Positions 1 through 32,913 of a stretch of 32,913 bases of DNA are shown piece by piece. The stretch is from a virus: the IMG/VR virus record IMGVR_UViG_3300044691_000539, positions 1 through 32,913 of that record; one strand, given 5' to 3'. Position numbers and translations under genes: made by a program. Numbering within the stretch: the first letter of the stretch is position 1; each line of letters begins with the position of its first letter. The notes below the pieces were generated by a model. It had not been told where the DNA came from. It searched no databases and saw nothing but the letters and a program-made list of their open reading frames with translations.

Positions 1-153
1 GGTGGCGGCGGTGGTGGTGGCGGCGGAGGCGGTGGCGGAGGCGGTGGCGGAGGCGGCGGAGGCGGTGGCGGAGGCGGTGGCGGAGGCGGTGGAGGTGGTG
101 GCGGAGGCGGTGGCGGAGGCGGAGGTGGTGGAGGCGGAGGCGGTGGTGGTGGC
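1..153 (+). repeat. GGTGGCGGAGGC-type short tandem repeat
   Basis: This stretch consists only of GGN triplets (51 in a row) built from imperfect copies of a 12-base unit GGTGGCGGAGGC with 6-base sub-units. In one frame it would be a run of glycines that ends at TGA 181-183. In the next frame it reads as Val-Ala-Glu-Ala repeats with every third base a G, and that frame stays open through the following non-repetitive coding sequence to 307. The plus strand is G-rich with runs of GG, so quadruplex formation and copy-number slippage are possible. The window edge cuts it. Confidence 0.9.
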
Positions 154-307
154 GCGCCTAGCCCTACGTCCGACGCTCGATGAAGCCTGGGCCGCATCGG
201 TCGCCGTCCTGGACGACGCGATGAAGATCGGCCGTCAGCCTGAAGCCGTCGATCTTGCCGACATCAAGCTGCGCTTCGACACCGTCCGTCAGAAGGTCTC
301 TGCGTGA
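2..307 (+). CDS. C-terminal end of an Ala/Glu/Val-repeat protein (partial)
   Basis: Only the C-terminal part of the gene is in the window. The first ~50 codons are a low-complexity Val-Ala-Glu-Ala repeat. They are followed by about 50 ordinary residues (TLDEAW...DTVRQKVSA) that look helical and charged. Third positions in the non-repeat part are nearly all G or C, which supports this frame as coding. The stop (TGA 305-307) overlaps the next ATG (307) as TGATG, so it belongs to the downstream operon. I do not recognise the family. If the repeat is instead translated as polyglycine, a one-base frame change inside the repeat would be needed to reach this C-terminus, so a sequencing or assembly slip in the repeat is an alternative. 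Confidence 0.5.
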   Translation: MAAVVVAAEAVAEAVAEAAEAVAEAVAEAVEVVAEAVAEAEVVEAEAVVVARLALRPTLDEAWAASVAVLDDAMKIGRQPEAVDLADIKLRFDTVRQKVSA

Positions 308-915
308 TGGGGGCCTGGGGCCCCGGCGAGCTCGTAGCCTCCGGTCTCGCTGCGCCGGGGCCCCAGGCTGCTCGTGCGTGCAATCCCGATCCGTTTGCGC
401 GCGACCTGTTTTCCGAGGGCGCCCCTTGGAAGGCGGTCTCCCTCTGGCAGCCGTGGGCGTCCCTGATCGCGCGCGGGGTCAAGACTTGGATCACGCCCCT
501 TTGGGAACATCCCTACCGCGGGCCGATCGCCATCCACGCCGCGCGCATTCTCGACGTCGCCAGCTCGCCGGACGATCTGTGCATGTCGGCGCTGGGCGTC
601 ACCTGGACGTCGGACCTGCCCCACAGCGCCGTGGTGGCCGTCGCCGACCTGGTGGAGATCCTGCCGGCGCCGGACGTCGTTCCTCGCCTGACACACGCCG
701 ATCGGGCCGCCGGCAACTTCGCGCGGGGCCGTCACGCCTGGCTGCTGGCCAACGTCCGTGCCCTTCGTCGGCCGATCCCCACGCCGGGGCGGCAGGGCTT
801 GTTCAACTGGCATGCGCCGGAGGACCTATACGTCCGTCTCGGCCCGGTTCTCGACACCCTGGCGCTGAGCCATCAGATCGGCTGGGGGCGCATGAAGCGG
901 GTGCTCGATGCGTGA
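307..915 (+). CDS. ASCH (PUA-like) domain protein
   Basis: A protein of about 202 residues. After a ~40-residue N-terminal extension it shows the ASCH/PUA-like start (WKAVSLWQPWASLIARGVKT), then YRGPIAIHAA, a central VVAVADLVEI strand and a C-terminal QGLFNW segment. This pattern fits phage ASCH-domain proteins. ASCH domains are small beta-barrels related to PUA domains, thought to bind RNA or modified nucleotides; one bacterial member is an N4-acetylcytidine amidohydrolase. The exact substrate here is unknown. ATG 307 overlaps the upstream stop, so translation is probably coupled. The long extension before the first ASCH strand is unusual and hints that the domain could also be started internally, but no better start is obvious. 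Confidence 0.75.
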   Translation: MGAWGPGELVASGLAAPGPQAARACNPDPFARDLFSEGAPWKAVSLWQPWASLIARGVKTWITPLWEHPYRGPIAIHAARILDVASSPDDLCMSALGVTWTSDLPHSAVVAVADLVEILPAPDVVPRLTHADRAAGNFARGRHAWLLANVRALRRPIPTPGRQGLFNWHAPEDLYVRLGPVLDTLALSHQIGWGRMKRVLDA

Positions 916-924
916 GGCCGCGAC

Positions 925-1512
925 GTGACCCAGCGCTTTCCCCTAGCCTGGCCGGCCGGCAAGCCGCGGACCGGGTCGCTCTATCGTAAGCGCGGCGCCT
1001 TCAAGGCGGATGGGCGGAACATCACGGTCGACCGCGCCTTCCAGCGGATCGACTACGAACTCGACCGGATCGGCGGCAAAAACCCGTTGGTCTCCTCCAA
1101 TGTCGAGCTGCGTGTGGATGGCCGGCCGAGAATGGATCGCTCGCCGCCCAGCGACCCGGGGGTCTGCCTTTACTTCGACCTGGGCGGCAAGCCGCATGCC
1201 CTGGCCTGCGACGCCTACGAGACCGTCGCTCAGAACCTCGCCGCGATCGCCGCCCACCTCGAGGCGACGCGCGCGATCTCCCGACATGGCGTCGCAACGG
1301 CCGCGGAGATGTTCACGGCGTTCGTTGCGCTGCCCCAGCCCAAGACCTGGCGAGAGATCTTCGGGCTGTCAGCCCGCGCCAGAATGGTCGACGTCGAGGA
1401 CGCATGGCGGCGGCTGGCCGCCTCCAACCATCCAGACCGCGGCGGTTCGCACGCCCTGATGGCTGAACTCAACGCGGCGCGCGACGCCGCCCGAAAGGAG
1501 CTTGGATCATGA
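925..1512 (+). CDS. J-domain-like phage protein
   Basis: 195 residues from a GTG start, preceded by GAGG at 914-917. The C-terminal ~55 residues (about 140-195) look like a J domain. They have WREIFGL, a helix AWRRLAASNHPDRGG with the diagnostic His-Pro-Asp motif at residues 169-171, and a final helix ELNAARDAARKEL. J domains recruit and stimulate Hsp70/DnaK ATPase. Phage-encoded ones are thought to redirect the host chaperone during replication or head assembly. The N-terminal ~120 residues resemble the body of many alphaproteobacterial phage J proteins (RNITVDRAFQRI) but have no function I can name. The stop overlaps the next ATG (1509) as ATGA. Confidence 0.75.
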   Translation: MTQRFPLAWPAGKPRTGSLYRKRGAFKADGRNITVDRAFQRIDYELDRIGGKNPLVSSNVELRVDGRPRMDRSPPSDPGVCLYFDLGGKPHALACDAYETVAQNLAAIAAHLEATRAISRHGVATAAEMFTAFVALPQPKTWREIFGLSARARMVDVEDAWRRLAASNHPDRGGSHALMAELNAARDAARKELGS

Positions 1513-1616
1513 ACGCCGGCGCACGCCGTGATGATGCGTTTGCTCAGGCCTGCAGCGCCGCCGGCGGCTTTCAGGTCTTGTCGCCCCCCCCCCCGTTCCT
1601 CTGGAGGGTGGGGTGA
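1509..1616 (+). CDS. 35-residue ORF with C11 tract, possible 5' part of next gene
   Basis: A 35-codon frame starts at an ATG that overlaps the stop of the J-domain gene (ATGA) and ends at TGA 1614-1616, overlapping the GTG start of the next gene. Overlap at both ends matches the operon's style, so it is probably translated. It carries four proline codons inside an 11-C homopolymer (1584-1594). Adding one C, or losing two, would place the frame directly into the ParB-like gene. It may therefore be either a true micro-protein or the displaced N-terminus of that protein. The family is unknown. Confidence 0.45.
   Translation: MNAGARRDDAFAQACSAAGGFQVLSPPPPFLWRVG
1584..1594 (+). repeat. C11 homopolymer
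   Basis: Eleven consecutive C residues lie inside the small ORF at 1509-1616 and just before the ribosome-binding site (GGAGG, 1603-1607) of the ParB-like gene. Runs this long are prone to polymerase slippage, to transcriptional slippage and to sequencing error. Confidence 0.95.
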
Positions 1617-2509
1617 GCTTCGCGCGCGAACTCGCACCATTGCCCATCCTCGGATCCGGCCTGGAGAGCATCCTGCGTCCTATCGCGGCGCTGGCCACCG
1701 CAGGCCTCACTCCGGGCCTTGTGGAGTCGGCCACTCCAATCTTCGAATGGGTCGCGCCCACGGTCCTGAAGGTCGACGAAAGCTATCAGCGCCACCTGTC
1801 GGACCGCTCGCTGGCGCTGATCCGCAAGATCGTCACGCAATGGGATTGGCGGCGCTTCAAGCCACCGGTTGTGGCCCGGATGGGCGAGGACCTTGTCGTG
1901 GTTGATGGGCAGCACACCGCGATCGCCGCCGCCTCGCATCCTGACGTCGCTCAGATCCCGATCATGATCATCCTGGCTGAAGCGCGCGCAGACCAGGCGC
2001 AGGCTTTCGTCGGCCACAATCGCGATCGCCTCAACATCACGCCGATGCAGCTGCACTTCGCAGCGCTGGCCAGCGGTGAAGAGGACGCGCTGACCATCGA
2101 CCAGGTCACCGAGCGCGCCGGCGTCCGGATCCTGCGCTGCACTCCTGCCGGCGGGATCTTCAAGCCACGCGAGACGGTGGCGGTGAACGCTATCGCCGCT
2201 CTCATCAATCGCCGCGGCGCCCAAAAGGCCCGCATCGTGCTGCAGATCCTCGCCGAGGCCGAGGCCGCGCCCGTCGCATCCAGCCAGGTTAAGGCCGTCG
2301 AGATGTTGCTGCACGACGGCGAGTACCGTGGCCAGGTCGAGCCGGCGGACATCGTGTCGGCGCTGCGGACGTGGGGCCTTGGCGCGGCTGAACAGGAGGC
2401 TCGAGTCTTCGCTGCCGCCCACAACGTGCAGATCTGGCGGGCATTCGGTGTCGTGGTCTTCAAGCAGGCTCGGCGCCATGCCCGGCGCCGGAGCGGCGCG
2501 GGCGCGTGA
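1613..2509 (+). CDS. ParB/sulfiredoxin-fold (DGQHT) protein
   Basis: 298 residues from GTG 1613, with GGAGG six bases upstream. Residues ~50-110 show a ParB N-terminal/sulfiredoxin-like core: VLKVDESYQR, then RFKPPVVARM and VVVDGQHT at 95-102. The DGQHT signature is typical of phage and plasmid ParB-like/DGQHR proteins, some of which have nuclease or nucleotide-binding activity. The remaining ~190 residues are helical (QAFVGHNRDRLNITPMQLHFA) and resemble the partner domain seen in such phage proteins. No ParB helix-turn-helix is obvious. It is more likely a nuclease-like or replication-associated protein than a partition protein. Its stop overlaps the next start (TGATG at 2507-2511). Confidence 0.7.
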   Translation: MSFARELAPLPILGSGLESILRPIAALATAGLTPGLVESATPIFEWVAPTVLKVDESYQRHLSDRSLALIRKIVTQWDWRRFKPPVVARMGEDLVVVDGQHTAIAAASHPDVAQIPIMIILAEARADQAQAFVGHNRDRLNITPMQLHFAALASGEEDALTIDQVTERAGVRILRCTPAGGIFKPRETVAVNAIAALINRRGAQKARIVLQILAEAEAAPVASSQVKAVEMLLHDGEYRGQVEPADIVSALRTWGLGAAEQEARVFAAAHNVQIWRAFGVVVFKQARRHARRRSGAGA

Positions 2510-2817
2510 TGGCCACTGACGACGAGCGCCTGATGAACCTGCGCGGGGACCTCCTTCAGGCGTGCCATCGTGGCCTGCTGGACGGGTGCACGCTCGTCGA
2601 CACGCTCTCCTGCTTTGGCGCCGTGATCGCGGAGATGGCGATCGCCGGCGGCTTTGAGGACGTCACGCCGGTCCTCATCGCGGTCAGCGGCGCAGCCCGA
2701 GGCTGTTTCCCTGAGGCGCGGCGCAGGGCGATGCGCGGCGTGGAAGGGCGTGAACGCGCCCGATCGGAATCCGAGGTCTACCGCTCCGGCGTGGCGCGGC
2801 TCAGGGGTGTCCGATGA
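2509..2817 (+). CDS. hypothetical operon protein, 102 aa
   Basis: ATG 2509 overlaps the upstream stop; an in-frame GTG one codon earlier is the other choice. The protein is mostly helical: an acidic start, a middle segment CTLVDTLSCFGAVIAEMAIA that could pack as an amphipathic helix, and an Arg-rich C-terminus (RRRAMRGVEGRERARSE). No catalytic motif or membrane segment is clear, and I do not recognise the family. Its place in an unbroken overlap chain with the next gene (ATGA at 2814) is the main support that it is expressed. Confidence 0.6.
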   Translation: MATDDERLMNLRGDLLQACHRGLLDGCTLVDTLSCFGAVIAEMAIAGGFEDVTPVLIAVSGAARGCFPEARRRAMRGVEGRERARSESEVYRSGVARLRGVR

Positions 2818-3065
2818 ACGAGGCCGGCCGTATTGCGCAGGGCGGGACCAACCAGGGAACCTGGGATCTGCCCTTCGAGCTGGCCATCGCCTGCTCGAGT
2901 TCGGTGTTCACCGGCGTGGTGCGCGATCGCGCACGGCGAGGGATCTTCCCGGTCGGGCCGGCCAAGGTCACCGCCCATGGCCGCCAGCTGGTGGCCAGCG
3001 TCCCCTACGCCCACGGCGACGTCTTCTTCGCTCTAGACGTCGAGCTGCAGGCGCTCCGGCCGTGA
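2814..3065 (+). CDS. hypothetical operon protein, 83 aa
   Basis: Begins in an ATGA overlap with the upstream gene and ends in a GTGA overlap with the next. It looks like a small beta-rich domain (FTGVVRDRARRGIF, KVTAHGRQLVASVPY, GDVFFALDVELQAL). No known signature is seen. The alternating hydrophobic pattern and G/C-rich third positions support a real, folded product. Confidence 0.6.
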   Translation: MNEAGRIAQGGTNQGTWDLPFELAIACSSSVFTGVVRDRARRGIFPVGPAKVTAHGRQLVASVPYAHGDVFFALDVELQALRP

Positions 3066-3319
3066 CGGAGTGGTCGAAGCTCGCCCGCGCGACGATCGCC
3101 CGCGTCCACGCGGAGTTGCCGAAGGACGCGACGCTCACGCAGCGCAAGCGGGCGGTCGACGCCGCCTACCCGTTTAGCGTTCGCGAGATGTGGCCCTACA
3201 AGGCCTGGCTCAAGGCGCGGAAGGCCTACCTCGTGCAGTACGGCTACGGCCCGCCGCTTCCGCTCACGGCGCTGGACCTGCTTCCCCGAGATCCCGTCAC
3301 CGGAAGGCCGGTGATCTGA
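3062..3319 (+). CDS. hypothetical phage protein, 85 aa
   Basis: Chosen start is GTG 3062, overlapping the upstream stop as GTGA; longer in-frame extensions upstream are out of keeping with the operon. The sequence (TEWSKLARATIARVHAELP, then VREMWPYKAWLKARKAYLVQYGYG) resembles small basic proteins often found near the ends of early operons in alphaproteobacterial phages. It is probably an all-helical nucleic-acid-associated protein, but no function is established. The stop is directly followed by the next ATG (3320). Confidence 0.6.
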   Translation: MTEWSKLARATIARVHAELPKDATLTQRKRAVDAAYPFSVREMWPYKAWLKARKAYLVQYGYGPPLPLTALDLLPRDPVTGRPVI

Positions 3320-3574
3320 ATGGCCTGCACCGTCGTCACCCTGCCGACTGGCGGCCGAGCGATCGTCTGCGGCGCCCGGCGCGCCAAACCGCACTGCGGC
3401 TGCGGCGCGCCGGCCGGGCTGCTGTGTGACTGGAAGGTCGGCCCTGGAAAGGCGACCTGCGATAAGCCGATCTGCGCGGCCTGTTCGGTTAGCCCGGCGC
3501 CCGGCAAGGATCTTTGCCTGATCCATGCCGCGGATTGGGAGGCCTGGAGAGCAAATCGGGCGACGAGGACATGA
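3320..3574 (+). CDS. Cys-rich putative zinc-binding protein, 84 aa
   Basis: Starts immediately after the previous stop and ends in an ATGA overlap with the excisionase-like gene. It has nine cysteines in 84 residues plus histidines, arranged as HCGCG, LLCDW, ATCDKPICAAC and DLCLIHAADW. This spacing fits one or two zinc-binding knuckles. Similar small Cys-rich proteins occur in phage early operons and are assumed to bind nucleic acid or protein. Zinc binding is inferred from the cysteine pattern only. Confidence 0.65.
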   Translation: MACTVVTLPTGGRAIVCGARRAKPHCGCGAPAGLLCDWKVGPGKATCDKPICAACSVSPAPGKDLCLIHAADWEAWRANRATRT

Positions 3575-3816
3575 GCGCCGCGTGGCCTCGCCTCATGCGC
3601 ACCCCGACAGCCCGGCGCTATCTCGACGGCCTGGATCCGCTGCTCGAGTTCGGCGCCACGCCGCAGTTCCACAAGGGCGAGCCCTACTTCGATCGGGCCG
3701 AGCTCGACCGCCTGGTCGACGGCGCGCGGGAATCCTCCCCTCCTATGGGCGATGATCCCGACTCCGCGCTCGCCAACTGGATCGAGAGCCATGGCGCCGC
3801 TGAACGGCGTCCATAG
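3571..3816 (+). CDS. excisionase-like small DNA-binding protein
   Basis: Start ATG 3571 was chosen for the ATGA overlap, giving 81 residues. The segment RTPTARRYLDGLDPLLEFGATPQFHKGEPYFDRAELDRLVD reads as a MerR/excisionase-type winged helix: an N-terminal helix, a turn, then a basic-aromatic wing and a final helix after YFDRAELDRLV. It lies immediately upstream of the integrase and overlaps it by 26 bases, the usual position for a recombination directionality factor. Role as excisionase is inferred from position and fold pattern; it could equally regulate the operon. Confidence 0.6.
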   Translation: MSAAWPRLMRTPTARRYLDGLDPLLEFGATPQFHKGEPYFDRAELDRLVDGARESSPPMGDDPDSALANWIESHGAAERRP

Positions 3817-4903
3817 GGTCAGGAAGACCAACCGCAGCGGGCGCGCCGAGTATTGGTACGCCTGGCGCGGCGGGCCTTGCATCCTGGCGGAGAGCGCCAC
3901 GACTGACAGGATCCTGGACCTGAAGGTCAGCGCGGCCGCCGCCGACGCCGGCCGGCGCTACTTCGAGATCCAGGAGGCGCGCAAGTCGGCGCCCAAGGAC
4001 ACCGTCCTCGAGCTCGCCAAGCAATGGCAGGCGAGTCCGGAGTTCAAGCAGGGTCTGTCGGCCAGGACGCAGAAGGATTACCGCCGCGCCCTCGCCATCG
4101 TCGAGGTCGACCTCGGGACCATGCCGATGAAGGCGCTGAAGGCCGACGGCGCCCGCGCCGCCCTATTGGCCTGGCGCAACCGCTACGCGGCGACGCCGGC
4201 GAACGCTGACCAGTACGCCGGCGCGATGTCGAAGCTCCTGGGCTGGGCCCGCGACCAGGGGCTCACTTCGGCCGACCCAATGCGAGACTGGCCGTGGATC
4301 TATCACCCCGACAGGTCGGACATCGTCTGGAAGGCGGGAGAGATCGAGACTGTCTGCGCCGCCGCCGGCGGCGACCTGGACCTGCAGCTGGCGATCCTGC
4401 TGGCCGCCTATTCCGGCCTGCGCCAGTGCGACCTGATCAAGCTCACCTGGTCGGCCGTCGGCGAGAAGACGATCGTGCGCCGGACCAGCAAGCGCGGCCG
4501 CGTCGTACACATCCCGCGGACGCCGGCGGTCAACCAGGTGCTTGAGGCCTGCAAGGCATTCGCCGGCGGCGAGACGGATGAGAAGCTGGAGGCGCTTACC
4601 GTCCTCACCCGCAACGGCAAGCCCTGGAAGGCCACGACCCTGAACAAGGCCTGGAACAGCGCCAGGAAGCGCGCGATCGCCAAGCTCCCAAGCATCAAGG
4701 GAAAGCGCTGGCATGATCTGCGCGGGACCTACGCCACGTCGCTCCACCGCGACGGCTACGAGGACGACGAGGTCGACCGGATCATGGGCTGGAAGAAGGG
4801 CAACTCCGAGCAGACCCGCGCCGCCTACGTCGCCGGCGATGTCGTCGCCCACACCGCGATCGCCCGCGCCGCGCGTCGGGCGCAGGTCGCCCAAGCCGCC
4901 TGA
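3791..4903 (+). CDS. int: tyrosine recombinase (phage integrase)
   Basis: 370 residues from ATG 3791; an upstream in-frame ATG at 3752 would overlap the previous gene much more and adds unconserved sequence. The N-terminal ~175 residues hold an arm-binding/SAM-like region (SARTQKDYRRAL, then AMSKLLGWARDQG). The catalytic domain follows with R211 (GLRQCDLIKLTW), a lysine near 234, H308-x-x-R311 (RWHDLRGTYATSL), W334 in the second histidine position (GWKKGNSEQTR) and the nucleophile Y346. All expected residues are present, so it should be active. It would recombine the adjacent attP (core about 4998-5036) with the bacterial tRNA-Ser gene. It is the last gene of the plus-strand operon. Confidence 0.93.
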   Translation: MAPLNGVHRVRKTNRSGRAEYWYAWRGGPCILAESATTDRILDLKVSAAAADAGRRYFEIQEARKSAPKDTVLELAKQWQASPEFKQGLSARTQKDYRRALAIVEVDLGTMPMKALKADGARAALLAWRNRYAATPANADQYAGAMSKLLGWARDQGLTSADPMRDWPWIYHPDRSDIVWKAGEIETVCAAAGGDLDLQLAILLAAYSGLRQCDLIKLTWSAVGEKTIVRRTSKRGRVVHIPRTPAVNQVLEACKAFAGGETDEKLEALTVLTRNGKPWKATTLNKAWNSARKRAIAKLPSIKGKRWHDLRGTYATSLHRDGYEDDEVDRIMGWKKGNSEQTRAAYVAGDVVAHTAIARAARRAQVAQAA

Positions 4904-4997
4904 CGGTTTACACCCCAACAGCTAAGTCTTTGAGATCGCTACAGGTGGAATTGAGCTGGTTTACAGCTAGGTCGTTGACGCTGCTGCACTGCGCTGT

Positions 4998-5036
4998 TTT
5001 AGCAAACCGTTGCCTTCAGCCACTCGGCCACGTCAC
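4998..5036 (-). other. attP core: 5' half of a tRNA-Ser(GCU) gene
   Basis: Read on the minus strand, this segment gives a tRNA-Ser start: GGTGACG acceptor strand, the D-arm GGCCGAGTGGCTGAAGGC, then an anticodon 5' stem ACGGT and loop TTGCTAA with anticodon GCT. The match stops just after the loop; no 3' anticodon stem, variable arm or T-loop (GGTTCGAATCC) follows. It is therefore a tRNA fragment, not a working gene, as expected for a phage attachment core that is identical to part of the host target. Confidence 0.78.
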
Positions 5037-5047
5037 CTTGTTGAAAA

Positions 5048-5066
5048 CGCTCCGGTATTCGGAGCG
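5048..5066 (+). other. hairpin downstream of attP core
   Basis: Perfect 7-base arms CGCTCCG/CGGAGCG enclose the loop GTATT. There is no T-run after it, so it is a poor intrinsic terminator. It may end integrase-operon transcription weakly or be part of the attP architecture. Confidence 0.45.
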
Positions 5067-5236
5067 CCCTCTATCCCAGTTTACAGCCGGTTTACAATCG
5101 GCCCCCGCTGGGACCGCGCGGTTTCTAGCTGAGCTAGCGGCGGGCGCCTAGGCCTCTCGCCACGCGGCGCCGCGAATCACAAACCGAAGGGCCCGGCTGC
5201 AAGTTCTCGTCTTGTTCTCTTCGAGCTCGGAGAGAT

Positions 5237-5455
5237 ATGTCTGGCGGCATGGCCAATCGTTTCCCGCCGCCCTGGACCGTCCGCCACAACGACGACGCCT
5301 ATTGGGTCGAGACCGCCAACGGGATCCGGTTCGCCTACATCTACTTCCGCGACCCGCCGGTCGTGGGCACCGGTCCCGAGCGTCCGACGCGGGACGAGGC
5401 GCGGCGGATCGCGGCGAACATCGCCAGGCTGCCCGAGCTCCTGAAGAAGCCCTGA
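5237..5455 (+). CDS. conserved small alphaproteobacterial protein, 72 aa
   Basis: ATG 5237 has GGAGAG about eight bases upstream; an in-frame ATG at 5249 (MANRFPPPW) is an alternative. The pattern (RFPPPWTVRHNDDAYWVE...RFAYIYFRDP...TRDEARRIAANIARLPELL) belongs to a small protein type that is abundant in Rhizobiales and Caulobacterales chromosomes and their mobile elements. No function is known to me. It stands alone between attP and a convergent gene. Because the family is common in host genomes, it may be cargo picked up near the attachment site. Confidence 0.75.
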   Translation: MSGGMANRFPPPWTVRHNDDAYWVETANGIRFAYIYFRDPPVVGTGPERPTRDEARRIAANIARLPELLKKP

Positions 5456-5459
5456 TACG

Positions 5460-5483
5460 AAAAAAGCGCCCCCGGCCGGAGCC
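5460..5483 (-). terminator. possible intrinsic terminator for the endonuclease gene
   Basis: Reading the minus strand, a G+C-rich hairpin around GCTCCGGCCGGGGGC (5482-5468) is followed by CGC and six T residues (5465-5460). It lies beyond the stop of the minus-strand gene at 5537 and just after the stop of the plus-strand gene at 5455, so it is well placed between convergent genes. The stem contains a G-T pair, so strength is uncertain. Confidence 0.5.
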
Positions 5484-5536
5484 AGGGACGCAGGGGTGGC
5501 GGTGCACTTTGGTGCTTGGTCAGCAGCTGGTGACGA

Positions 5537-6061
5537 TCAGCTCCTGGGCCTTCTGGCATAGGGCCGCTTGTTGGGCGCCCGGGATCGCCGATTTCGCGCT
5601 TGAACGAGCGGCGTTGCCCATCGGCAGTTTCCGGGCTCGTAGTTACCTTCGTTGTCGCGTCGATCGAGCGTCGTGCCGACGGGTCGCTCGCCCATGTCCT
5701 CGAAGAACGCCTCGAAGCTCTCTTGCCAGCGCAGGCAGACCTGGATGCCGCGGCCGCCCCAGCGCTCGAAGTGCGGCGACTTGGGATTGAGGCAGCGGTC
5801 TTTCATGGATTGCCACGAGCGGTAAGCACCGGCGCGCTTGGATTTGCCGTGCTTGCGCATTCGCCGGGACACGTCGTCACGGTGAAGACAGCCGCAGCTC
5901 TGAGTGTTGCCGCATCTGACGTTCGCGCCAACCGCCACGATGCTATCACCGCAGTCACACACGAAGAGCCACTTGGCTTGGCCCCTCACCGTGCGGCCGG
6001 CGAGAGAAACGCCGACCAGCCGGCCGTATCTCAGGCCAGTCATGTCGATCAGCGCACTCAC
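5537..6061 (-). CDS. HNH/AP2-like homing-type endonuclease
   Basis: 174 residues if started at GTG 6061, which overlaps the upstream stop as GTGA; ATG 6043 (MTGLRYGRL) is a good alternative. The order is [10 protein letters not shown], a four-Cys zinc ribbon (FVCDCG ... TQSCGCL), then [46 protein letters not shown] and [20 protein letters not shown]. This combination is typical of phage DNA-binding HNH/AP2-like proteins that behave as free-standing homing endonucleases. The C-terminal Arg-rich tail could bind DNA. Such genes are common selfish passengers in phages; a function for the phage itself is not shown. Confidence 0.72.
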
Positions 6062-6282
6062 CGAAAGGTGGGCGGAGCCGGGCCCGATTCGGCCAGGGCC
6101 TTGGCCGCGTCGACTAGGCCCTCCCACGCCACCCTACGAACGCAGACCCAAATCTTGTCGGGGGGAGCTGCTGGAAGTGTAACCGTCGCGGCCTGGAGGG
6201 CAGCCGCCGGGGTCGCGGCGAGAAGAGGTGCTGCGAACAGGGCGCGGCGAAGCATGCTAGAAGGGCGGTCAGCCTGGTCCAT
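6058..6282 (-). CDS. small secreted protein, 74 aa
   Basis: Start ATG 6282 has AGGAG eight bases upstream. After a short charged N-terminus there is a signal-peptide-like segment [20 protein letters not shown] with an Ala-rich cleavage region. The ~40-residue mature part ([24 protein letters not shown]) is unknown. It overlaps the endonuclease gene by GTGA. A second in-frame ATG lies just before the hydrophobic stretch. It is probably exported to the periplasm; a role in superinfection exclusion or lysis is possible but unsupported. Confidence 0.5.
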
Positions 6283-6309
6283 GTCGATCTCCTGGATCGT
6301 AGGGTCGGG

Positions 6310-6347
6310 TTAGGCCCGGCGCGAGGGGTCCATCCTTGCGCCGGGCC
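6310..6347 (-). promoter_or_regulatory. strong stem-loop with 7-codon minicistron
   Basis: A 14-base-pair stem (6313-6326 with 6334-6347, one G-T pair) with a 7-base loop sits between divergent genes. On the minus strand an AAGG is followed by ATG at 6333, and the frame reads seven codons (MDPSRRA) then TAA at 6312-6310, with the start in the loop and the coding part in the stem. It lies in the presumed leader of the secreted-protein gene. It could act as an attenuator, or as a terminator for leftward or rightward transcription, though no T-run follows. Confidence 0.5.
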
Positions 6348-6352
6348 GTTTC

Positions 6353-6397
6353 GTGTACTACGGGAGTGTGGCGAATCCGTCAACTGGCGTATTACAC
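6353..6397 (+). promoter_or_regulatory. inverted repeat and possible -10 at RHH gene start
   Basis: GTGTACTAC (6353-6361) and GTATTACAC (6389-6397) form an inverted repeat with eight of nine positions matching, centres about 36 bases apart. The right half contains TATTAC (6390-6395), a plausible -10, four bases before the ATG at 6400. No Shine-Dalgarno sequence is present, so the mRNA may be leaderless or nearly so. This is a likely operator for the adjacent ribbon-helix-helix protein. Confidence 0.42.
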
Positions 6398-6399
6398 CA

Positions 6400-6564
6400 A
6401 TGCCGAAACGTCCTCGACCGACGAAGTACCCTCACCTGCTGCAGGTTCGCGTCTCAAGCGAACTACTTACGCAGATCGATCGCGAGGTTGAACGGACCGG
6501 TCAGAATCGCGCCGATGTCGTGAGGCAGATGATCGTGCTCGGCCTAGCCAAGCTGGCGCCCTAG
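6400..6564 (+). CDS. ribbon-helix-helix (CopG/Arc-like) regulator, 54 aa
   Basis: A 54-residue protein. After a basic tail (MPKRPRPTKYPH) it shows the RHH pattern: a beta strand LLQVRVSSELL with alternating residues, helix A (TQIDREVERTG), the turn QNRADVVRQ, and helix B (MIVLGLAKLAP). RHH proteins bind DNA as dimers through the paired strands and often repress their own promoter. It is divergent from the secreted-protein gene and converges with the lysis region, with only three bases to the DUF1353 stop. No toxin gene follows, so a transcription regulator is more likely than an antitoxin. Confidence 0.65.
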   Translation: MPKRPRPTKYPHLLQVRVSSELLTQIDREVERTGQNRADVVRQMIVLGLAKLAP

Positions 6565-6567
6565 CGG

Positions 6568-7011
6568 TCAGTGGCCCCAGCCGCTGGCGCCGCCGATTCG
6601 GACGGCCGCCCAGATCGCGTAGCGATGGACGGCCGGGACGCCGACCGCCTGCAGGGCTTCCTTCAGGATCTCGTCAGCCTCGGCGCGGGTGTAGGATTTC
6701 TCGCGCGTGATGCAGCGCCGGCCGTTGACCATGCCGGATCCCGCCGAGCCATAGAGCATGTCGTGGATCGCGTAGGGCTCGACGCCCAGGCCGTCGGGCG
6801 GCTCCAGGCTCCAGGCGACGCGGGGGATCGAGCCCAGGTCGGTGATGCAGCCGCGCGGAAAGGTCAGCAGTTCGCGGGATCCCAGCTCGCCGCGCTCGTA
6901 CACCAGCTCGGGGCTGCCGCCCCGCCAGAGCGATCTGCCGCCGCGCGTGATCGGACGTCCGCCGGCGTCCGCATAGACGAGCAGCGTCAGCTGGGTGAGG
7001 AACTGACCCAC
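6568..7011 (-). CDS. DUF1353 phage protein
   Basis: 147 residues from GTG 7011. It shows the DUF1353 signature: LTFPRGCITDLGSIPRVAW, then EPYAIHDMLYG, and TRAEADEILKEALQAVGV with the ending HRYAIWAAVRIGG. The conserved Asp and His residues (TDLGSIPR, IHDMLY) suggest a metal- or zinc-dependent hydrolase-like fold, but the biochemical role is unknown. It is typically found in or next to lysis and tail-end cassettes, as here. It is the last gene of the leftward late operon, three bases from the convergent RHH gene. Confidence 0.85.
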   Translation of the reverse strand: MGQFLTQLTLLVYADAGGRPITRGGRSLWRGGSPELVYERGELGSRELLTFPRGCITDLGSIPRVAWSLEPPDGLGVEPYAIHDMLYGSAGSGMVNGRRCITREKSYTRAEADEILKEALQAVGVPAVHRYAIWAAVRIGGASGWGH

Positions 7012-7017
7012 GCGCGG

Positions 7018-7314
7018 CTAGCGCAGCGGTCCTGAGGCGGTGGCGCGACCGAGGCCGGCCAGGCCGGCGGCCAGCACAGTCAGCGCCCCGGTTACGATAT
7101 AGGCGGACTTCGGGGCGTCGATCGCCGGCAGCACCGCCGTGGCGATCCCGAAGACCAGCGAGCCGGCGGCGCCCCACAGGCCCTTGGAGCGATACCAGTC
7201 CTTGCCCGCCGCCTTGGCCGCGACATAGACCGCGACAGCCTCGGAGATCACCTGCAGCAGGTCGGCCGGCGGGGTGCTGGCGGTCGACGGCAACGGGCCC
7301 AACGGCTCAATCAT
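7018..7314 (-). CDS. holin-like membrane protein, 98 aa
   Basis: Start ATG 7314 was chosen because upstream codons in this frame belong to the lipoprotein gene. The Pro/Ser-rich N-terminus is followed by an amphipathic helix (LLQVISEAVAVYVAAKAAG), then two predicted membrane spans around residues 46-64 (LWGAAGSLVFGIATAVLP) and 71-89 (AYIVTGALTVLAAGLAGLG). Small size, two spans and location in the lysis cassette suggest a holin or antiholin. No family-specific motif is visible. Confidence 0.6.
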   Translation of the reverse strand: MIEPLGPLPSTASTPPADLLQVISEAVAVYVAAKAAGKDWYRSKGLWGAAGSLVFGIATAVLPAIDAPKSAYIVTGALTVLAAGLAGLGRATASGPLR

Positions 7315-7340
7315 CGGTGAGAATGTCGCGGGTGCCTCGC

Positions 7341-7694
7341 TCAAGGCATCACCGGCGCAACGAGCGCGCCGGCGGCGAGGCCGGCGGGGCCCTTGGTGAT
7401 CGCGGCGTCGATCACCTTGCGCGCGCCCTGCGGGTCGATGATCACGCGGTTTCCCGCTTGCATCTCCTCGCAGGTCCGGACCATCGCCTTCAGCTGATCG
7501 ACGGACATCTGGGTCTTGGTGTCGGCCGAGGCGACGCGGTCGACCTGGTCGGCGCACTTCATGGTCGGCTCGATACCGGCCCCGATCGGCTTGAGCGTGG
7601 GAATCAGGGCGGTGTTGAAGGCGCTGAGCCCGGCGCAGCCGGACAGGGCGAGAGCCGCGGCGCCGATGAGGGCCGCGGACAGGATCTTGGACAT
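7341..7694 (-). CDS. small lipoprotein in lysis cassette
   Basis: 117 residues from ATG 7694, with GGAG upstream. The N-terminus is a lipoprotein signal ending in the lipobox LSGC (Cys20). The mature part has two more cysteines (KCADQ, RTCEEM) and helices (SVDQLKAMVRTCEEMQAG). Being next to the endolysin, it could serve as an outer-membrane spanin subunit, but outer spanins are usually shorter and Pro-rich, so this is tentative. It would sit in the outer-membrane inner leaflet. Confidence 0.65.
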   Translation of the reverse strand: MSKILSAALIGAAALALSGCAGLSAFNTALIPTLKPIGAGIEPTMKCADQVDRVASADTKTQMSVDQLKAMVRTCEEMQAGNRVIIDPQGARKVIDAAITKGPAGLAAGALVAPVMP

Positions 7695-7717
7695 TGGGAT
7701 CTCCAGGATGGGCCCGG

Positions 7718-8272
7718 CTATGCGGGCGGGTTGGGGATGGCGGGTTTGGCCAGGCCGCGCTCGCAGAAGGCGCGCTCCTCGGCGCGGCGGGCGACCAGGC
7801 CGGGCACCACGACGTAGCGGGGCTTGCCGTTCGGCAGGACGCCAGAGCGGACGTAAATCCACTGCGGGCGTCCGTCGTCGCCAGTGTTCAGCTGGCGGCA
7901 GGCGCCGGCGAGGTCGCCGGCGTTCAGGTGGCTCACGATGCCCGAGCTGCAGAACGCGCCCGAACCCTCGTTGAAGGCGAAGCTGGTGAAGGCCGCGCGG
8001 CTTTCGGCCGGGACCGGCACGCCGATGCAGCCGTCGATCGCCATGCCCTTCTGCACGGCGTCGCCGGCCAGGTACTGCATGCACTGCTCGAGGGTATAGC
8101 GGCGGCCGATCACCGCGCCTTCGGTGTGGCCGGCGCAATCGGTGGGGATGCCGCCCACGTCGGGATAGCCGACCGGCTGCACGCCCTCCCACTTGCCGAT
8201 CAGCGGCACGGCGATCGCCACGGCCGCCAGCACGGCGGCGACCCGGGCGACGGCGGGATTGATCGCGCTCAT
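7718..8272 (-). CDS. SAR-type endolysin (GH24 lysozyme)
   Basis: 184 residues from ATG 8272, which overlaps the holin stop as ATGA. The N-terminal segment (residues ~5-25, PAVARVAAVLAAVAIAVPLI) is a weakly hydrophobic, Ala-rich span typical of signal-anchor-release domains. Directly after it comes the T4-lysozyme/P21-type catalytic triad: E29 (GKWEG), D38 (YPDVGG) and T44 (IPTDCAGHTEG), with the canonical E-8-D-5-T spacing. The enzyme cleaves the glycan strands of peptidoglycan after Sec export and release of the span from the membrane. Several extra cysteines could control activity by disulphide exchange. Confidence 0.88.
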   Translation of the reverse strand: MSAINPAVARVAAVLAAVAIAVPLIGKWEGVQPVGYPDVGGIPTDCAGHTEGAVIGRRYTLEQCMQYLAGDAVQKGMAIDGCIGVPVPAESRAAFTSFAFNEGSGAFCSSGIVSHLNAGDLAGACRQLNTGDDGRPQWIYVRSGVLPNGKPRYVVVPGLVARRAEERAFCERGLAKPAIPNPPA

Positions 8273-8469
8273 CGGGCCGCAGGCTCTCCGGCAGGCGACC
8301 TCGCCTCCCGGGTCCACTTCCAGATCAGGTGGGCGGCGCTGATCAGCGTGTAGATGATGCCGACGACCGCCACCCACTCGTTGAGGGTCAGGCCATAGAT
8401 GATGGCCGGCGGCGTGAGCTTGAGGCCTGCGACGCCGAGATCGTGCGTCACCTGGTGGTGGTCAATCAT
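8269..8469 (-). CDS. putative holin, 66 aa
   Basis: ATG 8469 has AGGA about eight bases upstream. One clear membrane span (EWVAVVGIIYTLISAAHLIWKW) lies in residues ~31-52, followed by a charged tail. A weaker hydrophobic stretch precedes it (PPAIIYGLTL). It overlaps the endolysin by ATGA. With an SAR endolysin, a pinholin that depolarises the membrane would be expected, and this protein is the best candidate in position and size. Confidence 0.65.
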   Translation of the reverse strand: MIDHHQVTHDLGVAGLKLTPPAIIYGLTLNEWVAVVGIIYTLISAAHLIWKWTREARSPAGEPAAR

Positions 8470-8526
8470 CGAATGGATCCTGCGGGCTTACTTGAGGGCG
8501 GCGGCGATCGCCGCGGCGGGCGGCGT

Positions 8527-8619
8527 TCAGCGGAGCGCGGCCGCCAGGACGAGCCACGTGACCAGCACGAGCCCCGCCATGGCCGGTCCGTAGGCGCGCA
8601 GCCAATCGCGCCGGGTCAT
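8527..8619 (-). CDS. 30-residue membrane micro-protein
   Basis: A 30-codon frame starts in an ATGA overlap with the upstream gene (ATG 8619-8617) and ends at TGA 8529-8527. It has a basic N-terminus (MTRRDWLRAYG) and a single hydrophobic helix (AMAGLVLVTWLVLAAALR), giving a clear N-in membrane topology. It lies just upstream of the holin and may be an antiholin or part of the lysis control. The stop-overlapping start and hydrophobic design are the support. Confidence 0.55.
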   Translation of the reverse strand: MTRRDWLRAYGPAMAGLVLVTWLVLAAALR

Positions 8620-8870
8620 GCCGCCGTCGTGGCCGGCGCGGAAATGGCGGCGGTGAGCAGCTGCTGGGTCATGTTGAGGGCCAGCTGCGTCTGCGCGAAC
8701 GCCTGGGATTGGAGCGCCTGGCCGGCGGTCACCAATTTGTTCTGGGCGGCGAGCATGTCGGCGAGCCGGTTCTGGCCGTAGGCCGCGTAGAGCTCGATGC
8801 GGTCCTGGTTCGAAAAGGGCGCGGTCATGCCCATGCGCTGCGCGAAGACGAGGAACGTCGCGTCATCCAT
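8616..8870 (-). CDS. hypothetical protein, 84 aa, before the lysis genes
   Basis: ATG 8870 has GGAG eight bases upstream. The protein is helical and Gln/Ala-rich (NRLADMLAAQNKLVTAGQAL, QSQAFAQTQLALNMTQQLL) with heptad-like spacing, so a coiled coil is possible. There is no membrane segment. It is the first gene of the lysis cluster after the acyltransferase interruption. The family is unknown to me; similar small proteins sit between tail fibre and lysozyme genes in other alphaproteobacterial phages. Confidence 0.6.
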   Translation of the reverse strand: MDDATFLVFAQRMGMTAPFSNQDRIELYAAYGQNRLADMLAAQNKLVTAGQALQSQAFAQTQLALNMTQQLLTAAISAPATTAA

Positions 8871-8942
8871 GGTCGGGTCTCCGGAAATAGGATTGCGCGT
8901 TCCGGATGTGCCGGTGGCGCGGTTTATGCTTAGGGTTGAGGG

Positions 8943-9923
8943 ATGGGGCTGAAGTACGAGCCAGCACTGGACGGCCTGCGGGCCATCGCCGCGACGATGG
9001 TCCTGCTGCACCACGCCCACGTCCCCGGTTTTGCGGGCGGCGGTCGCGGAGTCGACGTGTTCTTCGTTCTGTCGGGCTACCTGATCACCAATATCCTGGT
9101 CTCGGAGGCCCGGGCGACGGGGCAGATCGACGTGACTGCGTTTTGGCTGCGCCGCGCGAGACGACTGGTCCCCGCACTGATCGCCGTCATCCTTGTGTCC
9201 GGCCTTCTGGTGAACCAGTTCCCCCCGGAAGAGGTCCCTCGCATGGGCGCGGCCATGTTGTTCGCCGCCACCTATACGACGAACATTGCGAGTTGCATGG
9301 GCTTTGCGTTGACGCCGCTGTCCCACACATGGACGCTGGCGCTCGAAATGCAGTTCTACCTGATCTGGCCGTTCGTTGTCGGCTTCGTCGCAAAGGTACG
9401 GCGGCCCGCTGTCGCGCTGTTCGCGGCATGGATTGCGGTCACGGCGACATCGGGCGCGGTCGGCCAATTACCAACCCTCAAGGCCTTCCAGTGGCTTTTC
9501 AGCGTAGGCCCGTTGATTTTTGGCTCGGCGCTTGCCTTCACGCCTCCGATGAGGCCGGCGATCGGTTGGTTGGGGGCGACCATCGTCCTGGCTATGACGT
9601 TCGTGCCGAGCAGCCTTCGACCGCAACTCCTGAACCACCTTCCGCTCCTGGATATGGGCGCTGGAATGCTGATCAGTTCGCTCTCTCACGATTATCGCCT
9701 GTCTCGCGCACTGGGTTGGGCGCCGCTAGTCTGGCTGGGCGCGATCTCCTACGGGATTTACCTCTGGCACTTCCCGATCCTAGAGGTGCTCCGGGGCCAG
9801 GGCTGGCAACTTCGCGTGCTGGTCGCCGCGCCACTTTCCATCGCCATGGCGCGGCTCTCCTATCTCACGGTCGAGACGTGGGGCCGCGCAATAGGCCGAC
9901 GTCCAGCCGCTGAATTGGGCTGA
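8943..9923 (+). CDS. OafA/YrhL-type acyltransferase (acyltransferase 3 family)
   Basis: 326 residues from ATG 8943 with AGGG upstream. It begins with the family motif YEPALDGLRAIAATMVLLHH, followed by GGGRGVDVFFVLSGYLIT and the LRRARRLVPAL segment. The HTWTLALEMQFYLIWP motif and about ten hydrophobic spans continue to the end (GAISYGIYLWHFPIL). These integral-membrane enzymes transfer acetyl or other acyl groups to surface polysaccharides, often changing O-antigen. It is alone on the plus strand within the leftward late region, typical of a moron expressed in lysogens. The product may modify host LPS to block related phages. It is slightly shorter than many family members (~350-380) but includes both ends. 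Confidence 0.9.
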   Translation: MGLKYEPALDGLRAIAATMVLLHHAHVPGFAGGGRGVDVFFVLSGYLITNILVSEARATGQIDVTAFWLRRARRLVPALIAVILVSGLLVNQFPPEEVPRMGAAMLFAATYTTNIASCMGFALTPLSHTWTLALEMQFYLIWPFVVGFVAKVRRPAVALFAAWIAVTATSGAVGQLPTLKAFQWLFSVGPLIFGSALAFTPPMRPAIGWLGATIVLAMTFVPSSLRPQLLNHLPLLDMGAGMLISSLSHDYRLSRALGWAPLVWLGAISYGIYLWHFPILEVLRGQGWQLRVLVAAPLSIAMARLSYLTVETWGRAIGRRPAAELG

Positions 9924-9945
9924 CGCGAGTGATCACGTCGGGAGG

Positions 9946-11958
9946 CTAGTTCATCAGCGTCACGAGAAGCTGCTGCGTATTCACGGCGATCACTTGTGAC
10001 GTTCCGCTCCCGGTTTCCACTCCCTGGACGTAGTGCAAACCGAGAACTGGTGGTGATACAATAGTAATACTCGGGTGTGTAGTCCCGCTGCCGCCTGCAC
10101 TGGCAAACGATCCGACTACTGAGTTGGTCGCATCAATGTTCGGCCATATTTGCATGAAATTTGTTAGGCCAGCCGAGTTAACGGCACTTATAGATGATTG
10201 TCCAAGACCATCTAAAAACGATACCCGATTTGCTACACTTCCGCGCATTGCGCGGGCGCCGCCCGAGTAACTGTAGGTAGACCCGTTATCAATACTGCGA
10301 GAACTTGTCGGACGTTGATTATACGCATTGAACAGCGCCATGAAGGCATTGGAACCACCCGACGCCCCGGCGGCTGTGAACTGCGTGGTCGTCTGCCCGT
10401 TGGCCGTCATGTAGACCGAGCCTAGATACGTCGCCTTGTTGGCCGCGACGCTCGTACCCGCCCCCGCCCCGTTGGTCAGGGTGATCGCGTTCTTGTTGGT
10501 CCAAATGCCGTTGAGCATCTGAAGTTCGGTCGTGCCGGCCCCTGTCCCGCGCCCCGTCGTGTGGTTGGTCCCGGTGTGCGTACCCGACTGCGATCCCGAC
10601 GTGTTGACGAACGTCCCGGTCGCCGCGTTGGCCACGGAGGTGGAGAGGTTGAAGGTGTTCGTCCCCGGCGAGCGGCCCACGTAATAGGTGGTTCCCGCCG
10701 TGATCCCGGTCGGCAGCGCGCCAGAAGTGGTGAAGATGACCGGCGCGCCCTCGTAGAGGCCATGGCCCGTCCAGGTGACAACGGCCGGTGAGGCGATGGT
10801 GACGGTGATTGTCGCGGTATTCGACCATGCCGGCCCGGCGCCGATGCTGATGGTCCCTGAGTTGTTCCAGACGTAGAGATCGTAGACATTCTCGACGGGC
10901 TGGTTGGTCGTATCCAGCGCCATGTCGAGGTCGGCGGAGAGCGAATAGAGCGTCCAGTTCGAGCCGTCGTAGAGCGGCACGTTCGGGCCGACGTAGTTGG
11001 TGTAGAAGACGTGGGTCTTGGCGGTCTGGTCCGAGGTCATCACCGGAACGCCGGTCACCAACGTCAGACGGCCCTGCGGCGGGGTGATTGAGGCCGTGGT
11101 GATCGTGCCGCCGGTGCTGATGCCGTTCAGCGTGGTCCCCGACATCGAAAGCCCGGTCCCGAGCGTGATCTCCGCATAGGGCGATCCCGAGCCGGAGGCG
11201 CCGGAGCCTAGCAGCCTTGAGTTTGCCGCTGCATTGGCGATCTTGGCGAGGGTGACGGCTGCGTTGTTGATCGCTGTGGTGGTGACCTTGTTCGCTCCGA
11301 TGGCGGTCACGCCCGAGCCCGAGGTGGACACGTCCCCCGACAGGTCCCCCACTGCGACATCGGCGGTTCCGTTGCCGAACACCAGTTGCCCGGAGGTGAG
11401 CGCTCCGGTGTGGGTAACGGTGCCGCTGCTGCCGCCCGACGTGCCGCACGTCAACCCCGTCCCCGACACATAGTTCAGGTGGTTGCCGCCGGTGTCGGCG
11501 CAGCTCGGCATGGCGTTGGCGGCGACATCGGCCGTCGAGCCCGTCCAGTTGCCGAGCATGGTGTTCGCGGCGATCTGCGCCTGCATCGACAGCGCGACCT
11601 TGTGCGCCCCGATGGTCAGGGCGCAGGCCAAGTTGGTCACGTCTCCGGTGAATGCCGGGAGCCCGGCGCACCCGAGCGTGCCGGTCAGGTTCGCCGCGTC
11701 GGTCCCCGTCGCGAAGTAGCTGAAGGGGACGCCGTTGGTCTTGGTGCAGATGGTCGCCAGCGTGCTGGCGGTCGCGCAGTCGCCTGAGAGGTCGCCAGTC
11801 GTGAAGCTCTGCGCGCCGCTCGACTTCGCCACCGCCCCGGTCGTCGGAGAGCCCGTTACATAGGCTGGCTTCGGCGGTGCGGCGACGGCGAGCGCGGGCG
11901 CGAGAAGCAGCAGCCCGGCGATAGTCAGGGCGAGGGAGCGTCTTACTGCAAGAGCCAT
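9946..11958 (-). CDS. tail fibre-like protein with N-terminal signal-like segment
   Basis: 670 residues. It begins with a segment that looks like a Sec signal peptide (basic VRRS, hydrophobic LALTIAGLLLLAPALAVA, then APPKP). The next ~250 residues carry fibre-type repeats, for example FTGDVTNLACALTIGAHKVA, QIAANTMLGNWTGSTADVAA, LSGDVSTSGSGVTAIGANKV, and GDLSGD. After residue ~270 come beta-rich Gly/Thr/Asn modules resembling receptor-binding shaft or knob domains. The 3' ~400 bases are visibly richer in A+T than the surroundings. It is downstream of the tail-tip gene and overlaps it by 16 bases, as expected for a fibre. A cleavable signal on a virion fibre is odd; the segment may instead be a hydrophobic tail-anchoring helix. 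Confidence 0.7.
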   Translation of the reverse strand: MALAVRRSLALTIAGLLLLAPALAVAAPPKPAYVTGSPTTGAVAKSSGAQSFTTGDLSGDCATASTLATICTKTNGVPFSYFATGTDAANLTGTLGCAGLPAFTGDVTNLACALTIGAHKVALSMQAQIAANTMLGNWTGSTADVAANAMPSCADTGGNHLNYVSGTGLTCGTSGGSSGTVTHTGALTSGQLVFGNGTADVAVGDLSGDVSTSGSGVTAIGANKVTTTAINNAAVTLAKIANAAANSRLLGSGASGSGSPYAEITLGTGLSMSGTTLNGISTGGTITTASITPPQGRLTLVTGVPVMTSDQTAKTHVFYTNYVGPNVPLYDGSNWTLYSLSADLDMALDTTNQPVENVYDLYVWNNSGTISIGAGPAWSNTATITVTIASPAVVTWTGHGLYEGAPVIFTTSGALPTGITAGTTYYVGRSPGTNTFNLSTSVANAATGTFVNTSGSQSGTHTGTNHTTGRGTGAGTTELQMLNGIWTNKNAITLTNGAGAGTSVAANKATYLGSVYMTANGQTTTQFTAAGASGGSNAFMALFNAYNQRPTSSRSIDNGSTYSYSGGARAMRGSVANRVSFLDGLGQSSISAVNSAGLTNFMQIWPNIDATNSVVGSFASAGGSGTTHPSITIVSPPVLGLHYVQGVETGSGTSQVIAVNTQQLLVTLMN

Positions 11959-14261
11959 TGTGTCCCGTCGTAGATGAGGCGCGCGTGGCCGTAGTCGATG
12001 GCGATGAAGCTGGAGAGCGTGGCCGACCCGGAGATGTTCTTGCCGTTGCCGTTGAAGCTGATCAGGTTAGTCCCGGCGTGGCCCGCGGCGTCCCAGACCT
12101 CCACGACCTCGTCCAGGGCCGGAGCGGCGTTCAAGGTGACGGTGTAGGCTCCGCCGCTGGTGTCGAGGAAATAGCAATTGTTGCCGGCGGTCGTGGTAAA
12201 GCTGGCCGACTTCGGAGTTGAACTGACCGCGCCGACGGGCGCCGCGACGGTCACTGTCGTCGTAGCCGACCAGGGACTGGTCTGGTTGGCGGTGGAATAG
12301 GCGACCTGAACATCGACGGAGCCCGCCGCGGCCACCAAGCCAGTGATCAGGGTAAGCGGCGAACCCGCGGCCGTCAGATTGTCGCCCGCGCTCGCCCAGA
12401 TGCTGTCGGCTGACAGCTTCCACCGTACCTTCCAGGCTAGGTTGTCGAGGCCCGGATCGTCGACGACGACCGACAGTCGCGCGCCAGACACTCCGCCGCC
12501 GCTGTCGGGATAGTCCGGCGTCACGCTGGTGATGATCGGCGCATCCAGCGGATCGAGACCCGCTGGACTTCCGGCGCTCGGCGGGGCCAGTGGCGGCGCC
12601 GCGCCTGACACGGAGCCTGCGCCGGTCGCGATCCACGGGAAGCTCACGGTCATCGCCGAGAGATCGATGGTCGGCTTGCCGGTCACCTCGACGACGAGAT
12701 CGTTCAAGTCGGGCAGCTCGCTGATCTGCACCCGGACATAGCGCTCGCCCATCACTGCGAGTCCGGCAAGATTGCAGGTCAGCGTTCCGCGCAGGGGCTG
12801 CGTCCCTCGGTTCAGGACGGCAGTGGCGACGGTGATGGCCTGCGGTCCGGAGGGAACCCAATCGAGTTGCAGTTGCTGGCTGCGCAGCTGGCCGCGGGAG
12901 GCGATGTCGCCGTCATCCTGCACATAGCCCGCCTCGGCGTTGTTGAAGGCGGCGGCGGGGTCCGTGTAACTGACGATCAGCTGGTTGACCGCCTGCTCGT
13001 CGGGCAGGAAGTGCTGTACCTGATAACCGACAATGTGGCGGTCGGTCAGGATGACGCTCGGCGTGTAGACCGTATTCGTCCGCACAACCAACGCGCCATC
13101 ACCGCGCTGGCCGAGCCACCCGTCGAAGGTCGACAGAATCGACTTGATCACGTCGCCGGGCGCGTTGTCGTGGCGATAGGTTCCGCAGCAGCGATAGAGC
13201 GCTTGTTGTCCCGTCGCATCCCAATAGGCGAGGTCTCCGGCAGAGTGAGGATAGGTCAGGCCGGCCGAAAGCGTGACCGCGCCCGCACCGCCCACGCTCG
13301 ACACCGTGACGGTCTCCGTCGAGAAGACAATCGACATGCCTCCGGTCAGACCGGTCGTGTCGAAGAGATGGATGGTTGTGTCGCCCGCGGCAGCTGGTTC
13401 AGCCAGAGTGGCGTGCATCCCGGTGACGGAGGTCAGCCCGTCGCATTCGTCGGCAGCGGCCTCGACGAAGCCGATCGTGGGGGCGAGGAAGCGGTTGTAA
13501 TCCAGCCCCATCCCGCCGCTTGCGTCGGTCAGATAGGCCAGGAGACACAGCGGCGGACCGTCACTGAACGCGTAGGTCGATGCGGTCCCTTGCGTTTGAC
13601 TGCTGTCACGCGGGTCGAAGATCAACTGCGCGTCGATCGCCGCCGAGGGCGTCGGCACCCCGTTGGGGAAGCAACTGGCCTGGTCCTCCTTGTGGGCCTG
13701 CTTGCAGACCACGACCATCGAGGTCACGCCGTCGCCGCGATGGTCAGAGGTCCAAGCCGGGACGCCCGCAGAGATCGCGTAGGCCGTCTCGGCCGCCAGG
13801 CCAAGGCGGCTGTCAATTTGCACGAGATTGCCCGTGCCCGTGCCTTGGCCGTACTTGCCGAATGCCCCGGGAGCGTACCAGTAGCCGAGGCCGTTCAGCG
13901 CCATCTGATCGTCGTTCAGGTAGTAGTTCACCACCTGATGCGAGCGGCCATCGAGCAGCGGCAGAACGTCGTACGAAACCGTCTTCGCGCCGCCGGAACC
14001 GGCGGTATAGAGCGCGTAGGAGCCGGCGACACGCACCCGGCCGAAGGCCGACTGCCGCACCGGCATCGCCTCCTTGAGCGGCGTCTGCAATGCGCCTGGC
14101 TTCGGCGGTTTGGGCGCCGTGAGCGCGCCGACTGCGACGCTGATCGCCACCGTCACTGCGACCTCGGTGGCGTAGTAGACCGCCGTGAAGACGGCATCCC
14201 CTAGATATGCGGCCGCGAAGTCGGCAACCGCCGCGGCGACGTAGGCAATGGCCTGAGGCAT
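11943..14261 (-). CDS. tail tip / central fibre protein
   Basis: 772 residues from ATG 14261; the longer frame upstream belongs to the preceding gene. The N-terminus has an Ala-rich hydrophobic region (residues ~5-48) followed by a proline-rich KPPKPGALQTPLKEAMPVR. A core with FGRVRVAGSYALY, SHQVVNYYLNDDQ and YWYAPGAFGKYGQ resembles the tail-tip attachment proteins (lambda J-like) of alphaproteobacterial siphophages. The C-terminal third contains fibronectin-like beta domains (ITSVTPDYPDSGG..., DVQVAYSTANQTSPWSATTT). It probably forms the tail tip that contacts the host and carries the fibre encoded next. Confidence 0.72.
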   Translation of the reverse strand: MPQAIAYVAAAVADFAAAYLGDAVFTAVYYATEVAVTVAISVAVGALTAPKPPKPGALQTPLKEAMPVRQSAFGRVRVAGSYALYTAGSGGAKTVSYDVLPLLDGRSHQVVNYYLNDDQMALNGLGYWYAPGAFGKYGQGTGTGNLVQIDSRLGLAAETAYAISAGVPAWTSDHRGDGVTSMVVVCKQAHKEDQASCFPNGVPTPSAAIDAQLIFDPRDSSQTQGTASTYAFSDGPPLCLLAYLTDASGGMGLDYNRFLAPTIGFVEAAADECDGLTSVTGMHATLAEPAAAGDTTIHLFDTTGLTGGMSIVFSTETVTVSSVGGAGAVTLSAGLTYPHSAGDLAYWDATGQQALYRCCGTYRHDNAPGDVIKSILSTFDGWLGQRGDGALVVRTNTVYTPSVILTDRHIVGYQVQHFLPDEQAVNQLIVSYTDPAAAFNNAEAGYVQDDGDIASRGQLRSQQLQLDWVPSGPQAITVATAVLNRGTQPLRGTLTCNLAGLAVMGERYVRVQISELPDLNDLVVEVTGKPTIDLSAMTVSFPWIATGAGSVSGAAPPLAPPSAGSPAGLDPLDAPIITSVTPDYPDSGGGVSGARLSVVVDDPGLDNLAWKVRWKLSADSIWASAGDNLTAAGSPLTLITGLVAAAGSVDVQVAYSTANQTSPWSATTTVTVAAPVGAVSSTPKSASFTTTAGNNCYFLDTSGGAYTVTLNAAPALDEVVEVWDAAGHAGTNLISFNGNGKNISGSATLSSFIAIDYGHARLIYDGTQWLLQ

Positions 14262-14656
14262 CAGACCCTCCAGGCCGCGAGCGGCCGCATCGGCGCTACC
14301 AGCAGCCCTGTGGTCGCCAGCACCGCCCAGCGCCGCCCTGCGCAGATCGCGCCGGCCTGCACGCGCGCGCCGTCGACGCCGTGCGCTTCCACGACACCCA
14401 CGTCCCCGCAGATCGCGAGGTCGATCGGCGCCAGCCCGCAGGCCGCCGCGCGCAGGGTCGAGAAGGCCAGCAGGTCGCCGTTGCGCTTCAGGAATCGGGC
14501 CGCGCCCAGCGACGTCTTCACTCGCCCGCGAAACCCCTCGGCGAGATCCACGCCGCGCAGCGCGAGCGCCCAATCCGCCGGGAAGGTCAGGCAGTTCAGG
14601 CCATCCCACGCGAACGGCGTTCGTGCGGCGCGGGCCAGATAATCCGCCAGCGTCAC
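14261..14656 (-). CDS. DUF6950-like tail assembly protein
   Basis: 131 residues if started at GTG 14656 (GTGA overlap with the upstream stop); a GTG at 14668 adds four residues. It shows the pattern TPFAWDGLNCLTFPADWALAL, RGRVKTSLGAARFLKRNGDL, and CGDVGVVEAHGVDGARVQAG seen in DUF6950 phage proteins, which are encoded just before tail-tip genes. The Cys in GLNCLTFPADW sits where NlpC/P60-like peptidases place their nucleophile, so it may be a relative of the tail peptidase, but catalysis is not established. Confidence 0.7.
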   Translation of the reverse strand: MTLADYLARAARTPFAWDGLNCLTFPADWALALRGVDLAEGFRGRVKTSLGAARFLKRNGDLLAFSTLRAAACGLAPIDLAICGDVGVVEAHGVDGARVQAGAICAGRRWAVLATTGLLVAPMRPLAAWRV

Positions 14657-15687
14657 ACGTAACCCCACACCTTGGTCGTGCCGGCCTGGTACTTGGCGAC
14701 CTGATCGAAGAAGGCGTCGTCGGAGGAGCGTCTGCGCTGGTCGATGTCAGTGAAGAAGGTCAGGTTCGGCCGCCGGCGGCCGGTGAAGACATTTCCGGCC
14801 GAGAGCTTCAGCGTGCGGGTCGGGGCCTGCGCGTCGCCGGTGCGCTCGACCGTGAGGCTGTCCGCAGTGCCGCTCCACAGCCAATAGATCGGCGGCACGA
14901 TCTGCCAGGCGTCGTCAAATAGCACTAGGCCGACATCGACAGCTCGGCCGCGCACGTCAGATGCGCCGTCGCCGGCCAGCGCCGCGACCTCACCCGTCAC
15001 CGCCGCACCGGAAACGGTGAACTCCAACCGTTCGGCGTCGCCATTGAGCGCCGCGCCGAGGGCCGGCAGTCCGGTCAAGAGCCCCATGGACTGGTAGATC
15101 GCTCCGTCGTCCGGTTCCGCCCCGCCGGCAGGAATGGAAAGGTCTCGGACCTGGCCACTCCACAGGCGGATCACGGGCGACGTAGCGACACGCAGCAGCA
15201 CGCCGACGCGCTTCGCTTCGGCCAGGACGTCCGGGTCCGGCGAAGTCCATGAAGTGGGCGGGGCGGGCCCAAGATCGTCCACACGGATGGACAGGCCGCC
15301 GCGATTGTCCCCGAGCGGCGTGTCGTTGACCCCGATGACCTTGTAGGTCGCATATCCGCTGACGGTGAACGGCAAGCGGCTTGCCAACGTGGCGTAAGCC
15401 TCGTCCACCGTGGCGTATTGCGGGGTCCGAGGGACATTCAACAGCAGCACGTCGGCGCCGCCGTTGTTGCCATAGATGCTGACGTTGTTGATCCACGTCA
15501 GACCGCCGCTAGGCGGGTCCGAGTCGGTCGCGACCAACGAATAAGCGTCCCAGGACAACAGGCCGCCGCTGGCCGCCGCACGCGGTTTCGAGAACCTCAC
15601 CCTGTGGGTTGGATCAAATCCGGTCAGGGTGGCGGCATTGGTGGGCGCCCCGAGATCCGTGGCGACGATGTTGACCGCGGTCGTCAC
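14653..15687 (-). CDS. minor tail / baseplate protein, 344 aa
   Basis: GTG 15687 start overlaps the upstream stop by GTGA. It is a beta-rich protein of 344 residues: an N-terminal HRVRFSKPRAAASGG...WDAYSLVATD segment, a middle IRLWSGQVRDLSIPAGGAEPDD, then IYWLWSGTADSLTVERTGDA, LKLSAGNVFTGRRRPNLTFF and SDDAFFDQVAKYQAGT. The last part resembles the C-terminal region of tail hub proteins that end close to D-x-FF. The position after the tape measure and before the tail tip makes it a distal-tail or hub component. I do not recognise a named family. Confidence 0.6.
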   Translation of the reverse strand: MTTAVNIVATDLGAPTNAATLTGFDPTHRVRFSKPRAAASGGLLSWDAYSLVATDSDPPSGGLTWINNVSIYGNNGGADVLLLNVPRTPQYATVDEAYATLASRLPFTVSGYATYKVIGVNDTPLGDNRGGLSIRVDDLGPAPPTSWTSPDPDVLAEAKRVGVLLRVATSPVIRLWSGQVRDLSIPAGGAEPDDGAIYQSMGLLTGLPALGAALNGDAERLEFTVSGAAVTGEVAALAGDGASDVRGRAVDVGLVLFDDAWQIVPPIYWLWSGTADSLTVERTGDAQAPTRTLKLSAGNVFTGRRRPNLTFFTDIDQRRRSSDDAFFDQVAKYQAGTTKVWGYV

Positions 15688-16394
15688 GCCGCCGGCCCCC
15701 CGGCCTCGATGAACCTGGCCGTCGCCTTCCCGAAACGCTGCATGGAGACGGTTTCGGAGATGTCGCCGTCAGCCCGCATCAGGCAGCGCGGCCACTCCAT
15801 CTCCAGGGTGTGTTCCGGGCTGTTGGCGGCGGTGATCGCCTGGCGCAGCGGCGGCCGGAACGTCGCCGTCGTCGAGCCGCCATCGCCCACGCCGCCGGAA
15901 TCGATGCGGATGAACTCATAGAGCCGCCAGCCCCACGTCGGGTGCTCGATCGAGAAAAACTCGCCGCCGAGCAGCGGTAAGGGCCCGGTGTAGGTGAAGG
16001 TGAGCGAGGTCTCGCCTAGCGCTGCGTCGGCGGTGACGGTCGCGGTGATCTGGTGCGGCACGGCCGCGACGCTCGCCGCCCAGGTATCGAGGCCGATGGT
16101 GTCCGTCCCGGCATAGGCGCCGGTGACCGGCTGTTGCCGGCGGTCAGTCAGCGGGACCACAGCCTCGGCCGCGCCGCCGTCGCACGCCCCCGTGAAGCGC
16201 CGCCAGGCGAGGATCTTCTCGCGGGTCCACAAGGTCGCTTCGCCGAAGTCCGCGACCCAACGTCCGCCGCCGGCCACATCGGCGAATTGCGCCTCGCCGG
16301 ATAGGGATGCGCCGCCCGTGATAGCCTGCCCGACCAGGCGCGCTTGCAGGCTCGACGGCGCGAACAGCCGGGAGGGAAAGACCAGCGTGCTCAT
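15684..16394 (-). CDS. distal tail protein, 236 aa
   Basis: ATG 16394 overlaps the tape-measure stop (ATGA). Beta-rich sequence: MSTLVFPSRLFAPSSLQARL, then GGGRWVADFGEATLWTREKI, WRRFTGACDGGAAEAVVP, and EFFSIEHPTWGWRLYEFIRI. The ending LEMEWPRCLMRADGDISETV...RFGKATARFIE looks like a distal tail protein that seals the tube. Genes of this kind regularly follow the tape measure in alphaproteobacterial siphophages. Function is inferred from gene order. Confidence 0.6.
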   Translation of the reverse strand: MSTLVFPSRLFAPSSLQARLVGQAITGGASLSGEAQFADVAGGGRWVADFGEATLWTREKILAWRRFTGACDGGAAEAVVPLTDRRQQPVTGAYAGTDTIGLDTWAASVAAVPHQITATVTADAALGETSLTFTYTGPLPLLGGEFFSIEHPTWGWRLYEFIRIDSGGVGDGGSTTATFRPPLRQAITAANSPEHTLEMEWPRCLMRADGDISETVSMQRFGKATARFIEAGGPAA

Positions 16395-19114
16395 TGGTTC
16401 AGCTGCGAGGCGTAGGCGGCCTTGCTGCTGTCCTGCGCCGCCATGCCGCGCGCCCACTGTCCAGCCCGGGCCGCCGAGCGGTCCGCATGGGCGTTGGCCT
16501 GGCCGAGGATCTCTTGGGTGAGCACCGCGCCCTCGGCGTGGAAGTGGAAGGGCTGGACGACCACGACGCTGGGCGATCTTGCCGGGAGCGAGATGGCGCG
16601 CAGGGCGTCGAATGACGAGCTGATGCTCGGGACCAGACCGCCGGCCGCCAGATGCGGCATCTGTCCGCTGTTGATCGCCTCCAGCAGCTTGCCGTGCTTG
16701 CTCGTCGCGGCGGCGTTGACCACAAACTCGCCACTGGAGAGCATGGCCGGAATGCTGTCCGAGGTGCTGGTGCCGGGGCCGCTGACGCGCCCGCCGTCGG
16801 CCAAGCCGAGGAACGCCAGCACCGGCGCGGCGATGTCCTTTTGGATCACCGCGGCCAGGAGGTCGGTCGCAATCTTGCGGAAGACGTTCTTCGCGACGTC
16901 GCCGAGGTTCTTGGCGTTGACGATCGCATCGGCCAGGCCGTTCGAGAGGTCGACCGCCGCGGTGACCGCGGCGTTCTGCATGACGGTGTTCAAGTCTTGA
17001 ACCGAGCGGATGTAGCGCTGGACCGGATCTTCGTGGCCGGTGTCGAAGCTCTGACGCTGCGCCACCTGGGCCCGGTCGAAGGCGTTCAACTTGGCAGCAG
17101 CGTCGCTGGCCTTGGTGGGATCGTCCGCGACCTCGCGGTCCAGCGCCTCCTTCAGGATGGCGCGCGCCAAGCGTTGTTGCGCCAGAAGCGTCGTGCGTTC
17201 GATCGCGGTGCGCGCCTTGGCCGTGGTGGCGTTTTCCGCCGCCGCGCTGGAGACCTGATCCAGGTAGCCGGCGATCTCCTTCTGCGAAGCGAACCATTGA
17301 TCGGTGATCGCGCGCAGCGCATTGCGCTCCACCAGGTCGTTTTTCGCCACGCGGGCGAGTTCGACGTCGGCCTGCGCTTGCTCGATCTTGGCCTGCAGGA
17401 TGTCGCTGGCCTTGCCGTCGATGGTCTGGTCTTTGAGCAGGTGGGCGAGATCGCCCTTGAGTTTGGCCTGCTCGGTCGCGGCTTCGGCGTTGTTGGCGTC
17501 GACCTCGAACTTGGCCCGCGCATCGACGTTGGCGGTCAGGTTCTTGTAGGCCTCGGCCAGCGCCTTCAGCGCATGCTGCTGGTCTTCCTCCGCGGTCTTG
17601 GTGAGCGCGTCGGTCTGATCGGCCGGGCCCTTCTTCGCCTTGTCGAAGGTCAGCTGCTGGGCTTTGCCCTGCCCCTTGGTCGCGCCGAGTTCCGTTCCTC
17701 TGAAATCGACGGGCTTGCCGGCCATCAGATCGGCGACGCCGGATGCCAGCTTCACGGCGCGTCCGCGGGCCGCCAGCGCGTCCAAGCCTCCCTTGGCGGC
17801 CTGCGCCGTGTCGATCCCCAGACCGAGGCCGGCGGCGCGCGCAACCCCTTCGGCGGCCGCGCCGACGTCGACGTGGATACCCTGCGGCAGGTGCGGGATC
17901 TTGCTGATCAGGTCATCCAGGCCGCGGATCGCGTCAGGAATTTCGCCCAGGAAGTCGGACAGCGCGTGGGTGGCGCGCTCGATGAATTCCGCGACCTTCT
18001 CGATGGCCGGGGCGGCTTCCAGGAAGGCCGACTTGAAGTGGGTTCCGATCAGGAAGCCGAGCGCGTCGACCTTCTCGTTCATCTCGGCCGCGCGCTGGAT
18101 GTCGGCCGGGCTGATCACGCCCCCGACGCCTTGGGCCTCCTTCATCTTGCCGATGAAGCCGGCGATCGACTGCGCGCCGCCATTGATGATCGGCAGCAGG
18201 TCCCCCAGGCCGAACGCCTTGGCGGCGGATGTACGGGACTGGGCGTCCTTCAGCGTGGCGATCTTGTCCATCACCAGCGCCAGCTTCGCGACGGGGTCGA
18301 CCGTGGCGTTGACCTGGTCTCGGTCGAGCTTGATGGCGTCGGCCCATTTCTTCAGTCGGGTGTCGCCGGTGTGGGTCTCGAACTTGCCGATTTCCTCGTT
18401 GAATGCGCCTAGGGCCGCACGGCCCTTCTCGAGGCCAATGCCGGCGGCGGCCGAGGCATAGTCGAGTTTCTGCAGGCTGTCGGTCGAGACGCCCAGCGCC
18501 TCGCTGGTCGAGCGCAGCGTCCCGGCCCACTCCATCGCCTTGCGGGCTTCCTCGCCGGCGAGCGCCAGGGCGACGATGCCGGCGGCGGCCGCGATTCCCC
18601 AGGGTCCGAGCGGCTCCAGCGCCGAGCCGAAGACGCGCAGCCGCGCGCCGCCCTCCTCCAGCACCGAGAGCTTGGTGGCGTCGAAGATATTGGTCGCCGC
18701 CAGCGCCAGGCCGGTCTTCTTGGCCGCCGCCGCCGCCCGCTCGGCGGCCGACAGGGCGGTTACGTAGGACTTGGCCTGGCCGAGCGCCGCATCGCCGGTG
18801 ATCCCGGCGCGCTTCAGCTTGGAGAGCTGCTGTTCGATCAGCAGCTGCTCGGTCAGCGCGGTGATCTGCGCCTTGTTGCCGCGCGCTCGGGCAATCGACA
18901 GATCGTTCTCGAGCTGGATGTTCCGCAGCGTCGCCGATTGCGCCAGCGCCTCGGCGGCCTTGCCCTCGGTCGCGGCCTTCTTCCAGGCGTCGCTGATCTT
19001 CTGGGCCGCGCCATATTGCGCGCGGATCACCGCGTTCAACTTGGCGTCGAGCTTGGAATAGTCGGCGTCGAAGACGGTGACCAGCCGCTCGATTTCGGTG
19101 CCTCCGTCAGCCAA
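16391..19114 (-). CDS. tail tape measure protein
   Basis: 907 residues, the longest gene here. The start is a TTG at 19114 that overlaps the chaperone gene by eight bases. It begins ADGGTEIERLVTVFDADYSK and continues as Ala/Lys/Glu-rich coiled-coil helices (AVIRAQYGAAQKISDAWKKA). A hydrophobic segment around residues 175-195 (GIAAAAGIVALALAGEEARK) fits a membrane-inserting part. The C-terminus contains GGRVSGPGTSTSDSIPAML and SSGEFVVNAAATSKHG, standard tape-measure endings. Length sets the tail, roughly 130-140 nm at 1.5 A per residue. Frames on the opposite strand are shadows. Confidence 0.9.
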   Translation of the reverse strand: MADGGTEIERLVTVFDADYSKLDAKLNAVIRAQYGAAQKISDAWKKAATEGKAAEALAQSATLRNIQLENDLSIARARGNKAQITALTEQLLIEQQLSKLKRAGITGDAALGQAKSYVTALSAAERAAAAAKKTGLALAATNIFDATKLSVLEEGGARLRVFGSALEPLGPWGIAAAAGIVALALAGEEARKAMEWAGTLRSTSEALGVSTDSLQKLDYASAAAGIGLEKGRAALGAFNEEIGKFETHTGDTRLKKWADAIKLDRDQVNATVDPVAKLALVMDKIATLKDAQSRTSAAKAFGLGDLLPIINGGAQSIAGFIGKMKEAQGVGGVISPADIQRAAEMNEKVDALGFLIGTHFKSAFLEAAPAIEKVAEFIERATHALSDFLGEIPDAIRGLDDLISKIPHLPQGIHVDVGAAAEGVARAAGLGLGIDTAQAAKGGLDALAARGRAVKLASGVADLMAGKPVDFRGTELGATKGQGKAQQLTFDKAKKGPADQTDALTKTAEEDQQHALKALAEAYKNLTANVDARAKFEVDANNAEAATEQAKLKGDLAHLLKDQTIDGKASDILQAKIEQAQADVELARVAKNDLVERNALRAITDQWFASQKEIAGYLDQVSSAAAENATTAKARTAIERTTLLAQQRLARAILKEALDREVADDPTKASDAAAKLNAFDRAQVAQRQSFDTGHEDPVQRYIRSVQDLNTVMQNAAVTAAVDLSNGLADAIVNAKNLGDVAKNVFRKIATDLLAAVIQKDIAAPVLAFLGLADGGRVSGPGTSTSDSIPAMLSSGEFVVNAAATSKHGKLLEAINSGQMPHLAAGGLVPSISSSFDALRAISLPARSPSVVVVQPFHFHAEGAVLTQEILGQANAHADRSAARAGQWARGMAAQDSSKAAYASQLNQ

Positions 19115-19265
19115 GGCGCGCCTCCATCACGGCTCTGTCGAATTCTTCGTCGGTCGGGGCCTTGGGCTCGCCGCCGCTGGCGTGGAACGACTTCCAGCCG
19201 TCGAAAGCCTGGATCAGCTTCCACACCGGCGCGGCGCCGACCTGGGCGGGCGACCAGCCCATCAT
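19107..19265 (-). CDS. tail assembly chaperone, downstream partner
   Basis: Shown from ATG 19265, which overlaps the upstream stop as ATGA, giving 52 residues (MMGWSPAQVGAAPVWKLIQA, FDGWKSFHAS, APTDEEFDRAVMEARLG). This pattern (MGW, W near the middle, P-T-D-E-E-F near the end) matches small tail assembly chaperones. The same frame stays open upstream and reads RPRLPNGKWRFAEFYRIGG, which looks like real protein, without any start codon. The longer form could arise by a -1 frameshift from the upstream gene. Such proteins hold the tape measure during tail assembly. Confidence 0.7.
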   Translation of the reverse strand: MMGWSPAQVGAAPVWKLIQAFDGWKSFHASGGEPKAPTDEEFDRAVMEARLG

Positions 19266-19684
19266 TCCGCCGATGCGGTAGAACTCGGCGAAGCGCCACT
19301 TGCCGTTGGGGAGGCGGGGGCGAGCGGCGTCTGCGTCCCCGCCTCCGGCTCCCCCGGCGGGTCATCCTCGTCGGGGGCGCCGATCAGCGAAGCGGCGATA
19401 ACCGCCTGCGCCGTCGTCTTGACCTCGATCAGCGCGCCCGGGCCAGCATAGCGCTCGACCAGCACCAGGGCGTCGATCGACGACATGCCGCCGCCGACCA
19501 ATCCGATGCGCAGCGGCTCGCGGATGCAGCGCGGCGATCGCCAGGTGCCGTCGCCCAGCCGGCGATAGAGTTCCTCCGGCCCGAAGCCGGTCTTCTCCTG
19601 CAACTCCTCGAGGCCGTCGATGCTGAGGAAGAAGTCGTGCGGGCCGTCGCCGAAGACCAGCCGGATCTTGCCGGATCGGCTCAT
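19262..19684 (-). CDS. tail assembly chaperone / GTA gp10-like protein
   Basis: 140 residues from ATG 19684. The sequence SGKIRLVFGDGPHDFFLSID, ELQEKTGFGPEELYRRLGDG, RCIREPLRIGLVGGGMSS and ALVLVERY resembles the gene transfer agent gp10-type family, found between the tail tube and tape measure genes. The C-terminal ~35 residues (PLAPASPTASGASPSS) turn into low-complexity Pro/Ala/Ser, as expected if the conserved product shifts frame before this point. Likely a chaperone that coats the tape measure. The next gene overlaps its stop. Confidence 0.75.
   Translation of the reverse strand: MSRSGKIRLVFGDGPHDFFLSIDGLEELQEKTGFGPEELYRRLGDGTWRSPRCIREPLRIGLVGGGMSSIDALVLVERYAGPGALIEVKTTAQAVIAASLIGAPDEDDPPGEPEAGTQTPLAPASPTASGASPSSTASAE
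19337..19355 (-). promoter_or_regulatory. candidate -1 ribosomal frameshift window
   Basis: Within the last part of the upstream chaperone gene, GGGGG (19355-19351, codons CCG GGG GAG) and GGGG (19340-19337, codons GCG GGG ACG) both let a glycine tRNA slip back one base. Either would lead into the open frame of the downstream chaperone, after that frame's preceding TGA. This resembles the G/GT arrangement of lambda. No classical X-XXY-YYZ heptamer is present, so it remains a candidate. Confidence 0.4.
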
Positions 19685-19686
19685 GA

Positions 19687-20130
19687 TCAGGCGTTGTCGG
19701 CGATGGTCACTTCGCCGTCGGAGACCAGCGCGACGACGGCGTCGGCCTTCTCCTTCCGCGTGCCGCTGACGTCGAACTGCATGCAGTGGTAGGCGCCGGT
19801 CCAGGTCACCCCGCCGACCTTGTTGACCTTCACCTTGATGTTGATGGTGTCCTTGTTCTTGAAGAAGTTGAACCACTTGGTCACCGAGGAGAGGTGCACC
19901 TTGCCGGCCCCGTCGATGGCGGCGCCGAGGCCGTCTTTCTCGGTCGAGTTCCAGGCGGGATCCTCGGGCGTTTCGCAGGTCGGGATCACCGAGGTGATCA
20001 CGTTGGCGGAGAACTTGATCCCGCGCGTGGTGTTGATCAGGCAGTCATGGTCGAAAACGCCCGAGCCGGGGGCGGACTCGAGCTGGATGAGCAGCTGCTC
20101 GCCATTGAACACTTCGACGGGGGTCGGCAT
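19687..20130 (-). CDS. major tail tube protein
   Basis: 147 residues, ATG 20130, with GGAG upstream. It starts MPTPVEVFNGEQLLIQLES and includes TRGIKFSANVITSVIPTCET, then KVHLSSVTKWFNFFKNKDTI and GAYHCMQFDVSGTRKEKADA. These are hallmarks of siphophage tail tube proteins, which polymerise as hexameric rings around the tape measure. The gene follows the terminator protein and precedes the chaperones, the usual order. It should be one of the most abundant products. Confidence 0.85.
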   Translation of the reverse strand: MPTPVEVFNGEQLLIQLESAPGSGVFDHDCLINTTRGIKFSANVITSVIPTCETPEDPAWNSTEKDGLGAAIDGAGKVHLSSVTKWFNFFKNKDTINIKVKVNKVGGVTWTGAYHCMQFDVSGTRKEKADAVVALVSDGEVTIADNA

Positions 20131-20159
20131 TGTCTGGTCTCCAGGGGATGTTCGGGGGT

Positions 20160-20174
20160 GCGCGGCGGCCGCGC
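20160..20174 (-). other. G+C hairpin between tail terminator and tail tube genes
   Basis: Arms GCGCGGC and GCCGCGC around a single central G lie in the 49-base gap between the stop at 20180 and the tail tube start at 20130. It could reduce transcription or stabilise the tube mRNA 5' end. No T-run follows. Confidence 0.35.
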
Positions 20175-20179
20175 GGGCT

Positions 20180-20617
20180 TCAGGTGAGCGGTGTGGCGGT
20201 CACGTAGCGGGGGACCACGATGCGGTGGGTGCTTCGTCCGCCGTCGCCGGCGTCGATGTCGCGGGCGCGCACGATCTGGTGGACGACGATCGCGTGGCCT
20301 TCGGGGTCGATGTCGGCGTCGGCCGCCCGGGCGACCAGGTCGGCGAGGTCGCGGGCCTCGAGCTTGCCGACCGCCCGCGACCAGATGTGCAGCGTGAAGT
20401 GGGTCTCCGCGCCGTCCTCGCAGCCGTCGCCGTCGTCGGAAGCATCGTCCTCGCCCAGGTGGACGAAGGGGAAGGTCGCGGTCACCTGGCCGGTGGCGTC
20501 GTCGACGGGGACCTTGTCGTAGATCCGCGGCGGCCCTTTGAAGAAGGCGATCAGCTGCGGATCGGCGCGCAGGGTGGCGAACAACGCCTTCTGCAGCGCC
20601 GCGGCCGGCAGCTTCAC
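20180..20617 (-). CDS. tail terminator / DUF3168 protein
   Basis: GTG 20617 overlaps the upstream stop (GTGA), giving 145 residues. The pattern LQKALFATLRADPQLIAFF, PPRIYDKVPVDD, TATFPFVHLGED, FTLHIWSRAVGKLEARDLAD and STHRIVVPRYVTAT matches DUF3168 tail-terminator-type proteins. They cap the tail tube where it joins the head. An acidic insert (DDASDDGDGCEDGAE) interrupts the middle. Confidence 0.85.
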   Translation of the reverse strand: MKLPAAALQKALFATLRADPQLIAFFKGPPRIYDKVPVDDATGQVTATFPFVHLGEDDASDDGDGCEDGAETHFTLHIWSRAVGKLEARDLADLVARAADADIDPEGHAIVVHQIVRARDIDAGDGGRSTHRIVVPRYVTATPLT

Positions 20618-21021
20618 GCTGAGCCTCCCGTCGCGGCCACAGCATGGATCGCCTTGGTGCGGGCGCGTGCGGCCCTGGCCCGGAAGCGCTTCCTCAGCAG
20701 CCGGCGAGCCACGTACCAGAACGGTTTGGCCGGGACGTGCACGCCGGCGGGCGTCATGTGGCCGGCGTCGAGGTGCAGCGGATAGGGCGCCTCGGGGCCG
20801 CCGACCGAGACCTTGAAGCCGACCTCGCCGACCGGCTCGAGCTTTACGGTCGCCTCGAGCGTGCCGTCGCCATGGGCGATCCCGGCCAGGACCTGGTCCT
20901 TGAACTCGGTGGCGTTCTGCTGATTGGCGGCCTTGATGTTCTCGTGTACCGCGGCTGGGAACCGCTGCAGGACCTTGGTCCGCCAACGCGCCAGGCCGGC
21001 CGGATCGGTCACCGCTCTCAT
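20614..21021 (-). CDS. HK97 gp10-like tail completion protein
   Basis: 135 residues, ATG 21021, with ATGA overlap. RWRTKVLQRFPAAVHENIKA and ATVKLEPVGEVGFKVSVGGP, then YPLHLDAGHMTPAGVHVPAK and PFWYVARRLLRKRFRARAAR fit the HK97 gp10 family of neck and tail-completion proteins. The very basic C-terminus (RKRFRARAARARTK) may contact DNA or the tail terminator. It is in standard position between head closure and tail terminator. Confidence 0.8.
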   Translation of the reverse strand: MRAVTDPAGLARWRTKVLQRFPAAVHENIKAANQQNATEFKDQVLAGIAHGDGTLEATVKLEPVGEVGFKVSVGGPEAPYPLHLDAGHMTPAGVHVPAKPFWYVARRLLRKRFRARAARARTKAIHAVAATGGSA

Positions 21022-21386
21022 GTGGCCACGCCCTGCTCGACCTGCATGACCAGCCAGCGCCGGCGGTTGGCGAGGTCGAGCGAAGACCGGACCGTGAATT
21101 CCCGCTGCGGATTGCGCGCGTCGACCACCTTGTCGCCGGCCTTGACCTTGCGGGTGCCGGAATCGCTGCGCACCCAGAGGTCGTAGGCCGCCGTGCCCTG
21201 CAGGCGGTCGGCGATCACCTTGTCGCCGCCGGTCGACGGCAAGAGGGCCGCGCGCCTGGACGAGCAGATGGGCTTGTACTCGCCCTCGTAGTTGCCTGCG
21301 CCATCGCCCGGGCCGTCCGGATCCAGCGCCTCGCGGCGCTCGAACCAGACGCGGTCGCGCAGGTCGCCCGCCCCGGTGATGATCAC
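21018..21386 (-). CDS. head-tail adaptor (head closure) protein
   Basis: 122 residues, ATG 21386. The opening AGDLRDRVWFERREALDPDG, followed by a YDLWVRSDSGTRKVKAGDKV strand pair and FTVRSSLDLANRRRWLVMQV, is characteristic of the phage head-tail joining family (SPP1 gp16/HK97 gp9-like). It forms a ring that closes the portal channel. Overlaps both neighbours by ATGA. Confidence 0.82.
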   Translation of the reverse strand: MIITGAGDLRDRVWFERREALDPDGPGDGAGNYEGEYKPICSSRRAALLPSTGGDKVIADRLQGTAAYDLWVRSDSGTRKVKAGDKVVDARNPQREFTVRSSLDLANRRRWLVMQVEQGVAT

Positions 21387-21670
21387 GGCTGCGGTTCGAA
21401 CCCGGCCGCGGGCCCGTCAGGCCGCGCCCCGGCCGGACCTTGCGGCGGCTCGGCCGGCCCAGACTCCGCGGTCGCCGGCGGGGGCGGCGTGGCCGGCTGT
21501 GCGCCCTCCGGCGGATCCGCGGCCACGGCCTTGCCGGCGGCGATCGCCGCCTCGGCGCAGAGCCGGCGAACGCTGCGGGGCTCCTCGGCCGGCGCGAAGG
21601 CCAGGGTCGTCAGACCGTTGCGCTCCGGCGGCGACCAGTCGAAGGGGGCCGTGAACACGACCCAGGCCAT
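21383..21670 (-). CDS. small head-region protein with Pro-rich tail, 95 aa
   Basis: Start ATG 21670 lies one base after the upstream stop. The first ~50 residues (MAWVVFTAPFDWSPPERNGL, VRRLCAEAAIAAGKAV) match short proteins regularly seen between the connector and head-closure genes of HK97-type alphaproteobacterial prophages. The rest is a disordered Pro/Ala/Gly tail (TPPPPATAESGPAEPPQG). No function is known. Confidence 0.65.
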   Translation of the reverse strand: MAWVVFTAPFDWSPPERNGLTTLAFAPAEEPRSVRRLCAEAAIAAGKAVAADPPEGAQPATPPPPATAESGPAEPPQGPAGARPDGPAAGFEPQP

Positions 21671-21671
21671 G

Positions 21672-22163
21672 TCAGGATCCGACGATGACAACGTCATAGT
21701 CCACGCCCGTACCGGATCCGCCGTTGAGGACCTTCAGGAGGTCGCCGGTGGCGGGAGTGACGTCGAAGCCGACCGGGTCGGCGTAGAAGGCGACGCCGCC
21801 GGGCTGGACGGTCTGGGTGCCGGTAGCGCCCCAGGGCCCGACGAACGGGTTGGAGCCGGCTCCGCCCAGCACCACGGCGTTGACGTTGGTGACGTGCGCC
21901 TTGACCAGGATGGCCTTGACCTTGGTGAAGGCCAGCACCGCGCCGAAGGCGTCGGTCAGCGAGCCCGACAGGTCGAGGTTCTCGGTCGCCGAGGCGGCCA
22001 GGGTGCGGGTGTCGGCGAACACCTTGCTGGCCAGGCCGGAGCCGGAACCGGTCAGGAAGCTCAGCAGCGCCTTGAAGTCGATCGGCTGATTCGGCGCGGA
22101 GATGTCGTTCGCGCCGGTGTATTCGCCTTCCACCCTCACGGTGAGGTCGAGATTGAGGCCCAT
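21672..22163 (-). CDS. beta-rich putative virion protein, 163 aa
   Basis: ATG 22163. A beta-rich protein: LNLDLTVRVEGEYTGANDIS, then DTRTLAASATENLDLSGSLT, FTKVKAILVKAHVTNVNAVV, and ADPVGFDVTPATGDLLKVLN. A structural role (head decoration or neck) is suggested by its place among connector genes and the absence of catalytic motifs. I recognise the type from other alphaproteobacterial phages, but no function is assigned. Confidence 0.6.
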   Translation of the reverse strand: MGLNLDLTVRVEGEYTGANDISAPNQPIDFKALLSFLTGSGSGLASKVFADTRTLAASATENLDLSGSLTDAFGAVLAFTKVKAILVKAHVTNVNAVVLGGAGSNPFVGPWGATGTQTVQPGGVAFYADPVGFDVTPATGDLLKVLNGGSGTGVDYDVVIVGS

Positions 22164-22188
22164 GGGCTCTGTTCCTTCGGGATCTGGG

Positions 22189-22854
22189 TTAGGTGCGGGG
22201 CACGCGGTAGGGCTTGAGCAGGCGCGCGACGGTCGGGCTTTCGATCAGCGTCACGCGGCTCGCATCGATGACGATGCTGGCGCGGTTTTCGTAGAGGTCG
22301 CCGACCATCAGCTTGTGGGCTGTGCGGATGGGGCCAGGGACGGCCGCCGGAGGCCCGTAGCCGGCGACGTAGGTGATCTGAACGGCGCGGGGGTGACAGC
22401 CCGTGGACGGCCAGCAGAGGCCCGGCGCGGGCTCGATTGAGGCCAGGGGGCCGTCGAGCAGGATGTATTGGTCGGCCGCCAGCGTCTGGGTGGCCAGGTC
22501 GGGGTCCAGGTAGTCAATCGACGTGACCGAGACCAAGGGCGGCAGCGGCAGGCGAATCCGGCGCGGATGGCGATGGTAGGCCGAGGCGAATAACGGCGCG
22601 GCGGCCGGCCAGAAATGGCGCCCCGGGAAGCCGGGCAGCGAAAGCTGCCAGCTCTGACTGACCAGGGCGCGGCCGAGCGTGCCGGCGAAGCCGTCGAGAG
22701 AGGCCGTTATGCTATCGCCCAGCGACTCGATCAGGTCGTTGTCGTCGTCGTGGTCGACGCGGAGGCTGAGCTTCAGCTCGTCGAGACTGACCAGCGGCTC
22801 GGCGGGCTCCGCCACGCGCACGAGGTCGAGCAGCGCGCCGTGGTGGCGATGCAT
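22189..22854 (-). CDS. head-tail connector protein (HK97 gp6-like)
   Basis: 221 residues, ATG 22854. The segment EPLVSLDELKLSLRVDHDDD, NDLIESLGDSITASLDGFAG and LVSQSWQLSLPGFP is the usual start of gp6-type adaptors. It is followed by RIRLPLPPLVSVTSIDYLDP, VQITYVAGYG and IRTAHKLMVGDLYENRASIV. The protein forms the ring below the portal. Gene order relative to capsid and head closure fits. Confidence 0.85.
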   Translation of the reverse strand: MHRHHGALLDLVRVAEPAEPLVSLDELKLSLRVDHDDDNDLIESLGDSITASLDGFAGTLGRALVSQSWQLSLPGFPGRHFWPAAAPLFASAYHRHPRRIRLPLPPLVSVTSIDYLDPDLATQTLAADQYILLDGPLASIEPAPGLCWPSTGCHPRAVQITYVAGYGPPAAVPGPIRTAHKLMVGDLYENRASIVIDASRVTLIESPTVARLLKPYRVPRT

Positions 22855-22884
22855 GTCCTACCTCGTGCGCGTGGGGGCCAAATT

Positions 22885-22904
22885 CCGCCGGCGGCCGCCG
22901 GCGG
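22885..22904 (-). terminator. perfect 20-base palindrome after the 141-aa head gene
   Basis: A 20-base sequence built from CCGCCGGC and GCCGGCGG around GGCC is its own reverse complement. It begins eight bases past the minus-strand stop at 22913 and is followed on that strand by AATTTGG, a short T run. It may be an attenuator between head genes and connectors. Confidence 0.5.
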
Positions 22905-22912
22905 CCTCAGGT

Positions 22913-23338
22913 TCAGATCGGCGGGTTGGGCGTCGGCGCCTGCTGCGGGTGACCGAGCAGGGCGATGATCGCCAGATACACGGTCCCGGAGTTCAGCGCC
23001 GGTGTGACGGTCATGCGCGTGTAGCGATGGCCGCCGACGTAGCCGAGTTTCCGGGGCTCGTTGTCATCCGCGAAGTTCGCAGAGGCCAGAACCTCGGTGC
23101 CAAGCAGATCTGTGTCGGGCGCGGCGACCATGTCGCTGCCGTCGGAGGCGTCGCCGTGCTCGAGCAGGGTTGTCATCGTCGCATCGGTGTCGGTGTCGGC
23201 GCCGAACAGCAGCAGATAGGTGACGCTTTCGTAGTCCGCGCGGTCGACGATCTGGCCGACGATGGCGGTGTTGTCCGCGATGGCCGCCGCCGGCGAGACC
23301 GCCCGCACCGGATGGACGTTGTTCATGAGGTCGTGCAT
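22913..23338 (-). CDS. conserved head-region protein, 141 aa
   Basis: Start ATG 23338 has GGGAG upstream; an in-frame upstream ATG is less likely. MHDLMNNVHPVRAVSPAAAI, DNTAIVGQIVDRADYESVTY, LASANFADDNEPRKLGYVGG and IALLGHPQQAPTPNPP form a very typical pattern for a protein encoded directly after the major capsid gene in alphaproteobacterial siphophages. The role is probably structural (decoration or head fibre), but it is unproven. Confidence 0.75.
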   Translation of the reverse strand: MHDLMNNVHPVRAVSPAAAIADNTAIVGQIVDRADYESVTYLLLFGADTDTDATMTTLLEHGDASDGSDMVAAPDTDLLGTEVLASANFADDNEPRKLGYVGGHRYTRMTVTPALNSGTVYLAIIALLGHPQQAPTPNPPI

Positions 23339-23458
23339 CGGGGAGAGCTCCCGTTGAGGTTGGGTGGGACGGGCCGCCATGCTTTCGGGCTGTGGGGATC
23401 TCGAGCGGCGTCCTGGCGGCCCGTCCCGGGGCCTGCTGACGCGGCTAGGTCTTGGTCA

Positions 23459-23475
23459 GGGCTCCAGAGGAGCCC
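23459..23475 (-). other. hairpin downstream of the capsid gene
   Basis: GGGCTCC and GGAGCCC flank the triplet AGA, about 15 bases after the capsid stop at 23491. There is no T-run on the minus strand. It may protect the capsid mRNA 3' end or partly terminate transcription, giving more capsid than connector message. The rest of the 110-base gap (23339-23490) holds no gene. Confidence 0.45.
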
Positions 23476-23490
23476 CTCAGGCTTTAGGGC

Positions 23491-24801
23491 CTAGGCAGAG
23501 ATCTTCAGGAGCTTGATCGCCTCGTGCTTCTGGATCCCGCCGCCGACGCGCTTGGTCGTGTAGAACAGCACGTTCGGCTTGGAGGTGTAGGGGTCGCGCA
23601 GGACGCGGATCCCGATGCGGTCGACGATCACATAGGCCCGCTTGAAGTCGGCGAAGGCCACCGGGAAGGCGTTGGCGGCGATGTCGGGCATGTTGTCGTC
23701 GTCGGCCAGCGGATAGCCCAGCAGGGTCGGCGGTTCGCCCACCTTGTTGGAGGGTTCCCACTGGTAATGGCCCTGGCTGTCCTTCAGCTTGCGCACCGTG
23801 CCGGCGGTGAAGCGGTTCATCAGCCAGCTGGCGTTGTTGCGGTAGCCCTGCTTCAGCCCGTAGGTCAGGCTGATGAAGGCGTCGAGGCCGGCCGGGTCGG
23901 CGGCCAGCGCCGCACCCACGCCGGACACGATGTAGCCGATCTTGCCAAAGGCCAGGGCCGCACCGTCGGCGGCGGTCTGGTAGCTGAGGATGCCCTTCGG
24001 CCGGCCGACGCCACTGCCGGAGACGAACGCCGCGCCTTCCTGCTCGGCGAACTCGATGGCCACTTCGTCGGCCAGCCAGGCACCGATGTCCAGGACACTG
24101 TCGTCGAGCAGCGCCTGGGTGGCGGCGGGCTCGGCATAGAGCTCCATCGCCTCGAAGGCCAGCTCGACCAGCTGCGGCGGGTTGGTCTCGGCGCGGGCCT
24201 GGCGCTCAGCAACCCAGCCGGAGGTGGTGCCGGCCTTGTTGATCAGCTTCTTGTAGGTCGCCGTCGAGATCGGCCGGACGGTGGCCAGGCCGCGGACCGC
24301 GGAGACCCGGGCCAGCACGCGGTCGATCGTGGTCTCCATCTCCGCCGGGACCAGGTTGCCGCCGTCAGGATCGGACTGGGTGGTGAGCGCCGCCTTGACG
24401 GCGAGCTCGCCCAGCGCCTCGGGATCCTTGCCACGGCGGAAGAAGCCGTTGAACGCAGCGCTGTAGGCCTTGCGCTCGGGCGTCGCCGCCGGATCGGCGT
24501 CGCCGCCGTTCAGCTGCATGGCCGCGAGCTTCCTCGAAACGTCGCCGAGGGCGGTCTGCATGTCGCCGACCGCGGTGTTGATCTTCTCCACCTTCTCGTT
24601 GGTGACGACGTCGTCCTTGCCCTTCTCGATGGCCTTCAGGCGGTCGTCGTTGGCGGTCTTGAAATCGTCGAAGGCCTTGTTCAGATCGGCCAGGACCTTG
24701 GCCGGATCGGCGGCGTCGGCGCGGGGCGCGAAGCTGTGCACGGCGCGCGGATAGGCGAGCGCCGACGTGGCCGCGAGCGCGGCCATGGAAACGTGTTTCA
24801 T
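23491..24801 (-). CDS. HK97-like major capsid protein
   Basis: 436 residues, ATG 24801. The first ~100 residues form a helical delta/scaffold domain (LADLNKAFDDFKTANDDRLK, VEKINTAVGDMQTALGDVSR). The mature part should begin around residue 105-125. It has GGNLVPAEMETTIDRVLARV, TTSGWVAERQARAETN, AWLADEVAIEFAEQEGAAFV, GSGVGRPKGILSY and WLMNRFTAGTVRKLKDSQGH, and ends in DRIGIRVLRDPYTSKPNVLF. These are hallmarks of the HK97 fold. The upstream protease gene would remove the delta domain. The first 25 residues have an unusual signal-like composition. Confidence 0.93.
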   Translation of the reverse strand: MKHVSMAALAATSALAYPRAVHSFAPRADAADPAKVLADLNKAFDDFKTANDDRLKAIEKGKDDVVTNEKVEKINTAVGDMQTALGDVSRKLAAMQLNGGDADPAATPERKAYSAAFNGFFRRGKDPEALGELAVKAALTTQSDPDGGNLVPAEMETTIDRVLARVSAVRGLATVRPISTATYKKLINKAGTTSGWVAERQARAETNPPQLVELAFEAMELYAEPAATQALLDDSVLDIGAWLADEVAIEFAEQEGAAFVSGSGVGRPKGILSYQTAADGAALAFGKIGYIVSGVGAALAADPAGLDAFISLTYGLKQGYRNNASWLMNRFTAGTVRKLKDSQGHYQWEPSNKVGEPPTLLGYPLADDDNMPDIAANAFPVAFADFKRAYVIVDRIGIRVLRDPYTSKPNVLFYTTKRVGGGIQKHEAIKLLKISA

Positions 24802-24810
24802 GGGTTCCCC

Positions 24811-25716
24811 TTAGGAACGGATGGATTGGGTGAGCTCGGCGGCAGCGCCGAGCCAGCTCAGGTCCCCAGCGCCTGGCGTGGGGTCGTCATGGGCAGCGCC
24901 TGGCGTGCCCTTGATCTTGTTCAGTAGCGCGCGGGCCTCCGCCCGGGTGCTGCCGCTGCGGCAGAGCGCAATCTCGGCCTGGCGCAGCGCATTGCTGGCG
25001 CGCGCCTGCTCGGAGACCGCGGCGTCTTCCTTCATGTCGTCGGCCGAGAGCGTGCCGGTGGCGAAGCCGCGTTGCTCGGCCATGGCGCCGCCCATCCAGG
25101 TCTCGGCGTCCATCCACTTGGCGCAGTCGGCCAGCTTCGATCCGGAGGTCTCCGAATAGACACCGGCCATGGCCGCGTCGAACGGCTCGAGGAACTGGGC
25201 GACCTCGGCCATGTCATGGCGGTTGCCGGCCGCCAGGACCCAGCAGTTGTGGATCATCAGGAAGGCGGCGGGCGCGACCAGGCGCTCTTCGCCCGCCATG
25301 GCGATGATCGAGGCGGCCGAGGCGGCCAGGCCGAAGACCTTCACGCTGACCTTGGCCGGGTGCTCGAGCAGCCGGTTGTAGATCGCGATGCCCTCGAACA
25401 TGTCCCCGCCGGGACTGTTGATGTGGACCTCGACGTCCTGCTTGCCGATCGAGCGGAGGGCCGCGTCCACGCGCTTCAGGGTGACGCCGCCGCCGGTCCA
25501 GTAGTCGGCCCCGATGACGTCGTACATGGTGATGACGTTCGCGCCGATCTCGCCGGCGGCCTGCAGGCCGGCGTTCCATTTCTCGAAGGCGTCCGGTGGC
25601 GTGAAGGCCGCGACGTCGAGTTTGGCCGGCAGGCGGGCGGCGATCGGCGACGGCCGCGACATGGCCATCACACGGGGCGCCATCACGCGCGGGCTAGCGG
25701 CCGGGCGGTTGAGCAT
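24811..25716 (-). CDS. ClpP-like head maturation protease
   Basis: 301 residues from ATG 25716, with GGAGG upstream. The S14 peptidase domain shows VEVHINSPGGDMFEGIAIYN, the nucleophile Ser133 in GLAASAAS, and His156 in FLMIHNCW. The C-terminal third (ARASNALRQAEIALCRSGST) is an extension that may guide the protein into the prohead. It cleaves the capsid delta domain during maturation. The gene overlaps the portal gene by 23 bases and sits 9 bases before the capsid gene. Confidence 0.9.
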   Translation of the reverse strand: MLNRPAASPRVMAPRVMAMSRPSPIAARLPAKLDVAAFTPPDAFEKWNAGLQAAGEIGANVITMYDVIGADYWTGGGVTLKRVDAALRSIGKQDVEVHINSPGGDMFEGIAIYNRLLEHPAKVSVKVFGLAASAASIIAMAGEERLVAPAAFLMIHNCWVLAAGNRHDMAEVAQFLEPFDAAMAGVYSETSGSKLADCAKWMDAETWMGGAMAEQRGFATGTLSADDMKEDAAVSEQARASNALRQAEIALCRSGSTRAEARALLNKIKGTPGAAHDDPTPGAGDLSWLGAAAELTQSIRS

Positions 25717-26980
25717 CGGCAGATCCTCCCGCGCTCGCCGGCGCGACGTTGGTGGGTTTTGGCAGGTCGTCGCAGCCGGGCTTCGGCGCCAGGTCCTCGA
25801 GATTGCGGACCTCATTCTGGGACATCCAGGCAGGGGAGCCGCCGGCGCCCAGGGCCCTGGCGTAGCCCTCGGTCCGCGCGGTAGTGTCGCCGCGCAGCAG
25901 GCCGCGGATGTCGATCCGCACGAAGACGCCGTTCGCGCGGTCCTGGTCGGTCAGGCAGTCGCGATGCAGCGACTGCTCCCACATCGTCAGCCAGTCGAGG
26001 GCGTTGTACTGGACGAAGCCGGTCGACTGCTGCTCGAGGCCGGTGCCCCAGCTGGTCGATTTGTCGGTGTCGCCGATCATGTGCGGCGGGACGCCGTAGA
26101 ACATGGCGACGTCGGAGCGGCTGAATTTCCGGGTCTCGAGGAACTGGGCGTCCTTCGCCGAGAGCATGCCCTCGTCGAACTGCAGGCCCTCCTCCAGGAT
26201 CATCAGCTTCTGGGCGTTCTCCGCGCCGGCGTTGTTCTCATCGATCGAGTCCTTCAGCCGCTGGTAAGCCTCCTCCGACAAGGCGGTCGGGGAGCGCAAC
26301 GCGCCGCCTGCCAGCACGCCTTGGGTGAACAGCTTGGCGCCGGCCCGCTCCGTCTGGATCGACAGGCCCAGCGCCTCGCGGGCATAGCGGATGACGCCCA
26401 TTCCGCGGATCCCGTCGAGGGTGAGCCCGCGCAGGTGAAGCAGGTCGCCTTGGGCCAGGGGCACCCGGGTCCCGTCCCGACGCACATAGGCGTAGGAGAG
26501 GCTCATGTCGGCCTGCTGCAGGACCTCCATCCGCTCGGGCAACAGCGGCCAGAGTTCCAGGATCTTCGGTCCGGCAGTGATCTTCAGGGCGAAGCCGTCG
26601 CCACGGTTCACCGCGTGGGCGGTGAGCATCTTTCGGAACTCGGCCGGGGTCTGCCAGCTGTTCGGCCGCTCGGTGAGGACCGCGCGCAGCGGGTGGCCCT
26701 CGGCGGGCACGCGCTCGCGCTCGCTGACCCGGCGGTAGACGTCGATCGGCGGGTTGCCGCAGACGCCGGCGATCAGGTGCGTGCAGCGCCAGGCCGCCGC
26801 GACCCGCATAGCGCCCTCGACGGTGACGGCGACGCCGGAGGCCGACATGTTCCCGCCGCGCAGGAAGTCCCCCAACCGCGGGTCGGCCAGGTCGGCGAAC
26901 GTGATTCCTTCGCCGGCGTCGGCGCGGATCGACCGCATCGAGGCGCCGCGCACCAGGTGGCCCATCAGGCCGATGCTCAT
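25694..26980 (-). CDS. portal protein (HK97 family)
   Basis: 428 residues from ATG 26980. It contains AMRVAAAWRCTHLIAGVCGN, RPNSWQTPAEFRKMLTAHAV, RGDGFALK, LRGLTLDGIRGMGVIRYARE, FSRSDVAMFYGVPPHMIGDT and YNALDWLTMWEQSLHRDCLT. These are standard portal motifs. The dodecamer would form the DNA entry channel and packaging motor base. The C-terminal tail (KPGCDDLPKPTNVAPAS) is Pro-rich. ATG overlaps the upstream small gene stop. Confidence 0.93.
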   Translation of the reverse strand: MSIGLMGHLVRGASMRSIRADAGEGITFADLADPRLGDFLRGGNMSASGVAVTVEGAMRVAAAWRCTHLIAGVCGNPPIDVYRRVSERERVPAEGHPLRAVLTERPNSWQTPAEFRKMLTAHAVNRGDGFALKITAGPKILELWPLLPERMEVLQQADMSLSYAYVRRDGTRVPLAQGDLLHLRGLTLDGIRGMGVIRYAREALGLSIQTERAGAKLFTQGVLAGGALRSPTALSEEAYQRLKDSIDENNAGAENAQKLMILEEGLQFDEGMLSAKDAQFLETRKFSRSDVAMFYGVPPHMIGDTDKSTSWGTGLEQQSTGFVQYNALDWLTMWEQSLHRDCLTDQDRANGVFVRIDIRGLLRGDTTARTEGYARALGAGGSPAWMSQNEVRNLEDLAPKPGCDDLPKPTNVAPASAGGSADAQPPGR

Positions 26981-27174
26981 GCAGCGCTCCGAGCGCTGAG
27001 CCAGGCGATGACGAGCGCGAACAGGCCGGTGATTATCCAGCCGAGCGGGTGGTAGATCTCCGCCGCGCCACGGGCCACACAGGCGCCCCCGAGGACTGCG
27101 CAGGCGTCGCGCGCGACGCTCGCCGGCGGCGGCCGCGGGAGATGGGCCCGCAGCTTCGTCAGTAGACGGCGCAT
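26977..27174 (-). CDS. small membrane protein between terminase and portal, 65 aa
   Basis: ATG 27174 gives 65 residues with a basic N-terminus (MRRLLTKLRAHLPRPPP) and one strong membrane span near the C-terminus (HPLGWIITGLFALVIAWLSA). It overlaps the portal start by ATGA. Similar single-span proteins are found at this position in related phages; function unknown. Confidence 0.6.
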   Translation of the reverse strand: MRRLLTKLRAHLPRPPPASVARDACAVLGGACVARGAAEIYHPLGWIITGLFALVIAWLSARSAA

Positions 27175-27183
27175 AGGCGCTCC

Positions 27184-29127
27184 TCAGATTCGGCGGATGC
27201 CGCGCTGGTCGTAGACGGAGGTCACGGTGGACTCGGCGCTCTCGGCCGCGCCCACGGCCATGGCCAGGGAGACCAGCGGGTCGATGCGTTGGGTCGCCTT
27301 GCGCTTGGAGAACCAGCGGTTGTCGAAGGGGTCGCGCTCGACCGCGGCCGACATGGCCGCGCTGATCAGCACAGGGTTGATCTTCAGCCGGATCCGCTTG
27401 TCGAGGATCAGGGTCTCCAGCGCGTTCAGCGAGCCGGGCATCCACAGGCCGTCGGGCGGGTCCCGGCGCGAGCGCTTGGCAGCCTCAAGCTGCTCTTCGC
27501 TGGGCCGGGCCCGACGCTTGCCGCCTTGCGGATGCTCAGCTTGCGGGATCTTCAGGCCGAGCGCGTCGATCTCTTCCTCGAGCTTGCGCCAGGCGTAGCG
27601 GTCGTAGGCCAAGAGCCGGATCACGAAGTCGGTCGAGACGCCGGCCAGGTAGGCCGCCACGAAGTCCAGGCGGATCTGCTGGCCAGGCGGCGCGCGCAGG
27701 AAGCCCTGCTGCGCCCACAGGTCGTAGGGGGCGCTGTCGGCCCGCGCCCGCTCCTCGACGGTGTCGCCAGGCGTCCAGGCCTCGATCCAGGCGTCGTAGG
27801 TCGGCAGCTCGATCGCCACCTGCTCGCCGTCCTGCTCGCGGAACCGCTCGACGGTGCCGGTCTGGACGACGTGGGCGACCGCGGTGAGGTCTCGCGTGCC
27901 GGAAAGGTCCGCGCCGAGGTTGACCGGCTTGCCGTGGTGGTCGGCCGGGTCGAAGTCGGCGAGCACGCTCTCCAGCGTCTCGCGGCTGATCCAGGCCTGG
28001 TCCGAGTCGGTCCAGACACAGAAGTGGAGCCGCAGGATCCCGTTGAGCTTGCCGGGCATGGCGCGCGCCTGGGCGACGACGCCGGCCAGGTACTCCTCGG
28101 TGAGGATCACCCCCAGCAGCGGGTTGGCCTTGCGCCAGCAGCTCGGGTCCTTCAGCGGGTCGTCGCCCTTATCGAGCGCGCAGACGTAGGCGAAGGTGGT
28201 GTCGTCCAGGACCTCGCCGACATAGGTGAAGTCGTCGTCCGGCGTCCGCGTGCCGGCGGCGACCCGGACCGCGTGCTGATGTTCTTCCCAGCACACCGAA
28301 TGCCGGTCGGAGCCGGCGTTGGTGATCATCAGCAGGAGCGGCTGGCGGCGGAACTTGAAGCCCCGCTCGAGCATCTCCATCACGTCGCGGTTCGGGTGCT
28401 CGTGCACCTCGTCGCAGAGCGCGAAATGCGGCCGGGGCCCCGAGCCGGTCTTGCCGGCGTCCTTGGAGATCGGCCGGAAGAACGACCCCGTCGCCAGATG
28501 CGCGACGTTGTACTCACGGCCTATACCGCCGCTCATCTTCAGGCGCTTGAGCAACGCCGGAGACTTGCGGATCATCTTCACCGCATCGGCGAAGAGGATC
28601 GCGGCCTGTTCTTTCTTCGCGCCGGCAGCGTAGATCTGCGCGCCGGCCTCGCCATCGGCGAGCAGGCCGTAGACCCCGAGGCCGCCGGCGAACGGCGACT
28701 TGCCGTTCCCCTTGCCCTCCTCGACGTAGGCCCGCCGGAAGCGCCTGGTGCCGTCGGCGGCGCGGCGCCAGCCGTTGAGGGCGCCGAGCTTGAACGCCTG
28801 ACTGGGCGCCAGCCGGAAGGGCGTGCCCTCGAACTGGCCCTCGGAGAGCTTCAGTGCCCCTTCGAAGAAGGCCCAGATGTGCTGGGCCCAAGCGAGCTCC
28901 CACACCAGGCCGCGGCCCGGGCCGTGCGCCAGGTCGTCGAGGTGGCGGCGGCAGGCGTTGCGGACGTGGGGCCCAGCCACCTCGCGGCCTTCGACGACGT
29001 CGAGGGCGTAGGCGGTGGCCCGGTCGCCGTCAGCCACCAGGCCGCGGGCCAGGGTGAGTTGGGCGTCAGTGAGTTCGGCTGGTCGGCGCGGCGAAGAGCG
29101 CGGCTTCCGGATCCTCTTCGCCGTCAT
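27184..29127 (-). CDS. terL: terminase large subunit
   Basis: 647 residues. The ATPase domain has Walker A GKGNGKS at residues 138-144 and Walker B HFALCDEVHE (Asp239-Glu240), with the coupling TNAGSDRHS motif after LLLMI. The nuclease domain begins around GADLSGTRDLTAVAHV (Asp407, Asp413), ending with DPLVSLAMAVGAAESAE. It translocates DNA into the prohead and cuts the concatemer. The ATG at 29127 lies inside the small subunit gene (62-base overlap) without a clear Shine-Dalgarno sequence, so translation may depend on the upstream gene. Length fits HK97-type enzymes with N-terminal extension. Confidence 0.93.
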   Translation of the reverse strand: MTAKRIRKPRSSPRRPAELTDAQLTLARGLVADGDRATAYALDVVEGREVAGPHVRNACRRHLDDLAHGPGRGLVWELAWAQHIWAFFEGALKLSEGQFEGTPFRLAPSQAFKLGALNGWRRAADGTRRFRRAYVEEGKGNGKSPFAGGLGVYGLLADGEAGAQIYAAGAKKEQAAILFADAVKMIRKSPALLKRLKMSGGIGREYNVAHLATGSFFRPISKDAGKTGSGPRPHFALCDEVHEHPNRDVMEMLERGFKFRRQPLLLMITNAGSDRHSVCWEEHQHAVRVAAGTRTPDDDFTYVGEVLDDTTFAYVCALDKGDDPLKDPSCWRKANPLLGVILTEEYLAGVVAQARAMPGKLNGILRLHFCVWTDSDQAWISRETLESVLADFDPADHHGKPVNLGADLSGTRDLTAVAHVVQTGTVERFREQDGEQVAIELPTYDAWIEAWTPGDTVEERARADSAPYDLWAQQGFLRAPPGQQIRLDFVAAYLAGVSTDFVIRLLAYDRYAWRKLEEEIDALGLKIPQAEHPQGGKRRARPSEEQLEAAKRSRRDPPDGLWMPGSLNALETLILDKRIRLKINPVLISAAMSAAVERDPFDNRWFSKRKATQRIDPLVSLAMAVGAAESAESTVTSVYDQRGIRRI

Positions 29128-29482
29128 CCGGGAGCGTCACCTTCGACTCGTCCGCCGGCGTCGCGCCCAGCTGGGCGAGGCAGCGCCGCAGCTCCTGCGC
29201 CGCCTGCAGGCCGAGCGGGACCTTCTCCGGATCAGGGTCGATCATTCGTCCGCGGTAGATCGAGGCGAGCTCGACCAGCACGCGATGCGATTCCTTCAGC
29301 CAGGGCAGCTCGCGCTTGAAGGCCTGGAACGCCTTCATGCCCGAAGGCCCGAGCCACATCGGCGCGGCGCCCAGCGCCGCGACGCCGCGAGGCGCCCGGC
29401 GATTCTTGTGGCGGCCCGGGTTCTTCACGTCGGCCGCCGTCGCCTTCGCCTTCGCGACCGGCGTCCTCGCCCTGGCCATCAT
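29066..29482 (-). CDS. terS: terminase small subunit-like protein (P27 type)
   Basis: 138 residues; start ATG 29482 (second ATG at 29479) preceded by GAGGGG. A basic N-terminus (RTPVAKAKATAADVKNPGRH, KNRRAPRGVA) is followed by PMWLGPSGMKAFQAFKRELP, ESHRVLVELASIYRGRMIDP and LQAAQELRRCLAQLGATPAD. This resembles P27-type small terminase subunits that recognise the packaging start site. It lies immediately upstream of the large subunit as expected. The acidic tail (DDGEEDPEAALF) overlaps the terL 5' end. Confidence 0.8.
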   Translation of the reverse strand: MMARARTPVAKAKATAADVKNPGRHKNRRAPRGVAALGAAPMWLGPSGMKAFQAFKRELPWLKESHRVLVELASIYRGRMIDPDPEKVPLGLQAAQELRRCLAQLGATPADESKVTLPDDGEEDPEAALFAAPTSRTH

Positions 29483-29589
29483 CCCCTCGGGGTCATGTTT
29501 TCAATCGTGGACGCGCGCAGAAACCGTGGGGCCCGGTAGGCTAATCGAGGGGCTCAGAGATTTGACACCCCCCTACCCCAGACATCCAC
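29483..29589 (-). other. gap upstream of terS, possible packaging site
   Basis: A 107-base non-coding stretch lies between the small gene at 29590 and terS. It has G/C runs (GTGGGGCCC near 29526-29534, CCCCCC near 29568-29573) and no gene. In HK97-like phages the cos site lies just upstream of terS with an HNH gene nearby, as here. Identification as cos is inference from position only. Confidence 0.35.
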
Positions 29590-29823
29590 CTAGGCTACGA
29601 TGCCCAGCTCGTTCAGCTGGCCCTCTACGAGGTCCAGGCGGCGCTGCAGCTCGACAACGATGTGAGGCTTCAGGACGGCGGTCATCTCAGCATCCTGGTA
29701 CTGGCCTACGATCGAGATGGATGAGCCGGTGATCACCTTCACCGCTGCAAGGCGAGAAGCCAGCTGCCTATGTTCGTCGACCAGCTCGGTCGCACGTCTG
29801 AAGTCCTGCAAGCGCAACGCCAT
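29590..29823 (-). CDS. hypothetical helical protein, 77 aa
   Basis: ATG 29823 overlaps the HNH stop (TGATG). The protein is helical throughout: ALRLQDFRRATELVDEHRQL, a short GSSISIVG strand, then VVELQRRLDLVEGQLNELGI with leucine heptads suggesting a coiled coil. No motif is recognised. It sits between the HNH gene and the presumed packaging site. Confidence 0.65.
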   Translation of the reverse strand: MALRLQDFRRATELVDEHRQLASRLAAVKVITGSSISIVGQYQDAEMTAVLKPHIVVELQRRLDLVEGQLNELGIVA

Positions 29824-30164
29824 CAGGTACTCCGGTTAGACGGGTGTCTTGGATCGATCGGCCACCCACCAGGATCAACCTGCGTACTGAAGCCGAGGCG
29901 TTCTTCGCGCTGGATCGGGCCGTCGTGGCAGGGCGCGCAGACACTCTCGAGGTTGTTCGGATCGCGAAACAGCTTCCGGTCGCCCTTGTGCGGGATCTTG
30001 TGGTTGGCCACCGTCGCAGCGACGGGGCGGACGTCCGTGCTGCAGCGGCAGCAGAGCGGGTCCCTGGCCAGCTGGTTGTCACGGAGCTGCGCCCACTCAG
30101 GGGTGGAGTACATCCACCTGTAGGCGGCCGCGGCTGCGCTACGCCGCTCGCTTGCTCTGCTCAC
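29823..30164 (-). CDS. HNH endonuclease
   Basis: 113 residues from GTG 30164. The pattern fits phage HNH nucleases: YSTPEWAQLRDNQLARDPLC, Cys38/41 and Cys76/79 zinc positions, His55 (VANHKIPHKGD), Asn71 (DPNNLESVCAPCH) and His80, and the ending GWPIDPRHPSNR. In HK97-type phages this enzyme acts with the terminase to cut DNA at cos and is needed for packaging. Its position just before terS supports that role. The start overlaps the previous gene by 26 bases. Confidence 0.85.
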   Translation of the reverse strand: MSRASERRSAAAAAYRWMYSTPEWAQLRDNQLARDPLCCRCSTDVRPVAATVANHKIPHKGDRKLFRDPNNLESVCAPCHDGPIQREERLGFSTQVDPGGWPIDPRHPSNRST

Positions 30165-30300
30165 TGGAGCCTGCGCGCGCCTCGCGCTCGAGCCGCTCCC
30201 GCCTAAGCTGGGCGCGGATCTCGCTGGTGCGCCGACAAACCTCTTCGTCCGTCAGCAAGCGCCCATGCAATGGGGTGACGGGCTGGACACTTCTGTCCAT
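30139..30300 (-). CDS. charged helical protein, 53 aa
   Basis: ATG 30300 has GGGAG about ten bases upstream. The 53 residues include LLTDEEVCRRTSEIRAQLRR and ERLEREARAGSSEQSKRAA: a strongly charged, probably single amphipathic helix. It ends at TAG 30141-30139, inside the HNH gene. Family unknown. The good ribosome-binding site and overlap support expression. Confidence 0.5.
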   Translation of the reverse strand: MDRSVQPVTPLHGRLLTDEEVCRRTSEIRAQLRRERLEREARAGSSEQSKRAA

Positions 30301-30337
30301 GCTGGAATTCTCCCACCCGCCAAGGAAAGGTTAACAC

Positions 30338-30352
30338 CACGGCTTAGCCGTG
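30338..30352 (-). promoter_or_regulatory. 15-base inverted repeat before the HNH cluster
   Basis: CACGGCT and AGCCGTG around a single T, with partly matching flanks (CAC ... TG). It lies in the 60-base gap between the DUF3164 stop (30361) and the 53-residue gene. The lack of a spacer loop suggests a protein-binding operator, although a hairpin terminator for the early transcript is also possible. A T-rich run does not follow. Confidence 0.45.
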
Positions 30353-30360
30353 TGAATCCC

Positions 30361-30999
30361 CTACGCGGTCGCAACGTCCAACGAGACGTTCTCCCAAGCC
30401 GCATCGCTCGCCGCCCGGCGTGCGAAGCGGATGTAGGGCTTGGTCCCGTCGACCGTGATCGACTCCTTCAGGGCCTCCATCGCCTTGACCCAGCGTGGCT
30501 CCTGGATGTCGAGCCGCAGCAGACCCAACAGCGCGCCGCGGTTGATATGGCCGGCGCGGTTGACCCTGAAGGCGTTCATGACGATCGCGCGGATCTCGGC
30601 CTGGCTGTCGGCCGACCACTCGGCGATCAGCTCGTCGACGATCGCCTTGCAGGCCTGCAGGTCCTCGGACTTGAAGGCGAGCACGTCGGCGATCTGCACC
30701 TGGATCCGCAAGCTGCCATCGTAGGACAGCAGGGTGACGTTGCCCTTCTCGCCGCCGGGCACGGCCTTGGCGCCGTATTTCTCGGCGACCAGGTCCAGGA
30801 AGGCGTCGACGTCGCCGAACGCCTTGACCTTGAACTCCGAGAGCGTTTTGGCCAGCGCCTCGGCATGGCTGAAGAGCTCGCGCACCATCTCGTCGCGCAT
30901 CAGGTCCGGCTTCTTCACCAGCTCGATCGGCACGAGCGAGCCCTTGGTGTCGGGCATGTAGGACTTGCCGTTGAGCTCGATCTGGCCGGCCGGCTTCAT
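30361..30999 (-). CDS. DUF3164 phage protein
   Basis: 212 residues from ATG 30999 (ATGA overlap with the glycosyltransferase stop); a GTG at 31017 is an alternative. It shows LNGKSYMPDTKGSLVPIELV, KKPDLMRDEMVRELFSHAEA, LLSYDGSLRIQVQIADVLAF, CKAIVDELIAEWS, FRVNRAGHINRGALLGLLRL and IRFARRAASDAAWENVSLDV. This matches DUF3164, found in Mu-like and other alphaproteobacterial phages with early replication and recombination genes. The biochemical role is not known. Confidence 0.85.
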   Translation of the reverse strand: MKPAGQIELNGKSYMPDTKGSLVPIELVKKPDLMRDEMVRELFSHAEALAKTLSEFKVKAFGDVDAFLDLVAEKYGAKAVPGGEKGNVTLLSYDGSLRIQVQIADVLAFKSEDLQACKAIVDELIAEWSADSQAEIRAIVMNAFRVNRAGHINRGALLGLLRLDIQEPRWVKAMEALKESITVDGTKPYIRFARRAASDAAWENVSLDVATA

Positions 31000-32099
31000 C
31001 TGACGAATTCCAGCCACAGATGTCTCGAATGGTCGGAGTACTGAGCCAAGCTGACCCGGTTGTGCTCGGCCAGGCTGTTCGAGATCCAGGCGCGCTCCAT
31101 CGCCGCGGCGATCGAGCGGGCGTCAGTCGGATCCGCCTGCGAGAGCCTGGATGCCCAGGGGACCTCGGCCGACACGGCGATGGGCACGTGCTGGCTGGCC
31201 GCGTCGGCGGCGACAATGTTGAAGGTCTCGCTGAAGCTGACTTGGCTGACGACGTCCATGCGGGCCACCAAGCTGCGGAAGCCGGCATGGTCCATCCATC
31301 CGTGCTCCATCAGGCTGGCCCGCGGGGTGTGATCGAAGATCGCCCGCAGGTTCTTCAGGATGGGACCGCCGCCCATCTCCACCCGCTGGCCGTTGATGTG
31401 GAAGTTGAGCCGGCGGCCGACCCGGTCGGCGAAGATCAGCGCGCCGATCGCCTGGGTGACGAGGTTCTTCAGCGGCCTGATCGCGCCGAAGCAGCCAACA
31501 TCCAGATAGCCGTCGCTGCCTTTGCGGCTGCAGGGGCTGCGCTCGACGGGATAGACGTTCGGCAGGAACGGCACGCGGCGCTCGAGCTCGGCGTCCGACC
31601 AGCCGGGATAGACCATCCTGGCCAGGAATCGGGTGTCGGCCAGCATCCGCGGGCTGTTGGGCGCCAAGGCGACGTTCGGCCGCTTCAGGTACTCAAGCGA
31701 CCATTCGAAGGCCATTCCCTCCGATGCCAGGAAGGGTGTCTCGGAGTGATTGCGGACGATGAAGTGGACGCCCGGGCAGGCCCGCTGCAGGTCATCGAAC
31801 TTGTACGGCGGGCACCAGAACGCTTCGATGATGACGTGGGTCGCCCGGAAGGCTTTCACCTCGCGGTGGACGTCGTTCCCATCGCGCACGTGGACCAGCT
31901 GGGCGGGGACGCCGGCGGCGGCCAGCATCTCGACCACGAAGCCGGCGCTGTTGCACAGGCCGCTGGACATCGGCCGGCCTGTCGGCGCCTCGCCCCAGCT
32001 ATAGTCCTGCCCATACGGCTGATCGCGCTGTTTGAGCACGAAGAGCACGCGGGCGCGCTGGCCGGCTGGCGCGATGCCATCGGGGTGGTGGTGGCTCAT
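30996..32099 (-). CDS. phage glycosyltransferase (GT-B, family 4-like)
   Basis: 367 residues from ATG 32099, in ATGA overlap with the previous gene. The N-terminal domain has RARVLFVLKQRDQPYG, SSGLCNSAGFVVEMLAAAGV and VHFIVRNHSETPFLASEG. The C-terminal nucleotide-sugar domain shows DVGCFGAIRPLKN (residues 200-212), HINGQRVEMGGG and VSFSETFNIVAAD (287-299, with Glu291 in the family-4 acidic position). I recall similar genes in other alphaproteobacterial phages. The acceptor could be phage DNA bases, a virion protein or a host surface sugar. It lies in an operon with DNA-metabolism genes, not wall genes, which favours a DNA or protein substrate. Confidence 0.8.
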   Translation of the reverse strand: MSHHHPDGIAPAGQRARVLFVLKQRDQPYGQDYSWGEAPTGRPMSSGLCNSAGFVVEMLAAAGVPAQLVHVRDGNDVHREVKAFRATHVIIEAFWCPPYKFDDLQRACPGVHFIVRNHSETPFLASEGMAFEWSLEYLKRPNVALAPNSPRMLADTRFLARMVYPGWSDAELERRVPFLPNVYPVERSPCSRKGSDGYLDVGCFGAIRPLKNLVTQAIGALIFADRVGRRLNFHINGQRVEMGGGPILKNLRAIFDHTPRASLMEHGWMDHAGFRSLVARMDVVSQVSFSETFNIVAADAASQHVPIAVSAEVPWASRLSQADPTDARSIAAAMERAWISNSLAEHNRVSLAQYSDHSRHLWLEFVR

Positions 32100-32293
32100 C
32101 GGCGGGATGGCTTCCAGACTCGAGTATCGGTGTTTCGGCAGCCGTCGCCGCGGAGGCGGCCGGCCATTCGGCGCAGGCGCTTGGCGGCCTCGTCCTTCAC
32201 CAGGTGAAAGCGCTCGGGGTCGCCATGAAGCAGCGCCAGGCGGTTGACCAGGTCGGCGATGGCGTCGGCCTCGGCCGCCTCGTCCTGGATCAC
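32096..32293 (-). CDS. hypothetical protein, 65 aa
   Basis: GTG 32293 overlaps the recombinase stop as GTGA and its own stop overlaps the glycosyltransferase ATG. Sequence: IQDEAAEADAIADLVNRLAL, then LLHGDPERFHLVKDEAAKRL and RRMAGRLRGDGCRNTDTRVW. It is helical with a basic C-terminus. No family is recognised. The two-sided overlap argues that it is translated. Confidence 0.6.
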   Translation of the reverse strand: MIQDEAAEADAIADLVNRLALLHGDPERFHLVKDEAAKRLRRMAGRLRGDGCRNTDTRVWKPSRR

Positions 32294-32913
32294 AGGCCCA
32301 CCTTGCCGGCGGCATTCCGGCGAAACCGATCGACCGACTGGATGTAGCCGGCCGTGGTGTCGAACTTCGCGTGTCGCGCGTGCGCCTGAAGGACGTCGGG
32401 CGCCGCGCCCTTCTCGGCGGCGCTGGTCAGCAAACCGCTGCGCAGCGAGTGGCCGGCGAACGCTGCGGGATCCAACCCCGCGCGCTGGCAGGCCGCCTTC
32501 ACGACGTTGGCGACCGTCTTGTCGGAAATCGCGGCGCCGGAGATCCCGCCATGCCGGTCGATGGCCCGGAAGATGGGGCCCGAGGTGATCGCCGCGGCGG
32601 CCAGCCAAGCCTGCAGCGCGGAGACCGCGCAAAGCTTGCGGCCATAGGGGATGGCGACGATCGCGCCGTTCCCCGTCTGGTCGCCCTTCGACCGATCCAG
32701 GTGGACCTCGAGGCCGGCGGCCACGAAGACGGCGCGGACCGAACCTGCGCCGTCGCCCTCCAGCGTCAGCGCGGCGAGTTCCGAGCGGCGCAGCGCGCCG
32801 GTGAAGCCCACCAGCAGGATCGCCCGATCGCGAATCCCTGTGCGGGTCGCCGGAAGCTTGGCGATCGCGCGGCGAAGGTCCTCGGTGATCAGCGCCCGCT
32901 TCTTGCGCGGCGG
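32290..32913 (-). CDS. second tyrosine recombinase (partial)
   Basis: The gene runs off the right edge; 207 residues of the C-terminal catalytic domain are visible. Motifs: FTGALRRSELAAL with the first catalytic Arg, HLDRSKGDQTGNGAIVAIPY with the beta-strand Lys, AGHSLRSGLLTSAAEKGAAP (His-x-x-Arg), HARHAKFDTTAGYIQSVDRF with the second His and the nucleophile Tyr. All residues of an active XerC/D-like enzyme appear present. It lies first in an operon with the glycosyltransferase and DUF3164 genes, far from attP. It differs clearly from the integrase at 3791-4903, which has Trp in place of the second His. Confidence 0.85.
   Translation of the reverse strand, partial: PPRKKRALITEDLRRAIAKLPATRTGIRDRAILLVGFTGALRRSELAALTLEGDGAGSVRAVFVAAGLEVHLDRSKGDQTGNGAIVAIPYGRKLCAVSALQAWLAAAAITSGPIFRAIDRHGGISGAAISDKTVANVVKAACQRAGLDPAAFAGHSLRSGLLTSAAEKGAAPDVLQAHARHAKFDTTAGYIQSVDRFRRNAAGKVGL

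Follow-up and report, generated by a model that had tools for sequence, protein, structure and literature searches.

Gene content and attachment region of the window phage

The window, by which we mean the whole stretch of 32,913 bases analysed here, is a linear IMG/VR virus record that lacks end repeats and has siphovirus-like gene content. The terminase, portal, protease, capsid, and tail genes lie on its minus strand, and its left part holds a ParB-like gene and the gene of a 383-residue tyrosine integrase (3752–4903, plus strand; Pfam PF00589, E=1e-13; PHROG integrase, E=5e-33), in which the catalytic residues R224, K247, H321, R324, and Y359 are recognisable by inspection. The core of interest begins 94 bp past the integrase stop codon, with HNH and structural genes to its right. 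Read on the minus strand from 5037 to 4998, it is GGTGACGTGGCCGAGTGGCTGAAGGCAACGGTTTGCTAAA, the first 40 nucleotides of a tRNA-Ser(GCT) gene. The first 39 of these cover the gene from tRNA position 1 up to and including the 7-nt anticodon loop, and the anticodon GCT occupies positions 5003–5001. The 3' half of the tRNA is missing from the core, and neither a complete tRNA nor an Rfam tRNA match was found in the window. The original prediction had recognised this core as the 5' half of tRNA-Ser(GCU); the 40-nt identity to a host gene confirms the assignment, and the end it gave (5036) proved one base short of 5037.

Four copies of the motif GTTTACA accompany the core on the plus strand (4906–4912 and 4959–4965 on the integrase side; 5079–5085 and 5090–5096 on the other arm). 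A motif count found no further copies in the entire window, where 0.3 would be expected, and all four fall within 100 bp of the core, one pair to either side of it. The repeats look like arm-type integrase sites, and we treat them as candidates on the strength of their number and placement.

The closest comparison was provided by a sister record, G003 (IMGVR_UViG_3300005537_000018; 39,042 bp), which carries 120-bp terminal direct repeats. Its integrase is 77% identical to that of the window, the identical 39-mer stands at the same place, and window positions 4955–5151 are about 79% identical to it. The GTTTACA motifs recur there, and motifs and core are conserved between the two phages. The DNA match to G003 (69–78% identity) covers the integrase–attachment module (window 1–5046) and 32145–32904, reaching both window ends, and no match was found for the structural genes of the window that were compared with G003. 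Judged by these alignments, the two are mosaic phages. From the layout relative to G003, the window would lack roughly 8.7 kb; part of the genome appears to be absent from the record. Relatives of the integrase among GenBank phages and PLSDB plasmids are all below 32% identity, and the genome scan for close relatives gave a single distant match, in a Caulobacterales MAG.

Host tRNA gene and predicted integration products

When the core was aligned with the tRNA-Ser gene of a Caulobacterales MAG, identity began at tRNA position 1, with none upstream of it, and stopped one base past the anticodon loop. The divergence originally placed immediately after the loop is therefore located correctly to within a base. 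Within three mismatches, the 39-mer was found once per genome in 47 of the 299 Caulobacterales genomes, and in 13 of the 299 the match was exact; the gene is single-copy. The search against host tRNA-Ser genes that had been proposed thus returned a target. Since a reversed-pattern control of the 39-mer gave no match among the genomes listed, an exact match of 39 nt is far beyond chance.

Integrase relatives were present in 112 of 398 Caulobacterales genomes (E≤0.001) and in 10 of 385 genomes of a spread sample of the class, the latter count resting on the stricter cutoff of E≤1e-15. Because the attB match lies in Caulobacterales and related integrases are common in this order and rare in the class sample, the host of the window phage is likely, though not proven, to belong to it. 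No prophage with the window-phage integrase at tRNA-Ser, nor its attL or attR, was found in the genomes scanned, and we infer the use of tRNA-Ser(GCT) by this phage from the core and its matches.

In silico joining of the window and host flanks produced one complete tRNA-Ser with phage DNA upstream and no complete one on the other side. The regeneration of a full tRNA at one junction, a test of which had been suggested, and the replacement of the promoter-proximal part of the gene, which had been anticipated, are borne out by this construct. In the scheme that we propose, the tyrosine integrase would recombine within the anticodon loop of the host tRNA-Ser(GCT) gene. The probable crossover (overlap) region is the loop itself, TTGCTAA (4999–5005, minus strand), since homology stops just past it and relatives behave similarly: in G018, G175, G323, and L009, the common segment likewise runs across the loop and stops inside the 3' anticodon stem. 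After integration, the host promoter would remain at the integrase-side end with nothing more than a 5' half. At the far end, phage DNA would precede a complete tRNA-Ser in which the phage supplies the 5' half and the host the 3' half. Transcription of the host's sole tRNA-Ser(GCU) gene would then have to start from a phage-side promoter.

A different integrase was seen at the same gene. In record L004 (IMGVR_UViG_3300025236_000009, 7587–9000), it directly adjoins a complete tRNA-Ser(GCT) on its 3' side, the 5' half of this tRNA being the same as in the window, and a conventional 3'-type element thus appears to target this gene as well.

Integrated relatives

The Caulobacterales integrase relatives were inspected together with their flanks. 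Four related prophages have one end at which phage DNA precedes a full tRNA and another at which host DNA precedes a 5' half. In G323, at tRNA-Thr(TGT), the 5' repeat measures 46 nt and is about 39.8 kb away; in G018 and G175, both at tRNA-Gly(CCC), 40-nt 5' repeats are 37.5 and 9.3 kb away, respectively; and in G122, also at tRNA-Gly(CCC), the 5' half is about 30.6 kb away. Each of the four genomes yielded a single complete gene for the targeted isoacceptor, together with a single 5' half. The comparison of attL and attR that had been suggested was thus informative at both ends of four relatives, the window phage itself contributing none.

Other members of the family show parts of the same picture. 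In the phage record L009, the 5' half next to the integrase gene is that of tRNA-Thr(TGT). In G152, a 5' half of tRNA-Gly(TCC) adjoins both the integrase gene and a host tRNA-Tyr, and the sole full tRNA-Gly(TCC) gene that matches it sits close to the beginning of a different contig. In G206, G242, G210, G372, G358, and G176, the repeats proved to be of the conventional 3' kind. Two further candidates were dropped as confirmed 5' types because no 5' half was found at the far end. One is G765, in which the 5' end of a tRNA-Leu faces the integrase gene. The other is G117, where two complete tandem tRNA-Trp(CCA) genes, about 83% identical, were observed (contig C16, 10013–10501), the 5' end of the nearer one facing an integrase relative; the search for its 5' half covered the next 60 kb.

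Promoter and transcription

Bacterial tRNA genes have external promoters, and an element carrying the 5' half therefore takes over the transcription of the gene. Native tRNA-Ser loci have a conserved upstream promoter resembling TTGCGC-N17-TATCCA, the −10 box of which ends about 11 nt before the tRNA. This promoter lies wholly outside the shared segment, so that integration cuts the gene off from it. In the window, the DNA that would come to lie upstream of the rebuilt tRNA, where a promoter is expected, is 5038–5151 (minus strand). Neither a consensus scan nor a matrix of the native tRNA-Ser promoter recognised one there, nothing upstream of the half tRNA scoring above shuffled sequences.

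Two of the relatives gave a different result. In the phage DNA ahead of the rebuilt tRNA, G122 has TTGCGT-N16-TATCCG and G175 has TTGCAA-N18-TATCTG, both at the native distance from the tRNA. Scored against shuffles, the near region gave p<0.01 for G122 and p of about 0.03 for G175, and the wider 110-bp region gave 0.01 and 0.09, respectively; these values are rough, since the −10 boxes of the Caulobacterales tRNA-Ser loci from which the matrix was built were assigned by a simple rule. The matrix found nothing convincing near the tRNA in G323, G018, L009, G003, or the window.

An intrinsic terminator-like hairpin (5466–5491, minus strand) would halt the minus-strand transcripts of the structural genes before they reach the attachment site, and G003 has a similar hairpin upstream of the site on the same strand. 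Read-through from the structural genes is therefore unlikely as the source of tRNA transcription, and we infer that the window holds a promoter between the hairpin and the half tRNA. A 72-residue open frame (5237–5455, plus strand), divergent from the half tRNA, occupies the space between the attachment region and the hairpin; it has no NCBIfam match. On the other side, no terminator-like site was seen between the half tRNA and the 3' end of the integrase gene (4903–4998, minus strand), so that transcription through the half tRNA would enter the integrase gene antisense.

Assignment of the half tRNA

We consider it very probable that the core is the attP of a temperate siphovirus-like phage, the integrase of which recombines in the anticodon loop of the host tRNA-Ser(GCT) while the phage carries the 5' half. 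The regeneration in silico, the 39-mer of G003, and the same outcome in the chromosomes of four relatives support the half tRNA as the putative attP of the window phage, with the 5' half as the shared stretch, and uphold the attP reading of the original prediction.

The record might instead be the edge of a prophage, the half tRNA being a displaced fragment in a host chromosome (attL or attR), as its linear form without end repeats would allow and as displaced 5' halves beside the integrase gene in lysogens such as G175 illustrate. We judge this very improbable and reject it on the gene content of both sides and the terminal repeats of G003. Phage genes flank the core (the integrase and ParB-like genes to the left, the HNH and structural genes to the right), and a host-type tRNA promoter is absent upstream of the half tRNA. 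The same core at the same place in G003, with conserved flanks on both sides and 120-bp terminal repeats, argues that it is an attP and not a prophage border.

Slightly less probable still is a tRNA-dependent lysogeny of the Fionnbharth kind, in which the phage disrupts the host tRNA on integrating and substitutes a separate and complete tRNA gene of its own. Such lysogeny is known in some phages with tRNA attB sites (PMC10865867); these share only about 10 bp with the host, whereas the core here is 40 nt and regenerates the tRNA. A complete phage tRNA of the same isotype is absent from the window and from the whole 39-kb G003, for which reason this explanation was rejected. Equally remote is a transcribed fragment with a role of its own, as a decoy or regulatory RNA: a 5' tRNA half would indeed be transcribed if a phage promoter existed (none was found), but the core stands beside the integrase gene with arm-like repeats flanking it and a boundary just past the anticodon loop, and integrated relatives show the same arrangement with other tRNAs.

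Comparison with known systems

With the attP assignment, the window phage offers a genuine case of an arrangement that is known but uncommon. The original assumption that the 3' part is what most tRNA-targeting elements carry agrees with Islander, in which 159 of 3919 islands have a 5' tDNA fragment and 3760 have a 3' fragment; a site class centred on the anticodon loop is also recognised there (PMC4383910). As in the 5'-fragment islands, the tRNA would be restored with element DNA upstream and a 5' fragment left behind; here, unlike in the islands, the arrangement is seen not only in chromosomes but also as attP in phage records, and the integrase family includes both polarities.

The pTN3-like archaeal integrases also use the tRNA 5' half, and it is the integrase promoter that drives the reconstituted tRNA (PMC8371274, PMC5495485); according to an archaeal review, the use of the 5' half is seldom met in bacteria (PMC8371274). 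In both cases the 5' half is common to attP and attB, and reconstitution leaves the tRNA without its original promoter. However, pTN3 is an archaeal plasmid with its attP inside the integrase gene, which is split upon integration, whereas in the window phage the attP lies outside the gene, which stays whole.

Among bacteriophages, the mycobacteriophage Boilgate shares a 3' half through a 43-bp core (PMC10865867). Phages of this type resemble the window phage in their tyrosine integrase, a core of about 40 bp from the anticodon region, arm-type sites (candidates in the window), and restoration of the tRNA, but they carry the opposite half and keep the native promoter, which would be lost in the window layout. 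With Fionnbharth-type phages, the window phage would share the reliance of the lysogen on phage DNA for an essential tRNA; those phages, however, break the gene and bring in an entire tRNA, whereas here the gene would be rebuilt from two halves. If tRNA-Ser(GCU) is single-copy and needed, as expected, the lysogen would depend on the phage-side promoter, and prophage deletions removing that promoter should then be lethal.

Polarity switches in the integrase family

In a tree of 59 integrases, eight were called as the 5' type, and well-supported branches force at least three changes of polarity upon these eight; integrases lacking mapped far ends were labelled by the orientation of the tRNA, and several of the terminal branches are long. 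All four possible layouts occur within one clade of seven (support 99/98). The window and G003 have the 5' half with its anticodon end facing the integrase gene; G323 and L009 have the 5' half with the tRNA 5' end facing it; G001 and G358 are of the 3' type with the full tRNA at the integrase gene; and G206 is of the 3' type with the fragment there. Far ends in this clade were mapped for G323, G358, and G206, and no far-end repeat was found for G001 up to the contig end. Elsewhere in the tree, G175 (5' type) neighbours G372 and G130 (3' type), all at tRNA-Gly(CCC).

On the simplest reading, the near-symmetric anticodon stem-loop is what the enzyme needs, and the half carried along may change freely. 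A broader proposal, which we put forward as a speculation that may well be wrong, is that this alphaproteobacterial family reads only the stem-loop, so that half and facing flip freely; that 5' types gain tRNA-like promoters again and again, so that single-copy host tRNA genes come to be transcribed from the phage side; and that in the window layout the displaced host promoter would, after integration, read antisense into the integrase gene, possibly as a brake on the integrase.

The interleaving of 5' and 3' types in one integrase family is less expected than the 5' type itself. No account of repeated polarity switching inside one such family was found in the literature searched, most subscription journals lying outside it. 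The Caulobacterales offer natural pairs of related integrases that use opposite halves of the same tRNA, as G175 and G372 do at tRNA-Gly(CCC), and such pairs make the origin of polarity switches and the gain of tRNA promoters by elements testable. The ends of 5'-half elements would be put in the wrong place by prophage end finders that look for a 3' fragment.
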